DNA from: Vandammella animalimorsus
GTDB taxonomy: Bacteria; Pseudomonadota; Gammaproteobacteria; Burkholderiales; Burkholderiaceae_C
Length of the DNA stretch: 64,000 bases
Assembly: GCF_002285285.1 (NCBI RefSeq)
Contig: NZ_NSJF01000004.1
Span: forward strand, 62,001 to 126,000
Direction: 5' to 3'
Below the pieces are notes generated by a model. That model had not been told where the DNA came from. It saw only the letters and a program-made list of their open reading frames with translations, and did not search any database. This document shows positions 1 through 64,000 of the stretch, piece after piece. Numbering within the stretch: the first letter of the stretch is position 1; the number at the start of each line of letters is the position of its first letter. The position numbers and the translations under genes are program-made.

Positions 1-574
1 TGACAAACACAATGCAGGTCAGCTGCCAGTTGCGGTAGAGCAAAAAGCCCACCAGCGCCAACAGCGTGAAACCATCGCGCGACACCCCCAGCAGCGCCTG
101 CACCAGTTGCTGCGCGCCCAACTGGGTTTCATAGACGATGGTGTTGGCCAGTTTGCTGGCCGAGTGCTCGCGATACAACCCCATGTCAGCGCGCATGATG
201 CATTCGAACAGCAGCGTGCGAATGCGAAACATGCCGTTGTTGGTGATGCGCGCCAGTGAATACTGGCCAATGAACTGGGCCATGCCACGCATCAGGAAGA
301 TGCCCACCATGACGAGTGGAATCCACCACAGCGCAAGGCTACTTTCTGTAAAACCCTTATCCAAAATCCGCCCCATTTCCTGCGCCATCAGTGGCTCGGT
401 GATGGCGGCAACGGCCGATGCCAGCACCGCCAGGGCCCAGGCCCAGCGGTGTTTGGCAAAGTACGGAGTCAGGCGCTTGAGCCGCTGCCACAGCGGCGGC
501 AAGGCTGCATCAGCAGTTGCTGTAGACGAGTCCGGAGCGGCAGGCGGCGGAGCCGCAGAAGGGGAAGAACGCAT
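1..574 (-). CDS. msbA: Lipid A export ABC transporter MsbA, N-terminal part (cut by window edge)
   Basis: The open frame starts at the ATG complementary to 572-574 and runs off the left edge, so only about 191 residues are visible. After a Pro/Ala-rich cytoplasmic leader it reads as an ABC-exporter transmembrane domain, with hydrophobic helices around residues 40-60 and 75-95, the segment ARITNNGMFRIRTLLFE, and EHSASKLANTIVYE, the layout of the first part of MsbA. In this family the protein is an inner-membrane half-transporter that flips lipid A-core; its nucleotide-binding domain would lie outside the window. It is divergent from tolB across a 283-bp gap. A related exporter half-transporter is possible because the Walker motifs are not visible. 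Confidence 0.8.
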   Translation of the reverse strand, partial: MRSSPSAAPPPAAPDSSTATADAALPPLWQRLKRLTPYFAKHRWAWALAVLASAVAAITEPLMAQEMGRILDKGFTESSLALWWIPLVMVGIFLMRGMAQFIGQYSLARITNNGMFRIRTLLFECIMRADMGLYREHSASKLANTIVYETQLGAQQLVQALLGVSRDGFTLLALVGFLLYRNWQLTCIVFV

Positions 575-857
575 AGGGCAGCGATTTTACGGGCCGTGCA
601 GCAGCGCCCCACCTGCGGGCACGACCGTACCAAGGCATGCTGGCTCGGCAAAATCCGCGCAGCCCTATTCGGGAAAGGCCCGTGCGCAGTGGCTTTGCGG
701 CACAATCGCCCTGCTTTTACCTTCAGTGGGGGCTGCCCAGGAATGCTCTGCACGAACCCAGCGGCAAGCAGGCGCTGCAATGCCCGCAGACTTTCCCTTG
801 AAACCACAGCCAGAATTTGGCCAGTCCTCGCAGCGTCAGTGTCGAAACGGAAACAGC

Positions 858-2189
858 ATGAAGAAGTTTGATTTGCCAGGGCCTACAGGCCAGCTGCTGC
901 AGCCCATGGCAGGCGCAGGTGCATCGCGCCGCCAGGCCCTGGCTGCACTGCTGGCCACTGGTGTCGCCCCACAATTGCTGGCCCAGCAAGGGCCGCGGGT
1001 AGACATCAGCGGTCGCAACCGCCAATACCCCATTGCCATCGCCAGCTTCCGAGGCGAAGCGCAGGCGCCGCAGCGCGTGGCCGAAATCGTGCGCGCTGAC
1101 CTGGAGCGCAGCGGTTTTTTCCGCAGCATTGATGCCTCCGGCCAAGCACTCGACGAGCTCTCTCGCCCTGACATGAACGCCTGGCGCGAGCGCGCCGCTG
1201 GCTGGCTCAGCGCCGGCAGCGTCAACCGTCAGGCCGATGGCCGCTTCGATGTGCGCTTTCGCCTATGGGACGTGGTGCGCGGCGAAGACCTGGGCGGGCA
1301 AAGCTACGTCGTGCCCCCTGCCGACCTGCGCCTGGCAGCGCACCGCATCGCCGACTTCATCTACGAGAAGATCACCGGCAAGCCCGGCATTTTCTCGACC
1401 CGCATTGCCTACGTCACCAAAGCCGGGCGCTACTCGCTGTGGGTGGCCGACTCCGACGGCGAAAACGCCCAGGCGGCCCTGACCAGCCCCGAGCCCATCA
1501 TCTCGCCGGCCTGGTCGCCCGACGGCCGGCAGCTGGCCTATGTGTCGTTCGAGTCGCGCAAGCCGGTCGTTTACACGCACGATGTGGCCAGCGGCCGCCG
1601 GCGCCTGCTGGCCAACTTCCGCGGCTCCAACAGCGCCCCCACCTGGTCGCCCGATGGCAGCCGGCTGGCCGTGACGCTCACGCGCGATGGCGGCTCGCAG
1701 CTCTACACCATCAGCGCCAGCGGCGGCGAGCCCAGCCGCATCATGCAAAGCGCCGGCATCGATACCGAACCGGATTTCTCCTCTGACGGGCAGTTCATTT
1801 ACTTCGTCAGCGACCGCGGCGGCTCGCCCCAGATCTACCGCGTGGGCAGCCGCGGCGGAGCGGCCCAACGCGTGACCTTCAGCGGCAGCTACAACATCTC
1901 GCCCTCGATCAGCCCCGATGGCAAATACCTGGCCTTCGTCTCGCGCACCGGCGGCGGCTACCGCCTGCACGTCATGGACCTGGCCAGCGGCGGCGTGCAA
2001 GCCGTCACCGACACCAATGCCGACGAAAGTCCCAGCTTCTCCCCCAACAGCGAGCTGCTGCTGTACGCCACCCGCCAAGGCGGCGCCAGCGCACTGATGA
2101 CCTGCACAGTCGACGGCAGCGTCAAGGTGCGCCTGGCTGCCAAGGGCGGCGAGATCCGCGAACCGGCCTGGGGGCCACTGCTGCGCTGA
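858..2189 (+). CDS. tolB: Tol-Pal system periplasmic protein TolB
   Basis: 443 residues, close to the family size of about 430. An N-terminal export signal contains SRRQALAALLATG and ends near LLAQQ. The TolB N-terminal domain follows (VDISGRNRQYPIAIASF). The second half is a WD40-like beta-propeller with repeated blades of the type SPAWSPDGRQLAYVSFES, APTWSPDGSRLAV and SPSISPDGKYLAFVS. TolB works in the periplasm with Pal in outer-membrane constriction during division. The start at 858 has only a weak GGAAA upstream; the in-frame ATG at 906 would give a shorter signal peptide. The frame stays open far upstream, but that part lacks protein character. pal and cpoB follow; tolQRA are not next to it. 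Confidence 0.95.
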   Translation: MKKFDLPGPTGQLLQPMAGAGASRRQALAALLATGVAPQLLAQQGPRVDISGRNRQYPIAIASFRGEAQAPQRVAEIVRADLERSGFFRSIDASGQALDELSRPDMNAWRERAAGWLSAGSVNRQADGRFDVRFRLWDVVRGEDLGGQSYVVPPADLRLAAHRIADFIYEKITGKPGIFSTRIAYVTKAGRYSLWVADSDGENAQAALTSPEPIISPAWSPDGRQLAYVSFESRKPVVYTHDVASGRRRLLANFRGSNSAPTWSPDGSRLAVTLTRDGGSQLYTISASGGEPSRIMQSAGIDTEPDFSSDGQFIYFVSDRGGSPQIYRVGSRGGAAQRVTFSGSYNISPSISPDGKYLAFVSRTGGGYRLHVMDLASGGVQAVTDTNADESPSFSPNSELLLYATRQGGASALMTCTVDGSVKVRLAAKGGEIREPAWGPLLR

Positions 2190-2295
2190 CATTGCGCCCA
2201 ACGCTGAAAACAACCACACGCTTGGCAGCGAGCTGCCAGCGCCCCTGAACGATGCAAACTTTCGGCGCACAAGCGCTTTCTTGAGGAGTGAAACC

Positions 2296-2841
2296 ATGCT
2301 GACAATCAAAAAAAACCTTTCCTACGGCGCACTGGCAGCGGCCATCGCCCTGGCAGGCTGCAGTTCCAAAACCAAGCTGGATGACCAGGCCAACGCCGGC
2401 ACGGGCGTGCCCACCACCAGCGGCCAGTACGACCCCAACCAAGGCAGCCAAAGCCGCATCGAAGGGCTCGACATCCCCGTCTCCTCGGTGCCCGGCGAAG
2501 GCCCGGTCAACGTCTCGCACGTCATCTACTTCGATTTCGACAGCTACACCGTCAAGCCCGAATACCAATCGACCCTGCAGGCCCATGCCGACTTCCTGCG
2601 CGCCCAGGGCGGCATGAGCGTGGCCCTGGAAGGCCACACCGATGAACGCGGCGGTCGCGAATACAACCTGGCGCTGGGCCAGCGCCGTGCTGAGGCCGTG
2701 CTGCAGACCCTGGGCGTGCTGGGCGTACCCACGGCCCGCGTCGAGGCCGTCAGCTACGGCAAGGAAAAGCCCAAGGCCATGGGCCACAGCGAGGAAGCCC
2801 ACGCTGAAAACCGCCGCGTAGAGATTCGCTACAACAAGTGA
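2296..2841 (+). CDS. pal: Peptidoglycan-associated lipoprotein Pal
   Basis: 181 residues, the usual size. A lipoprotein signal ends in LAGC with the lipidated Cys at residue 22. The C-terminal half is an OmpA-like peptidoglycan-binding domain (VIYFDFDSYTVKPEY, EGHTDERGGREYNLALGQRR, ENRRVEIRYNK). Pal anchors the outer membrane to the wall and interacts with TolB. The start is fixed by a GAGGAG ribosome-binding site at 2283-2288. It lies 106 bp after tolB and 7 bp before cpoB, consistent with one operon. Confidence 0.97.
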   Translation: MLTIKKNLSYGALAAAIALAGCSSKTKLDDQANAGTGVPTTSGQYDPNQGSQSRIEGLDIPVSSVPGEGPVNVSHVIYFDFDSYTVKPEYQSTLQAHADFLRAQGGMSVALEGHTDERGGREYNLALGQRRAEAVLQTLGVLGVPTARVEAVSYGKEKPKAMGHSEEAHAENRRVEIRYNK

Positions 2842-2848
2842 GCCTGCC

Positions 2849-3649
2849 ATGACCCAAGGACGACCCGTGCTCCCATTCCCGAGCGCTGACCACAGCGCCA
2901 GCGCCCCAGCGCGCGCGCGGCGCTGGGGCGCCGCCGCAGCGCGCTGCGCCAGTCTGGCTGGCGCAGCAGCTCTGCTGCTGCCCAGCGCCGCCCATGCCCT
3001 GTTCGAGGACGGCGACGCCCGGCGGGCCATTCTGGATTTGCGCAGCCGGGTCGAACAACTGCAGTTGGTGGATCAGAACACCAGCTCGGAGATCCAGCAA
3101 CTGCGCTCCAGCCTGCTGGAGCTGCAGGGCCAGATCAGCACGCTGCGCAATGAAATCGCCCATCTGCGCGGCCAGAATGAAGAATTGGGCCAAAGCCTGC
3201 AACAAGCCCAGGCGCGGCTCAAGCAGTTCGAGCCGCGCCCGGTGCAGATCGACGGCGGCAGCTTCCAGGCTCAGCCGGCCGAGCAACAGGCTTTCGAGGC
3301 CGCGCTGGACTTGCTGCGCAAGGGCCAGTACGCCAACGCACGCGATGCTTTCAGCCAATTCATTGGCCAGTACCCCGGCAGCGGCTACCTGCCATCGGCG
3401 CAGTTCTGGCTGGGCAATTCGCTGTATGCCACACGCGAATACCAGCGCGCCATCGACACCTTCAACGCCATGCTCAGGCAAGCGCCGCAGCATGAGCGAG
3501 CGCCCGATGCCGCGTTGGCCATCGCCAATTCGCAGATCGAGCTCAAGAACGTCGCCGCCGCACGCAAGACGCTGCAAAACCTGGTGGCCACCTACCCGGA
3601 CTCCAACGCTGCCAGCGATGCCAAGGAGCGCCTGGCGCGCCTGCGTTAA
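2849..3649 (+). CDS. cpoB: Cell division coordinator CpoB (YbgF)
   Basis: 266 residues. A signal peptide ends near AAHA. A polar heptad-rich segment follows (about residues 55-125, ILDLRSRVEQLQLVDQN and later EEL/LRG repeats), the trimerising coiled coil of YbgF. The C-terminal half is TPR-like (ARDAFSQFIGQYPGSGYLPSAQFWLGNSLY, RAIDTFNAMLRQAPQHERAPDAALAIA). Known CpoB links peptidoglycan synthesis to Tol-driven outer-membrane constriction in the periplasm. It starts 7 bp after the pal stop, so it is probably translationally linked to pal. The family is clear; the function is inferred from homologues. Confidence 0.93.
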   Translation: MTQGRPVLPFPSADHSASAPARARRWGAAAARCASLAGAAALLLPSAAHALFEDGDARRAILDLRSRVEQLQLVDQNTSSEIQQLRSSLLELQGQISTLRNEIAHLRGQNEELGQSLQQAQARLKQFEPRPVQIDGGSFQAQPAEQQAFEAALDLLRKGQYANARDAFSQFIGQYPGSGYLPSAQFWLGNSLYATREYQRAIDTFNAMLRQAPQHERAPDAALAIANSQIELKNVAAARKTLQNLVATYPDSNAASDAKERLARLR

Positions 3650-3711
3650 GCAGCTGTTTTCCTTTCTCGCGCGCGGCACTGCCGCGCGTTGTTTTTTCCG
3701 CCCCGTCGCCC

Positions 3712-4557
3712 GTGCCCACAGCCTCTCCCACACCCGTCAACCTGACCAGCCCCCAGCCTGACATGGCACGCCGCTTTGGCGGCATGCAACGCTTGTATGG
3801 TTTGGATGGCGCTGCGCGCCTGGCCGGCACCCACGTCGCCATCGTGGGCATTGGCGGTGTGGGCTCCTGGGCCGCCGAAGCCCTGGCGCGCAGCGGTGTG
3901 GGCCAGCTCACGCTGATCGACCTGGACAACGTGGCCGAATCCAACATCAACCGCCAGGTGCACGCCCTGACCGAGACCATCGGCCAGCCCAAGGTGCTGG
4001 CCATGCAGGCGCGCATCGCGCAGATCAATCCAGCCTGCCAGGTGCATGGCGTCGAGGACTTTCTCAGCGCCGACAACGTCCGCCAGCTACTGGGCTCAGG
4101 CGACCTGGATGCGGCCATCGACGCCTGCGACCAGATCGGCGCCAAGGCCGCCGTGGCCTGCCACATGCGCCAGCGCCAGCTGCCCTTCATCATCGTGGGC
4201 GCAGCGGGCGGGCGCGTGCAGGCCCAGCAGGTGGAAATCGACGATCTGGGCCGACTGACTCACGACCCGCTGCTGGCTCGCCTGCGCCAGCAGCTGCGCA
4301 AGCGCCACGGCTTTGCCGGCGCCGGCCAGCGTATGCAGGTGCCCTGCGTCTTCAGCCGCGAACCCGTGCGCCGCGCCGACGCCAGCTGCGGCCTGCAGCA
4401 GGAAGGCTCGCTCAACTGCGCCGGCTACGGCTCCTCCATGGCCGTCACCGCCACCTTCGGCGCTGTGGCCGCCGGCTGGATCATGAATGCACTGGTTCAG
4501 ACAGAAAAAAATAAAAACTGCACACAACAAGCCAAACCGTCAAAAAACTCATGCTAG
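3712..4557 (+). CDS. tcdA: tRNA threonylcarbamoyladenosine dehydratase TcdA (ThiF/E1-like)
   Basis: 281 residues from a GTG start; an ATG at 3763 (MARRFGGMQRLYG) is the likely alternative because alignable sequence begins there. The nucleotide-binding loop is GIGGVGSWAAEALARSG, followed by LTLIDLDNVAESNINRQ and the DACDQIGAKAAVA segment typical of the CsdL/TcdA branch of ThiF-like enzymes. These use ATP to cyclise t6A37 to ct6A37 in tRNAs. It stands 62 bp after cpoB. The last 20 or so codons are AT-rich and overlap the presumed promoter of the downstream tRNA-Lys gene. Confidence 0.9.
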   Translation: MPTASPTPVNLTSPQPDMARRFGGMQRLYGLDGAARLAGTHVAIVGIGGVGSWAAEALARSGVGQLTLIDLDNVAESNINRQVHALTETIGQPKVLAMQARIAQINPACQVHGVEDFLSADNVRQLLGSGDLDAAIDACDQIGAKAAVACHMRQRQLPFIIVGAAGGRVQAQQVEIDDLGRLTHDPLLARLRQQLRKRHGFAGAGQRMQVPCVFSREPVRRADASCGLQQEGSLNCAGYGSSMAVTATFGAVAAGWIMNALVQTEKNKNCTQQAKPSKNSC

Positions 4558-4560
4558 AAT
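4555..4560 (+). promoter_or_regulatory. Probable -10 element of the tRNA-Lys gene
   Basis: TAGAAT followed directly by CGCGG, inside an AT-rich stretch about 90 bp upstream of the tRNA. The -35 element is poor. The same -10 plus CGCG arrangement recurs before rpmB, glyQ and uvrA. Inferred by position and similarity only. Confidence 0.4.
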
Positions 4561-4648
4561 CGCGGCTTTCGCATCGCATGCTTCTTCAGATGCTGAAGAC
4601 GATACCAAAGGCAGTAAGCACCGCTGTGTATCTGGCATGCAATGAGGC

Positions 4649-4724
4649 GGGTCGTTAGCTCAGCTGGTAGAGCAGCGGACTTTTAATCCGTTGGTCGCAG
4701 GTTCGAATCCTGCACGACCCACCA
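4649..4724 (+). tRNA. tRNA-Lys (anticodon TTT)
   Basis: A 76-nt cloverleaf. The acceptor stem GGGTCGT pairs with ACGACCC, the D-arm contains AGCTCAGCTGGTAGAGC, the anticodon loop is CTTTTAA with TTT at 4682-4684, and the T-arm is GCAGGTTCGAATCCTGC. The discriminator A and a genomically encoded CCA are at 4721-4724. It reads AAA/AAG lysine codons. It is followed within 12 bp by a strong terminator, so it is a single-tRNA unit. Confidence 0.97.
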
Positions 4725-4735
4725 AAATTTCCAGA

Positions 4736-4768
4736 GGGTTACAGCACAATCGGGCTGTAACCCTTTTT
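4736..4768 (+). terminator. Rho-independent terminator of tRNA-Lys
   Basis: A perfect 10-bp stem GGGTTACAGC / GCTGTAACCC (4736-4745 and 4754-4763) with an 8-nt loop, followed by TTTTT. Confidence 0.92.
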
Positions 4769-4806
4769 GTTTGGCCGCTTGTCCTGCAACTGCGCCAAAG
4801 GCTAGG

Positions 4807-4965
4807 GGTTGTTGAGATTGGGCTTGCGAAGCGGTTTTTCGAGGCAAAAGTCGCAAATGCAAGGCGAAAACGCACGCAAGGCCTGGATACCTTGCAAGCG
4901 TTTTCAACGCGGCAGTTGCGGGTTTTTGACCGGAAACACCGCCGCAATATTCAATCTCAACAGCC
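4807..4965. repeat. MITE-like palindromic element, copy 1
   Basis: A 159-bp element with inverted ends GGTTGTTGAGATTG (4807-4820) and CAATCTCAACAGCC (4952-4965), 13 of 14 positions complementary. An inner imperfect 16-bp palindrome is at 4866-4881 / 4890-4905. It shares size and inner sequence (gcaaggcg.aaaacgca) with the complete copy at 37558-37718. It is bordered by CTAG (4802-4805) on the left and CTTG (4967-4970) on the right. It occupies the leader between the tRNA terminator and the uracil permease gene. Confidence 0.6.
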
Positions 4966-5017
4966 ACTTGCGCAGGCTGTGCGGCCATCGACTGCCAGCA
5001 CCCAAAAAGAGGCCTGC

Positions 5018-6322
5018 ATGTTTCACTGGATCGAAAAGTCCCCAAAAGCATTGGACAACGGCGGCGTCATTGCCCCAGATGAGCGCCTGCCCTGGCCGCA
5101 AACCGGCATCATGGGCCTGCAACACGTCATCGCCATGTTCGGCTCAACCATTCTGGCGCCGATCCTCATGGGCTTCGACCCCAACATCGCCGTGCTCATG
5201 AGCGGCATCGGCACGCTGATCTTCTTTCTGATCACCGGCGGCAAAGTGCCCAGCTACCTGGGTTCGAGCTTTGCCTTCATCGCCGTGGTTGTGGCCGCTA
5301 CGGGCTATCCCGGCAGTGGGGCCAACGCCAACATTGGCCTGGCGCTGGGCGGCATTGTCATGTGCGGCCTGATCTACACGCTCATTGGTGCGGTCGTGCA
5401 CGCCATCGGCACAGGCTGGATCGAGCGCCTGATGCCACCGGTCGTCACTGGCGCCATCGTGGCCGTCATCGGCCTGAACCTGGCGGCCATTCCGATCAAG
5501 AACATGGCCAGCAACAACTTCGAGAGCTGGATGCAGGCCCTGACCTTCGTTTGCGTGGCCCTGGTGGCCGTGTTCACGCGCGGCATGCTGCAACGCCTGC
5601 TGATTCTGGTCGGGCTGATCATCGCCAGCCTGTGCTACATCGCCCTGACCAACGGCCTGGGCCTGGGCAAGCCAGTGGATTTCAGCGGCATTGCCAATGC
5701 CGCCTGGTTCGGCCTGCCCAGCCTGACTGCCCCTATTTTCGACAGCAAGGCCATGCTGCTGATCGCCCCGGTGGCCATCATCCTGGTGGCCGAAAACCTG
5801 GGCCACATCAAGGCCGTCACCGCCATGACCGGGCGCAACATCGACCAGTACATGGGCCGGGCCTTCATCGGCGATGGCGTGGCCACCATGGTCAGCGGCA
5901 GCGTGGGCGGCACCGGCGTGACCACCTATGCCGAGAACATCGGCGTCATGGCCGCCACGCGCATCTACTCCACGGCCATCTTCCTCGTGGCCGCCGCTGC
6001 AGCCATTCTGCTGGGCTTTTCGCCCAAGTTTGGCGAGGTGATCCGCGCCATTCCGGTTCCGGTCATGGGCGGCGTCTCCATCGTAGTGTTCGGCCTGATC
6101 GCCATCGCCGGAGCCAAGATCTGGGTCGACAACCGCGTGGACTTCTCCCAGAACAAAAACCTGCTGGTGGCGGCCATCACGCTGATCCTGGGCACGGGCG
6201 ATTTCACGCTGCACTTTGGCAGCTTCGCCATGGCCGGCATCGGCACCGCCACCTTCGGTGCCATTGCGCTGTACGCCCTGCTCAACCGCGCCGAGCCCGG
6301 CCCACGCCAGGACAGGCCCTGA
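5018..6322 (+). CDS. uraA: NCS2-family nucleobase permease, uracil permease type
   Basis: 434 residues, a usual size for UraA. Multiple hydrophobic helices begin after a short polar N-terminus ([22 protein letters not shown], the typical UraA opening). It carries [15 protein letters not shown] and the NCS2 motif region [13 protein letters not shown], plus [15 protein letters not shown] with the conserved glutamates of the substrate and proton sites. UraA is an inner-membrane uracil-proton symporter. The start is set by AAGAGG at 5006-5011; the longer open frame runs through the tRNA and repeat and is not coding. No pyrimidine gene adjoins it, so the exact substrate is inferred from similarity. 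Confidence 0.9.
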
Positions 6323-6345
6323 ACCACCTCCCACCATGGCCCTTG

Positions 6346-6370
6346 CCCTGCCCTGCCCTGCCCTGCCCTG
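6346..6370. repeat. CCCTG pentanucleotide tandem repeat
   Basis: Five perfect CCCTG copies in the 170-bp gap between uraA and pabA/trpG, starting 24 bp after the uraA stop. Confidence 0.85.
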
Positions 6371-6492
6371 GCCGCCGCCGTGACAGCCCGGTCATCGCCT
6401 GCGGCCATGGCCAACGCAGCCTGCGGCACAATCGGCGCCGCAGCACGCCGTGTTGCCTCACGCCGTCCCCCCTCTTGCAAAGGCCCTTGCCC

Positions 6493-7077
6493 ATGACCCG
6501 GGTTTTGATGATCGACAACTACGACAGCTTCACCTACAACATCGTGCAGTACTTTGGTGAGCTCGGTGCCGAGGTGGGCGTTTTTCGCAACGATGAGATC
6601 GAGCTGGCCGGCATCGAGGCCTGGGCACCGCAGCGGTTGGTGATTTCACCTGGCCCTTCATCACCCGCACAGGCGGGCATTTCCGTAGCGGCCATCCAGC
6701 ATTTCGCAGGCCAGCTGCCGATTCTGGGCGTGTGCCTGGGCCACCAGAGCATTGGCGCAGCCTTTGGCGGCCAGATCGTGCGCGCGCAGCAGCTCATGCA
6801 CGGCAAGACCAGCGTCATCACCACCGACGAGCGCGGCGTGTTCGCAGGCCTTCCGCAGCAATTCACCGTTAACCGCTACCACTCGCTGGCCATCGAGCGC
6901 AGCAGCCTGCCCGACGCGCTGGAAATCTCCGCCTGGACCGAGGACGGCGAAATCATGGGCGTGCGCCACCGCACGCTGTCCATCGAAGGGGTGCAGTTCC
7001 ACCCCGAGTCCATCCTCACCGAACACGGCCACGCCATGCTGCGCAACTTCCTCGAAAGACCCTGGCAACCGCTTTGA
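6493..7077 (+). CDS. pabA: Glutamine amidotransferase component of anthranilate/aminodeoxychorismate synthase
   Basis: 194 residues, a complete class I amidotransferase. The N-terminus [22 protein letters not shown] is the TrpG/PabA signature. The nucleophile Cys81 lies in GVCLGHQ and the His170/Glu172 pair in VQFHPESI. It supplies ammonia from glutamine to a TrpE or PabB partner for tryptophan or folate synthesis, in the cytoplasm. Neither partner gene nor trpDC is next to it, so it may serve the folate enzyme or both; TrpG and PabA cannot be told apart by sequence alone. The ATG at 6493 has a poor ribosome-binding site. Confidence 0.88.
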
Positions 7078-7131
7078 ACGCACGCGGCCTGCGTCATCTT
7101 TTTGTCAAAAATCTTTTTTACATTTCGCCCC

Positions 7132-8163
<1,032 letters not shown>

Positions 8164-8226
8164 CCCTGCAGCGGCGCGCGCCCTGTCTGCGCTTTCCCCT
8201 TTTCATCTGACCAAGGAGATCGATTC

Positions 8227-9531
8227 ATGCTGAGAAAGACCTTTTTGCGCCGCAGCGCGGCCTTTGTGGCGGCGGCCCTGGCCGGCGCGCTGCTCGGCGG
8301 CGGCGCTGCGCAAGCACAGGCTCAGGTTGAAGTGCCGTTCTACTTCCCCGTGGCCGTGGGCGGGCCCATCACCAAGATCATCGACGGCTATGCCGCCGAC
8401 TTCATGAAAGAGCACCCCGGCATCCTGGTCAAGCCGATTTATGCTGGTACTTACCAAGAAACCATCGTCAAGGCGCTGACCGCGCACAAGTCGGGCACGC
8501 CGCCGGTGACTTCGGTGCTGCTGTCCACCGATATGTTCACGCTGATCGACGAGGACGCCATCGTGCCCTTTGACGACTTCGCCAAGAGCGAGGCCGAACA
8601 GCAATGGCTCAAGGGCTTTTATCCGGCCTTCATGCTCAACAGCCAAACCGGCGGCAAGACCTGGGGCGTGCCCTTCCAGCGCTCTACCGTGGTGATGTAC
8701 TGGAACAAGCAGGCCTTCAAGGAAGCTGGGCTGGACCCTGAGCAGCCGCCCACCACCTGGGCCGAGCTCAAGGACATGGCCGCCAAGCTGACGAAGAAGG
8801 ACGCCTCCGGCAAAGTCACCCAATACGGCGTGCAAATCCCATCCAGCGGCTTTCCGTACTGGCTGTTCCAGACACTCTCGACCACCAATGGCGTGATCCT
8901 GGCCAACGACACAGGCAACCAGGTGCGCTTTGACGACCCCAAGGTGATCGAGGCGCTGCAATACTGGGTGGATCTGGGCAAAAGCGGCGTGCATCCGCAG
9001 GGCGTGGTCGAGTGGGGCACCACTCCCAAGGACTTTTTTGAGCAGAAAGCCGCCATCATCTACACCACCACCGGCAACCTGACCAACATCCGCAACAATG
9101 CCCCGTTCGAATTTGGCGTGGCCATGATCCCAGGCAATGCGCGCAAGGGCTCGCCCACAGGCGGTGGCAATTTCTATCTGTTCAAGAAGTCCACGCCTGA
9201 GCAGCAAAAGGCCGCCTTCCAATTCATCCACTGGATGACCCAGCCCGAGCGCGCCGCGCAGTGGAGCATTGACACGGGCTATGTGGCCACCAGCGCCGCC
9301 GCCTACGACACGCCACAGCTCAAGCAATACACGGCCGACTTCCCGCCCGCCCTGGTGGCGCGCGACCAACTGCCGCACGCCGTGGCCGAGTTCTCCACAC
9401 ACGACAACCAGCGCGTGACCAAGGCCCTCAACGACGGCCTGCAGGCAGCCCTGACGGGCACCAAGACGCCCGAGCAGGCCATGAAGGACGCCCAGCGCGA
9501 AGCCACCCGCCTGCTGCGCGGCTACCAGTAA
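8227..9531 (+). CDS. ABC transporter substrate-binding protein, family 1 (UgpB/MalE-like)
   Basis: 434 residues with a Sec signal peptide (MLRKTFLRRSAAFVAAALAG, cleavage near AQAQA). The body has the family 1 binding-protein layout: VPFYFPVAVGGPITKII, GVPFQRSTVVMYWNKQAFKEAG, and FIHWMTQPERAAQWS. It starts 9 bp after an AAGGAG ribosome-binding site at 8213-8218. It should capture a carbohydrate or phosphorylated carbohydrate in the periplasm. The N-terminal segment differs from classical UgpB, so glycerol-3-phosphate is not assumed. A phosphatase-fold enzyme closes the operon, which hints at a phosphorylated or phosphodiester substrate. Confidence 0.88.
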   Translation: MLRKTFLRRSAAFVAAALAGALLGGGAAQAQAQVEVPFYFPVAVGGPITKIIDGYAADFMKEHPGILVKPIYAGTYQETIVKALTAHKSGTPPVTSVLLSTDMFTLIDEDAIVPFDDFAKSEAEQQWLKGFYPAFMLNSQTGGKTWGVPFQRSTVVMYWNKQAFKEAGLDPEQPPTTWAELKDMAAKLTKKDASGKVTQYGVQIPSSGFPYWLFQTLSTTNGVILANDTGNQVRFDDPKVIEALQYWVDLGKSGVHPQGVVEWGTTPKDFFEQKAAIIYTTTGNLTNIRNNAPFEFGVAMIPGNARKGSPTGGGNFYLFKKSTPEQQKAAFQFIHWMTQPERAAQWSIDTGYVATSAAAYDTPQLKQYTADFPPALVARDQLPHAVAEFSTHDNQRVTKALNDGLQAALTGTKTPEQAMKDAQREATRLLRGYQ

Positions 9532-9641
9532 CCACCAGCACAGGCGCGCGCCCTTTCCGCGCACGCCACACCCCAAGCGCCTTCGCCCGCCAGCGCCTGC
9601 CGCTGCGCAACGCGGGGGCGCTCTTTGCAAGGCCTTGCCCC

Positions 9642-10547
9642 ATGACCTCTCCTGCCGCGCACCACCGCGCTCCTTTTTCCAGCCGTCAGGCCATCCACGC
9701 CTGGTTGCTGCTGCTGCCTGCGCTGGCGCTGCTGGTGGCATTCACCCACTACCCGGCCGTACAAACGCTGATTGACAGCCTGTACTCCACCCCCAAGGGC
9801 GCGCGTGCCGCTGTCTGGGTCGGGGCGGAGAACTACCAGGTCATGCTCGACGACCCGGTGTTCTGGACGGCCGTGCGCAACAACCTGTGGTTTGCCGCCG
9901 CCACCATCCCCTGCTCCATCGCGCTGGCGCTGTTGATGGCGCTGTGGGTCAACGAGCGCATCGCGGGCCGCGCCTTTTTGCGCATGGCCTACTTCACACC
10001 CACGGTGCTGCCCATGATTGCCGTGGCCAACATCTGGCTGTTCTTCTACACACCGCAGTACGGGCTGCTCGAACAAATCACCGGCGCACTGGGCCTGCCA
10101 TCGCACAACTGGTTGGGCAGCCCCAACACGGCGCTGGGCGCCGTCACCGCGGTGGCGATCTGGAAGGAGGCTGGCTTCTTCATGATCTTCTACCTGGCCG
10201 CGCTGCAAACGCTCAACCCCAGCCTGCGCGAGGCCGCCGCCATCGAAGGCGCATCACGCTGGACCTTTTTCCGCCGCGTGCAATGGCCGCTGCTCATGCC
10301 CACCACGCTGTTCGTGCTGATCAACGCCTTTATCAACGCTTTCCGCATGGTCGATCACCTGTTCGTGCTCACACGCGGCGGGCCCAACAACGCCTCCACG
10401 CTGCTGCTGTACTACCTCTACGAAGTCGGCTTCAGCTTCTGGGACACGGCCTACGCCGCAGCCATCACCGTGGTGCTGGTGGCCGTGCTGGCCGGTATCG
10501 CACTGCTGCAATTCTTCGTGCTCGACAAAAAGGTGCACTACCAATGA
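9642..10547 (+). CDS. ABC transporter permease, UgpA/MalF type
   Basis: 301 residues with about six predicted transmembrane helices, the first at AWLLLLPALALLVAFTHYP. The cytoplasmic EAA loop that docks on the ATPase reads EAAAIEGASRWTFFRRV. Length and topology fit the UgpA-like half of a sugar importer. It follows the binding-protein gene by 110 bp and overlaps the next permease by 4 bp (ATGA), so the two are translationally coupled. Confidence 0.92.
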   Translation: MTSPAAHHRAPFSSRQAIHAWLLLLPALALLVAFTHYPAVQTLIDSLYSTPKGARAAVWVGAENYQVMLDDPVFWTAVRNNLWFAAATIPCSIALALLMALWVNERIAGRAFLRMAYFTPTVLPMIAVANIWLFFYTPQYGLLEQITGALGLPSHNWLGSPNTALGAVTAVAIWKEAGFFMIFYLAALQTLNPSLREAAAIEGASRWTFFRRVQWPLLMPTTLFVLINAFINAFRMVDHLFVLTRGGPNNASTLLLYYLYEVGFSFWDTAYAAAITVVLVAVLAGIALLQFFVLDKKVHYQ

Positions 10548-11380
10548 GTACGCCTGCCACACACCACTTGGCCTTCAACGAACCCAGCTGGCTGGACACT
10601 GTGGCCGCCTGGCTGCTGGCGCTGCTGTGGATCCTGCCACTGGCCTATGCCGTCTGGACGGCCTTTCACCCCATCGAATACGCCACCCGTTTCGAGCTGC
10701 TGGCGCCGCTGACGCTGGAGAACTTCCGCCGCGCCTGGGCGGCAGCGCCCTTTGCGCGCTATTTGCTCAACACCACGCTGCTGGTGGCCATGATCCTGGC
10801 CGCGCAACTGGTGCTGGCCACGCTGGCGGCCTATGCCTTTGCGCGCTACCGCTTCCCGGGTCGCAACCTGGCCTTCGCGTTGGTGCTGGTGCAGCTGATG
10901 ATCATGCCCGACATCCTGCTGGTCGAAAACTACGAAACCATGGTGCGCCTGGGCCTGATGGACACGCTTTTGGCCATCGGCCTGCCCTATTTCGCCTCAG
11001 CCTTTGCCATCTTCTTGCTGCGCCAGACCTTCATGGGCATCCCCAAGGAGCTGGACGAGGCCGCGCGCGTCGAAGGCGCCAATGCCATGCAAACCCTGTG
11101 GCGCGTCTACGTGCCGCTGGCCAAACCGGTCTATACCGCCTTTGCGCTGGTGTCGGTGAGCTTTCACTGGAACAACTTCCTCTGGCCGCTGATCATCACC
11201 AACAGCCCCAATGCCCGCCCGCTGACCGTGGGCTTGCAGGTCTTCTCCTCGGTCGATCAGGGGGTGGACTGGTCGATCATCACCGCCGCCACATTGCTCA
11301 GCTGTGCGCCTCTGCTGGTGGCCTTTTTGCTGTTTCAGCGCCAGTTCGTGCAAAGCTTCATGCGCGCCGGCATCAAATGA
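10544..11380 (+). CDS. ABC transporter permease, UgpE/MalG type
   Basis: 278 residues. The start ATG at 10544 overlaps the previous stop; a much longer frame upstream is only a shadow of the first permease. Six hydrophobic segments are present, and the EAA loop is ELDEAARVEGANAMQTLWRVY. It ends with FVQSFMRAGIK, typical of this permease class (C-terminal GAVKG-like tails). It forms the second half of the membrane channel. The phosphatase-fold gene begins 26 bp after its stop. Confidence 0.92.
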   Translation: MSTPATHHLAFNEPSWLDTVAAWLLALLWILPLAYAVWTAFHPIEYATRFELLAPLTLENFRRAWAAAPFARYLLNTTLLVAMILAAQLVLATLAAYAFARYRFPGRNLAFALVLVQLMIMPDILLVENYETMVRLGLMDTLLAIGLPYFASAFAIFLLRQTFMGIPKELDEAARVEGANAMQTLWRVYVPLAKPVYTAFALVSVSFHWNNFLWPLIITNSPNARPLTVGLQVFSSVDQGVDWSIITAATLLSCAPLLVAFLLFQRQFVQSFMRAGIK

Positions 11381-11406
11381 CACAGAAGAAATAGGATTTG
11401 CCCCGC

Positions 11407-12279
11407 ATGCGACTGGTTACTTGGAACACCCAATGGTGCTGTGGGCTGGATGGGCAGGTCAGCGCGCAGCGCATCGTGGCCGGGGCGCAGGCCCTGGCCG
11501 GCGCGCAGGGCTTTGACGTGCTGTGCCTGCAGGAAATCGCCCAGGGCTACCCGCGCCTGCAAGGCGCCCCAGGCGACCAGCCCGCCGAGCTGGCCGCGCT
11601 GCTGCCGGGCTACCAGCTGTTCTTCGGCGCTGCCGTGGACGAATTCGGCCCCGAAGGCCAGCGCCAGCGCTTTGGCAACCTGATTGCCACGCGCCTGCCG
11701 GTGGCGCAAGTAGTGCACCACCGCCTGCCCTGGCCAGCCGATGCCGGCCTGCGCAGCATGCCGCGCCTGTGCACCGAGCTGACGCTGCTCAGCCCGGCAC
11801 TGGGTGCCGTGCGCGTCATGACCACGCATCTGGAGTACTACTCGGCGCGCCAGCGCATGGCCCAGGCGCAGGCGCTGCACGCACTGCACCAGCAGGCCTG
11901 CGCGCTGGCCGCCGCAGCGCCGCTGGCCGACGACAGCGGCGGCCCCTTCCAGGCCAAGACGCACACGCCGCATGCCATCCTGTGCGGCGACTTCAACCTA
12001 GAACCCGGCTCGCCCGAATACGCCGCCATCACTGCCACTGAAGCGCCTTCAGGCGCAGCGCCCTTGGACAACCCGCTGTGCGACGCCTGGCCGCTGGTGC
12101 ATGGCAGCCAGCCGCATGCGCCCACCTTCCGCCTGTTCGATCGCAGCTACGGCCCCGAACCCGTGGCCTGTGATTTCGCCTTCGTCAGCCAATCACTGGC
12201 CCCGCGCGTGCGCCAGCTGCAAGTCGATGGCGACACCCGCGCCTCGGACCATCAGCCGCTGCTGCTGGTGCTGCAGTGA
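11407..12279 (+). CDS. Endonuclease/exonuclease/phosphatase family protein
   Basis: 290 residues from the ATG at 11407 (ATAGGA about 10 nt upstream; a TTG nine bases earlier is too near the ribosome-binding site). It shows the EEP fold motifs in order: [10 protein letters not shown], the catalytic glutamate in [32 protein letters not shown] and the terminal [11 protein letters not shown] with the general-base histidine. The family includes DNA repair nucleases, sphingomyelinases and phosphodiesterases. It is the last gene of the ABC transporter set, suggesting it hydrolyses a phosphoester linked to the imported substrate. No signal peptide is seen, so it is probably cytoplasmic. Substrate unknown. 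Confidence 0.85.
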
Positions 12280-12300
12280 GCGCCTGTGTGCGGGCCGCGC

Positions 12301-12306
12301 TATAAT
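12301..12306 (+). promoter_or_regulatory. Probable -10 element of the rpmB-rpmG promoter
   Basis: A perfect TATAAT followed by CGCGCG, 155 bp upstream of rpmB and just after the end of the EEP gene. The -35 region is weak. The GC-rich discriminator after the -10 fits a ribosomal-protein promoter under stringent control, which is inference. Confidence 0.6.
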
Positions 12307-12460
12307 CGCGCGTTTTGCCGCATGCGCGCGGCGCGCCCTGGCCCAATTTTGGGCCTTGAACTGCGCCAAGCGCGGGGGATACCGCCACCCTGATATCTGG
12401 CGAGGTGAGGCAAAGAGGCCGCCGCCCAGGCAGCCCTGCCGCAAATACAAGGAACATGCA

Positions 12461-12694
12461 ATGGCACGCGTATGTGAAGTCACGGGCAAGCGCCCGCAAG
12501 TGGGTAACAACGTCTCCCACGCCAATAACAAAACCAAGCGCCGCTTTCTGCCCAATCTGCAGTACAAGCGCTTCTGGGTCGAGAGCGAGAACCGCTGGGT
12601 GCGTCTGCGCGTCTCCAGCGCCGCGCTGCGCCTGATCGACAAGAATGGCATCGAATCCGTACTGGCTGACCTGCGCGCCCGCGGTCAAGCCTAA
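12461..12694 (+). CDS. rpmB: 50S ribosomal protein L28
   Basis: 77 residues, the standard length. The opening [20 protein letters not shown] and the segment [18 protein letters not shown] identify L28. The start is the ATG at 12461, with AAGGAAC about 6 nt upstream. It is a structural component of the large ribosomal subunit. It pairs with rpmG 19 bp downstream, the usual bacterial arrangement. Confidence 0.98.
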
Positions 12695-12713
12695 TCATTG
12701 AAGGAGTAACACC

Positions 12714-12884
12714 ATGGCATCCAAAGGCGGTCGCGACAAGATCAAGCTCGAATCCACAGCGGGCACAGGCCACTTCTACACCACGACCAAGAACAAGAAG
12801 ACCACGCCGGACAAGCTCTCGTTCATGAAGTTTGATCCCAAGGCCCGCAAGCACGTGGAATACAAGGAAGTCAAGCTCAAGTAA
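12714..12884 (+). CDS. rpmG: 50S ribosomal protein L33
   Basis: 56 residues beginning [19 protein letters not shown] and ending [11 protein letters not shown], the standard L33 form without zinc-binding cysteine pairs. AAGGAG lies at 12700-12705. It is co-transcribed with rpmB and followed by a strong terminator. Confidence 0.97.
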
Positions 12885-12919
12885 AGCCATCATTGGCGGC
12901 TACACCGGGCTTACCCAGC

Positions 12920-12949
12920 AAAAAAGCCAGCGCACGCGCTGGCTTTTTT
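12920..12949. terminator. Bidirectional terminator between rpmG and the phosphatase gene
   Basis: Stem GCCAGCG / CGCTGGC (12926-12932 and 12937-12943) flanked by an A-run on the left and TTTTTT on the right, so it can serve the convergent genes on both sides. Confidence 0.9.
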
Positions 12950-12991
12950 GTGCCTGTCGCCTGTGCTCGCACCAGGCCACGCCCAAAAGCA

Positions 12992-13768
12992 TCACGGCTC
13001 CAGATAAAGCGCCTTGAGCTGCGCCAGCGCATCCGGCCCCAGGCCCAGCACCTCGCGCAGATACTGAGCGACGCTGCCGTGCTCTGCCTCGATCTGACGC
13101 TGCGCTGCCTGCAGAAAATTGGGCGTCACGCGCCAGAGCACCTGCAGCACGCTCTCGGGCAACGAACCCGAAGGTTTGTAGGCCGGCGGCTGGTATAGCG
13201 CATTGGTCAGCAAATAGTCGTCCATGATGGCCTCGCGCGCCACGCCCAGGGCTTCGAGCAGCAAGGCCGCAGCAAAGCCGGTACGGTCCTTGCCCGCAGT
13301 GCAATGGAACACGAAGGGGCCCTCGTGCTGAAGCAAGGCATCGAAAAAGGCGCGAAACTGCGGCGCATTGTGCTCGACGAAGGCCGCATAGGTCTGCTCC
13401 ATCAAGTGGTGGGCCGAAGGCCCATCCAGCGCCGCGCCCTGCGCCAGCAGGCCTTGCAGGCTTTGCACCACCTGCGGCTCTATGGGAATGGCAATGCGCG
13501 TGAGCTGCTCAATCTCATAGTCGTTGCGCAAACGCTCGGCATCGCCACGAAAATCAATACTGTGCCGCACCCCTAAAGCCTGCAGGGTGCGCACATCCTC
13601 CTGGCTCAGGCTGGAGAGGCGATCGGAACGAAACAGCCGACGCCAGCGTACTCGCCGGCCATCGCTGGTGGTATAGCCACCCAAATCGCGGAAGTTGCTC
13701 GCCCCTTGCAAGGGGATATGACGCTGCAGCGCAGCACTGGAGGATGGGGCGGGGACCGTGGTGCTCAT
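12992..13768 (-). CDS. Tyrosine-protein phosphatase (PTP-like, C-x5-R family)
   Basis: 258 residues. The phosphatase loop [10 protein letters not shown] carries the catalytic Cys and Arg. The N-terminal segment [20 protein letters not shown] is the hallmark of the bacterial Y_phosphatase3 group, and IDFRGDAER supplies the acid loop region. The family acts on phosphotyrosine or phosphoinositides; the substrate here is unknown. Probably cytoplasmic, with no signal peptide. An ATG 30 bp further upstream ([10 protein letters not shown]) is an alternative start. It is divergent from gluQ. Confidence 0.88.
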
Positions 13769-13884
13769 GGGCGCATTGTTGCAGGGATTGCGTATCATCG
13801 GCCCATGCCTGCCTGCCACCTTTGCGACTCTGCTTTCATGCTCTTGCTCACCTGGCCACTGCCCTGCCTTGGCCTGCCACTGCT

Positions 13885-14838
13885 GTGACATCCACGACAG
13901 CTCGGCGCTACGTTGGCCGTTTTGCCCCTTCGCCCACCGGGCCCATGCACCTGGGCTCAGTGGTGGCGGCACTGGCCAGCTGGCTGGACGCCCGCGCCGC
14001 CAGTGCGCAAGGCCTGAGCGCGCAATGGCTGGTGCGCATCGAAGACCTCGATACCCAGCGCTGCTCGGCCCAGGCAGCGCAAACCATTTTGCAGCAGCTG
14101 CATGACCTGGGCCTGGTGCCCGATGCGCCCGTGCAGTGGCAATCCCAACGCCAGCGGCATTACGAGCAGGCCCTGCAGACCTTGCAGCTCCATGGGCGCG
14201 CCTATCCATGCAGCTGTACGCGCAAGGACATTGCCGCCGCCCAACAGGCGCTGGGCGGAGACCGACAGCGCTTCCAAACTCTGGTCTACCCCGGCACCTG
14301 CCGCCACCGCTCGGCCCACAGCGAGCCAGTGCGCACCTGGCGCTTCCTGGTGCAAGCCGACGACCCGGCGGCCCATGGTGGGCTGTGCAGCGCCCTGGTG
14401 CACTGGCAAGACCGGCGGCTGGGGCCACAGCAGCAGGACGTAGCCCAGGCCGTGGGCGACTTTGCCCTGCTGCGCGGCGATGGCATGTGGAGTTACCAGA
14501 TGGGCTGCGTGGTGGACGACGGCCTGCAAGGCATCACGCACATCGTGCGCGGCGAGGATCTGGCCGACAACACGGCGCGGCAGATCCTGCTGCAGCGGGC
14601 CTTGGGCTACCCGCGCCCCAGCTACCTGCACGTGCCGCTGGCGCGGGATGCGCGGGGCGAAAAGCTCTCCAAGGGCAACCATGCCCCCAGCATCGACGCC
14701 AACGCTCCTTTACCCACACTGCGCCTGGCCGCCCAAGTGTTGGGCCTGCCGCCGAATGTTGGCAGCTCCGGGCGTGCCAGCGTCAGCGATGCCCTGGCCC
14801 ACTGGACGGCCCTGTGGGCCCAGCGTTACCCGCTGTGA
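13885..14838 (+). CDS. gluQ: Glutamyl-Q tRNA(Asp) synthetase
   Basis: 317 residues from a GTG start that gives [19 protein letters not shown], the normal N-terminus. The HIGH-like motif is PMHLGS and the KMSKS-like motif is KLSKGNHAP. The Cys-rich zinc-binding region is PCSCTRKD with a later GTCRHR. It lacks the anticodon-binding domain of GluRS, as expected. The enzyme attaches glutamate to queuosine at position 34 of tRNA-Asp. A longer frame upstream overlaps the divergent phosphatase gene and is not coding. Confidence 0.93.
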
Positions 14839-14923
14839 TCCCCAACGCCAATCCGGCGCCTGCCCATCTGGACGACTGCAGGGCGTCGCTCAAAAAAACC
14901 CATAGGGCCATTGAACTTTCGCT

Positions 14924-14950
14924 TTAGCACTCTCTCTGAACGAGTGCTAA
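14924..14950. promoter_or_regulatory. CIRCE element (HrcA operator) upstream of rpoH
   Basis: TTAGCACTC (14924-14932), nine bases, GAGTGCTAA (14942-14950): a perfect match to the consensus inverted repeat bound by the heat-shock repressor HrcA. It lies 64 bp before the rpoH start, with TTGAAC at 14911-14916 just upstream as a possible -35. This implies HrcA control of rpoH transcription. Confidence 0.93.
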
Positions 14951-15014
14951 CATAGCCGCCAATCTTTGCAAAGACCCTGATCTTTGCAGCACACCGAAAG
15001 GAACACCCCGCCCC

Positions 15015-15971
15015 ATGAGCACTGCCCGCACCACCACACTGATGCCGAGCACCACGAGCGCCACCCAATGGCCTGCCGTTTTGCCTGCGCTGGGGAATCT
15101 GGATACGTACATTTCTGCCGTCAATCGCATGCCGATGCTCACCCCCGAGGAAGAGCGCCTGTACGCGCAGCGCCTGCGCCAGCACAACGACGTGGAGGCT
15201 GCCGGTCGGCTGGTGATGTCCCATCTGAGGGTCGTCGTGGCCGTCTCGCGCCAGTACCAGGGCTATGGGCTGCCCCAAGGCGATCTGATCCAGGAAGGCA
15301 ACATCGGCCTGATGAAGGCCGTCAAACGCTTCGACCCCGACCAGGGCGTGCGCCTGGTCAGCTACGCGCTGCACTGGATCAAGGCCGAGATCCACGAATA
15401 CATCCTCAAGAATTGGCGCATGGTCAAGGTCGCCACGACCAAGGCCCAGCGCAAGCTGTTCTTCAACCTGCGCTCGCTCAAGCAGGAGCTCAAGGCCAAC
15501 CAGGCCCTGAGCGATGGCGAGATCTACCGCGCCAGCCTGACCGAACGTGAGATCGACCAAGTGGCCAGCCAGCTCAACGTCAAGCGCGAAGAAGTCATCG
15601 AGATGGAAACGCGCCTGGGCGGCGGCGATGTGCTGCTGGACCCAACGCCGCACGATGAGGACAGCCTCGGCATCGCCCCGATCGCCTACCTGAGCGACTA
15701 CTCGCAAGAGCCCACGGCCGTGCTGGAGGCGCGCGAGCGCGACAGCCTGGCCACCGATGGCATCCAGATGGCGCTGCAAACCCTGGACGAGCGCAGCCGC
15801 CGCATCGTTCAGGAGCGCTGGCTGAACGTCAACGACGACGGCTCCGGCGGCATGACCTTGCATGAGCTGGCCGATGAGTACGGCGTCAGCGCCGAACGCA
15901 TCCGCCAGATCGAAGTGGCCGCAATGAAGAAGATGAAAAAGGCCATGACAGCCAGTGCCGCCGCGCATTGA
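15015..15971 (+). CDS. rpoH: Heat-shock sigma factor RpoH (sigma-32)
   Basis: 318 residues. Region 2 contains LIQEGNIGLMKAVKRFDP and SYALHWIKAEIHEYI. The RpoH-specific box QRKLFFNLR is at residues 145-153. Region 4 holds the helix-turn-helix MTLHELADEYGVSAERIRQIE. It directs RNA polymerase to chaperone and protease promoters. Ribosome-binding site AAAGGAA lies at about 14997. A perfect CIRCE element precedes it, placing sigma-32 under HrcA as well as any post-transcriptional control. Confidence 0.97.
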   Translation: MSTARTTTLMPSTTSATQWPAVLPALGNLDTYISAVNRMPMLTPEEERLYAQRLRQHNDVEAAGRLVMSHLRVVVAVSRQYQGYGLPQGDLIQEGNIGLMKAVKRFDPDQGVRLVSYALHWIKAEIHEYILKNWRMVKVATTKAQRKLFFNLRSLKQELKANQALSDGEIYRASLTEREIDQVASQLNVKREEVIEMETRLGGGDVLLDPTPHDEDSLGIAPIAYLSDYSQEPTAVLEARERDSLATDGIQMALQTLDERSRRIVQERWLNVNDDGSGGMTLHELADEYGVSAERIRQIEVAAMKKMKKAMTASAAAH

Positions 15972-16122
15972 GTCCTCGTTTGAGCGCCCGCACGTCACTG
16001 CTGCAGGCGCCAACCGAACTTACATTTCCCTATCAGTTGCAACCACCCGGCGGCACTACGATGGGCACCCCTGAAACGGCGCGTCGCCGTTTCTGCTTTC
16101 CCATCCAAGAGGAGTTTCAGGA

Positions 16123-16407
16123 ATGAAAAAACTGCTGATTTGCACGCTGATGGCCGGTGCCTTTGCCCCTGCATTTGCTGCCGATGCGGCCTGCACCGAA
16201 TACAAGAACCACATGGCCGAAACGATGAAGAAGGATGGCTCCTACTCCGAGCAGGCCATGAAAATCATCGACGACCAAATCAACGCCGTGGGCGCCGACC
16301 AGCGCAGCGCCTTCTGCAAAAGCGCCTTGGAGAGCGTGAAGAACTCCGGCGCCGATGACAAGGACGACGACAAAGATGACGATAAGGACGATGAAGAGAA
16401 AAAGTGA
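16123..16407 (+). CDS. Small secreted protein with an Asp/Lys-rich tail
   Basis: 94 residues. A signal peptide ends near AFA-A (residues 1-20), then come a helical middle with two cysteines (24 and 65) that could form a disulfide, and an acidic tail of alternating Asp and Lys blocks (residues 78-94). A ribosome-binding site AGAGGAG lies at 16108-16114, and a terminator follows 50 bp after the stop, so it is a real single-gene unit. The layout recalls short periplasmic proteins of the DUF5339 kind, but I cannot confirm this. No function is assigned; the tail could bind divalent cations. Confidence 0.75.
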   Translation: MKKLLICTLMAGAFAPAFAADAACTEYKNHMAETMKKDGSYSEQAMKIIDDQINAVGADQRSAFCKSALESVKNSGADDKDDDKDDDKDDEEKK

Positions 16408-16457
16408 CGCCTGTTGAAGGGCTGTTCACCAACTCGATCGAATCAACGTTCTTTGAA

Positions 16458-16492
16458 GGCGCGACCCGTTGGCGGGTTGCGCCTTTTCTTTT
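16458..16492 (+). terminator. Terminator after the small acidic protein gene
   Basis: Stem GGCGCGACCCG / CGGGTTGCGCC with one G-T pair (16458-16468 and 16473-16483), then TTTTCTTTT. Confidence 0.88.
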
Positions 16493-16737
16493 GCACTCGT
16501 CCAACTCGGCATTCCACCCACAGAGCTCAGCGCAGGGCGGCGCGCTTCAAGCGCCAGCGCTTGGCCGATAATGCGCTGTGACATCCACGCAGCCTTGGGC
16601 AACCCCCGCCGGGGGCACCACCCATTGCCCCGCGCGCCAATCGCGACTGGGCACAACTGCAAGCGGCTGTTTCCCCGCCAAGGCCGATTCATCCCGTCCG
16701 CGTCGTTGCGGCCTTCATGATTTTTTATCGTCCACCC

Positions 16738-17760
16738 ATGAACGACTCCCGCCTTCCCCTCTCCCGTCGCCAACTGCTGCGCAGCAGCGCCCTGGGCCTG
16801 GCGGCCCTGCCAGGCCTGCACTGGCCACTGGCCAGTGCCGCCGATCACGCATCTTGGCCCAGCCGCCCGGTGACGCTGATGGTCGGCTTTCCTGGTGGCA
16901 CCTCGCCAGATTTGACTGCGCGCCTGTTGGCCGAGCACCTGGGCCAGTTCCTGGCCAATCGACAACCGCTGGTGGTGGAAAACCGCCCCGGCGCAGGGGG
17001 CAATGTGGCCACGGCAGCGCTGGCGCGCGCCCGCGATGAACACACCATTGGCGTGCTCATCAATGGCAACATGACCATTGCCCGCCTGCTCAACCCCAAG
17101 CTGGGCTTCGATCCACACAAGGATTTGGCCCCCATCGCGCTGATTGGCACGGCCCCCTACGTACTGACGGTGAATGCCGCACTGGCCAAGGATTTGAGCC
17201 CGGCGCAATTCCTGGCCAAGGCGCGCGAGGCAGGCAGCCAATGGAACTACGGCTCGCCCGGTATTGGCACGGTGGCCCATTTGGGCATGGAGCTGCTCAA
17301 GAGCCGCACCGGCATTGCCCCAGTGCATGTGCCCTACCAGGGCAATCCGCAGGCGCTGCAGGCCATCGTCAGTGGCGAGATTCAAATGGCGCTGCTGCCG
17401 CCGGCCACGGCGCTGGCGCAGCAAAAGGCCGGCACGGTGGCGCTGATTGGCATCACCAGCGCCGCGCGCAGCCCGCTCACCGGCGACTTGCCCAGCCTGC
17501 AGGAGCTGGGCGTGCAAGGGCTGGATCTGGAGGTCTGGAATGCCGTGGCCGCACCAGCGCACATGCCCGAAGCCATTCAGGCGCAGCTGCGCGAGGCCGT
17601 AGGCAAGGCGCTGGCCCTGCCCGAGGTGCAGCAAAAACTGCTGGCCCAGGGCTGGGTGGTTCAAGACACCAGCGTCGCCGCGCTGCGCCAACGCATCGCC
17701 GCCGACACCCAGGCACTGGGCGACATCATCCGCGAGCAGGACATCCAGATTTCAGGCTGA
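16738..17760 (+). CDS. Bug-family tripartite tricarboxylate transporter substrate-binding protein
   Basis: 340 residues from the ATG at 16738; another ATG at 16717 is possible and neither has a good ribosome-binding site. A twin-arginine-like signal (LSRRQLLRSSALGLAALPG) precedes the Bug fold: PVTLMVGFPGGTSPDLTARLLAEHL, VENRPGAGGNVATAALA and HVPYQGNPQALQAIVSGEI. Bug proteins bind carboxylates or related small metabolites in the periplasm. No TctA/TctB membrane partners lie nearby, which is common for this family in Burkholderiales, so its transporter and ligand are unknown. Confidence 0.9.
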   Translation: MNDSRLPLSRRQLLRSSALGLAALPGLHWPLASAADHASWPSRPVTLMVGFPGGTSPDLTARLLAEHLGQFLANRQPLVVENRPGAGGNVATAALARARDEHTIGVLINGNMTIARLLNPKLGFDPHKDLAPIALIGTAPYVLTVNAALAKDLSPAQFLAKAREAGSQWNYGSPGIGTVAHLGMELLKSRTGIAPVHVPYQGNPQALQAIVSGEIQMALLPPATALAQQKAGTVALIGITSAARSPLTGDLPSLQELGVQGLDLEVWNAVAAPAHMPEAIQAQLREAVGKALALPEVQQKLLAQGWVVQDTSVAALRQRIAADTQALGDIIREQDIQISG

Positions 17761-17882
17761 AGCCGCCGCGCCTGCCACAGCGGGCAGGCGCCGTTGATGC
17801 TGGATGGATGTTCGCAGCGCAGCGCTCATTGCGCAGCTGAAAGCTGTTGTAGAGGCGCGCTGGATGCGTGCAGGCCTTGTGC

Positions 17883-18509
17883 TCAACGCCCTTGCAGCAG
17901 TTGGCGCACGTCGGCGGCGATCTGATCCACCGGGGTGCCATAGCGCACGTAAAGGCGCAGCCGGCCCTGTGGGTCGTACATGTAGCCGGAGGCCGAGTGG
18001 TCGATGGTGTAGGTATCGGGCGTGCTGCCGGGCTTTTTCTCGTAGAAGACCTTGAAGTCGCGCGCCATGGCAGCCACTTGCTCGGCGCTGCCGACCAGCG
18101 CCACCGCCTGCGGGTCGAAGCTTTCCATGTAGGCGCGCATGACCTCAGGGGTGTCACGCTCGGGGTCTACAGTGACGAAGACGATTTGCAGCTTGTCGCC
18201 ATCCTCACCCAGCAGTTTCTTGACCTCGGCCATCTCCAGCATGGTTGTAGGGCAAATGTCCGGGCATTGCGCAAAGCCGAAATAGACGAACACCACCTTG
18301 CCGGCGAAGTCGGCCAGGCTGCGCTGCTGGCCATGCGCATCGGGCATGGAAAAGCCCTTGGCATAGTCCACGCCGCTGATGTCCAGAGTGTGGAACTTGG
18401 CCGCTGGCTCGCTGCCGGTACAGCCAGCCAGCCCCAGCAGGGCCGCGCCGACCAGCGCTGCCGCAAGCAGCCGCGAGCGCAATGCACGCACAGGCTTGCA
18501 CGCCGTCAT
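17883..18509 (-). CDS. SCO1/SenC-family copper chaperone for cytochrome oxidase
   Basis: 208 residues. A lipoprotein-type signal contains LLGLAGC. The thioredoxin-like domain carries the copper-binding CPDIC pair and the distal histidine in [13 protein letters not shown] proteins deliver copper to the CuA site of subunit II. The start at 18509 overlaps the ctaB stop by 4 bp, so it is the last gene of the ctaA-ctaB-sco operon. Its place next to heme A synthesis genes supports a role in aa3 oxidase assembly. Confidence 0.93.
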
Positions 18510-19420
18510 AGAAGACCTCCAATTCTCAGGTAATGGTCGATGAGCAATGAGGCAAACACGCCGCTCAAATGCCACAAGGACCAGCGGAACATGCGCCGCG
18601 CCAGCGCATCCGAATAATCGCGCCACAAATACCAGCCGTAGACGCAGAACACCGCGCAGAGCACGGCCGCGACCATGGCATAGAACAGCCCGCTCATGCC
18701 CAATGCCACGGGCAGCATGCAGGCGGCAAACAGCACCAGCGTGTAGAAAAAGGCCTGCATGGCCGTATGGCGCGGGCCGTGCACGATGGGCATCATCGGC
18801 AGGCCCGATTGGCGGTAGTCCTCAATCCGATACAGCGACAAGGCCCAGAAATGCGGCGGCGTCCACAAAAAGATGATGAGAAACAGCACCAAGGCCTCAG
18901 CCCCGACCTCACCGCGCATTGCCGCCCAGCCCAGCACTGGCGGCATGGCGCCGGATGCACCGCCGATGACGATGTTCTGCGGCGTCATGGGCTTGAGCAC
19001 GACGGTGTAGATCACCGCATAGCCGACGAAAGTCGCCAGCGTCAGCCACATCGTCAAGGTATTCACCGTCACCCACAGCAGCGCGCTGCCTGCCGTGCAC
19101 AGCAGCGCGGAAAACACCAGCGCCTGCCAGTCGGGCAGCTCGCCACGCGCCGTGGGCCGCCAGGCGGTGCGCTTCATGCGCGCGTCGATGGTTTTTTCCA
19201 CCAGGCAGTTGAAGGCCGCAGCGGCCGAGGCCACCATCCAAATCCCCAGGCCGGCCAGCACGATGCGCATCATCTGCGGCCCGTCAGGCACGGCGGGGAT
19301 GGCCAGCAACATGCCGATCAGGGCACAAAATACGATCAGTTGCACCACGCGTGGCTTGGTCAACACCCAAAATTGCGACCAGCGCGAACGCTGCGGCAGC
19401 GGCAAAGCGGCCTCATTCAT
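18506..19420 (-). CDS. ctaB: Protoheme IX farnesyltransferase (heme O synthase)
   Basis: 304 residues with about nine transmembrane segments. The prenyltransferase motifs are [17 protein letters not shown] and [15 protein letters not shown]. It converts heme B to heme O in the inner membrane, feeding CtaA. It is coupled on both sides by 4-bp start/stop overlaps, with ctaA upstream and the SCO gene downstream. Confidence 0.96.
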
Positions 19421-20703
19421 GCCTGCCCCCTTTTATTGCGGCGCGTATCGACCTGGCGAGCCAGGTTGGATTCAGTGAAAAACGGCGTTGTCCCGCATAC
19501 CTTGGCCATCCTCATGCTGGCCAGCACCCGCGTCAGCACCACGACCAACGCCCCGGCCCCACCAGTGTGCAAAACCGCCACCAGCAAGGGCCAATCCAGC
19601 ACCACGTTGGAAAGCCCCGTCAGCAGCTGCAGCACCAGCAGCACCAGCAGCCACTGGGCCAGCCGGCGCAATGGCGCGCTGTGGCGCCACAGCACTGCCA
19701 CCAACCAGCCCCCCAACATCAGCAGCGCCAACGCAAACAAACGATGCACGTAGTGGATGCCCACCAATGCCTCAAACGTGATGAGCCCGCCATCGCCCTG
19801 ATGACCCAGCTCGCGCCAGATGGTGAAGCCCTGGCGCAAATCCATTTGCGGCCACCAAGCGCCGTTGCAATCGGGGAAGGTGCTGCAAGCCAGCACTGCG
19901 TAGTTGGTGCTGACCCAACCGCCCAGCGCAATCTGCACGAACAACGCCACGAACACCAGCGACGCCAGCAACATGTACCCAGGCCGCACCGCGACAGGCC
20001 GCCGGCCTGTGACACGATGCTGCCACCAGGCCGCTTGTAGGCCCAGCAATGCCAGCAACACCATGCCCCCCAGCAAATGCAATGTCACGATGGCTGGCAA
20101 GAGCTTCATCGTCACCGTCCAGGCGCCAAACGCCCCTTGCAGGCACACCCAGAGCAGCGTCAGCGTGGGCCAGATGGGGTGCACCGGCTTGCGCAGCGCC
20201 TGCGGCGCGCCTGCGGCGTCGATGGCATCCGGGTCATCGGCCAGCGCCTGCGCCACCGGGTCGGCCTCGCCCTGTCGGCCCCAGCGCAACCAATATCGCC
20301 AGGCCAGCGCCGTCAGCACCACGATCAAGGCCCCTACGCCAGTAGCCAGGTAGCGGTGCACCATCTCGATCCAGGCCTTTTTGTGCGTCACTGGCCCATC
20401 GGGCTGCGCCTGCTGCGCCGCGCTGATCTGCTCTTGCGCCCCTACCGGACTGGCATGACCGTAGCAACCGGGCCAATCCGGGCAGCCCAGGCCAGAGTCG
20501 GTCAAGCGGGTGAAGGCGCCAAACATCACCAAGTCAAAAGTCAGCACCAACGTCATCAGCGTCAGCGCATACATGACGCCGCGCGTGCCGCGCGCACGGT
20601 GGCGCCGCCACACCCACAGCAAAGGCAGGGCGGCCACAGCAGCCCCTACCAGCAGCAAATGCAGCAAGGGGCTCCAGTCGTACAAGGCGATGTCGGTATC
20701 CAT
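19417..20703 (-). CDS. ctaA: Heme A synthase (CtaA/COX15 type)
   Basis: 428 residues from the ATG at 20703; an in-frame ATG at 20715 is an alternative. It is the longer COX15-like form, with eight or so membrane helices, [21 protein letters not shown] near the N-terminus, [16 protein letters not shown] and [14 protein letters not shown] with the heme-ligating histidines. It oxidises heme O to heme A. It is the first gene of the minus-strand operon; a 600-bp gene-free stretch lies upstream. Confidence 0.95.
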
Positions 20704-21303
20704 GGCATTTCTCATGCCGCAGCGCCAGGTGCGCAACGATGGCAGCGCGCAACCCAGCGATGCAGCGCCCGCCCTCCCGCCACAAGCTCACCAGCCAGCG
20801 CCAGTTCAGAATCTCCGCGAAGGCGTTTACCGACTGCACAAGCTGCAGATGCGCGTTTGACTCTCGGGATTTGGCAGAAGGCAGCTTTAGGGAAACTCTG
20901 TTCCATCGGCACTTACATGCACATGCAGAAAGCGGCTTGAAGTGCCCAGGCACCCGGCAGCGCGGCCGGATCAAGGCAAGCGGGTAAGGTCGGCGGAAAA
21001 AGGCGCTATTTTGCCGCATTCCAACCCATGACCTTGCCCAGGGGGCATCTGGCTTGGCATGCGCGCCATACCTGCCAGCCGCCTTGCGCAGGAGTGCTCC
21101 GTTGATTTCACGGATAGTGCCAGAGCGTAAAATCGCGCGTTTCCCTGGCCACTGGCAAGGCCCAGACTGCTCATGCTCACCGATGCCATTGCCCAGGCTC
21201 GGCACCGCGCCCAGGCTGGCAGACACCGCATGCAGCCGCACACGAGGCCTGCCCTGTCACCAAGGCCAAAGCAGCCTGCATATCCAGCTTTTTCGCCCCC
21301 GCC
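20704..21303. other. Gene-free interval between ctaA and glyQ
   Basis: No frame in either direction has convincing protein character. The right part carries a candidate glyQ promoter (-10 at 21128). The left part should hold the ctaA promoter on the minus strand, but I could not pick one with confidence. Confidence 0.6.
21128..21133 (+). promoter_or_regulatory. Probable -10 element for glyQ
   Basis: TAAAAT followed by CGCGCG, with TTTCAC 16 bp upstream (21106-21111) as a possible -35. It would leave a leader of about 165 nt before glyQ. Confidence 0.45.
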
Positions 21304-22224
21304 ATGCTCACCTTCCAGCAAATCATTCTCAAGCTCCAACAGTACTGGGCCGACCAGGGCTGCGCCCTCCTGCAGCCCTACGACATGGAAGTGGGCGCGG
21401 GCACCAGCCACACCGCCACCTTCCTGCGCGCCATCGGCCCCGAGCCGTGGAAGGCCGCCTACGTGCAGCCCAGCCGCCGCCCCAAGGACGGGCGCTACGG
21501 CGACAACCCCAACCGCCTGCAGCACTACTACCAGTACCAGGTGGTGCTCAAGCCCGCGCCGGCCAACATCCTCGACCTGTACCTGGGCAGCCTGCAGGCG
21601 CTGGGCTTTGATCTGAAGAAGAACGACATCCGCTTCGTCGAGGACGACTGGGAGAACCCCACGCTGGGCGCCTGGGGCCTGGGCTGGGAAGTCTGGCTCA
21701 ACGGCATGGAGGTGACGCAATTCACCTACTTCCAGCAAGTCGGCGGTATCGACTGCAAGCCCGCCACCGGCGAGATCACCTACGGCCTGGAGCGCCTGGC
21801 CATGTACCTGCAAGGGGTGGACAACGTCTACAACCTGGTCTGGACCGAGCAGCCTGACGGCACGCGCCTGACCTACGGTGACGTCTACCACCAGAACGAG
21901 GTGGAGCAGTCCACCTACAACTTCGAGCACAGCGACGCCGACTTCCTGTTCACCGCCTTCGCCGCGCATGAAAAACAGGCCCAGCACCTGATGGCCGAGC
22001 AGCTGGCGCTGCCCGCGTATGAGCAGGTGCTCAAGGCCGCCCACACCTTCAACCTGCTGGACGCGCGCGGGGCCATTTCCGTGACCGAGCGCGCCGCCTA
22101 TATCGGCCGCATCCGCAACCTGGCGCGCGCCGTGGCGCAAAGCTATTACGACAGCCGCGCGCGCTTGGGCTTTCCGCTGGCGCCGCGCGAGTGGGTGGAG
22201 CAGATCGAGATCAAAGCTGCATGA
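21304..22224 (+). CDS. glyQ: Glycyl-tRNA synthetase alpha subunit
   Basis: 306 residues, the standard length. It opens [20 protein letters not shown] and contains [20 protein letters not shown], the class II catalytic-core segments of bacterial GlyQ, plus [22 protein letters not shown]. It forms an alpha2-beta2 enzyme with GlyS. Unusually, the beta-subunit gene is not adjacent: an ABM gene overlapping the glyQ stop and a toxin-antitoxin pair lie between them. Confidence 0.97.
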
Positions 22225-22544
22225 TGCCCCCGGCGCAAGACGGCGTGCTCGAAATCGCCATGCTCCAGGTGCGCCCTGGCCAGGCCGCCGCCTTCGAGGC
22301 TGCCTTTGCCCAGGCGCAGACCATCATTGCCGGCATGCCCGGCTACCTGGGGCATGAACTGCAACGCTGCCTGGAGCACGATCACCAATATGCCCTGCTC
22401 GTGCGCTGGCGCAGCCTGCAAGACCACACCGAAGGCTTTTGCGGCTCTCCCCAATACCAGCAGTGGAAGGCCTTGCTCCACCACTTCTACGACCCCTTCC
22501 CCACCGTGCTGCATTACCAGCACGTGCTGGGCAAGGGCCTCTGA
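22221..22544 (+). CDS. Antibiotic biosynthesis monooxygenase (ABM) domain protein
   Basis: 107 residues, a single ABM-type ferredoxin-like fold. Typical features are [53 protein letters not shown] and the closing [24 protein letters not shown]. The ATG overlaps the glyQ stop by 4 bp, so it is translated from the glyQ message. Members include quinol monooxygenases and heme-degrading enzymes, and many are uncharacterised. No specific substrate can be assigned. Confidence 0.82.
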
Positions 22545-22545
22545 C

Positions 22546-22553
22546 GTATATAC
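22546..22553. promoter_or_regulatory. Candidate vapBC operator
   Basis: GTATATAC, a perfect palindrome one base after the ABM gene stop and 37 bp before the antitoxin start; a related ACGTATA repeats at 22565-22571. AbrB-fold antitoxins bind short AT-rich palindromes at their own promoters, so autoregulation is plausible. Position-based inference. Confidence 0.45.
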
Positions 22554-22590
22554 AATTGACCGCCACGTATAAACCATCAGGGAGCCTGCC

Positions 22591-22869
22591 ATGCCAACCA
22601 GCCACGCCATGCAAACCCAGCTGAGCAAATGGGGCAACAGCACCGGCCTGCGCATCCCGGCCGAGCTGCTTGCCTATCTGGGTGGCGACAAGAACGCCAA
22701 GGTGGAAATCACCGGCCTGCCCACGGGCGGGCTTCTCATCAAGCCCGTAGCCGCACCGGCCGCGCGGCGCAAAACCCCTGCCGAATGGGTGGAGCAGCTG
22801 CGCGCCTCGCACCGCAAGATGCCCATGGGCACGTCCGTGGTGCGCCAGATGCGGGATGAAGAGATATGA
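22591..22869 (+). CDS. vapB: AbrB/MazE-fold antitoxin, VapB-like
   Basis: 92 residues. The N-terminal SpoVT/AbrB DNA-binding fold reads MQTQLSKWGNSTGLRIPAEL, followed by VEITGLPTGGLLIKP. The C-terminal 45 residues form the charged toxin-neutralising part. GGGAG at 22580-22584 supports the ATG at 22591. It overlaps the toxin start by 4 bp, the normal type II arrangement, and would bind both its promoter and the PIN toxin. Confidence 0.85.
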   Translation: MPTSHAMQTQLSKWGNSTGLRIPAELLAYLGGDKNAKVEITGLPTGGLLIKPVAAPAARRKTPAEWVEQLRASHRKMPMGTSVVRQMRDEEI

Positions 22870-23303
22870 CGCCGCCGCAGCGGGTGTACCTGGACACCAG
22901 CATCCTCATGGCGCTGCTGTGCAAGGAGCCCGAGTCCGAGCGCGTCCTGCAATGGCTGGGCGGCCGCCAGTGGCCTGAGCTGCTGGTCTCGCCCTGGGTG
23001 CACACCGAGCTGGCCAGCGCGCTGGCCGTCAAGCAGCGCATACGCCAGCTCAGCCCGGCCAAGGCGCGGCACGCCTGGGAGGAAGGGCGCGCCCTGCTGG
23101 CCAACATCCCCAGCGAGGACATCACCCCCGCCGACTTCGACACCGCCGCCGGCCTGTGCGCCGACGCCCGCGCCCGCCTTCGCGCCCCCGACGCCCTGCA
23201 CCTGGCCGTGGCCGCGCGCAGCAGCTGCCAGGCGCTGGCCACGCTGGACGCCGACATGCACAAAGCCGCCCGCAAGCTGGGCCTGTCGCCCATTGCCTTC
23301 TGA
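22866..23303 (+). CDS. vapC: PIN-domain ribonuclease toxin, VapC-like
   Basis: 145 residues. The PIN acidic residues are present in order: VYLDTSI, HTELASAL, RAPDALHLA and ATLDADM. VapC toxins cut specific RNAs, often initiator tRNA or 23S rRNA, and are held inactive by VapB. It overlaps vapB by 4 bp. The pair sits between glyQ and glyS, so its transcription may be tied to a tRNA-synthetase operon. Confidence 0.88.
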   Translation: MTPPQRVYLDTSILMALLCKEPESERVLQWLGGRQWPELLVSPWVHTELASALAVKQRIRQLSPAKARHAWEEGRALLANIPSEDITPADFDTAAGLCADARARLRAPDALHLAVAARSSCQALATLDADMHKAARKLGLSPIAF

Positions 23304-23325
23304 ACATCCGTCCCCCTTTTTCTTC

Positions 23326-25473
23326 ATGACCGCACACAACCTCCTCGTCGAACTCTTTGTCGAAGAACTGCCGCCCAAGGCGCTGAAAAAGCTGGGCGAG
23401 GCCTTTGCCGGCCAGCTGTTTGAGCAGCTCCAGGCCCTGGGCCTGACGGCGGCCGATTCGCAGGTCACCCCCTACGCCAGCCCGCGCCGCCTGGCCGCGC
23501 ACATCACGCACGTGGCGGCCAAGGCGGCCGACAAGCCGCTGCGCACCAAGCTCATGCCCGTCAGTGTGGGGCTGGATGCGAATGGCCAGCCCACGCCCGC
23601 GCTGCTGAAGAAACTGCAAGCCATCGGCGCAGGGCCCGAGGCCGTGACGCAGTTGCAGCGCGCCATGGACGGCAAGGCCGAAGCCCTGTTCTTCGACAGC
23701 GTGGCCACCGGCGCCACGCTGGACGTGGCCTTGCAAAAGGCGCTGCACGAGGCCATTGCCAAACTGCCCATCCCCAAGGTCATGACCTACCAGCTGCACA
23801 GCGGCACCGCCCTGCCCGGCTGGGACAGCGTGCAATTCGTGCGCCCCGCGCACGGTCTGGTGGCCCTGCACGGCAGCGCCGTCGTGCCCGTCACCGCGCT
23901 GGGCCTGGCCGCCGGCCGCGCCACCCACGGCCACCGCTTCGAGGCGCAGCAAGACCCCATCGAACTGCCCGACGCCGACAGCTACGCCCAAGCCTTGCGT
24001 TCCCAGGGCGCCGTCATCGCCAGCTTTGACGAGCGCCGCGCCGACATCGCCGCGCAGCTTGCGGCCGCCGCCCAGAAAGCAGGCGCGGGCCTAAAGCCCA
24101 TCGACGACGAGGCCCTGCTCGACGAAGTGACCGCATTGGTCGAGCGCCCCCACGTGCTCACCTGCCAGTTTGAAAAAGAATTTCTGGACGTGCCGCAGGA
24201 ATGCCTGATCCTGACCATGAAGGCCAACCAGAAATACTTTCCGCTGCTGGACGAGGGCGGGCGCCTGACGCACCAGTTCCTCGTGGTCAGCAACATCCGC
24301 CCCGAAGACGCCAGCGCCGTCACCGGCGGCAACGAGCGCGTGGTGCGCCCGCGCCTGGCCGATGCCAAATTCTTCTTCGACACCGACCGCAAAAAGACGC
24401 TGGAAAGCCGCGTCGAGGGCCTGGCCAAAGTCGTCTACCACAACAAATTGGGCACCCAGGGCGAGCGCGTGCAGCGCGTGCGCGCCATCGCCAAAACCTT
24501 GGGTGAACAACTGGGCCCGCATTTGGGCGGCCCCGCTCTGGCCGCCGCTGCCGACCAGGCCGCCATGCTGGCCAAGGCCGACCTGCTCACCGACATGGTG
24601 GGCGAATTCCCCGAGCTGCAAGGCATCATGGGCGGCTACTACGCCCGCCACGACGGCTTGAGCGAAGACATCGCCTTCGCCATTGAAGACCACTACAAAC
24701 CCCGCTTCGCCGGCGACGAACTGCCGCGCGGCGACGTGGGCACCGTCGTCGCCCTGGCCGACAAGCTGGAAACCCTGGTCGGCATGTTCGGCATCGGCAA
24801 CCTGCCCACCGGCGACAAAGACCCCTTTGCCCTGCGCCGCCACGCGCTGGGCGTGATCCGCATGCTGGTCGAAAAACGCCTGCCGCTGGACCTGCCCGCC
24901 ACCGTGGCCAGCGCCGCCCAGGCCTTCGGCCCCCTGCTGCCCGATGCCGCCAAGAGCAACGAGCAGCTGCTGGCCTTCATCTACGAACGCATCGCCGGCT
25001 ATTTGCGCGAGCTGGGCGCCAGCGTGCAAGAGGCCGATGCCGTCATCGCCGCGCGCCCCATGTGGGGCGAAATGCCCAAGGCCCTGGCGGCCGTGCGCGC
25101 CTTCGCCAGGCTGCCCGAGGCCCCCGCGCTGGCTGCGGCCAACAAGCGCATCGGCAACATCCTCAAGAAAGCCGAGGCCGAAGGCGCGGTGGACGCACAC
25201 GTTAGCGACGTGCTGCTGCAAGAGCCTGCCGAGCAAGCCCTGTTCGCCGCCATGAACCAGGTGCTGCCCCAGGCCGACAGCCAGTTCCAGGCTGGCGACT
25301 ACACCGCCAGCCTGCAAACCCTGGCCCAGCTGCGCGCGCCGGTGGACGCCTTCTTCGACGGCGTCATGGTCAACGCCGAGCAAATGGACCTGCGCCTGAA
25401 CCGCCTGGGCCTGCTCAAGATGCTGCACCAGGCCATGAACCGCGTGGCCGATCTGGCGCGCCTGGCAGGCTAA
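23326..25473 (+). CDS. glyS: Glycyl-tRNA synthetase beta subunit
   Basis: 715 residues, near the family length of about 700. It starts MTAHNLLVELFVEELPPKAL, the typical GlyS opening; the frame extends 33 bp further but that part is not conserved. It contains LTMKANQKYFPLLDEGGRL, RKKTLESRVEGLAKVVYHNKLG and the HD-like stretch MVGEFPELQGIMGGYYARHDG. It binds tRNA-Gly and completes the enzyme with GlyQ. It begins 22 bp after vapC, so it is probably read through from glyQ or from the vapBC promoter. Confidence 0.96.
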   Translation: MTAHNLLVELFVEELPPKALKKLGEAFAGQLFEQLQALGLTAADSQVTPYASPRRLAAHITHVAAKAADKPLRTKLMPVSVGLDANGQPTPALLKKLQAIGAGPEAVTQLQRAMDGKAEALFFDSVATGATLDVALQKALHEAIAKLPIPKVMTYQLHSGTALPGWDSVQFVRPAHGLVALHGSAVVPVTALGLAAGRATHGHRFEAQQDPIELPDADSYAQALRSQGAVIASFDERRADIAAQLAAAAQKAGAGLKPIDDEALLDEVTALVERPHVLTCQFEKEFLDVPQECLILTMKANQKYFPLLDEGGRLTHQFLVVSNIRPEDASAVTGGNERVVRPRLADAKFFFDTDRKKTLESRVEGLAKVVYHNKLGTQGERVQRVRAIAKTLGEQLGPHLGGPALAAAADQAAMLAKADLLTDMVGEFPELQGIMGGYYARHDGLSEDIAFAIEDHYKPRFAGDELPRGDVGTVVALADKLETLVGMFGIGNLPTGDKDPFALRRHALGVIRMLVEKRLPLDLPATVASAAQAFGPLLPDAAKSNEQLLAFIYERIAGYLRELGASVQEADAVIAARPMWGEMPKALAAVRAFARLPEAPALAAANKRIGNILKKAEAEGAVDAHVSDVLLQEPAEQALFAAMNQVLPQADSQFQAGDYTASLQTLAQLRAPVDAFFDGVMVNAEQMDLRLNRLGLLKMLHQAMNRVADLARLAG

Positions 25474-25511
25474 GCGCTGCGCGCCGCCATGGGCGGCCAG
25501 CCGCAGCTTGC

Positions 25512-25517
25512 TATGAT
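25512..25517 (+). promoter_or_regulatory. Possible -10 element for uvrA
   Basis: TATGAT followed by CGCGGG, 33 bp before the uvrA start. No clear -35 and no LexA-type palindrome is visible here. Confidence 0.35.
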
Positions 25518-25549
25518 CGCGGGTTGCATTTTTTTTGCCCCTGGCCTGG

Positions 25550-28737
<3,188 letters not shown>

Positions 28738-28741
<4 letters not shown>

Positions 28742-29364
28742 ACGCGCCACGCCACCCACCCGACAGCAGCAGCCACTTCGACGCCAGCGCGCGTGATTGG
28801 GATCAACGCCCCATGTCCCAGCAGCTGGCCACCGTCGCGCAGCGCCTGCTGCAGCAAGTGCCCTTTGCGCCGCACGAGCGGGTGCTGGACTTCGGCGCCG
28901 GCACCGGCCTGCTGGCCACGGCGATTGCGCCGCACGTGGCGCAGGTCACCGCCGTGGACCATTCGGCCAACATGCTGGCCGTGCTGCGTGAAAAAAATGT
29001 GAGCAACATCGACACCGTGCAGCAAGCCGGCCTGCAGGGCCGGCCGGCCGGCCACTACGACGCCATCGTCAGCTGCATGGCCTTGCACCACGTGCCCGAC
29101 ACCGCCGCGCTGCTGCAGGGCTGCGCCCAGGCGCTGCGGCCTGGCGGGCGCATCGCGCTGGTGGACCTGTACGCCGAGGACGGCAGCTTCCACGGCGACA
29201 ACGCCGCCAAGGGCGTGCACCACCTGGGCTTCGATCCCCAGGCCCTGCAAGCCCTGACCCGGCAGGCCGGTTTCGAGCAGGTGCAGCTCGAAGAAATCCA
29301 CCGCCTGACACACCGTAACGGGCGTGACTACCCGCTGTTTCTACTGACTGCCGGCCGCAGTTGA
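28738..29364 (+). CDS. Class I SAM-dependent methyltransferase
   Basis: 208 residues. The SAM-binding motif I is [16 protein letters not shown], with [11 protein letters not shown] as motif II and [15 protein letters not shown] as motif III. The start overlaps the uvrA stop by 4 bp (ATGA). The N-terminal [16 protein letters not shown] is common in UbiE/COQ5-like small methyltransferases acting on small molecules. Substrate unknown; coupling to uvrA does not by itself imply a repair role. Confidence 0.88.
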
Positions 29365-29487
29365 AACTGGCTACACTGCGCCAGACGCGCGCGGGCCCCA
29401 ACGTCAGAACCTGTGCAAAGAAGAACCTGCCGCATGGCAGGCGTGCGGCCTGCGCACCGACCCACGCACGACGAGGAGGAAACACCG

Positions 29488-30264
29488 ATGAAGCCCTTGC
29501 TGACCTCGCTGGCCTGCGCACTGGCCTTTGCCCTGCCTGGCGCCGCCGCGGCCAAGACCTTGAAAGTGGCCGTGGCCGCCGAGCCCTACCCGCCGATGTA
29601 CTACCCCTCGCCCTCGGGCCAGTGGCAAGGCTTCGAGGTCGATCTGGCCCAGGCCGTGTGCAAGGCCGCCAAGCTCGATTGCGAGGTGACGGCCGTGGCC
29701 TGGGACGGGCTCATCCCCTCGCTCAACGGCGGCCACATCGACATGGTCATGGCCTCGATGTCCATCACCGAGGAGCGCCGCAAGCAGATCGACTTCTCCA
29801 ACAAGTACTACGACGTGCCGCCGCTGATCGTCTCGGCCAAGGAGGTGCCGGTGGACAAGAGCCCGGCCAGCTTCAAAGGCAAGACCATTGGCGTGCAGGT
29901 GGCCACCATCCATGCCGCCTACGCGCAAAAGCACTTCGCACCCGCTGGCGCCACCGTCAAGGTCTATCAGAACCAGGACGAGGCCAACAGCGACCTGGTC
30001 TCCGGCCGCGTGGACGCCACCATGGCCGACACCGACGCCATGCAAACCTTCCTCAAGAGCGACGGCGGCAAGGCCTGCTGCGAGGCGCGCGGCAACCCCG
30101 CGCCCGACCCCGGCGTGCTCGGCCAGGGCGTGGGCATTGGCCTGCGCAAGGGCCAGGATGCGCTGCGCGAGCAGCTCAACGCCGCCATCCAGTCGCTGCG
30201 CGACAGCGGCGAATACCAGCGCATCGCCCAGAAATACTTCAGCTACGACGTCTACGGCCAGTAA
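29488..30264 (+). CDS. Polar amino-acid type ABC transporter substrate-binding protein
   Basis: 258 residues with a signal peptide ending at GAAAA-K. It has the family 3 binding-protein layout: LKVAVAAEPYPPMYYP, GFEVDLAQAVCKAAKLDCEVTAV, WDGLIPSLNGGHIDMVMASMSITEERRKQIDFSNKYY. These match the lysine/arginine/ornithine and histidine binding group. GAGGAGGA at 29473-29480 sets the start. Two permeases follow. The flavin amine dehydrogenase immediately downstream suggests the ligand could be an amine or N-modified amino acid; that is inference. Confidence 0.9.
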   Translation: MKPLLTSLACALAFALPGAAAAKTLKVAVAAEPYPPMYYPSPSGQWQGFEVDLAQAVCKAAKLDCEVTAVAWDGLIPSLNGGHIDMVMASMSITEERRKQIDFSNKYYDVPPLIVSAKEVPVDKSPASFKGKTIGVQVATIHAAYAQKHFAPAGATVKVYQNQDEANSDLVSGRVDATMADTDAMQTFLKSDGGKACCEARGNPAPDPGVLGQGVGIGLRKGQDALREQLNAAIQSLRDSGEYQRIAQKYFSYDVYGQ

Positions 30265-30310
30265 GCCGCATTGAGCCCATGAGCCACCTGTAGCCACCTG
30301 GCGCACGGCG

Positions 30311-31057
30311 ATGGATTTTCTCTCTGCGCTCCTGCCCGGCGTTGACTGGCAGCTGCTGGCCTATGCCCCGCCCGGCTGGGGCAAGGTGCTGCTGCAGGGC
30401 CTGCTCAATTCGCTCATCGTTGCCGGCGGCGGCTATGCGCTGGGCTTGCTGCTGGGCGTGGGCGGGGCCATGGCCAAGCTGCGCGGCGGGCCGCTGGCGC
30501 GCGATCTGGCTGAGGCGTACACCACCATCGTGCGCGGCATGCCCGAGCTGATCCTCATCCTGATCCTCTACTACCTGGGCACCGATCTGCTCAACCGCGC
30601 GCTGGCGCTGATGGGCATGGGGCGCGTGCAGGCCAGCGGCCTGGTCGCTGGCATTGCCGTCATTGCCATTGTGCAGGGCGCCTACGCCACCGAGGTCATC
30701 CGCGGCGCCATTCAGGCCATCGCGCCCGGCGAGCACGACGCCGCGCAGGCCTTTGGCATGAGTGCGCGCCAGGCGCTGTGGCGCATTACCTTGCCGGGCA
30801 TGCTGCCCTTTGCCATCCCCGGCCTGGCCAATCTGTGGCTGATCGCCACCAAGGACACGGCCCTGCTGGCCGTGGCCGGCTTCACCGAGCTGACCCTGGC
30901 CACGCGCCAGGCCGCCGGCACGACCAAGGCCTACCTGCTGTTCTTCTGCGCCGCCGGGCTGCTCTACCTGGCCATCACCTTGCTGTCCAACCAGCTCTTT
31001 GCCGCGCTGGAGCGCCGCGCGCGCCGTGGCCAGCGCCCGGAGGCCGCACGTGGTTGA
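30311..31057 (+). CDS. Amino-acid ABC transporter permease, HisQ type
   Basis: 248 residues with about five membrane helices. It opens with the HisQ-like LLQGLLNSLIVAGGGYALGLLLG, has YTTIVRGMPELILILILYY, and an EAA loop around GEHDAAQAFGMSARQALWRITLP. It is the first permease of the set, 46 bp after the binding protein, and overlaps the second permease by 8 bp. Confidence 0.9.
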   Translation: MDFLSALLPGVDWQLLAYAPPGWGKVLLQGLLNSLIVAGGGYALGLLLGVGGAMAKLRGGPLARDLAEAYTTIVRGMPELILILILYYLGTDLLNRALALMGMGRVQASGLVAGIAVIAIVQGAYATEVIRGAIQAIAPGEHDAAQAFGMSARQALWRITLPGMLPFAIPGLANLWLIATKDTALLAVAGFTELTLATRQAAGTTKAYLLFFCAAGLLYLAITLLSNQLFAALERRARRGQRPEAARG

Positions 31058-31853
31058 ACACATGGCACACAGCGCCCAGCGCCAGGCCGCCGCCTTCTGG
31101 CAACCGCATCGGCGCGTGCTGGCCGCCCTGGCCTTGCTGGCGTTGGCGGCCATTGCCTGGCAAGGCCAATGGGCCTGGGTGCCGCAGTACGCCCGGGCGC
31201 TGCTGGCCGGCGTGGGCGTAAGCCTGGCCATGCTGGTCGGCAGCGTGGTGCTGGGCTTTGCCTTTGCACTGCCGCTGGGCATTGCCCAGGCGGCCGGCCC
31301 CTGGTGGCTGCGCCTGCCCGCGCGCAGCTTTTGCACCGTGATCCGCGGCACGCCGCTGCTGCTGCAGCTGTGGCTGGTTTATTACGGCCTGGGCTCGCTG
31401 TTTCCGCTCATCCCGGAAATCCGCAGCTCGGCGCTGTGGCCCTATCTGCGCCAGGCCTGGCCCTATGGGCTGTTTGCACTGACCGTCTCCTTCGCCGCCT
31501 ACGTGGGTGAGGTCATGCGCGGCGCCTTTGTCGGCGTGCCCCGGGGCGAGCTGGAGGCCGGCTGGGCCTGCGGCATGACGCGCTGGCAGGTCTGGCGCCG
31601 CATCTGGCTGCCGCGCGCCATCCAGCGCAGCCTGCCCACGCTGGCCGGCGAGACCGTGCTGCAGCTCAAGTCCACCCCGCTGGTGGCCACCATCACCGTG
31701 GTCGATGCCTATGGCGTCATCAACATGGTGCGCCAGAACACGCTGCTGACCTACGAGCCGCTGCTGCTGCTGGCGGGCATCTACCTGCTGCTCACGCTGG
31801 TGCTGGTATTGCTGCTGAGGCGCCTGGAGCGCAGGCTGCAGCCCGTGGCCTGA
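31050..31853 (+). CDS. Amino-acid ABC transporter permease, HisM type
   Basis: 267 residues from a GTG at 31050, chosen because GGAGG at 31039-31043 is well spaced for it; the ATG at 31062 is the alternative. It has FCTVIRGTPLLLQLWLVYYGLG and the EAA loop ELEAGWACGMTRWQVWRRIWLP. It completes the membrane channel. No ATP-binding subunit gene of this class is in the neighbourhood, so the ATPase must come from elsewhere. Confidence 0.9.
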   Translation: MVEHMAHSAQRQAAAFWQPHRRVLAALALLALAAIAWQGQWAWVPQYARALLAGVGVSLAMLVGSVVLGFAFALPLGIAQAAGPWWLRLPARSFCTVIRGTPLLLQLWLVYYGLGSLFPLIPEIRSSALWPYLRQAWPYGLFALTVSFAAYVGEVMRGAFVGVPRGELEAGWACGMTRWQVWRRIWLPRAIQRSLPTLAGETVLQLKSTPLVATITVVDAYGVINMVRQNTLLTYEPLLLLAGIYLLLTLVLVLLLRRLERRLQPVA

Positions 31854-31901
31854 GGCATCCCCAGAGCATCAAGAACACACCCACAGCGCACCCTCTGCCC
31901 C

Positions 31902-33998
31902 ATGCGAGACCCCCGCTACGACATTCTTTTTGAACCTGTACGCATCGGCCCCGTCACCACCCGCAACCGCTTCTACCAGGTGCCCCATTGCAGCGGCATG
32001 GGGCACCGCTACCCTGCGGCCGAGCAACGCCTGCGCCAGATCAAGGCCGAGGGCGGCTGGGGCGTTGTGAGCACGCAGGAGACCGAGATCCACCCCTCCT
32101 CGGACATCTCCCCCTCCAACCAGCAGCGCCTGTGGGACGAGCGCGACATCGACCGCCTGCAGGCGCTGACCGAGGCCATCCACGTCCACGGCAGCCTGGC
32201 GGCCATCCAGTTGGCGCACAACGGCATCCACACCGCCAACCGCCTCAGCCGCATCGCCCCTTACGGCCCGGCCGACATGCTGGTGGACACCGAAGACCCG
32301 GTGCAGGCGCACGCCATGGACAAGAGCGACATCCGCGCCTTCCGCCAATGGCACCGCGACGCCGCGCTGCGCGCCAAGCGCGCCGGCTTCGACATCGTCT
32401 ACGTCTATGCCGGGCACGACATGACGCTGCTGCAGCACTTCTTGCTCAAGCGCTACAACCAGCGCAGCGACGAATACGGCGGCAGTTTCGAAAATCGCCT
32501 GCGCCTGTTCCGCGAAGTGCTGGCCGACACCCGCGAGGCCGTGGGCGATGCCTGCGCCGTGGCCGTGCGCTTTGCCGTCGAGGAGCTGCTGGGCCAGGAC
32601 GGCCTGACCCACGACGGTGAAGGCCGCGACGTCATCACCGCCCTGGCCGACGAGCCCGACCTGTGGGACGTGAACCTCTCCAACTGGGCCAACGACAGCC
32701 AGACCGCGCGCTTTGCGCAAGAAGGCTTTCAAGAGCCCTACACCGCCTTCGTCAAATCCCTCACGCGCAAGCCCGTGGTCGGCGTGGGCCGCTACACCTC
32801 GCCCGATGCCATGGTGCGCGCCATCCGCAGCGGCATCTTCGACCTGGTGGGCGCAGCCCGCCCCTCCATTGCCGACCCCTTCCTGCCGCAAAAAATCGAG
32901 CAAGGCCGCATCGACGAGATCCGCGAATGCATCGGCTGCAACATCTGCACTGCAGGTGACAACACCGTCGTGCCCATGCGCTGCACGCAAAACCCCACCA
33001 TCGGCGAAGAAGCGCGCAAAGGCTGGCACCCGGAAATCATCGCCCCGCTGCCGCGCCCGGCCTCGGTGCTCATCGTCGGCGGCGGCCCGGCCGGCCTGGA
33101 AGCCGCGCGCGCCCTGGCCCAGCGCGGCGCCGAAGTCACCATCGCCGATGCCGCGCGGCAATGGGGCGGGCGCGTCAGCCTGGAGGCGCGCCTGCCGGGC
33201 CTGGCCACCTGGGCGCGCGTGCGCGACTGGCGCCTGGGCCAGCTGCGCCAGGCCAGCAACGTGCAGATGTACCTGGACAGCCCGCTGAGCGCGCAGGACG
33301 TGCTCGCCTTTGGCATGACCCACGTCGCCATCGCCACTGGCGCGCACTGGCGCTGCGACGGCGTGGGCCGCGTGCACCGACAGCCCCTGCCCTTTCTGGG
33401 CGGCGCCAACGCCGCGCGCGTGGTCGGCGTCGATGCCCTGCTCGAACAGGGCGCGGCCGCCGTGCATGCCGCCCTGGCCGCCAACCACGCCCAGGGCGCG
33501 CCAGCCCAAGGCCCCGTGGTCGTGTTCGACGACGACCGCTACTACATGGCCAGCGTGCTGGCCGAGCTGCTGGCGCGCGCCGGGCTGCAGGTGCACTTCG
33601 TCACCCCCGCGCCCATCGTCGCGCCCTGGAGCGAACACACGCTGGAGCAGCCGCGCATCCACCGCCGCCTGCTGGAGCTGGGCGTGCACATCACCTTGCT
33701 GCACCAGCTGGCCGGCTGGCAGGGCGATCGGCTCGAACTGGCCTGCGTCTACAGCGGCCGCCTGCAACCCATCGCCTGCGCCTGCCTGGTGCCCGTCACC
33801 GCCCGCCTGCCCAACCACGGCCTGTGGCAGGCCCTGCAAGCGGCCAGCCACAGCTGGGCCGAACACGGCATTGCCAGCGTCGAGCGCATCGGCGACTGCC
33901 TGGCCCCCGGCATCATCGCCGCCGCCAACTACGCCGGCCATGCCTATGCCCGCCAGCTTCTGCAAACGCCAGCGCCCGACTGCGAGGCTTACCGCTGA
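31902..33998 (+). CDS. FMN/4Fe-4S amine dehydrogenase of the trimethylamine dehydrogenase family
   Basis: 698 residues. The N-terminal TIM barrel is old-yellow-enzyme-like and numbers almost as trimethylamine dehydrogenase does: Cys30 (VPHC), the site of covalent 6-S-cysteinyl FMN, and the Tyr169/His172 pair (VYVYAGH) are present, with Asp265 in NWANDS. The iron-sulfur cysteines are 343, 346, 349 and 361 (ECIGCNICT...RCTQNP). A dinucleotide-binding domain follows (VLIVGGGPAGLEAA). Residue 60 is Glu where trimethylamine dehydrogenase has Tyr, so trimethylamine is unlikely; dimethylamine, histamine or another secondary or primary amine fits better. Electrons normally pass to an electron-transfer flavoprotein, not encoded here. 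Confidence 0.9.
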   Translation: MRDPRYDILFEPVRIGPVTTRNRFYQVPHCSGMGHRYPAAEQRLRQIKAEGGWGVVSTQETEIHPSSDISPSNQQRLWDERDIDRLQALTEAIHVHGSLAAIQLAHNGIHTANRLSRIAPYGPADMLVDTEDPVQAHAMDKSDIRAFRQWHRDAALRAKRAGFDIVYVYAGHDMTLLQHFLLKRYNQRSDEYGGSFENRLRLFREVLADTREAVGDACAVAVRFAVEELLGQDGLTHDGEGRDVITALADEPDLWDVNLSNWANDSQTARFAQEGFQEPYTAFVKSLTRKPVVGVGRYTSPDAMVRAIRSGIFDLVGAARPSIADPFLPQKIEQGRIDEIRECIGCNICTAGDNTVVPMRCTQNPTIGEEARKGWHPEIIAPLPRPASVLIVGGGPAGLEAARALAQRGAEVTIADAARQWGGRVSLEARLPGLATWARVRDWRLGQLRQASNVQMYLDSPLSAQDVLAFGMTHVAIATGAHWRCDGVGRVHRQPLPFLGGANAARVVGVDALLEQGAAAVHAALAANHAQGAPAQGPVVVFDDDRYYMASVLAELLARAGLQVHFVTPAPIVAPWSEHTLEQPRIHRRLLELGVHITLLHQLAGWQGDRLELACVYSGRLQPIACACLVPVTARLPNHGLWQALQAASHSWAEHGIASVERIGDCLAPGIIAAANYAGHAYARQLLQTPAPDCEAYR

Positions 33999-34098
33999 AC
34001 CTGCTCACCCTCGTTGAACGGGCAGCGGGGCAGCGCCACAATCAATGGCCCGACAATCGATCCTTCTGTCTTTCCAACCCTTTCAACCCACCAGCACC

Positions 34099-34596
34099 AT
34101 GACGAACCCAACCAATACCCCCCGCGTCGAGGCCGACACTGTGGTCACCATCCGCTACCGCATCGACGACGCCAAAGGCCGCCCCATGCAGACCAAGGCC
34201 GAGGAAGTCGCCTATCTGCACGGCGGCTACGACAATTTGCTGCCCAAGATCGAGGCCGCCCTGCAAGGCCAGAGCGTAGGCCATGCCACCACCATCGACC
34301 TGCCGCCTGACGACGGCTTTGGCCAGCGCGACGAAAGCCTGGTGCTCACCATCGACAAATCCGAGCTGCCGCCAGGCACCAAAGTCGGCGGCCAAGTCCA
34401 GCGCCCCGGCCCCGATGGCGCGCCACAGCTGCTGCGCGTGGCAAAGATCAAGGGCCAGCAGGTGCAGCTCGACGGCAACCACCCGCTGGCCGGCCAGCAC
34501 GTGCGCTTCGTGGTGCGCATTCTGGCCATCCGCCCCGCCACGCCAGAGGAAATTCAGCACCGCCATGCACACGGCGCGCACGGCCATCAGCACTGA
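34099..34596 (+). CDS. slyD: SlyD-like FKBP peptidyl-prolyl isomerase
   Basis: 165 residues. The FKBP part (TVVTIRYRIDDAKGRPM, YLHGGYDNLLPKIEAALQGQSVG) is interrupted by an insert-in-flap domain (about residues 70-125), as in SlyD. The tail is histidine-rich (HRHAHGAHGHQH), suited to nickel or zinc binding. SlyD is a cytoplasmic folding chaperone that also helps metallo-enzyme maturation. The ATG at 34099 is the natural start. It is a single-gene unit closed by a strong terminator. Confidence 0.93.
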   Translation: MTNPTNTPRVEADTVVTIRYRIDDAKGRPMQTKAEEVAYLHGGYDNLLPKIEAALQGQSVGHATTIDLPPDDGFGQRDESLVLTIDKSELPPGTKVGGQVQRPGPDGAPQLLRVAKIKGQQVQLDGNHPLAGQHVRFVVRILAIRPATPEEIQHRHAHGAHGHQH

Positions 34597-34626
34597 ACTT
34601 CTCCAGGGCCTGCCAACGCAGGCATG

Positions 34627-34661
34627 AAAAAAACCCGCCGGCAAAATCCGGCGGGTTTTTT
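34627..34661. terminator. Bidirectional terminator after slyD
   Basis: Stem CCCGCCGG / CCGGCGGG (34634-34641 and 34648-34655) with loop CAAAAT, A-run on the left and T-run on the right. It separates slyD from the convergent large secreted-protein gene. Confidence 0.92.
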
Positions 34662-34720
34662 CATGTCTGGACGGAGCCGCGCCACCAAGGGCGCGGCCGC
34701 CGATCAGGCTTGCATCGCCA

Positions 34721-37492
34721 TCACTGGCGCTGGCGGCGGCGCAGGCCAAACACACCCAGCAGTGCGCTCAGGCCCAGCAGCGACCAGAGGTTGAGTGCCG
34801 GCACAGGCACAGTCGAAGGCAACACAATGGCCTGCACATTCAAGCGCACCGAGGCGCGCACGCAGGGGGCGGTGCCGCCTGGGCCGGCGCACATCTGGTA
34901 CTCGAAGTCCACCGTGCCTGTGAAGCCTTGCACCGGCGTGAAGGTGAAGGTGCCATCGTTGTTGAAGACCAGTGTGCCCTGGGTTGCAGGGTCAGGCACG
35001 GGCGTGCCGGGCACCAGCGAGAACACAGCGCCGGCCGGAACAACATCATTGCCTTTGACATCGCCCTGGATGGGCTGCCCCGGAGCCACCGTGAACTCGT
35101 CGGCCTGGGCGACAGGGGCGCTTGACACCTTGATGGTCACGGTCGTGTCTGCACTGCAATGCGTGCCCGCCTCGTTGCAGACCTTGTAGCTGAAGGTGGC
35201 ATCACCGACGAAGTCCTGATCCGGCTTGAAGCTGAAAGTGCCATCCGGGTTGACGGTGGCCGTGCCGTTCGTGGCGCTGCCGGGCACCAGCGAGAACTTG
35301 GCGTTGTTCGGCTTATCGTCGTTGGCGCCCAGGTTGCGCGATGCATCGGCGGGCAGCTCGGCGTTCGGCGCCGTGCTGTAGCTGTCGGCAGTGGCCTTGG
35401 GATTGACCTTGATGGTCACCGTGGCCTGCGCACAGGGCGCTGTGCCGCCAGGGCCAGAGCACACTTCGTAGGTGAAGCTGGCATCGCCAGAGAAACCTGC
35501 CGCCGGCGTGAAGGTGTAGGTGCCATCGGCATTGACCGTGGCCGTGCCCTGCGCCGCATTCGGGGCGGTCTTGAGCTTGTAGGTCGCGCCAGCTGGCACT
35601 GTGTCGTTGTCCTTCAGGTTGCCGTTGGCTGGCTGACCCACCGTGGTTGTGGCACTGTCGTCCGCCACTTGTGGTGCTGTAGCGCCAACTTTCACCGTCA
35701 CAGTCGTGTCTTCGCTGCAATGCGTGCCTGCCTCGTTGCAGACCTTGTAGCTGAAGGTGGCATCACCGACGAATCCCTGCGCAGGCGTAAAGCTGAATGT
35801 GCCATCCGGCTCGACCGTGGCCGTGCCATTCGTGGCGCTGCCGGACACCAACGAAAACTTGGCGTTGTTCGGCTTGTCGTCGTTGGCGCCCAGGTTGCGC
35901 GATGCATCGGCGGGCAGCGCGGTGTTCAGCGTCGTGCTGTAGCTGTCGGCTGTCGCCTTGGGATTGACCTTGACGTTCACTGTGGCCTCCGCACAGGGCG
36001 CTGTGCCGCCAGGGCCAGAGCACACTTCGTAGGTGAAGCTGGCATTGCCAGAGAAGCCTGCCGCCGGCGTGAAGGTGTAGGTGCCATCGGCATTGACCGT
36101 GGCTATGCCCTGCGCCGCGTGCGGGACAATCCTGAGCTTGTAGGTCGCGCCAGCTGGCACTGTGTCGTTGTCCTTCAGGTTGCCGTTGGCTGGCTGGCCC
36201 ATTGTGGTTGTGGCTTCGTCCGGCTGTGCATTGGGGCCCACGATGACGGTAGCCAAGGCCGTCTTGCAGTTGGCCGGGTTGGTGGCTGGCTGGTTGCAGA
36301 CCTGGTAGGTGAAGCTGGCTTCGCCAACAAAATCGGCCGCAGGCTCAAAGCGGAAGCTGCCATCGGCATTGACGGTGGCAGTGCCACCGGTTGCCTGGCC
36401 CTGCAGCGAGTACACGGCCCCAGGCATGATGCCCAAGTCGTTGGCGCCCAGGGCATTGGGGGCGTCGGCAGCCACGTTCAGGGCTTGCCCGTGGGGCGTG
36501 CTGTAGCTGTCGGGCGTTGCCTCCAGCTGCGCCTGGCGCACCGTCAGGTTGCGGATTTCATGGTGGTTGATGGCCCCGCCGGTGCTGGAGCTAAAGCCCA
36601 TTTTGAAGGTGGCTGGCAAAGCAGCCATGCCATCGACGGGGTTGCCATTGGCTTGGGTCAGCGGCAACTGATCGACGATGGTCTGCCCTTCGAGGATGAC
36701 CGTCAGCTTGACCTCTGGGGCTGGCGTGATGACGATGCGCACGTTTTTGGCGCCATCGCGGTTGCCCGTGAAGATCGTCGTATCGGGCGGCGGCATCGTC
36801 GGCATCTTGTTGTGCAGCAGCTTGAAGCCGGTGGTTTGGTCCTGCGCATCGCCAGGCGCAAAGCCCTTCAGGTGCCCGGAGCCGCGCACAGCAACCCGAT
36901 GCTGCAGGCGCTCACATGCCGTCACATTCGGCCCCACCTCACAAACACCATATGTGGGATGGGAGAAGTTGCCGTATTCGTCAAAGCCAATGCCGACGTA
37001 ACCGCTTTTGACCCCTGCCCCGTAATTTCCCCAGGAATAGCCCAGGCTGCCGCCGCGAGCGCCGACCACCGGGTCAGCCTCTGCGCCGTCGATCAGGTAG
37101 AAGGTGAAGCCGTCCCCGCCAACACCACTGTTCGTGCCCCAGGTGGCGTACTGGAAGCTCACATCCACGCCTTTGCTGGAGCTGAATGCTTGTTTGTACA
37201 ACGCCGTTCCTGCTTGCGCCTGCGCCGCCTTGGTCAGGCGCAACCAGCCTTCGCCTGGCGCATCTATGCCGCCAGGTGCGGCCGTCAGCACGGCGGGGTC
37301 GGACGCATTGCCTCCAACAGGCCCCAGCAGGTTCCAGTCGGGCGCTGTTGCATTGCGAAAGGTTTCATCAATGCTCAGCGGCGGCGTTTGTGCCTGCACA
37401 GCGCCCGCCACGCCCAGCAAGGCCAGGGCAGCGCCCCAGTGCCAGTGCATGGGCCGCTGCCCTGTAGGTTCTGATGTTTCGGCAAAAGGCAT
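34721..37492 (-). CDS. Secreted lectin-like protein with six Ig-like repeats and an IPTL-CTERM-like tail
   Basis: 923 residues from the ATG at 37492, chosen for a GAGGAGA site 8 bases upstream. After a signal peptide (cleavage near AVQAQ) comes an L-type lectin-like domain (about residues 36-320; VSFQYATWG, DGFTFYLIDGAEADP, GYVGIGFDEYGNFS). Six repeats of about 90 residues follow, each with a TATVNADGTYTFTPAAGF-type core and a pair of cysteines (VCSGPGGTAPC, VCNEAGTHC). The last 25 residues are a short motif VPALNLW, a hydrophobic helix and an RRRQR tail, the layout of IPTL-CTERM sorting signals. It is likely exported and cell-surface anchored or processed, perhaps an adhesin. Two repeats were duplicated in tandem. 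Confidence 0.8.
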   Translation of the reverse strand: MPFAETSEPTGQRPMHWHWGAALALLGVAGAVQAQTPPLSIDETFRNATAPDWNLLGPVGGNASDPAVLTAAPGGIDAPGEGWLRLTKAAQAQAGTALYKQAFSSSKGVDVSFQYATWGTNSGVGGDGFTFYLIDGAEADPVVGARGGSLGYSWGNYGAGVKSGYVGIGFDEYGNFSHPTYGVCEVGPNVTACERLQHRVAVRGSGHLKGFAPGDAQDQTTGFKLLHNKMPTMPPPDTTIFTGNRDGAKNVRIVITPAPEVKLTVILEGQTIVDQLPLTQANGNPVDGMAALPATFKMGFSSSTGGAINHHEIRNLTVRQAQLEATPDSYSTPHGQALNVAADAPNALGANDLGIMPGAVYSLQGQATGGTATVNADGSFRFEPAADFVGEASFTYQVCNQPATNPANCKTALATVIVGPNAQPDEATTTMGQPANGNLKDNDTVPAGATYKLRIVPHAAQGIATVNADGTYTFTPAAGFSGNASFTYEVCSGPGGTAPCAEATVNVKVNPKATADSYSTTLNTALPADASRNLGANDDKPNNAKFSLVSGSATNGTATVEPDGTFSFTPAQGFVGDATFSYKVCNEAGTHCSEDTTVTVKVGATAPQVADDSATTTVGQPANGNLKDNDTVPAGATYKLKTAPNAAQGTATVNADGTYTFTPAAGFSGDASFTYEVCSGPGGTAPCAQATVTIKVNPKATADSYSTAPNAELPADASRNLGANDDKPNNAKFSLVPGSATNGTATVNPDGTFSFKPDQDFVGDATFSYKVCNEAGTHCSADTTVTIKVSSAPVAQADEFTVAPGQPIQGDVKGNDVVPAGAVFSLVPGTPVPDPATQGTLVFNNDGTFTFTPVQGFTGTVDFEYQMCAGPGGTAPCVRASVRLNVQAIVLPSTVPVPALNLWSLLGLSALLGVFGLRRRQRQ
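35134..36215. repeat. In-frame tandem duplication, unit 561 bp
   Basis: Two near-identical stretches offset by exactly 561 bp (187 codons), for example the shared core at 35301-35350 and 35862-35911. Each unit spans two Ig-like domains of the secreted protein. Differences are scattered single bases, so the duplication is fairly recent. Confidence 0.85.
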
Positions 37493-37530
37493 GGCTGCTC
37501 TCCTCATAAAAATGCAAGTTGCAAACAGAT

Positions 37531-37553
37531 GGCACTGCACGTTGTGCAGTGCC
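37531..37553. promoter_or_regulatory. Perfect hairpin in the leader of the secreted-protein gene
   Basis: GGCACTGCA / TGCAGTGCC, a 9-bp perfect stem with a 5-base loop, 38 bases upstream of the start codon and directly next to the MITE-like element. It could be a regulator site or an RNA hairpin in the 5' leader. No T-run follows on the minus strand, so it is not a standard terminator. Confidence 0.5.
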
Positions 37554-37557
37554 TTAG

Positions 37558-37718
37558 AGCCTGTTCAAAATCTCGGCGCGAGTGGGCAAAAAGCGGTTTG
37601 GGGTGGGCTGCAAGGCGCAAAACGCAGCCATAGCTGGGGCTATGGCGAGGCTTTGCGGGCGCAGCAGAGCTGCCCAAATCCGCTCTCTTGACCGCCGTGC
37701 AAAGATTTTGAACAGGCT
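37558..37718. mobile_element. MITE-like palindromic element, complete copy
   Basis: 161 bp with perfect 16-bp inverted ends AGCCTGTTCAAAATCT and AGATTTTGAACAGGCT, flanked on both sides by CTTAG (37553-37557 and 37719-37723), an apparent target duplication. An inner hairpin (atagctggggctat) is present. It has no coding capacity. It lies between the secreted-protein gene and the 3' end of the acetone regulator gene. Confidence 0.82.
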
Positions 37719-37828
37719 CTTAGATACGTTCGGACACCGATTGTATTTCTAGAATCGCAATTCAGTTTGTTGTGCAAGTATTTGTTTTAGAAAGGCACGA
37801 TTATTTTCGTGGTGCTGATGCAGGCTGA

Positions 37829-39880
37829 TCAGCGCAGTTTGCGCAAGCGGCTGTAGAGCGTGGAGCGCGCAATGCCCAGCTGGCGCGCTGCAGCCGAGAG
37901 ATTGCCTTGGCATTGGGCGATGACGCGCTGCATGGTCTGTATCTCCAGAGTTTGCAGATCGTCTGGCGGCGCAGCGGCCGGGCCGCCATGGGGTGCGCCG
38001 AGTATGGCCTGGCCCTGCGCGTCCGCACGAGCGGGCCAGGCTGACGCCAGCCCCGGCTCACAGCGCAAATCGGCGGCGTCGATCCAGCCGCTGCAGCCCT
38101 GCTGCGGGCTGCAAAGCAGCAGGTTTTCCACCGTGTTGCGCAGCTGGCGGATGTTGCCGGGCCAGCTCCAAGTCTGTAGCTGCTGCAGGGCCACAGGCGT
38201 GAACTGTGGCAGTGTGCGCCCAGTTTTTTCAGCGCAGCGCTGTGCGAAATGGGCTACCAACGCGGGGATGTCCTCGGCGCGTTCGCGCAAAGGCGGAATG
38301 CGCAGGCGCGTGACGGCAATGCGGTAGAACAGATCCTGGCGGAAGTGTCCAGCCTGGATTTGCGTCTCCAAGTCGCGGTTGGTCATGGCAATGAGTTGCA
38401 CGTCCACGGCGCGGCCGCTGTGACTGCCAATGCGCCAAACCTGACGGTCTTCCAACACGCGCAGCAAGTAGGGCTGCAGGTTCAGTGGCATTTCGCCGAT
38501 TTCGTCCAGGCACAGCGTGCCGCCATGGGCCGCTTCGAGTTTGCCAGCGCGGCCCGTGGGCGCAGCGCCGGTGAAGGCGCCGCGCTCGTAGCCAAAGATT
38601 TCGCTGCCGATCAGCTCCTGCGGCAAGCCGCCACAGTTGACGGGCACGAAGGGCGATTGCTCGCCCCGGCTGGCAGCGTGGATGGCCTGGGCGAACAGCT
38701 CTTTGCCGGCGCCTGTCTCGCCTTCGATCAGCACCGGCAGGCCGGCCTGGGCGATTTGCACGGCCTGCTCAATGGCGCGGCGCAGCGCTGCACTGTGGCC
38801 CACCAGGGCATCGAAGGCTGGCGGGCGCTGCCAGCTTGCTGGGGCGCAGCGCACAGCGGGGGCTGCGACGCTGGGCTGCAATGCAACAGCGCCGGCGGCG
38901 GACTCTGCCTCTGGCGCGGCAGCTTCCTGCAAGCCCGGCGGCTGAATGCGGCGCAGGCGCTGGGGCAGCGCAGCCCAGACGCCAATGGGCTCATGCCCGC
39001 TGTGCACGATGTGCCAATGCGCCTCGGGCCAGAGTGTGTGCAATGCCAACAGCCATTGCGCAGGCGGGGTACGCGCCAAAAGCGCCAGCCGCCCCTGGGC
39101 ATCGGCGGCCAGCTGCGCTTGCATGGGCGTGTCGCGCAGTGCATGCGGCGCATTGCTGTGGATGAGCTGGCCCAGATGATCAAACGCGACGATGGTACGG
39201 CCCTGCCAATGCATCAGTTGATCAAGCAGGTGCTGCAGGATGCACTGGTGCTGCTCTTGGCGCAGCTGGCGCAATTGGCCATGGATTTGCTGCGCCAGCA
39301 CGGTGGCATAAGCCAGGCTGTTCTCATTGGCGAAGCTGGCTGCGCTGGAGATATCGACCACGCCCAGCAAACGCCCGCCATCGGGGTCGCGCACTGGCGC
39401 TGCGGCGCAACTCCAAGGCTGCACGTGCTGGCAGAAGTGCTCAAAGGCATGGATGCGCACTGGCGCATTGACGGCCAGCGCCGTGCCGATGGCATTGGTG
39501 CCGATGTCGCGCTCACGCCAGCAGCCGCCTTGTTGCAGGCCGATCTCCTGCCCCTGCAGCAAGGTTCGGCTGTCACCGGTGGCGCGCAACACTGCCCCTT
39601 GCATGTCAGAGAGGATGAGCATGGACTGGCTGCTGGCCAGCCATTTCTGCGCTTGCTTGAGCACCGGGTCGGCCACGCGCAGCAGTTCCGCACTTTGCAA
39701 TGAAAGCGCGCGCCTGGCCTGCAGATCCAGTACCTGGGTGCGGGCCGATTGCACTGGAGCCTGCTGTGCGCGCGAACGCTTCCACGACGCCAGCACCACG
39801 GGGCGCACTGCCGTGCTGATGGGGCCATCGCTCATGAAGTCTTCCCACGCCGAGCGCACGCTGGTCTGGGGGTTGTGCAT
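37829..39880 (-). CDS. acxR: Sigma-54-dependent activator of acetone carboxylase (AcxR/AcoR type)
   Basis: 683 residues from the ATG at 39880 with GGGAG just upstream; the frame extends another 103 codons but without protein character. A GAF-type sensor occupies the N-terminal half ([41 protein letters not shown]). The AAA+ domain begins near residue 358 with Walker A GETGAGKE (387-394) and the sigma-54 contact loop GAFTGA (434-439). A Fis-type helix-turn-helix ends the protein (659-683). It is divergent from acxABC, whose promoter is a perfect -24/-12 site, so it is very probably the acetone-responsive activator. The inducer is inferred from context. Confidence 0.9.
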
Positions 39881-40098
39881 AGGGTTCTCCCGCTCAGAAC
39901 ACGGCTTTGGCGCTGGAAGCTGAGCGCACAGGCCGCTGTAGCGGATGCATGGCCTGCGTGCGCCCTCACCGTGTCTGGCTTTTTTGGCGGCCTGCCGCGG
40001 CCGCCTTTGCCTCTCTTGGCCCATCAGTCTGCCCAGCGGGCTGCGCGCGGGCAATGGGGTTTTCACCTGTCGGCCGACGCCGGCCCGGCTGACGAAAG

Positions 40099-40115
40099 TG
40101 TTCGGAAACCGGACA
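40099..40115. promoter_or_regulatory. Candidate upstream activator site 1 for AcxR
   Basis: TGTTCGG-AAA-CCGGACA, an inverted repeat with 6 of 7 arm positions complementary, about 115 bp upstream of the -24/-12 promoter. It sits immediately next to a second, similar palindrome. Enhancer-like sites at this distance are typical for sigma-54 activators. Confidence 0.6.
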
Positions 40116-40139
40116 GCTGTCTGGCGAAATCCGTACAGC
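40116..40139. promoter_or_regulatory. Candidate upstream activator site 2 for AcxR
   Basis: GCTGTCTGG ... CCGTACAGC, an imperfect inverted repeat with 7 of 9 arm positions complementary. Its centre is about 20 bp, two helical turns, from that of site 1, so two dimers could bind on the same face of DNA. Confidence 0.55.
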
Positions 40140-40227
40140 AAGACATCCCCAGCCACGCCTCGGGCCAATCTGCGCGCCCTGCCCGCCATTGGGAGGGCCT
40201 GGGACTTTCCCTGAGCCGCGCAGCGGG

Positions 40228-40243
40228 TGGCACAGCGCTTGCA
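40228..40243 (+). promoter_or_regulatory. Sigma-54 (-24/-12) promoter of acxABC
   Basis: TGGCAC-N5-TTGCA, an exact match to the sigma-54 core consensus, 145 bp upstream of acxA. The start of transcription would fall near 40255, leaving a leader of about 134 nt. Confidence 0.92.
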
Positions 40244-40388
40244 GGTTCAACCGCAGCCGCAGGCGCCGCGCGTTCCGCAAGGAGGGCCGCGCCAACGGCC
40301 AACGATCTGCCAGCGGCCTGTCTGGCTGCGGCAGGTGGCGCCAGGCCCGGGCCTGGTGCGCTCCACCACTTCGCTATCAGGAGACAAC

Positions 40389-42542
40389 ATGAGCAAAACC
40401 GCCAATCCATCACGGCAGGTGCAGGTGCTGGGCATCGACGCCGGCGGCACCATGACCGATACCTTTTTCGTCGACAGCAAGGGCGAGTTCGTCGTGGGCA
40501 AGGCCCAGAGCACGCCGGACAACGAGGCGCGCGGGCTGATCGAGTCCAGCATCGACGCGCTGGGGCTGTGGGGCATGCAGCTGGAGAATGCGCTGCCGCA
40601 GTTGCAGACAGGCGTGTACTCGGGCACGGCCATGCTCAACCGCGTGGTGCAGCGCAAGGGGCTGAAGACCGGGCTGATCGTCAATGCGGGGTGTGAGGAC
40701 TTTCACCGCATGGGCCGCGCCGTGCAGGCCTACCTGGGATTTGCCTATGAGGACAGGCTGCACCTGAACACGCACTACTACGACGAGCCGCTGGTGCCCC
40801 GGCGCCTGACGCGCGGCGTGGTCGAGCGCGTGGACATGTTCGGCACGGTGGTGATCCCGCTCGATGAAGACAGCGCCCGCAAGGCCGCCAAGGAGCTGAT
40901 CGAGCAGGAGGTGCAGGGCATCGTCATCAGCCTGCTGCACTCGTACAAGAACCCCGCGCACGAGCGGCGCGTGCGCGACATCGTGCAGGAGGAGGTGAAG
41001 AAAAGCGGCAAGAACATTCCGGTGTTCGCCTCCACCGACTACTACCCGGTGCGCAAGGAGTCGCACCGCACCAACACCACCATCCTGGAGGCGTTCGCGG
41101 CCGAGCCTTCGCGCCAGACGCTCAACAAGATCACCACCGCCTTCAAGGACAAGGGCTCGAAGTTCGATTTCCGCGTCATGGCCACGCACGGCGGCACGAT
41201 TTCCTGGAAGGCCAAGGAGCTGGCGCGCACCATCGTCTCTGGCCCGATCGGCGGCGTGATTGGCGCCAAGTACCTGGGCGAGGTGCTGGGCTACAAGAAC
41301 ATCGCCTGCTCGGACATTGGCGGCACCTCGTTCGACGTGGCGCTGATCACGCAAGGCGAGATGACCATCAAGAACGACCCGGACATGGCGCGCCTGGTGC
41401 TGTCGCTGCCGCTGGTGGCCATGGACTCGGTGGGCGCGGGCGCGGGCAGCTTCATCCGCATCGACCCCTACACCAAGGCCATCAAGCTGGGGCCCGATTC
41501 GGCCGGCTACCGAGTGGGCGTGTGCTGGGCCGACAGCGGCATCGACACCATCACCGTGTCGGACTGCCACATGGTGCTGGGCTATCTGAACCCGGACAAC
41601 TTCCTGGGCGGGGCGCTGAAGCTGGACAAGCAGCGCGCCTATGACGCCATCAAGAAGCAGCTGGCCGACCCGCTGGGCCTGAGCGTGGAGGACGCGGCCG
41701 CCGGCGTGATCGAGCTGCTCGACGCGGAGCTGCGCGATTACCTGCGCTCGATGATTTCGGGCAAGGGCTACAACCCGGGCAGCTTCGTGTGCTTCTCCTA
41801 CGGCGGCGCAGGCCCGGTGCACACCTATGGCTACACCGAGGGGCTGGGCTTCGAGGACGTGATCGTGCCGGCCTGGGCGGCTGGCTTCTCGGCCTTTGGC
41901 TGCGCGGCGGCCGATTTCGAGTACCGCTACGACAAGAGCCTGGACATCAACCTGGCCACCGACGCCAGCGAGGCCGAACGCATTGCAGCGGCCAAGACCT
42001 TGCAGGATGCCTGGGCCGAGCTGACCGAGCGCGTGCTCGAAGAGTTCAAGCTCAACGGCTACACGCCCGATCAGGTCGAGCTCACGCCCGGCTACCGCAT
42101 GCAGTACCGCGGCCAGCTCAACGACCTGGAGATCGAGTCGCCCATCAAGAAGGCCGCCACCGAGAACGATTGGCTGGCGCTGGAGGAAGCCTTCAACGAC
42201 ACCTATGGCCGCGTGTATTCGGAGTCGGCGCGCTCGCCCGAGCTGGGCTACTCGGTCACCGGCGCCATCATGCGCGGCACCGTGCCCATTCCCAAGCCGC
42301 GCATCCCCAAGGAGGAGCTGGGCAGCGAGATTCCCGAGAAGAGCGCCTACCTGGGCACGCGCAAGTTCTATCGCAAGAAGAAGTGGGTGGATGCGCAGCT
42401 CTACAAGATGGAATCGCTCAAGCCCGGCAACCGCATCACCGGCCCGGCGGTGATCGAGTCCGACGCCACCACCTTCGTGGTGCCCGATGGCTTCGAGACC
42501 TGGCTGGACGGCCACCGCCTGTTCCACCTCAAGGAAGTCTGA
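40389..42542 (+). CDS. acxA: Acetone carboxylase beta subunit
   Basis: 717 residues, the length known for AcxA. It belongs to the HyuA/oxoprolinase ATPase family: GIDAGGTMTDTFFVD at the N-terminus, GTAMLNRVVQRKGLKTGLI, IGGTSFDVALITQGEM and CFSYGGAGPVHTYGY. AcxABC condenses acetone with bicarbonate to acetoacetate using ATP; this subunit provides the ATP-dependent activation. AGGAG at 40378-40382 sets the start. It is the first gene of the sigma-54-driven operon. Confidence 0.95.
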   Translation: MSKTANPSRQVQVLGIDAGGTMTDTFFVDSKGEFVVGKAQSTPDNEARGLIESSIDALGLWGMQLENALPQLQTGVYSGTAMLNRVVQRKGLKTGLIVNAGCEDFHRMGRAVQAYLGFAYEDRLHLNTHYYDEPLVPRRLTRGVVERVDMFGTVVIPLDEDSARKAAKELIEQEVQGIVISLLHSYKNPAHERRVRDIVQEEVKKSGKNIPVFASTDYYPVRKESHRTNTTILEAFAAEPSRQTLNKITTAFKDKGSKFDFRVMATHGGTISWKAKELARTIVSGPIGGVIGAKYLGEVLGYKNIACSDIGGTSFDVALITQGEMTIKNDPDMARLVLSLPLVAMDSVGAGAGSFIRIDPYTKAIKLGPDSAGYRVGVCWADSGIDTITVSDCHMVLGYLNPDNFLGGALKLDKQRAYDAIKKQLADPLGLSVEDAAAGVIELLDAELRDYLRSMISGKGYNPGSFVCFSYGGAGPVHTYGYTEGLGFEDVIVPAWAAGFSAFGCAAADFEYRYDKSLDINLATDASEAERIAAAKTLQDAWAELTERVLEEFKLNGYTPDQVELTPGYRMQYRGQLNDLEIESPIKKAATENDWLALEEAFNDTYGRVYSESARSPELGYSVTGAIMRGTVPIPKPRIPKEELGSEIPEKSAYLGTRKFYRKKKWVDAQLYKMESLKPGNRITGPAVIESDATTFVVPDGFETWLDGHRLFHLKEV

Positions 42543-42580
42543 ACCCGCATCTGGACCGCATTCGACAAGGAGTTTTCACC

Positions 42581-44899
42581 ATGACAAAGATCAAACCCAA
42601 TGAAGCGATGCGCGGCATCGTGCGCGGCGGCGAAACCCTCAAACAGCACCGCGACCGCATCATGGCCGCCACCCGCAAGACCGGCCATTACGCCGGGCTG
42701 GAGCAAATGAGCCTGCGCGACAAGGAGCCCATCCTCTACAACAAGCTGTTCTCGCGCCTGCGCGCTGGCGTGGTCGATGCGCGCGAGACGGCCAAGAAGA
42801 TTGCGGCTTCGCCCATCGTGGAGCAGGAAGGCGAGCTGTGCTTTACGCTCTACAACGCCGCTGGCGATTCGCTGCTGACCTCCACGGGCATCATCATCCA
42901 CGTGGGCACCATGGGCGCGGCCATCAAGTACATGATCGAGAACGACTGGGAGTCCAACCCAGGCATCCAGGACAAGGACATCTTCTGCAACAACGATTCG
43001 CTGATCGGCAACGTCCACCCCTGCGACATCCACACGATCGTGCCCATCTTCTGGGAGGGCGAGCTGGTGGGTTGGGTTGGCGGTGTGACGCACGTGATCG
43101 ACACGGGTTCGGTGGGACCCGGCTCGATGTCCACCGGCCAGGTGCAGCGCTTCGGTGACGGCTATTCGATCACCTGCCGCAAGATCGGCGCCAACGACGA
43201 GCTGTTCCGCGATTGGCTGCACGAGAGCCAGCGGATGGTGCGCACCACGCGCTACTGGATGCTGGATGAGCGCACCCGCGTGGCCGGCTGCCACATGATC
43301 CGCAAGCTGGTCGAGGAAGTGATCGAACAGGAAGGCATCGAGAACTACTGGAAGTTTGCCTACGAGGCGGTCGAGCACGGCCGCATCAGCCTGCAAAACC
43401 GCATCAAGGCCATGACGGTGCCCGGCACCTATCGCCAGGTCGGCTTCGTGGACGTGCCCTACAACCACGAGGATGTGCGCGTGCCCTCGGACTTCGCCAA
43501 GGTAGACACCATCATGCACTCGCCCTCGGAGATGACCATCCGCGCCGATGGCACTTGGCGGCTGGACTTCGAAGGCTCCAGCCGCTGGGGCTGGCACACC
43601 TACAACGCCCATCAGGTCAGCTTCACCTCAGGCATCTGGGTGATGATGACGCAGACGCTGATTCCGTCAGAGATGATCAACGACGGAGCGGCCTACGGCA
43701 CCGAGTTCCGTCTGCCCAAGGGCACCTGGATGAACCCTGACGACCGGCGCGTGGCGTTTTCGTATGCCTGGCACTTCCTGGTCTCGACCTGGACCTCGCT
43801 GTGGCGCGGCCTGTCGCGTTCGTACTTCAGCCGTGGCTACCTGGAAGAAGTCAACGCCGGCAACGCCAACACCTCCAACTGGCTGCAGGGCGGGGGCTTC
43901 AACCAGTACAACGAAATCCACGCCGTCAACAGCTTCGAGTGCGCGGCCAACGGCATTGGCGCCTCGGCCTACGCCGATGGCCTGAGCCACGCCGCCGCCA
44001 TCTGGAACCCGGAAGGCGATATGGGCGACATGGAGATCTGGGAGCTGGCCGAGCCGCTGGTCTATCTGGGCCGCCAGATCAAGGCTTCATCGGGTGGTTC
44101 CGGCAAGTACCGCGGCGGCTGCGGCTGGGAGAGCCTGCGCCTGGTCTGGAATGCCAAGGACTGGACGATGTTCTTCATGGGCAATGGCAACATGAGCAGC
44201 GACTGGGGCCTGATGGGGGGCTTTCCGGCCGCATCGGGCTACCGTTTCGAGGCGCATGACACCGGCCTCAAGCAAATCATTGCCGATGGCAAGCCCATCC
44301 CGCTGGGCGGCGACATCGATCCGGGCGAGCGCAGCTATGAAAAGCTCATCCCCGGCGCCAAGGTCAAGCGCGACAAGCAAGCCATCACCACCGAGGCCAT
44401 GTTCAAGGACTACGACCTGTACCTGAACACCATGAAAGGCGGCCCAGGCTTTGGCGACCCGCTGGACCGTGACCCGCAGGCGGTGGTGGCCGATCTGGAA
44501 GGCGGCTACATCCTGCCGCGCTTTGCCGAGAGCATCTACGGCGTGATCGCCAAGGAAAACGCCGACGGCACCTGGAGCTGCGACGAAAAAGCCACCCAAG
44601 CCAAGCGCAAGGACATCCTCAAGCAGCGCCTGGCGCGCGCCGTGCCCACGCGCGAGTGGATGAAAACCGAGCGCGAAAAAATCCTCGCCAAGGATGCAGG
44701 CACGCAAGTGCAGCAGATGTATGCCTCGTCCTTCAAGCTCGGCCCGCGCTTTGAGGAGTCGTTCCGCAAGTTCTGGGATCTGCCCAAGGACTGGCAGCTG
44801 CGCGAGGAGGACATCGGCATCCCGCACTACGGCTCCACACACCACATGGACATCTCCGAACTGCCGGACGTGCACATCGTGCAATTCGTGGAGGAATAA
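42581..44899 (+). CDS. acxB: Acetone carboxylase alpha subunit
   Basis: 772 residues, close to the known AcxB length. It is of the HyuB family: LYNAAGDSLLTSTGIIIHVGTMG, NDSLIGNVHPCDIHTIVPIFW, VGGVTHVIDTGSVGPGSMSTG. In the complex this subunit carries the carboxylation and metal (Mn) chemistry. AAGGAG lies 12 bases before the ATG at 42581. It follows acxA by 38 bp and precedes acxC by 90 bp. It cannot be confused with acetophenone carboxylase given the gene set and sizes. Confidence 0.95.
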   Translation: MTKIKPNEAMRGIVRGGETLKQHRDRIMAATRKTGHYAGLEQMSLRDKEPILYNKLFSRLRAGVVDARETAKKIAASPIVEQEGELCFTLYNAAGDSLLTSTGIIIHVGTMGAAIKYMIENDWESNPGIQDKDIFCNNDSLIGNVHPCDIHTIVPIFWEGELVGWVGGVTHVIDTGSVGPGSMSTGQVQRFGDGYSITCRKIGANDELFRDWLHESQRMVRTTRYWMLDERTRVAGCHMIRKLVEEVIEQEGIENYWKFAYEAVEHGRISLQNRIKAMTVPGTYRQVGFVDVPYNHEDVRVPSDFAKVDTIMHSPSEMTIRADGTWRLDFEGSSRWGWHTYNAHQVSFTSGIWVMMTQTLIPSEMINDGAAYGTEFRLPKGTWMNPDDRRVAFSYAWHFLVSTWTSLWRGLSRSYFSRGYLEEVNAGNANTSNWLQGGGFNQYNEIHAVNSFECAANGIGASAYADGLSHAAAIWNPEGDMGDMEIWELAEPLVYLGRQIKASSGGSGKYRGGCGWESLRLVWNAKDWTMFFMGNGNMSSDWGLMGGFPAASGYRFEAHDTGLKQIIADGKPIPLGGDIDPGERSYEKLIPGAKVKRDKQAITTEAMFKDYDLYLNTMKGGPGFGDPLDRDPQAVVADLEGGYILPRFAESIYGVIAKENADGTWSCDEKATQAKRKDILKQRLARAVPTREWMKTEREKILAKDAGTQVQQMYASSFKLGPRFEESFRKFWDLPKDWQLREEDIGIPHYGSTHHMDISELPDVHIVQFVEE

Positions 44900-44989
44900 G
44901 CCTCGCCCCATGCGCAAGAGGCCGCTGCTGCCCTATTCGGGGCGGCAGCCCATCCAACCCCATCAATTGGAAAAAGACAGGAGACCAAC

Positions 44990-45496
44990 ATGGCATACGA
45001 ACGCGCCAAAATTGCCGACCTCATCGACGGCACCATCGACCGCGACACCCTGCACCAGATGCAGTCCACCCCCAAAGACCCGGAGCGCTTTGAGACCTAC
45101 ATCTCCATCCTGCAGGAGCGGGTGGAGTGGGACGACAAAATCATCCTGCCGCTGGGCCCCAAGCTCTACGTCGTGCAGGAAAAAGGCAGCAACCGTTGGG
45201 TCATCAAATCCGAGGCCGGCCACGTGTTCTGCGACTGGAAGGAGAACTGGAAGCTGCACGCCGTGGTCTACGTGCGCGATACGCAAGACAAACTCGATGA
45301 GCTCTACCCCAAGCTCATGTCGCCCACGCAGGGCTGGCAGGTTATCCGCGAGTACTACTGCCCCAAGAGTGGCGCACTGCTGGACGTGGAAGCGCCCACA
45401 CCGTGGTACCCGGTGATCCACGACTTCGAGCCCGACATCGAAGCCTTCTACTCCGAAACCCTGGGCCTGCCCGTGCCTGAGTGCAGCAACCCTTAA
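44990..45496 (+). CDS. acxC: Acetone carboxylase gamma subunit
   Basis: 168 residues, exactly the known AcxC length. It has the small-subunit sequence MAYERAKIADLIDGTID, the central GHVFCDWKENWKLHAVVYVRD and REYYCPKSGALLDVEAPTPWYPVIHDFEPD, with cysteines that could bind a metal. It is essential in the alpha2-beta2-gamma2 enzyme. AGGAG lies at about 44980. A hairpin follows the stop, marking the operon end. Confidence 0.95.
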   Translation: MAYERAKIADLIDGTIDRDTLHQMQSTPKDPERFETYISILQERVEWDDKIILPLGPKLYVVQEKGSNRWVIKSEAGHVFCDWKENWKLHAVVYVRDTQDKLDELYPKLMSPTQGWQVIREYYCPKSGALLDVEAPTPWYPVIHDFEPDIEAFYSETLGLPVPECSNP

Positions 45497-45509
45497 GGCG
45501 TGAGCGCAA

Positions 45510-45535
45510 GCGAGGCAGGCCATGTCCTGCCTCGC
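45510..45535. terminator. Hairpin after acxC
   Basis: A perfect 10-bp stem GCGAGGCAGG / CCTGCCTCGC with a 6-base loop, 14 bp after acxC. There is no T-run, so it may act as an mRNA 3'-end stabiliser or a weak terminator. Confidence 0.5.
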
Positions 45536-45583
45536 CGCTTCTGCATGTGCCCGCTGCCCATGCCGCGCGGCAGCCTCAAGCGG

Positions 45584-45599
45584 TATAGCGGCAGCTATA
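45584..45599. promoter_or_regulatory. MntR-like operator upstream of the sit operon
   Basis: TATAGC-GGCA-GCTATA, a perfect 6-bp inverted repeat with a 4-base spacer. Its core ATAGC-N4-GCTAT equals the core of the E. coli mntH MntR site as I recall it. It is 107 bp before sitA and abuts a TAGAAT (45601-45606) that could be the -10, so a bound repressor would block initiation. Confidence 0.6.
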
Positions 45600-45705
45600 T
45601 TAGAATGGATTAGCACTGGCTATACAGTGCCACAGCCAGCCACAAGCCAGCCATGCACAGCGCCGTTGTGCGCTTGTTTGTCCACCCCTTTCTCAAGAGC
45701 TGCCC

Positions 45706-46677
45706 ATGTCTGAACCCCTTGCTCTCCCTGTCTTGCCCCGTGGCCTGCATGGCCTGTTGCAGCGCCTGCGCCGCATGCCCTGGCTGCTGGCTGCCCTGTT
45801 GCTGAGCTGCCTGTGCGCCAACAGCGTCGCGCTGGCGCAATCGGCGGCAACGCCAGGCAAGAAGCTCAAGGTCGTCACCACCTTCACCATCATTGCCGAC
45901 ATGGCCCGCAACGTCGCTGGCGATGCGGCCACGGTCGAATCCATCACCAAGCCAGGCGCGGAAATCCACGGTTATCAGCCCACACCGGGCGATCTGGTGC
46001 GGGCCCAAGGCGCGCAGCTGATTCTGTGGAACGGGCTGAACCTGGAGTCCTGGTTCGAGCGCTTCTACCAGCGCCTCGATGGCGTGCCCAGCGCCGTCGT
46101 CTCCAAGGGCGTGACGCCGATCGACATCGCCCAGGGCCCGTACGCTGGCAAGCCCAACCCGCACGCCTGGATGTCGCCAGCGGCAGCCATGGTCTATGTG
46201 GACAACATCCGCGATGCGCTGGTGCAGCACGACCCGGCCCATGCCGCCACTTACACGGCCAATGCCCAAGCCTACAAACAGCGCATCGAGGCGGCCATCG
46301 CCCCGATCCGCAGCACGCTGGAGCAGCTGCCTCAAGAACGCCGCTGGCTGGTCAGCAGCGAAGGCGCGTTCAGCTATCTGGCGCGCGATTTCGGTCTGCG
46401 CGAGCTGTACCTTTGGCCCATCAACGCCGATCAGCAGGGCACGCCACAGCAGGTGCGCCGCGTCATCGACGCCGTGCGCGAGCACAAGATCCCTGCCATC
46501 TTCAGCGAGAGCACCATCTCCCCAGCCCCTGCGCAGCAGGTGGCGCGCGAGGCCGGCATCCACTACGGCGGCGTGCTGTACGTGGATTCGCTGACCGAGG
46601 CCGACGGCCCGGTGCCCACTTACCTGGATCTGCTGCGCGTGACCAGTGAAACCATTGCCAAGGGCCTGACGCCGTGA
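45706..46677 (+). CDS. sitA: Manganese/iron ABC transporter substrate-binding protein, SitA type
   Basis: 323 residues with a membrane-proximal signal (helix about residues 26-45, cleavage near ALAQ). Cluster A-I metal-binding protein: VVTTFTIIADMARNVAGD, the histidine in AEIHGYQPTPGD, NPHAWMSP, the glutamate in VSSEGAFSYLARDFGL and the aspartate in YVDSLTEADGPVPTYLDLL. The two-His, Glu, Asp ligand set fits Mn or Fe rather than zinc importers with His-rich loops. It heads a four-gene coupled operon, 209 bp after acxC. Confidence 0.92.
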   Translation: MSEPLALPVLPRGLHGLLQRLRRMPWLLAALLLSCLCANSVALAQSAATPGKKLKVVTTFTIIADMARNVAGDAATVESITKPGAEIHGYQPTPGDLVRAQGAQLILWNGLNLESWFERFYQRLDGVPSAVVSKGVTPIDIAQGPYAGKPNPHAWMSPAAAMVYVDNIRDALVQHDPAHAATYTANAQAYKQRIEAAIAPIRSTLEQLPQERRWLVSSEGAFSYLARDFGLRELYLWPINADQQGTPQQVRRVIDAVREHKIPAIFSESTISPAPAQQVAREAGIHYGGVLYVDSLTEADGPVPTYLDLLRVTSETIAKGLTP

Positions 46678-47648
46678 GCGCGCAACGCCAGCCCATGCCT
46701 GCCGCCGAGACTGCAACCGTTGCAACCGTTGTAGCGGCTGCGCCGGCCGCCGCTGCCGCGCCTGGTAGCGGCATTGCCGTGCATGGGCTGCGCATCACCT
46801 ACCGCAACGGCACCACAGCACTGCACGATGCCAGCTTCGAGACCCCCACCGGCAGCATCACCGCGCTGGTGGGCGTCAACGGCAGCGGCAAATCCACGCT
46901 GTTCAAGGCCATCATGGGCTTTCTGCGCCCGGCGCAAGGCCAGGTGCGGGTGCTGGGCATGCCGGTGCAGCAGGCGCTGCGCCGCAACCTCATTGCCTAC
47001 GTGCCGCAAAGCGAGGAGCTGGATTGGAACTTCCCGGTACTGGTCGAGGACGTGGTCATGATGGGCCGCTACGGCCACATGGGCTTTTTGCGCCGCCCCA
47101 GCTCCGCCGACCGCGCCGCAGTGCATGAGGCACTTGCGCGCGTGGATCTGTTGGCACAGCGCAAGCGTCAGATCGGCGAGCTCTCCGGCGGGCAAAAAAA
47201 GCGCGTCTTCCTGGCTAGGGCACTGGCCCAACAGGCGCGCGTCATCCTGCTGGACGAGCCCTTCACCGGCGTGGATGTCAAAACCGAAGAGGCCATCATT
47301 GCGCTGCTGCGCACGCTGCAGCGCGAGGGCCGGGTGATGCTGGTGTCCACGCACAACCTGGGCAGCGTGCCCGAGTTCTGCGACCGCACCGTGCTCGTCA
47401 AAGGCACGGTGCTGGCCTCAGGCCCCACGGCCGAGGTTTTCACCCATGACAACCTGGCGCGCGCCTTTGGCGGCTTGTTGCGCCATTTCGATCTGCCGCA
47501 GGCGCACGGCAGCGGCAAAGGCGCCGTGGTCGGCATCATGACCGATGACGAGCGCCCGCTGGTGCTGCTCGACGGCCGCTCCAGCGTGCGCGGCAGGCCC
47601 CAGCCCGGCGGCGAAAGCCAGGCCAAGGCCCAGGAGCCGCAGCCATGA
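46674..47648 (+). CDS. sitB: Manganese/iron ABC transporter ATP-binding protein, SitB type
   Basis: 324 residues from a GTG that overlaps the sitA stop (GTGA). An Ala-rich lead of about 30 residues precedes the ATPase: Walker A GVNGSGKST, YVPQSEELDWNFPV (the Q-loop form typical of metal importers), signature LSGGQKKRVFLARALAQ and Walker B VILLDEPFTGVD. The C-terminal 60 residues are polar and less conserved. It powers SitC and SitD. Confidence 0.92.
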   Translation: MSAQRQPMPAAETATVATVVAAAPAAAAAPGSGIAVHGLRITYRNGTTALHDASFETPTGSITALVGVNGSGKSTLFKAIMGFLRPAQGQVRVLGMPVQQALRRNLIAYVPQSEELDWNFPVLVEDVVMMGRYGHMGFLRRPSSADRAAVHEALARVDLLAQRKRQIGELSGGQKKRVFLARALAQQARVILLDEPFTGVDVKTEEAIIALLRTLQREGRVMLVSTHNLGSVPEFCDRTVLVKGTVLASGPTAEVFTHDNLARAFGGLLRHFDLPQAHGSGKGAVVGIMTDDERPLVLLDGRSSVRGRPQPGGESQAKAQEPQP

Positions 47649-48538
47649 GCGACGCTGCCGGTCTGCTGCCACTGCTGCTCGAGCCCTTTGGCTACGCCTA
47701 TATGCGAAACGCCATGCTGGTCACGACGCTGATCGGTGCGGTCTGCGCCTTTTTGTCCTGCTTTCTGATGCTCAAGGGCTGGTCGCTGATCGGCGACGCG
47801 CTTTCGCACGCCATCGTGCCCGGCGTGGCCGGCGCCTATCTGCTGGGCCTGCCTTTTTCACTGGGGGCGTTCTTTTCCGGCGCGCTGGCCGCTGGCGCCA
47901 TGGTGCTGCTGCGCCAGCGCACAGCCCTCAAGGAGGACGTGGTCATCGGCCTGGTCTTCACACTGTTCTTCGGCCTGGGGCTGTTCATGATCTCGCTCTG
48001 GCCCAGCCGCGTGGATCTGCAAAGCATTGCGCTGGGCAATGTGCTGGCCATCACCTGGGGCGATACCGTGCAGATTCTGCTCATCGGCTGCGTCACGCTG
48101 CTGGTGCTGCTGCTCAAGTGGAAGGACTGGATGCTGCTGTTCTTCGACGAGGGCCATGCGCGCAGCGTGGGCCTGCGCCCGGGGCCGCTCAAGCTGCTGT
48201 TCTTCGCGCTGCTGGCCGCCAGCAGTGTGGCCGCCATGCAGGCCGTAGGGGCGCTGCTGGTGATCGCGCTGATCGTCACCCCCGGCGCCACGGCCTACCT
48301 GCTCAGCGACCGCTTCGGCCGCGTCATCGCCATCGCCGTGGCGCTGGGCGCTGGCAGCAGCCTGGCCGGGGCCTATGCCAGCTACTTCCTCGACGGCGCT
48401 ACCGGCGCCGTCATCGTGCTGCTGCAAACGAGCCTGTTCTTGCTCGCCTTCGTCTTTGCGCCCAAGCACAGCCTGCTGGCCGCCCGGCAACGCAGGCAGC
48501 ATCCGCCGCCCAATGCGCTACAAGGGGGGCAGCCATGA
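47645..48538 (+). CDS. sitC: Manganese/iron ABC transporter permease, SitC type
   Basis: 297 residues with about eight hydrophobic helices. Typical ABC-3 family segments are FLMLKGWSLIGDALSHAIVPG, DVVIGLVFTLFFGLGLFMIS and GALLVIALIVTPGATAYLLS. The start overlaps the sitB stop by 4 bp. It pairs with SitD to form the channel. Confidence 0.92.
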   Translation: MSDAAGLLPLLLEPFGYAYMRNAMLVTTLIGAVCAFLSCFLMLKGWSLIGDALSHAIVPGVAGAYLLGLPFSLGAFFSGALAAGAMVLLRQRTALKEDVVIGLVFTLFFGLGLFMISLWPSRVDLQSIALGNVLAITWGDTVQILLIGCVTLLVLLLKWKDWMLLFFDEGHARSVGLRPGPLKLLFFALLAASSVAAMQAVGALLVIALIVTPGATAYLLSDRFGRVIAIAVALGAGSSLAGAYASYFLDGATGAVIVLLQTSLFLLAFVFAPKHSLLAARQRRQHPPPNALQGGQP

Positions 48539-49368
48539 CTTTGGAGCAGTTACTGCAGCCGCTGCAGTTCGACTTCATGCGCCAGGCACTGCTGATTGCG
48601 ACCATCGTCGCCGTGCCCACGGCGCTGCTGTCCTGTCTGCTGGTCGTCAAGGGCTGGGCGCTGCTGGGCGATGCCATTGCCCATGCCGTGTTTCCAGGCG
48701 TGGTCTTGGCCTACCTGCTGGGCCTGCCGCTGGCCGCCGGCGCTTTTGCCGCCGGGCTGTTCTGCGCCGCCGCCACGGGCTACGTACACCGCAACAGCCG
48801 CATCAAGCAGGACACGGTCATGGGTGTGGTGTTCTCCGGCCTGTTCGCGCTGGGGCTGCTGCTGCACGGCTGGGTGCGCAGCAACGTGCACCTGGAGCAC
48901 ATCCTGTTTGGCGACCCGCTGGGCGTACTGCCTGCCGACCTGTGGCAGGCGGCCGCTATTGCCCTGGGCATCAGCGCTTGGATGGCACTGAAATGGCGCG
49001 ACCTGCTGCTGCATGCCTTCGATCCAGTTCAGGCGCACACCATGGGTCTGCGTTGCACGCTGCTGCACTACAGCCTGCTGATGGCCGTCTCGCTGGCGGT
49101 GGTGGCCAGCCTCAAAGCCGTGGGGCTGGTGCTGGCCATTGCGCTGCTGATCGCGCCAGGCGCCACTGCCTTGCTGTTGGTGCGCACCTTTGGCCGCATG
49201 TTGCTGCTGGCCTGCGTCATCGCCGTTACGGCCGCGCTGCTGGGCGTGTACCTGAGCTTCTTGCTCGACAGCGCCCCTGCGCCTACCATCGTGCTTTTGC
49301 TGGGAATCTTCTTCCTCATTGCGCTGGGCTTTTCAGCCTGGCGGGGTGGGCGCAAGCAGCGAGCCTGA
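48535..49368 (+). CDS. sitD: Manganese/iron ABC transporter permease, SitD type
   Basis: 277 residues, paralogous to sitC: LLVVKGWALLGDAIAHAVFPG, DTVMGVVFSGLFALGLLLHG and VLAIALLIAPGATALLLV. It overlaps sitC by 4 bp. A longer frame beginning upstream is a shadow of sitB and sitC. It is the last gene of the operon; tehB follows at a distance of 113 bp. Confidence 0.92.
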   Translation: MTLEQLLQPLQFDFMRQALLIATIVAVPTALLSCLLVVKGWALLGDAIAHAVFPGVVLAYLLGLPLAAGAFAAGLFCAAATGYVHRNSRIKQDTVMGVVFSGLFALGLLLHGWVRSNVHLEHILFGDPLGVLPADLWQAAAIALGISAWMALKWRDLLLHAFDPVQAHTMGLRCTLLHYSLLMAVSLAVVASLKAVGLVLAIALLIAPGATALLLVRTFGRMLLLACVIAVTAALLGVYLSFLLDSAPAPTIVLLLGIFFLIALGFSAWRGGRKQRA

Positions 49369-49481
49369 GAGCCTGTCCATGCATGCACGCAGGCTTCCAA
49401 GAGACCTCAAGCCCTGCGCGCATCTCCCATACCTCTCTGCCACACCCAGACACGAGTGCCGCCGCCCTTGTGCCTCATGCC

Positions 49482-50420
49482 ATGACACCAGACCTGATCG
49501 TCTACAAAACCATGCCTGAATGGACACACAGCACCATTCCCACGGGCTTCATGCGCAACCACAACACCAAGGAGGGCACCTGGGCGCAGCTGCAAGTGCT
49601 GCAAGGCTCACTGGACTTTGCCCTGACCAGCGCCAGCGGCGAGGAGCTGCAGAGCTTCACATTCACGCCACAACAGCAGCCGCCGCTGATTGCGCCACAG
49701 CAATGGCACCGCATCGTCGCAGCCAGCGCCGATGTGCGCTGCCAACTGCGCTTTCTCTGCACGCGCGAGGACTATTTCGCCAAGAAGCACCGGCTCACCC
49801 GCACCCATTCGGAGCTGATCGAAGCCTTTGGGCAGCTGCAATTGCCCGCGCAGGCGCGCGCCCTGGATGTGGGCTGCGGCCGGGGGCGCAACAGCCTGTA
49901 CCTGGCCTTACAAGGCCTGCAGGTGCAGGCGCTGGACCACGACGCCGAGGCGCTGCAGCAACTGGCCGCGCTGGCCCGCGAAGAAGGCCTGCAGGCTCAA
50001 TTGCAATGGCAACATATCGATCTGAACCAGGCCGCCAGCCAATCGCTGATCGACCGCGCTGGCCAGTACGACCTCGTGCTCTGCACCGTGGTGCTGATGT
50101 TCCTGCAGCCACAGGCCGTGCCTGCGCTACTGGCTCAGATGCAGGCTGCCACGGCCCCAGGGGGTTACCACCTCATCGTCTGCGCCATGGACAGCGCCGA
50201 CTATCCCTGCACACAGCCATTTCCCTTCACCTTTCGCGCTGGTGAGCTGCGCGCCCACTACGCCGGCTGGCAGCTGCTCAAGTACAACGAAGACTTGGGT
50301 CATCTGCACAAGACCGATGCCAACGGCCAGCCCATTGCCATGCGCTTTGCTACCCTGCTGGCGCGCAAGCCGAACGACCCGCCCACAGCAGGAGCCGCTG
50401 AACACAAACATGATGCTTGA
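49482..50420 (+). CDS. tehB: Tellurite resistance methyltransferase TehB, long form
   Basis: 312 residues. An N-terminal cupin-like domain (VYKTMPEWTHSTIPTGFMRNHNTKEGTWAQL) is fused to a SAM-dependent methyltransferase (ALDVGCGRGRNSLYLALQG, YDLVLCTVVLMFLQPQ), the long TehB organisation seen in Haemophilus, as opposed to the short E. coli form. It volatilises or detoxifies tellurite and selenite by methylation. No tehA is adjacent. A terminator lies about 70 bp downstream. Confidence 0.88.
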   Translation: MTPDLIVYKTMPEWTHSTIPTGFMRNHNTKEGTWAQLQVLQGSLDFALTSASGEELQSFTFTPQQQPPLIAPQQWHRIVAASADVRCQLRFLCTREDYFAKKHRLTRTHSELIEAFGQLQLPAQARALDVGCGRGRNSLYLALQGLQVQALDHDAEALQQLAALAREEGLQAQLQWQHIDLNQAASQSLIDRAGQYDLVLCTVVLMFLQPQAVPALLAQMQAATAPGGYHLIVCAMDSADYPCTQPFPFTFRAGELRAHYAGWQLLKYNEDLGHLHKTDANGQPIAMRFATLLARKPNDPPTAGAAEHKHDA

Positions 50421-50737
50421 GAGCGTTTAGGGCCTGTTCAAACTCTCTGCTGAGTCACCCAGAAGCTTTGGGAGCAACCTGCAGCCTTGCAAAGGCCCAC
50501 CGGCCATCAAGTCCGGCGGGCCTTTGCAACTTTTTGTATTCCGCCCAAGCCGCCGCAAGTCGCCCCGCCGAGATTGTGTATAAGTTCTTAGCAACGCTGG
50601 ACACGGCCCTGCCATCACAACAAGGTCGGAACTTTGCTCAATCTACCGAATCAACCGCCGTCCCAGAGCTGCTCTCTGACAGGCTTTATTACAAACACTG
50701 CGACTGCGTTGCCCCAACGCGCACTCTCTCCCCCACC
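50421..50737. other. Interval between tehB and cytochrome b561: repeat end, terminator, leader
   Basis: TTTAG-GGCCTGTTCAAAC (50426-50442) matches one end of the MITE-like family. A strong terminator follows at 50487. The rest, to 50737, should contain the b561 promoter; no convincing small gene is seen. Confidence 0.6.
50487..50535 (+). terminator. Terminator downstream of tehB
   Basis: Long stem TTGCAAAGGCCC / GGGCCTTTGCAA, extended by a CCGG/CCGG pairing, followed by TTTTT at 50531-50535. Confidence 0.85.
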
Positions 50738-51298
50738 ATGCCCCCTGATCCCACACGATATTCCCGCCCCGCCATATGGCTGCACTGGTTGATGGCAGTG
50801 TCCATCATTGCTGTATTTGGCCTTGGGCTGTACATGGTCCAACTGCCCTTCTCGCCACAGAAGCTCAAACTCATCAATTGGCACAAATGGGCCGGCATAG
50901 TGATTCTTTTGCTGGCGGCCTTGCGCTTGCTGGTGCGCTTGCTGCGACGCCCTCCAGCGTTGCCGCCCGCCATGCTGCGCCACATGCCTGGCTGGCAGCA
51001 GTTCGCCCACCATGCTGTGCACCACTCCCTTTATGTGCTGTTTTTTGCCGTGCCCTTGCTGGGCTGGGCCTATAGCTCTGCGGCGGGCTTTCCCATCGTG
51101 TTGTTCGGCCAACTGCCGCTGCCCGACTGGATTGCAGCAGACCCGCAGTTGGCGCAGCGCATCAAGCCATGGCATCAATGGTCGGCGTTTGCACTGATCG
51201 GCCTGGCCAGCCTTCACATCCTGGCAGCCCTCAAGCACCAATTCATTGACCGAGATGGCCTGCTAAGGCGCATGTGGCCGGGCAAAGCCTCTTCCTGA
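50738..51298 (+). CDS. Cytochrome b561 family protein
   Basis: 186 residues, four transmembrane helices. Heme-ligand histidines fall in IWLHWLMAVSIIAVFGLGLYM, LINWHKWAGIVILLLAALRLLVR, HAVHHSLYVLFFAVPLLGWAYS and LIGLASLHILAALKHQF. It belongs to the bacterial b561/YceJ group, diheme inner-membrane electron carriers, recently linked to superoxide or quinol reactions. Two YceI-type genes follow in the same direction, the yceJ-yceI arrangement known from E. coli. Confidence 0.92.
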   Translation: MPPDPTRYSRPAIWLHWLMAVSIIAVFGLGLYMVQLPFSPQKLKLINWHKWAGIVILLLAALRLLVRLLRRPPALPPAMLRHMPGWQQFAHHAVHHSLYVLFFAVPLLGWAYSSAAGFPIVLFGQLPLPDWIAADPQLAQRIKPWHQWSAFALIGLASLHILAALKHQFIDRDGLLRRMWPGKASS

Positions 51299-51383
51299 AA
51301 ATGGCCGTGTGGCGCAGGTCACTGCAGCCTGCCGCAAGACACGACATTTCCAATACAACGTCTTTTCCACAGGAGTTCACCAT

Positions 51384-51953
51384 ATGACCAAAACCCTTGC
51401 ACTGGCCGCCGTGGCACTGGGCTGCAGCCTCGCGCCTGCCGCCTGGGCGCAGCAAAGCCTGCTGGCCCAACACAGCCGCATCGAATTCACTTTCGAGCAA
51501 TTGGGAGTGCCCGTGACCGGGCATTTCAAAGCCTTTGAAGGCGACATCGCACTCAAGCTCGACGACTTGCCCGCAAGCCGCCTGCGCCTTGATGTGGACA
51601 CCGGCAGCGCCACGCTGGGCAATGCCCAAACCGATGAAGAGATGCGCAAGCCCGCCTGGTTCAACACCGCCGCATTCCCCAAAGCCAGCTTCGTACTCAA
51701 TCAACTGCAGTCGACCGGAAAGAACGAATACCAAGCCAATGGCACGCTGACCATCAAAAACGTCAGCCACCCTGTGCAAGTGCCAGTGCGCCTGGAGGCA
51801 GCCAACGGCCATTCCGTGGCCCGGGGCAACTTCACCATCGAGCGTCTGCCCTATCAAGTCGGCTCAGGGGAATGGAGCGACACCTCCCTAGTCGCCAATC
51901 CCGTTCGCGTGCAATTTCAGCTGGCCATCCAAGGCCTGGCCTCTGCCCAATAA
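51384..51953 (+). CDS. YceI family periplasmic protein (first copy)
   Basis: 189 residues with a signal peptide (cleavage near AWAQ). The YceI lipocalin-like beta-barrel appears as SLLAQHSRIEFTFEQLGVPVTGHFKAFEGD, RKPAWFNTAAFPKASFVL and NGTLTIKNVSHPVQVPV. The family binds isoprenoid or quinone-like ligands in the periplasm. AGGAG at 51371-51375 supports the start. It sits 85 bp after the b561 gene. It diverges strongly from the next YceI copy, so they are old paralogues. Confidence 0.92.
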   Translation: MTKTLALAAVALGCSLAPAAWAQQSLLAQHSRIEFTFEQLGVPVTGHFKAFEGDIALKLDDLPASRLRLDVDTGSATLGNAQTDEEMRKPAWFNTAAFPKASFVLNQLQSTGKNEYQANGTLTIKNVSHPVQVPVRLEAANGHSVARGNFTIERLPYQVGSGEWSDTSLVANPVRVQFQLAIQGLASAQ

Positions 51954-52136
51954 GCATCAAGCCTGCAGCCGCAGGCGGCCTATGCACATACGGGCAAGTG
52001 TTGGCATCGCCCCTTGGCGAAGTGGCGTTCTGAGGCAAAGCCCAGTTGCTGCGTTTTGCCTGAAAACACCACGGCAGCACCGATTACCAGCAGCCCCTAC
52101 ATTACTGTTTTTTTACCCCCAACAGAGGAGATTCCT

Positions 52137-52718
52137 ATGCGTTTCATCACACTTGCAGCAGCCAGTGCTGCGGCCATGCTGTCCGTGACAGCGCCGGCTC
52201 AGGCTGCCAGCTACACCATCGACCCCAGCCACACCTTCGTGACTTTTGAGATCGACCACAACGGCACCTCCACCAATCGCGGTCGCTTCGACAAAGTGCA
52301 AGGCAGCATCGAATTTGATCGCGACGCCAAGACCGGCCAGGCCGACATCAGCGTCGACATGAGCTCCATCAGCACAGGCACTCCTGGCTTTGACAAGCAC
52401 CTGCAATCGGCCGACATTTTCAACGCCGAGAAATTCGCCACAGCGCGTTTCGTCAGTGAACGCTTCGTCTTCGAAGACGGGAAAATCGACGAAATCCATG
52501 GTCAGCTCACCCTGCTGGGCCAGACGCATCCCGTGACCATCGAGGCGGAAAAATTCAACTGCTATGCCAACCGCATGCTGCAAGGCCGCGAAACCTGCGG
52601 CGGAGACTTTGAGCTGACCATCGACCGCTCCCGCTGGGGCATGGATTACGCCATCCAACACGGCGCCGCCAAGGAAGTGAAGATCGTCATTCAGATCGAG
52701 GCCGCCAAAGCGCAATAA
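52137..52718 (+). CDS. YceI family periplasmic protein (second copy)
   Basis: 193 residues; the signal peptide ends at APAQA. It is close to classical YceI: YTIDPSHTFVTFEIDHNG, GRFDKVQGSIEFDRDAKTG, KHLQSADIFNAEKFATARF and LTLLGQTHPVTIEAEKFNCY. AGAGGAG lies at about 52124-52130. It carries a cysteine pair (CYANRMLQGRETC) missing from the first copy. Probably functions with cytochrome b561. Confidence 0.94.
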   Translation: MRFITLAAASAAAMLSVTAPAQAASYTIDPSHTFVTFEIDHNGTSTNRGRFDKVQGSIEFDRDAKTGQADISVDMSSISTGTPGFDKHLQSADIFNAEKFATARFVSERFVFEDGKIDEIHGQLTLLGQTHPVTIEAEKFNCYANRMLQGRETCGGDFELTIDRSRWGMDYAIQHGAAKEVKIVIQIEAAKAQ

Positions 52719-52743
52719 CGCCCCCTTGCGGCGTTCTTATCTA

Positions 52744-52820
52744 GAGACTGTCCTCAAATTCGCCGCAAATGCGTTCACCCCTGGCGGGATGTGCGACGCG
52801 AGAATTTTGAGGACAGGCGC
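52744..52820. repeat. Short palindromic element related to the MITE-like family
   Basis: About 77 bp with inverted ends GACTGTCCTCAAATTC and GAATTTTGAGGACAGGC, bordered by CTAG (52741-52744) on the left and CTTA on the right. The ends resemble the complete copy with TCC in place of TTC. Non-coding. Confidence 0.6.
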
Positions 52821-52822
52821 TT

Positions 52823-52858
52823 AAAAGCAGCCGCGCCCAATCGCGCAGCTGCTTTTTT
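52823..52858. terminator. Bidirectional terminator after the second YceI gene
   Basis: Stem AAAAGCAGC... / ...GCTGCTTTTTT with an additional CGCG/CGCG pairing, A-rich on the left and T-rich on the right. It lies between the yceI gene and the convergent transposase remnant. Confidence 0.8.
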
Positions 52859-52888
52859 ATCTATAGCCCTTGACATGGGCTCTGCGCA

Positions 52889-53302
52889 TCAAGCTGCGAG
52901 CGGGGCAGATGCAGGCATGCTCAGGGCCGCCCGCCAAGCCTGTGTGTGCAGGCCATACAACGCCAGCACATGGCTATCGATGCGCTCTCTTTGGCAACGG
53001 ATGCCCAGCACCGTTCGAGCAAACAAACGGGCCTTTTGTTGATCGACACGCGCCACACGCACACCCACGACACGCAAAGCCAACTCCAAAGCCTCATTGG
53101 CTCTGGCTTCACCCGACAGGGTCACATGCATTTTGCTGAAAGCCATGGCAGGCCAGTTTTGTCGCAACCAGCCCAGCAAGTGATCAGCCCCGCGCACTTG
53201 GCCACTCACCGCTTTGGGATGTTGCTCGGCTTGGTCAGGCAAATGCTGTACGGCGCAACAGTCCAGGCCTGCATCGGCCGCATCAATTCCCAGGTACAAC
53301 AT
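52889..53302 (-). pseudogene. IS110-family transposase remnant (N-terminal DEDD domain only)
   Basis: 137 residues with the IS110 opening MLYLGIDAADAGLDCC, the middle AFSKMHVTLSGEARANEALELAL, ALRVVGVRVARVDQQKARLFAR and RIDSHVLALYGL. The first Asp is kept, but the glutamate expected in the VHxxLE segment is Ser and the first Asp of the TDxxD motif is Glu. The C-terminal transposase domain (some 180 residues) is absent. The start has an AAAGGAT ribosome-binding site. No matching insertion-sequence ends were recognised. It is best viewed as a decayed fragment; a domesticated RuvC-like protein is a remote alternative. Confidence 0.7.
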
Positions 53303-53768
53303 GACAGCGCATCCTTTCACCGGAGCCTGCCAGCAATCTCTGCATAGGCTCTCGGACTGACTCTGGATGCCTGCATCACACTGTGTGCAAGCATCCCACT
53401 TCCTGATACGCCAGAGCCGCAACCATCGCCCCCTGCAACAAGATCTGCAAACCAATGCAGTCCTTCGCTGACGCGCCCAACCACGGCACCGGCACCCTGT
53501 CCCTGCAGGCTGCGTACGTCACAACCTGCGGAGCCACGGAGTGTGGCGAGGCCGTAGTTTGCATTTTTTTTAAATTATTTTGCGATTAATTGACATTCCA
53601 CTAGGGCTTTCATCTGATGAACGCATCTATACAGTAGGAGTTGTTTGAGAACAGCCTGCGTCGCCCATCAAGCCTCGCCAGGCCCGTCGCCTGCTGTGTT
53701 CTACACCTCTATCAGGCCACCCCAAGCCGCTTTGTTGTGTGTACTCGCACCGCGAACTTGAACAGGTC
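53303..53768. other. AT-rich non-coding interval with a repeat end
   Basis: Contains a strongly AT-rich patch (53563-53595), a possible TTGACA at 53590-53595, and at its right edge TTGAACAGGT followed by CTTAG (53768-53772), one end of the MITE-like family. No gene was recognised; a 62-codon minus-strand frame at 53376-53564 has no support. Confidence 0.5.
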
Positions 53769-56516
53769 TTAGAGCGTTTTGCCCCTGCCCATGACGGGCC
53801 CGCCCAGTGGTACCACGCGCGTGGCGCCTGGTGCGCCACCATCGCTGAAGTGGGTGTTCAGATCCACCTCCAGCGCGCCCAGAAGACTGTCCTGGTTTCC
53901 TGATGCGTTGAGCCCAGTTGCAGCCGCCGCTTGCGGCAAAGCCTTGGGCGGCAGGGGGGAGTGCACCGTCAGCAGATCTTCTGGCGGCTGGTATTGCGTC
54001 AAGGCAATGCGGGTGGCGCGCAGCATCAGGCCTTCATGATCGATGGGCACCAAAAGGCCCGCATCAAAATATGCAGCCAGTGTGCAAAGCTTCAGCAGAC
54101 AGCTTCGGCCATCGGCTGCCAGGAGTACATGCAGATGCCTTTGCTTGCTGTGCCAGACGTATTGCATACGCACGGCCACAGGGTCTGTATCCGGCGTGCG
54201 CTGTGTCATCAGTTCGAAGTATTCACCCACTGTGCGCGTGCGCGCCCATTCGAGCACTTCTGGACTCAATGCTCGCCGCTGCGCCGGCTCCTCCAGCACG
54301 ATCAGGCCAGCCAACTCCACGCCCAGCATCAACTCGACGTTCTCGCGGCTGAGGGGGATGTCGTCCACCTCGTCATGGCCAATGAAATTCTCCAGATTTT
54401 CCAGACGTGCCGATACCTGCTTGAGCTGATCGGCAGGGATGGCCTTGGAGCGGGCAAGAAAGGCCTCTTGAACCCAAGCATTGATTTGCTGAATCATGGC
54501 CTGCTGCGCCATATCCACTACCCCCACCAAGGTCAAGCCATGGCGCAGTCGCTGCAGCAACGCCGGCAGAGCCTGTGCCACGCGCCGGCGCTCGGTTCTG
54601 CTGGATTTGGCACTGCAGGCCCACATCAGCAAGGCTGCCGCGCGCTTGAAGCGCAGGGTTTCCTGACCTTTGACGCCTTCGCGCACGGCGCAAACAGCCA
54701 GCACCTCGGCCCAGGTCTTGAAGAGAAAGCTGCGCACTTCCTCTCGGATGGGCAGGTCCTGCAGCATCTTGCGCAGCTCAATGGTGAACTTGACCAGCAG
54801 CGTTTCCTTCTCCTCCACCTGCTGCGCCACGGACATGGCCTTGCCAGCCAGTTGGTTCTCGGAGAGGAATTTCTGCAGAAAGCGCTCGAACTCGGTCAAA
54901 GCCAGCTGAAACACTTTCACGCCCATGTCCGGGTACTGCTCAATGGTCTGCACGATGCGGCGCAGCTCCTGTTCCAACGCACTGCCCTGAAAGTTAGCGC
55001 CGTCAAACCCCATGGCCGCACTGCCCATGCGGTCGATGAGCCGCCGCACGGTGTGGTCCATGTCGGTAAAAAAGCTCGGATCGGCCAGCGCGATGCGCAA
55101 CACCGGCACTTGCAAGCGGGCAAACAGTACGCGCACGGCCGATGGCACGCGATCTTCGGACAGCACACTCTGGAACATCAAGGCCACCAGCTCGATGGTG
55201 GCTTTCTCGTTGGGCTGCTCAGCCCCTTCCTTGATGACCTGAGACTGCTGCAGCGCCAACTGTGCCACTTGGGCGCTGGCCTCAGGCGAGGACTGCTGGA
55301 ATGCAGTCTGTGCTTGCACGTCCTTGAGCTGCTCGACGACCTGGGCCTGCTGCACCTGCATAACTTGCATCAGCCGGGGCGTCAACACGGTCGGTTGGGT
55401 CTCCGGCACATCGCCATTGGCCGTCACGCCAGGTGAAGCCTGCACCGCATCCCCAACGACGTAGGCCATGCGCGTGAGCACATCGTGCTGCAAAGCCTGC
55501 ACTTGCTGCAGTGCCGGTTGGCCAAAGCGCGCCTGCGGCGCTTGCAACATCGGCCCCGCAGGCAGCGGAGCGCCGGGCACGAGGATCTGCGGCGCCAAGA
55601 ACTCCGCCGTTGGCGCTGCCTCGCCAGCAACCACGGCCGAGCCAGCAGCTAAGGCTTGGCCGCCCGCCACAACCTGGGTCACGATACCGCCTGCGCCCAT
55701 CCCTGGCGCATACGCCATAGCCCCTGAAGGCACCATGTGCGGCGAGGCTGGTGCACTGACCATGACAGCGCCCGGCGCCATGGGCATGACCACTGGCGTC
55801 GGAGTGGCTGCGAGTTGGGGGGCAACAGGCTCCTGACCTCTGAGTGCGGCCGAATCCCGCAAGGGGGCAGGAGCAGAGGTTGGCTTTGGGCTGATGCCTC
55901 TCTCTTCCAGAAATGCATTACTCGCTTGATAGGCTTTCAGCAGCAGATCTGCCCATTCCTTTGTGATGCCCTCCATGACCCAGGTGAAGCAGGCCTGGGG
56001 CAGGCCAGCACGGCGCCAAGCATCAACCAGGTTCTCGGCCACCTGTGTTGGCTGCACCGGGTCGTTGGGATCCAGGCGCTGGTACTCCAGCTGCAGCAGG
56101 CGCTTGCGCAATTCAGTAAAGCCTGGATCCACCTTTTCGGCCACCTGCATGCTCATGCGCGAAGAGGCAATCAAGCCTTCGATGGCGTCGTCGCTGATGA
56201 GCTGCAAATCATCAATGTCGGCCAGGCCTTCCAGTGAGCGGCGCTTTTTCACTGGTATGGGATCAGCAAAGGCCGTGCGCCAGATGTCCAACAAGCCCTG
56301 CGCCCAGCTGCGCCGCTGCAGCACATAGTCCTGATACCAGGTCTGAATGGGCACGGAGGGCGCGTTCAGATCGCGGAAATCGCTGTCGCTGAAGGCTTCG
56401 AAGCGCTGCACCACCAGCCGGTCCAGCTCAGGAATGCTGGTGCACAGGCTTTGCAGGAAGTGCTGCCTGGCCATTTTGGCCAGGGTTTCGGAGTCGTTCG
56501 GATTGGGGGTATCCAT
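53769..56516 (-). CDS. Large DUF1631-like cytoplasmic protein
   Basis: 915 residues from the ATG at 56516 (GAGGGAT upstream). The N-terminal ~230 residues are helical and charged (RQHFLQSLCTSIPELDRLVVQRFEAF), the middle ~200 residues are Ala/Pro/Gln-rich and low complexity (about residues 235-430), and the C-terminal part is helical, containing VSQVPVLRIALADPSFF-like text (LQVPVLRIALADPSFFTD) and RTVGEYFELM. This organisation and wording resemble DUF1631 proteins of beta- and gammaproteobacteria, whose function is not established. No signal peptide or membrane helix. The stop codon TAA lies inside the CTTAG border of a repeat end. Confidence 0.6.
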   Translation of the reverse strand: MDTPNPNDSETLAKMARQHFLQSLCTSIPELDRLVVQRFEAFSDSDFRDLNAPSVPIQTWYQDYVLQRRSWAQGLLDIWRTAFADPIPVKKRRSLEGLADIDDLQLISDDAIEGLIASSRMSMQVAEKVDPGFTELRKRLLQLEYQRLDPNDPVQPTQVAENLVDAWRRAGLPQACFTWVMEGITKEWADLLLKAYQASNAFLEERGISPKPTSAPAPLRDSAALRGQEPVAPQLAATPTPVVMPMAPGAVMVSAPASPHMVPSGAMAYAPGMGAGGIVTQVVAGGQALAAGSAVVAGEAAPTAEFLAPQILVPGAPLPAGPMLQAPQARFGQPALQQVQALQHDVLTRMAYVVGDAVQASPGVTANGDVPETQPTVLTPRLMQVMQVQQAQVVEQLKDVQAQTAFQQSSPEASAQVAQLALQQSQVIKEGAEQPNEKATIELVALMFQSVLSEDRVPSAVRVLFARLQVPVLRIALADPSFFTDMDHTVRRLIDRMGSAAMGFDGANFQGSALEQELRRIVQTIEQYPDMGVKVFQLALTEFERFLQKFLSENQLAGKAMSVAQQVEEKETLLVKFTIELRKMLQDLPIREEVRSFLFKTWAEVLAVCAVREGVKGQETLRFKRAAALLMWACSAKSSRTERRRVAQALPALLQRLRHGLTLVGVVDMAQQAMIQQINAWVQEAFLARSKAIPADQLKQVSARLENLENFIGHDEVDDIPLSRENVELMLGVELAGLIVLEEPAQRRALSPEVLEWARTRTVGEYFELMTQRTPDTDPVAVRMQYVWHSKQRHLHVLLAADGRSCLLKLCTLAAYFDAGLLVPIDHEGLMLRATRIALTQYQPPEDLLTVHSPLPPKALPQAAAATGLNASGNQDSLLGALEVDLNTHFSDGGAPGATRVVPLGGPVMGRGKTL

Positions 56517-56650
56517 GCCACGATCCCTCAGGAAGTTCAAAGACAGCTGCGACTGCCCTGTACATGCAATCCCGCCCCACTCACTGCCGCCACTAAAAAG
56601 CCAAAAATCTTGGACAAATCCCTGGCGGGGCAAGACGGGTGGTGGCGACT

Positions 56651-57601
56651 TTACACCACGGCGCCGGCATTGGGGTCGTTGGGATTGGCGCTACTCTTGC
56701 CCGGCTTGATCAAATCTTCACGCTTGACGCCCATCCACAGCACCAAGCCAGAGCCAACGAAGATCGACGAGTACACGCCAAACACGATGCCAATGGTCAG
56801 GGCCAGCGCAAAGTAATGCAGACTGGGGCCGCCAAAGAACAGCATGCACAGCACCATGGCCTCAGTAGAGGCGTGGGTGATGACCGTGCGGCTCATGGTG
56901 CTGGTGATGGCGTGGTCCAGCACCTGCTGTGTCGTCATCTTGCGATGTTTGCGGAACATCTCTCGCACCCGGTCGAAGATCACCACCACCTCGTTGACGG
57001 AATAGCCAAAGACGGCCAGCACGCCCGCCAACACAGCCAGCGAGAACTCCCACTGGAAAAACGAGAAGAAGCCCAGGATGATCACCACGTCATGCAGGTT
57101 GGCAATGATGGCAGCCAGGCCGAACTTCCACTCAAAGCGCAGCGCCAGGTAAATGGTGATGCCCAGCGCCACGAACAGCAGCGCCAGCAGGCCCTTTTCG
57201 GTGAGCTCGTCGCCGATTTGTGGGCCAACGAATTCGTTGCGCAGCAATTGCACGCCTGGTTCGGTCTTTTGCAGCTCCGCCAGCACTTGCGCGCTTTGCT
57301 GATCGGCGCTGGCGCCAGGCAGCACCGGCAGGCGAATCAACACATCGCGCGCCGTGCCAATGTTCTGCACCTGCACATCGCTGTAGCCCATGCCGCCCAC
57401 GCGGGAGCGCACCTGCTCCAGGTCGGCCGCCTGCGGATATTGCACCTGCATTACGGTACCGCCGGTGAACTCGACGGACAGGTTCAAGCCCTTGGTGAAC
57501 AGGAAAAACACCGAAAGCACGAACAGCACGATGGACACGACGTTGAACACCAACACGTGCCGCATGAAGGGGATGTCCCGTTTGATCTTGAAGAATTCCA
57601 T
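56651..57601 (-). CDS. secF: Protein translocase subunit SecF
   Basis: 316 residues, standard length, six transmembrane helices. It starts MEFFKIKRDIPFMRHVLVFN, with LSVEFTGGTVMQVQYP in the first periplasmic domain and the RND-type core ALRFEWKFGLAAIIANLHDVVI and GYSVNEVVVIFDRVRE. With SecD it uses the proton gradient to pull exported proteins across the inner membrane. It lies 13 bp after secD. Confidence 0.97.
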   Translation of the reverse strand: MEFFKIKRDIPFMRHVLVFNVVSIVLFVLSVFFLFTKGLNLSVEFTGGTVMQVQYPQAADLEQVRSRVGGMGYSDVQVQNIGTARDVLIRLPVLPGASADQQSAQVLAELQKTEPGVQLLRNEFVGPQIGDELTEKGLLALLFVALGITIYLALRFEWKFGLAAIIANLHDVVIILGFFSFFQWEFSLAVLAGVLAVFGYSVNEVVVIFDRVREMFRKHRKMTTQQVLDHAITSTMSRTVITHASTEAMVLCMLFFGGPSLHYFALALTIGIVFGVYSSIFVGSGLVLWMGVKREDLIKPGKSSANPNDPNAGAVV

Positions 57602-57614
57602 GCTGCGCTCTCCC

Positions 57615-59555
57615 TCAGACGCGCTGTTCAGGTTGCTTGGGGGCCGACGACGCCAGCGCCACCGCGCCTGCACTAGCGGCAGGCACTGCAGAGGCATCCG
57701 CCTCGGGTCGCCAGACCTGGCCGATAGAGATGGACTTCAGGCGCTTGCGCCGGCCATACCAGAGGTTGACCAGACCGCGCGAGAAGAACACCGCCGAGAA
57801 CATGCTGGTGAGCACGCCGATGCAGTGCACCACGGCAAAGCCGCGCACTGGGCCATGGCCGAAGGCCAGCAACGCAAAGCCCGCAATCAGCGTGGTGACG
57901 TTGGAGTCCAAAATCGTCGCCCAGGCGCGCTCATAGCCGGCATGGATGGCCGCCTGCGGCGAGGCGCCGGCGCGCAGCTCCTCACGGATACGCTCATTGA
58001 TCAGCACATTCGAATCAATCGCCACGCCCAGTGCCAGGGCCATCGCGGCAATGCCCGGCAGCGTCAAGGTGGCTTGCAGCATGGACAGCACGGCCAGCAG
58101 CAACAGGATGTTGACCGCCAGAGACAATGACGAGAACACGCCAAACATCATGTAGTAGGCACACATGAAGGCCACGATCAGCAGCATGCCCCACAGCACG
58201 CTTTTCTGGCCGCGCTCGATGTTCTCCTGCCCCAGGCTGGGGCCGATGGTGTATTCCTCGATGATCTCCATTGGCGCCGCCAACGCACCCGAACGCAGCA
58301 GCACGGCCACCTCGTTGGCCTCGCGTGTGGTCATGGAGCCGGAGATCTGCACGCGCCCGCCTGCGATTTCCTGGCGGATCACCGGCGCGGTCACGACCGT
58401 GCCCCGGCCGCGCTCGAACAGGATGATGGCCATGCGCTTGCCCACGTTCTCGCGCGAGACATCGCGGAAGATGCGCGCTCCCGGCCCGTCGAACTCCAGA
58501 TTGACCACTGGCATATTGCCGCGCTGGGTGTCAAAGCCCGGCTGGGCATCGATGAGGTTCTCGCCGGTGAGCACGACCTGGCGCTGCACGATGACGCGCT
58601 GACCCTGGGCATCGTTGAAAACCTCAGAGCCAAACGGCACCGGCCCAGAGCCGCTTTCGGCCGCGCGGCCTTCGGTGGACTCGTCCACCATGCGCACCTG
58701 CAGCGTGGCCGTGCGGCCAATCATGCGCTTGGCCTGGGCCACGTCCTGCACGCCCGGCAGCTGCACCACGATGCGGCTGCTGCCTTCCTGCTGAATCACC
58801 GGTTCGGCCACGCCCAGCTCGTTGACGCGGTTGTGCAGCGTGGTGATGTTCTGCTTGAGGGCCTGCTCCTGGATGTGCTTGACGGCCTCGGGTGCGAACA
58901 CCAGGCGCAGCTTGGTATCGCTGGAGGCCACGGCATCGGGCATCAGATCACGGAAATGGTCGGCCACGATATTGCGGATCAACTCGCCATCCTGCGGATT
59001 GCGCAGCGTGATGTCGATGGCCTGGCCATCGCGACGCAGGCCGCCATGGCGGATGTTGCGCTCACGCAAGGCCGTGCGCAGACCGCTGAGCAAGGCCTCG
59101 CTGCGCTGCACCAGCGCCCCGTCCATGTCCACCTGCAGCGTGAAGTGCACCCCGCCGCGCAAATCCAGGCCCAAGTACATCGGCTTGGCATTGATCGCCT
59201 GCAGCCAGGCCGGCGTGCGCGAGAGCAGGTTCAACGCCACCGAATAGGCCGGCTGGTTCTCATCGGGCACCAGGGCCGCGGCAATGGCATCGCGCGCCGG
59301 CACTTGCGCATCCTGCGTATGCAGGCGCACGCGCAGCGATTGGGCGTCGCGCTCCATGCTCTTGGGCTCAATCTGGTGCTTTTGCAGCACGTTGAGCACG
59401 CGCGCCTGCAGCGCATCGTCAACGGGCATGTCATCACGCAACGAAGCGACCTGGACGGCGTAGTCCTCACCAAAAATGTTGGGCAGTGTGTAGAGCAGCC
59501 CAACGACCAACGCAATCGCCATGATTGCGTATTTCCATAAGGGATAGCGGTTCAT
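57615..59555 (-). CDS. secD: Protein translocase subunit SecD
   Basis: 646 residues, normal for betaproteobacteria. It begins MNRYPLWKYAIMAIALVVGLLYTLPNIFGED, contains YLGLDLRGGVHFTLQVDMD (the conserved D-L-R-G-G region), GVAEPVIQQEGSSRIVVQLPGVQD and the membrane core ALALGVAIDSNVLINERIREEL. It partners SecF and YajC. A 257-bp gap with a repeat element separates it from yajC upstream. Confidence 0.97.
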   Translation of the reverse strand: MNRYPLWKYAIMAIALVVGLLYTLPNIFGEDYAVQVASLRDDMPVDDALQARVLNVLQKHQIEPKSMERDAQSLRVRLHTQDAQVPARDAIAAALVPDENQPAYSVALNLLSRTPAWLQAINAKPMYLGLDLRGGVHFTLQVDMDGALVQRSEALLSGLRTALRERNIRHGGLRRDGQAIDITLRNPQDGELIRNIVADHFRDLMPDAVASSDTKLRLVFAPEAVKHIQEQALKQNITTLHNRVNELGVAEPVIQQEGSSRIVVQLPGVQDVAQAKRMIGRTATLQVRMVDESTEGRAAESGSGPVPFGSEVFNDAQGQRVIVQRQVVLTGENLIDAQPGFDTQRGNMPVVNLEFDGPGARIFRDVSRENVGKRMAIILFERGRGTVVTAPVIRQEIAGGRVQISGSMTTREANEVAVLLRSGALAAPMEIIEEYTIGPSLGQENIERGQKSVLWGMLLIVAFMCAYYMMFGVFSSLSLAVNILLLLAVLSMLQATLTLPGIAAMALALGVAIDSNVLINERIREELRAGASPQAAIHAGYERAWATILDSNVTTLIAGFALLAFGHGPVRGFAVVHCIGVLTSMFSAVFFSRGLVNLWYGRRKRLKSISIGQVWRPEADASAVPAASAGAVALASSAPKQPEQRV

Positions 59556-59637
59556 GATCGTCCTATATCCAAGTCACAGACGCTGCAGGGCGCCAAACAT
59601 GCACCCATCGCCTAGCGCGCAGTGTGTCGGCTCCAAG

Positions 59638-59811
59638 AGGCTGGTCACAATCTCTGCACGGTGCGCAATGGGGCGGTTGGGCGCGGTCTGTACACCCGCA
59701 AAACCTCGCCGATTCACTGAAGCCCAGCATCAGCACATATGAGGATGGCGCCTTGCAGCCCATCCAAAAACCGCCTCATTGCCCAATTGCGCCGCAGATC
59801 GTGAACAGGTT
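59638..59811. repeat. MITE-like palindromic element between secD and yajC
   Basis: About 174 bp with degenerate inverted ends AGGCTGGTCACAATCT (59638-59653) and AGATCGTGAACAGGTT (59796-59811), related to the complete copy at 37558. The right border CTTA contains the complement of the yajC stop codon. It splits yajC from secD. Confidence 0.6.
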
Positions 59812-59812
59812 C

Positions 59813-60154
59813 TTATGCGGCGTTCTTGTCCCAGGTGCCCTTGGGCAGCACCTGACCCACGGCAGAGCGCTGCACTTGGATTTCCACGCCCTGGGCCACC
59901 TCCAGGTGAATCCATTGATCGCTCAGGCGGCTGACGCGACCGACGATGCCCCCAGCGGTAGTCACCTCATCGCCCTTGGCCAGCGCGTCGATCATCGCGC
60001 GGTGCTCTTTCTGGCGCTTCATCTGCGGGCGAATCATGATGAAGTACAGCACCACGAACATCAGCACCAAAGGCAGGATGCCCGACAGCAGAGACTGACC
60101 GCCTGCGGCAGGAGCCACCGCAGGGGCCGTTTGAGCGAAAGCAACAGAAATCAT
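59813..60154 (-). CDS. yajC: Preprotein translocase subunit YajC
   Basis: 113 residues from the ATG at 60154. One transmembrane helix (LLSGILPLVLMFVVLYFIMIRPQ), then the cytoplasmic segment RPQMKRQKEHRAMIDALAKGDEVTTAGGIVGRV, the YajC signature. It binds SecDF as an accessory membrane protein. The TAA stop coincides with the CTTA border of a MITE-like element. Confidence 0.95.
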   Translation of the reverse strand: MISVAFAQTAPAVAPAAGGQSLLSGILPLVLMFVVLYFIMIRPQMKRQKEHRAMIDALAKGDEVTTAGGIVGRVSRLSDQWIHLEVAQGVEIQVQRSAVGQVLPKGTWDKNAA

Positions 60155-60757
60155 GGCAACAAACTCCAAAAAACAGCCAAAAAACAAACCTGCGGGCGCC
60201 AATACCTACGCCCCGCTGTGCCAGGGGCAGGCCCGACGCGCCTTGGACAGACAAGCCACATGCAGGGCCGCAGCAGAAAATGCAAGCCGCGCACATCGAC
60301 AGTGCAAGAAAAAGGCGGCCCGAATCGGCGCGTCATGTGCACTGCAGCTCTGGAAGGAGGCAGCAGGCGGGGCCGACTCCGCAGCCATGGAGTGCCTGCA
60401 CAGGCCGTCGCACGGCACAGCGCCCGCACTCCTCGCACTCCGATCGCCCAGGTGTGCAAGCCACAGCTGCCACAGCCACTCTGCCCAAAACCCGCCATTG
60501 TATGCGCCAGCACACTGGGGCAATGGGCAGGCCGCTCAGAGGGGCTGGCCCCACATGCAGGCCCTTATGCAAGGCACGCCCATGCGCGGCAGGGCATGCC
60601 TGCCATGGCCATTGGCGATGGCAGCGCGGCAGGCACACAGGCCCGCCAGGGTGCCTGACAGATGTTTGATAATGCGCCGCTTTGCACGGCCTGCCCCGGC
60701 TACAAAGCAGTGATGACATGCGGCAGTGGCCCACAGGCATCGAAAGAGAACAACACC
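60155..60757. other. Gene-free interval upstream of yajC
   Basis: About 600 bp with no frame of protein character. It should hold the yajC-secDF promoter on the minus strand (a CATACAAT is seen near 60500) and a promoter for the CoA-transferase gene on the plus strand (a GATAAT at 60668-60673). Both are weak assignments. Confidence 0.5.
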
Positions 60758-61981
60758 ATGCGAACAAGCAAGCAAAGCGAGAGCGCCGACACGCCAGCCG
60801 TTTTGCGCGGCGTGCGCGTCGTTGAAATGGGCCAGCTCATCGCCGGGCCATTTTGCGGCAAGACGCTGGGCGATTTTGGCGCAGAGGTCATCAAGATCGA
60901 GCCCCCCGGCAGTGGCGACCCCTTGCGCAATTGGCGCTTGATCAAGGACGGCACATCCGTCTGGTGGCAGGTGCAGTCGCGCAACAAGCGTTCGCTGGCG
61001 CTGGATCTGCGCCAACCCGAGGGGCAGGACATCGCCCGCCGCCTGATTGCCGAAGCCGATGTGCTGATCGAGAACTTCCGTCCAGGCACGCTGGAGGGCT
61101 GGGGCATGGCGCCCGAGCAGTTGCACGCACTCAACCCTGGGCTGGTAATTTTGCGCATCTCCGGCTATGGGCAAAGCGGGCCTTACCGCGACCGACCTGG
61201 CTTTGGCGTGATCGGCGAATCCATGGGCGGGCTGCGCCAGCTCACGGGCGAGCCCGGTCGCGTGCCGGTGCGCTGCGGCATCTCCATCGGCGATACGCTG
61301 GCCGCGCTGCACGGCACCATTGGCGTTCTGCTGGCGCTCTACCACCACAAGGTCCATGGCGGCCCAGGCCAAGTCATTGACGTGGCGCTGCACGAAGCCG
61401 TGTTCAACTGCATGGAAAGCCTGATCCCCGAGTACAGCGTGTTCGGCGCTGTACGCGAAGCCGCCGGCAGCGCACTGCCCGGCATTGCGCCATCAAATGC
61501 CTACCCCTGCCGCGATGGCTGGGTGCTGGTGGCCGGCAATGGCGACAGCATCTTCAAACGCCTGATGCAGGCCATCGGCCGCAGCGATCTGAGCGAGGAT
61601 GCCGCACTGGCGCACAACGCCGGGCGCGTAGCGCGCGTGGCCGAGATCGACGAGGCCATCGGCGCCTGGACAACGATGCGCAGCGTGGCCGAAGTCCTGC
61701 AGGCGCTGGAGGCCGCCCAGGTGCCAGCCGGCAAGGTCTACACCGCCCGCGACATTGCCGAGGACCCGCACTACCGAGCGCGCGACATGCTGCTGGAGCA
61801 GACCACGCGCGATGGCTACACGCTGACAGTGCCCGGTATCGTGCCCAAACTCTCAGCCACGCCCGGCGGCATCCGCCACAGCGCGCCAAAGCTGGGCGAC
61901 GACACCGACGCCGTGCTGCGCGAACTGGGCCTAACGCCCCAGCAGTGCACCGCGCTGCGGGAAAAGGGCATCGTGCAATAA
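60758..61981 (+). CDS. Class III (CaiB/BaiF) acyl-CoA transferase
   Basis: 407 residues from the ATG at 60758. The family signatures are VVEMGQLIAGPFCGKTLGDFGAEVIKIEPP, RNKRSLALDLRQPEG, VLIENFRPGTLEGWG (with the catalytic Asp of the family normally found nearby) and ISGYGQSGPYRDRPGFG. Members move CoA between carboxylates such as formyl, succinyl or crotonobetainyl groups. A Bug-type binding protein follows 110 bp downstream, a common pairing in Burkholderiales suggesting catabolism of an imported carboxylate. Substrate not assigned. Confidence 0.9.
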   Translation: MRTSKQSESADTPAVLRGVRVVEMGQLIAGPFCGKTLGDFGAEVIKIEPPGSGDPLRNWRLIKDGTSVWWQVQSRNKRSLALDLRQPEGQDIARRLIAEADVLIENFRPGTLEGWGMAPEQLHALNPGLVILRISGYGQSGPYRDRPGFGVIGESMGGLRQLTGEPGRVPVRCGISIGDTLAALHGTIGVLLALYHHKVHGGPGQVIDVALHEAVFNCMESLIPEYSVFGAVREAAGSALPGIAPSNAYPCRDGWVLVAGNGDSIFKRLMQAIGRSDLSEDAALAHNAGRVARVAEIDEAIGAWTTMRSVAEVLQALEAAQVPAGKVYTARDIAEDPHYRARDMLLEQTTRDGYTLTVPGIVPKLSATPGGIRHSAPKLGDDTDAVLRELGLTPQQCTALREKGIVQ

Positions 61982-62060
61982 ACACCGCCGCCGACGCGGC
62001 CAGCCATGCCGCAGCGCACGCCCTGGCAAGGCATCATCGCTCTGGCCCCGACTTTTCTAG

Positions 62061-62074
62061 GGCCTGTTCACACT
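62061..62074. repeat. Partial end of the MITE-like family
   Basis: GGCCTGTTCACACT preceded by CTAG (62057-62060), directly upstream of the ribosome-binding site of the following Bug gene. Only one end is recognisable. Confidence 0.45.
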
Positions 62075-62091
62075 ATGCAAGGAGACACCGC

Positions 62092-63081
62092 ATGATCTCT
62101 TCCACAACAACAGCTGCCAGCCGCTGGCTGCTGGCCGGCGCTGCGCTGGGCCTGGCCACGCTGGGCCAAGTCTGGGCGCAGGACTATCCAAGCCGTCAAC
62201 CCATCACGCTGGTGGTGCCCGCATCCCCCGGCGGCACCACTGATCTGGCCGGCCGCATGCTGGCCCAGCCACTGGGCCAAGTGTTGGGGCAATCCGTGGT
62301 GGTCGACAACAAGGCTGGTGGCAGTGGCGCCATTGCTGCCAATCTGGTGCGCCGCGCTGCGGCCGATGGTTACACACTGTTGATGCAGTATTCGGGCTTT
62401 CACGTCATCACCCCGCACGTGACCGCAGCGCCGCAATGGCAACAAAGCGACTTCATCCCCGTGGCCAGCGTGCTGGCAGCGCCGCAAATCGTCGTGGTGC
62501 GCGCTGATCTGCCGGTCAAGAGCCTGCAGGAGCTCATTGCCTATGCCAAGGCCAACCCAGGCAAGCTCAACTACGCATCCTCTGGCAATGGCTCATTGCA
62601 ACACGTCACCGGCATGCAGTTGGAGCAACAGGCCGGCATCCAGATGGTGCATGTGCCTTACAAGGGCACGGGCCCGGCCTTGCAGGACCTGCTGGGCGGC
62701 CAGGTGGATCTGACCTTTGGTACAGCACCTCCTTTCGTGCCGCATGTGCAATCGGGCCGCCTGCGGGTACTGGCCGTGACCGGCAGTGAGCGCCTGCCCA
62801 GCCTGCCCAATGCGCCGACCACGGCAGAAGCAGGCTACCCAGGCGTGAACGCCTCCTCATGGTTTGGGGTATTCGCGCCAGCGGGCACGCCACAGCCCGT
62901 GATCGACAAGCTGGTCGCCAGCATCGAACAGGTAGTGTCCGAACCCACGTTTGCGCAAAGCGCTCTCCAGCAAGGGGCCAAAGCCGATTTCAGCGCCCCC
63001 GCTGCTTTTGCCCAACGGGTACAAAACGATTACGCCGCCTGGGCCGACATCGTCAAATCAGCAAGTATCACGGCCCAGTGA
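62092..63081 (+). CDS. Bug-family tripartite tricarboxylate transporter substrate-binding protein
   Basis: 329 residues with a signal peptide (cleavage near VWAQ). The Bug fold motifs are QPITLVVPASPGGTTDLAGRMLAQPLG, VDNKAGGSGAIAANLVRRA and MVHVPYKGTGPALQDLLGGQVDLTFG. AAGGAG at 62079-62084 sets the start. It follows the CoA-transferase gene and probably binds the same carboxylate in the periplasm. It is closed by a strong terminator. Confidence 0.92.
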   Translation: MISSTTTAASRWLLAGAALGLATLGQVWAQDYPSRQPITLVVPASPGGTTDLAGRMLAQPLGQVLGQSVVVDNKAGGSGAIAANLVRRAAADGYTLLMQYSGFHVITPHVTAAPQWQQSDFIPVASVLAAPQIVVVRADLPVKSLQELIAYAKANPGKLNYASSGNGSLQHVTGMQLEQQAGIQMVHVPYKGTGPALQDLLGGQVDLTFGTAPPFVPHVQSGRLRVLAVTGSERLPSLPNAPTTAEAGYPGVNASSWFGVFAPAGTPQPVIDKLVASIEQVVSEPTFAQSALQQGAKADFSAPAAFAQRVQNDYAAWADIVKSASITAQ

Positions 63082-63221
63082 CATCAGCGGACAAGGGGTC
63101 AAGCCAGAGCGCCCTATGACGTTGCCAAGGCTTGCCCCCTGCAACAGGGTCAGCTTGCTTCGACAGTCGGCCAGTGCACTGCATTCACAGAGCAGTCACT
63201 CAAGCTGTACCAGCACAGACC

Positions 63222-63270
63222 AAAAAACGATGGCTTTGGGTGCAAAGACGCACCCAAAGCCATCTTTTTT
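63222..63270. terminator. Bidirectional terminator after the Bug gene
   Basis: A perfect 15-bp stem GATGGCTTTGGGTGC / GCACCCAAAGCCATC with a 6-base loop, A-run before and TTTTTT after. It serves the convergent prepilin-peptidase gene as well. Confidence 0.95.
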
Positions 63271-63296
63271 CAGGCCATATCCCTGCAAAAAGCCTT

Positions 63297-64000
63297 TTAG
63301 AAACCCAGCAGCCGGTTCAGCCAGCCATTCACACGCTCTGGCGTGCATACCAAAATCAGCAGGCCTGCGCCCCCCAAGAAAGGGCCATAAGGGATATAGC
63401 CACCTTCACGCAGGCCTTGACGCGCTTTGAGCACCAAGCCCACCACAGCGCCCAACAAGGACGAGGCCAGCACAATGGGCAACACCGCTCCAGCCCCCAG
63501 CCAAGCACCCATGGCAGCCAGCAGCTTGAAGTCGCCGTGGCCCATCCCCTCTTTCTTGGTCACCAGCTTAAACAACATGGCGACCGACCAAAGCGACAAA
63601 TACCCCACTGCCGCCCCAAGCACCGATTGACGCAGCGGCACGGCAATCAGCCCCACCCAAGATGCCATCAATCCCGCCCACAACAATGGCAGCGTCAGGG
63701 TGTCTGGCAGTAAGGTTGTGTCCCAGTCGATCAGGATCAGCGCAATCAAGACTGCACAGAAAAACGCCCAGGCCGCAGCCGTCCAGCTCATGCCCCATTG
63801 ATGGCCACAAAATGCAAACGCAGCCGCCGTCGCCAGCTCTACCAGTGGATAACGCAGACCAATCGGTGTCTGGCATGCCTTGCAACGCCCGCGCAGCACT
63901 AAATAGCTCAGCACCGGAACATTTTCCAGTGCAGAAACAGGGTGTCCGCAAGCCCGGCAACGCGAACGCGGCGTCACCAGATTGAATGGCGTCGTCTCCC
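63297..64000 (-). CDS. pilD: Prepilin peptidase/N-methyltransferase PilD (5' end beyond window)
   Basis: The frame is open to the right edge, reading TTPFNLVTPRSRC before the first internal start, so the N-terminal helix of about 50 residues is cut off. The zinc-type cysteine pairs are CRACGH and CKACQ. Catalytic aspartates lie in LIDWDTTLLPDTL and in GMGHGDFKLLAAMGAWLG (the GxGD motif). The enzyme cleaves and N-methylates type IV prepilins and type II pseudopilins in the inner membrane. Confidence 0.93.
   Translation of the reverse strand, partial: ETTPFNLVTPRSRCRACGHPVSALENVPVLSYLVLRGRCKACQTPIGLRYPLVELATAAAFAFCGHQWGMSWTAAAWAFFCAVLIALILIDWDTTLLPDTLTLPLLWAGLMASWVGLIAVPLRQSVLGAAVGYLSLWSVAMLFKLVTKKEGMGHGDFKLLAAMGAWLGAGAVLPIVLASSLLGAVVGLVLKARQGLREGGYIPYGPFLGGAGLLILVCTPERVNGWLNRLLGF

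Follow-up and report, generated by a model that had tools for sequence, protein, structure and literature searches.

We found that a gene of Vandammella animalimorsus that very probably encodes an amine dehydrogenase follows three importer genes, an operon link that is new here. In our main reading, to which we assign a probability of about 0.4, the product is an ETF-linked amine dehydrogenase that acts on a basic amino acid, of the arginine type or another, or on an amine derived from one, and is served by a matching importer. In the analysed window (the whole stretch of 64,000 nucleotides), the genes are arranged in the order binding protein–permease–permease–dehydrogenase with gaps of 46, 4, and 48 bases, and we regard the importer genes ahead of the dehydrogenase as the best clue to its substrate. 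The features concerned are the following.

29488..30264, + strand: periplasmic solute-binding protein of the HisJ/LAO type (reading frame open from GTG at 29413; ATG at 29488 taken as the start)
30311..31057, + strand: ABC permease 1, HisQ type, from profile matches and homology
31062..31853, + strand: ABC permease 2, HisM type (reading frame open from 30999; ATG at 31062 taken as the start)
31902..33998, + strand: very probable FMN/[4Fe-4S] amine dehydrogenase of the histamine/pseudooxynicotine branch, ATG start, 698 amino acids, from the open reading frame, PDB search, Pfam, and fold match
31989..31991, + strand: Cys30 codon, the expected 6-S-cysteinyl FMN attachment; aligns with Cys30 of 1djn, 6de6, and 3k30, and with Ala in 6l6j
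32079..32081, + strand: Glu60 codon; Tyr in trimethylamine dehydrogenase (TMADH), Gln in histamine dehydrogenases, Glu in HisD
32115..32123, + strand: Ser72–Gln74 codons; Phe72 and Glu74 in histamine dehydrogenases, pocket positions named in the accessible part of PMC10180351
32406..32423, + strand: Tyr169–Met174 codons; triad residues Tyr169 and His172, with Met174 in place of Phe176 (6de6) or Tyr181 (3k30)
32928..32984, + strand: cluster motif C343-x2-C346-x2-C349-x11-C361 with Asp353, from alignment

The dehydrogenase has the make-up of the TMADH/HADH superfamily: an Oxidored_FMN barrel (PF00724 at residues 9–338), C-terminal pyridine-nucleotide-like domains behind it, and the cysteine cluster motif. 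When the protein was searched against the PDB with phmmer, the histamine dehydrogenases 6de6 and 3k30 came first, followed by 6l6j and then by TMADH (1djn). TMADH, to which the earlier note had related the protein, is the more distant relative: identity is 49–52% to the histamine/pseudooxynicotine enzymes and 41–43% to TMADH. Structure prediction, proposed in the same note as a check, returned a confident fold. An AlphaFold2 model built from 41 window and locus sequences had a mean pLDDT of 92.2 and best matched 6l6j, titled 6-hydroxypseudooxynicotine amine oxidase HisD of Pseudomonas geniculata N1 (Z 58.3, 667 residues, 51% identity). The other solved enzymes gave Z values of 57.1 (3k30), 56.0 (2tmd, 42% identity), and 55.7 (6de6), a ranking in which some adjacent rows are near ties (Z ~55.6–58.3). 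Judging by sequence, the window protein lies in the histamine/pseudooxynicotine branch.

Alignment with the solved enzymes places Cys30, Tyr169, His172, and the four cluster cysteines (C343, C346, C349, and C361) where the earlier note had read them, and puts Asp265 at the position of TMADH Asp267. The reading of residue 60 as Glu, where TMADH has Tyr, is also borne out: residues 30–60 align with the solved references without a gap, so the assignment is secure, and no other residue was placed there. By these alignments the FMN, cluster, and triad residues are present as claimed; what did not hold is the picture of Glu60 as the lone change in a trimethylamine dehydrogenase, since it is only one of several pocket differences. 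TMADH Trp355 has no counterpart in the window protein (one-residue gap), with Asp353 aligned beside the gap as in the histamine enzymes. The three-residue insertion that precedes TMADH Trp264 is also absent, and Trp262 is kept. The absence of Trp355, the differences at 72, 74, 110, and 174, and the importer genes upstream had been missed before. We also considered Arg114 as a carboxylate-binding residue and dropped it, as it is invariant in the 35 closest rows of the family alignment yet present in several others.

A trimethylamine or dimethylamine dehydrogenase would have the same cofactor residues and triad, and TMADH (1djn, 2tmd) shares these and the fold with the window protein. However, of the aromatic bowl of TMADH (Tyr60, Trp264, Trp355) only the middle residue is kept, as Trp262, and trimethylamine was rejected as the substrate on the pocket residues. 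Trp355 and the insertion are missing in every aligned row shown except TMADH, L092, and L093; the latter two, from a Comamonadaceae sample, are TMADH-like and have Tyr60, Trp355, and the three-residue insertion all present. We therefore consider a trimethylamine or dimethylamine dehydrogenase extremely improbable. In the dimethylamine enzyme residue 60 is presumably Gln. The earlier claim that the pocket differs from that of TMADH is upheld by Glu60, the missing Trp355, and the missing insertion, and a different cationic amine, as suggested there, is the likeliest substrate.

The histamine dehydrogenases of Nocardioides simplex (3k30) and Rhizobium sp. 4-9 (6de6) have Cys30, Tyr169, His172, Trp262, Asp353, and the missing Trp355 in common with the window protein, whereas their Gln60, Phe72, Glu74, Asn110, and Phe/Tyr at 174 are replaced here by Glu, Ser, Gln, His, and Met. 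Thus five of the seven residues of the histamine dehydrogenase pocket (Gln60, Phe72, Glu74, Asn110, Phe/Tyr176, Trp263, Asp354) differ. At the positions given in the accessible part of PMC10180351, and in the numbering of the Rhizobium enzyme, the changes read Q60E, F72S, E74Q, N110H, and F176M, while Ile69, Tyr171, Trp263, and Asp354 are identical. Asp265 of the Rhizobium enzyme aligns with Asn264 of the window protein, in which Asp265 lies one residue on, as in N. simplex.

The same portion of that study describes mutagenesis libraries of histamine dehydrogenase (PMC10180351): every active clone of the Phe176, Tyr171, Trp263, Asp265, and Asp354 libraries was unsubstituted, the Gln60 and Ile69 libraries gave weak clones only, and variants at 72 and 110 altered the histamine/agmatine ratio. 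Set against these libraries, the rebuilt pocket makes a good histamine dehydrogenase unlikely and favours a non-aromatic, cationic substrate. An ordinary histamine or agmatine dehydrogenase would fit the 49–52% identity to both histamine dehydrogenases, the common Tyr169, His172, Trp262, and Asp353, and the activity of the N. simplex enzyme, which oxidises agmatine too, with similar Km values for agmatine and histamine (37 and 31, as given in the part of PMC10180351 available). We nevertheless find this reading decidedly improbable. Four of the nine saturation positions in that source (60, 72, 110, and 176) differ, among them 176, at which all active clones were unsubstituted, and 60, at which only weak clones were obtained; a fifth, Asp265, aligns with Asn264, albeit with an Asp at the next residue, as in N. 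simplex. Moreover, the binding protein keeps its α-carboxylate residues, and neither histamine nor agmatine has an α-carboxylate.

The best structural match, HisD, and Pno of Agrobacterium tumefaciens S33 have Glu60, Tyr169, His172, Trp262, the cluster cysteines, length, and fold in common with the window protein. HisD differs by Ala at 30, Val at the position of Asp353, and Asp74, where the window protein has Cys30, Asp353, and Gln74; in the solved structure its FMN is not covalent, and Pno/HisD belong to a nicotine gene cluster (both from the accessible part of PMC7688666), whereas the window gene adjoins an amino-acid importer. The window protein thus fits the HisD/Pno type (Glu60 with non-covalent FMN and Ala30) in Glu60 and departs from it in Cys30 and Asp353.

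An N-demethylating dehydrogenase, releasing methylamine or formaldehyde from an N-methylated amino acid or amine as in HisD/Pno, with the importer carrying the methylated compound, is the alternative that these relatives raise. Among the solved relatives, HisD carries Glu60 and is titled an amine oxidase for 6-hydroxypseudooxynicotine, and Pno releases methylamine from this compound, as stated in the available portions of PMC5500553 and PMC7688666. Several gene neighbourhoods point the same way. BetI-type TetR genes adjoin the dehydrogenase gene in L024 (BetI-type by Pfam), L016, and L029; in L016, a close relative, sarcosine oxidase alpha and gamma genes also adjoin, on the other strand. The Glu60 relative L037 follows an OpuAC-type (glycine-betaine-type) importer, L180 adjoins an MTTB-family gene, and L185 adjoins one of the same cluster together with a Rieske oxygenase. 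Such betaine-importer, MTTB, and sarcosine oxidase neighbours of Glu60 relatives suggest methylated amines, and the arginine-cluster relatives of the importer often come with dimethylargininase-like genes, so methylarginines are possible ligands. However, the betaine and MTTB neighbours belong to remoter relatives (54–58% identity), the BetI scores (that of L024 included) fall below the curated BetI cut-offs, and HisD has a different pocket without Cys30 and Asp353. We regard N-demethylation as a serious though somewhat less likely alternative, and continue to prefer a basic amino acid, of the arginine type or another, or an amine derived from it, as the substrate.

We examined how Glu60 is distributed among relatives. 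Six short peptides taken from the window protein and used to scan GTDB contigs brought up 74 relatives, and the family alignment comprises 110 rows, including the window protein and four solved references; the sample is similarity-driven and its rows are related. Fragments shorter than 600 amino acids (L074, L078, L080, and L085) and duplicates of the window gene (L001 and L086) were left out of alignment and tree, although the two duplicates were present in the alignment used to read the catalytic residues, while L071 and L175, which are one gene, were both kept in the residue-60 counts. Residue 60 is Glu in 69 rows, Gln in 16, Tyr in 16, Met in 4, His in 3, and Ile and Ala in 1 each; after thinning at 95% identity, 59 of 92 rows have Glu. 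All 35 rows with at least 65% identity (window included) carry Glu60 and form one clade with support 1.0. The earlier view of Glu60 as an individual change is thus replaced: no other residue is as common at this position in the sampled branch, and Glu60 is present in solved HisD and, as judged from the alignment, is a subfamily trait.

In the enzyme tree, the window protein and those of two sister genomes nest in a group with support 0.996 (its innermost split has only 0.134), the other members of which are labelled as alphaproteobacterial except L077, labelled Bacillus subtilis, and L175, the L071 gene. In the Comamonadaceae sample, 9 of 399 genomes had a dehydrogenase match at 1e-100. Just two of these, the window genome being one, exceeded 60% identity, and four other genus members in the sample gave no match at this threshold. 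This sparse distribution, together with alphaproteobacterial tree neighbours, suggests a gain from Rhizobiales, and the dehydrogenase unit was probably acquired by horizontal transfer. A fragment from a Myxococcota MAG (L074), 65% identical over residues 2–426 and too short for the tree, does not fit an all-alphaproteobacterial picture of the close relatives.

The importer consists of an SBP_bac_3 binding protein and two BPD_transp_1 permeases (Pfam), as in the HisJ-HisQ-HisM-P system, with which it also shares key HisJ ligand residues. That system includes an ATPase, whereas the window operon has neither an ATPase nor a repressor gene, and the two best ATPase matches in the window genome (58% and 55%) adjoin other importer genes. 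The same gene order is repeated in two more Vandammella-group genomes (G086 = L012 and G783 = L013), in Pseudochrobactrum (L017, L019), in a Brucellaceae MAG (L018), in L077, and in Brucella of the Ochrobactrum type (L022, L024). In the Pseudochrobactrum/Brucella-type loci, an ATPase gene and a TetR gene stand ahead of the operon, and the importers are 59–61% (binding protein), 65–71% (permease 1), and 67–68% (permease 2) identical to those of the window. Among 93 loci, the importer (at least 58% identity) was found in the flanks only at the named Vandammella-group, Brucella, and Brucellaceae loci; in L025, a close relative, the upstream SBP_bac_3 importer is a different one. In L017 the dehydrogenase is followed by an aldehyde dehydrogenase scoring above the succinate-semialdehyde subfamily cut-off, and in S. 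meliloti a gene annotated as succinate-semialdehyde dehydrogenase lies two genes ahead of the relative, neighbours that fit an aldehyde product. The reading frame beyond the aldehyde dehydrogenase of L017 presumably resembles a class III aminotransferase.

Base composition does not set the window operon apart, and scans gave no promoter and 6 terminators versus 3.5 expected. Of 10 genus genomes, 6 had the flanking methyltransferase gene, three of these without the operon; no clean empty site was seen in these three, and the stretch held no other tested window gene except glyS in one.

The importer and the dehydrogenase could also have become neighbours by an accident of transfer and serve separate pathways. 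The lack of an ATPase gene in the window and the confinement of the linkage to Vandammella-group and Brucellaceae loci agree with this, and a linkage that is kept may trace to one joining event, as the importer tree described below indicates. Yet the genes have stayed together in two Brucella, two Pseudochrobactrum, one Brucellaceae MAG, and three Vandammella-group genomes, with linked binding proteins as distant as 59–61% identity and with the short gaps given above for the window. A chance association is, in our estimate, a minor possibility.

The binding protein retains the HisJ-equivalent Tyr14, Ser70, Ser72, Arg77, and Asp161 and an acid at position 11, and thereby has the cationic-type signature of polar amino acid importers (R77/D161 plus an acid near 11); curated His/Arg/LAO models match the importer below their cut-offs. 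At 18 positions that we took to be ligand positions, chosen from HisJ/LAO structures, it is identical to the arginine-cluster proteins L157 and L166 at 15 and 16, respectively. In a sample of the phylum, the binding protein was matched at 1e-60 in 34 of 397 genomes. In the 17 of these 34 neighbourhoods that were read, a 2-ketoarginine decarboxylase-cluster gene occurs 14 times and a dimethylargininase-like gene 12 times, while a PLP aminotransferase and a TetR-type gene, with crude ORF calling, each occur at least 5 times. A representative decarboxylase (5-guanidino-2-oxopentanoate decarboxylase) scored 741 bits against NF005712 (cut-off 500); dimethylargininase-like representatives remained below curated cut-offs.

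We searched 16 genomes for the decarboxylase at 1e-80 and with a dimethylargininase query (L012, L013, L018, L077, and L034 were left out). The decarboxylase was found in none of the five genomes with the dehydrogenase–importer operon (G000, G787, G788, G791, and G793). It is present in eight of ten genomes with a close (at least 65%) dehydrogenase outside such an operon (G784, G785, G786, G789, G790, G794, G795, and G796) and was not found at this threshold in the other two, G792 and G536. The sixteenth genome, G734, has the decarboxylase, but its dehydrogenase is only 57% identical. The hypergeometric chance of this exclusion is 21/3003 (~0.007), which is a pointer only, since the genomes are related. 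Nine of the 16 genomes, two of the five with the operon (G791 and G793) among them, gave a match to the dimethylargininase query. In all eight decarboxylase genomes a closely related importer, with permeases 64–70% identical to those of the window, lies inside the decarboxylase cluster, along with an aminotransferase (8/8) and a dimethylargininase-like gene (6/8). When the binding protein and permease sequences were joined for a tree, the importers linked to the dehydrogenase grouped in a single clade (1.0), and its sister group (0.967) consists of Brucella importers from the 2-ketoarginine decarboxylase cluster. Therefore, an arginine-cluster importer was probably joined to the dehydrogenase once, and the unit later spread to Vandammella.

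We propose that the dehydrogenase would be transcribed together with the HisJ/HisQ/HisM-type importer, which would bring in a cationic α-amino acid, presumably with the borrowed ATPase of another system. In the cytoplasm, the FMN, predicted to be 6-S-cysteinyl-linked to Cys30, would take hydride or electrons from the carbon beside the substrate amine. The substrate would be a basic amino acid, of the arginine type or another, or an amine formed from it, its non-aromatic cationic end held by Glu60 and Asp353. If the enzyme works like TMADH, histamine dehydrogenase, and Pno, the electrons may then pass from FMN through the [4Fe-4S] cluster to an electron-transferring flavoprotein, and the imine would hydrolyse to an aldehyde and ammonia or a methylamine. 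For Pno, transfer of electrons to EtfAB and derivation of the aldehyde oxygen from water are stated in the accessible part of PMC7688666.

An ETF alpha gene is present in the window genome. The same genome gave no match to the 2-ketoarginine decarboxylase at 1e-80, to the dimethylargininase query, to the ureohydrolase family PF00491 (positive in 9 of 14 control genomes in the same search), or to the SpeA helical-bundle domain PF17810 (positive in 5 of 14), so none of the familiar routes for arginine or agmatine is complete in the host. An agmatine route was set aside as the main reading, with neither a ureohydrolase nor a SpeA-domain match, the latter speaking to SpeA-type decarboxylases only. 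A dimethylargininase supplying dimethylamine to the enzyme was likewise rejected, the query being unmatched in the host. A bolder proposal, which we consider doubtful, is that a covalent-FMN dehydrogenase provides a new route by directly oxidising an arginine-family amino acid (or a methylated form) and, with the importer and repressor family of the arginine cluster, replaces the decarboxylase cluster where the decarboxylase is absent.

Known family members act on trimethylamine, histamine, or a nicotine breakdown product, and the annotated plasmid records examined name Glu60 enzymes only as FAD-dependent oxidoreductase or NAD(P)-binding protein. Glu60 is the commonest type in the sampled relatives (69 of 110), so one substrate would help to name many. 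The shift of the importer between the arginine cluster and the dehydrogenase gives a short, testable list of substrates, and the occurrence of the same enzyme with the same importer in unrelated bacteria points to arginine-like compounds rather than trimethylamine.

Immediately 3′ of the dehydrogenase, the window differs from its sister genomes. Only 46 bases (33999-34044) lie between this gene and the gene for an FKBP-type isomerase, whereas in the two further Vandammella-group genomes the same two genes are separated by approximately 3.3-3.4 kb (10113-13511 in L012 and 8568-11862 in L013). Tripartite tricarboxylate transporter genes were found within this stretch, an assignment for which TctC was tested in L013 and TctA in L012. 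Further downstream in the window, the following features are located:

34721-37540, (-) strand: repeat protein carrying an IPTL-CTERM motif in addition to its six repeats of the Big_9/cadherin-like type
37829-40189: sigma-54 activator gene, preceding the acetone-carboxylase-like set and on the strand opposite to it
40389-45496: acetone-carboxylase-like set, with consecutive Hydantoinase_A, Hydantoinase_B and acetone carboxylase gamma (PF08882) genes

The N-terminus of the repeat protein gave a weak lectin-like match, which falls below the cut-off.

At the Brucella daejeonensis locus (L025), the dehydrogenase is immediately preceded by a different SBP_bac_3 importer gene together with genes for a FAD enzyme of the DAO family and a permease of the amino-acid type. 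The Pseudochrobactrum loci L017 and L019 have a near-identical counterpart in L077, whose record bears the title Bacillus subtilis SK6B4; the L077 assembly is probably mislabelled or contaminated.

Tandem dehydrogenase copies were also observed. Two Ensifer loci (L046 and L029) each carry two copies flanking a TetR gene, which in L029 is of the BetI type. Dehydrogenases are likewise paired in tandem in three genomes of one family (f63; L177, L178 and L184), where one member of the pair has Gln60 or Glu60 at the pocket position and the other has Tyr60.
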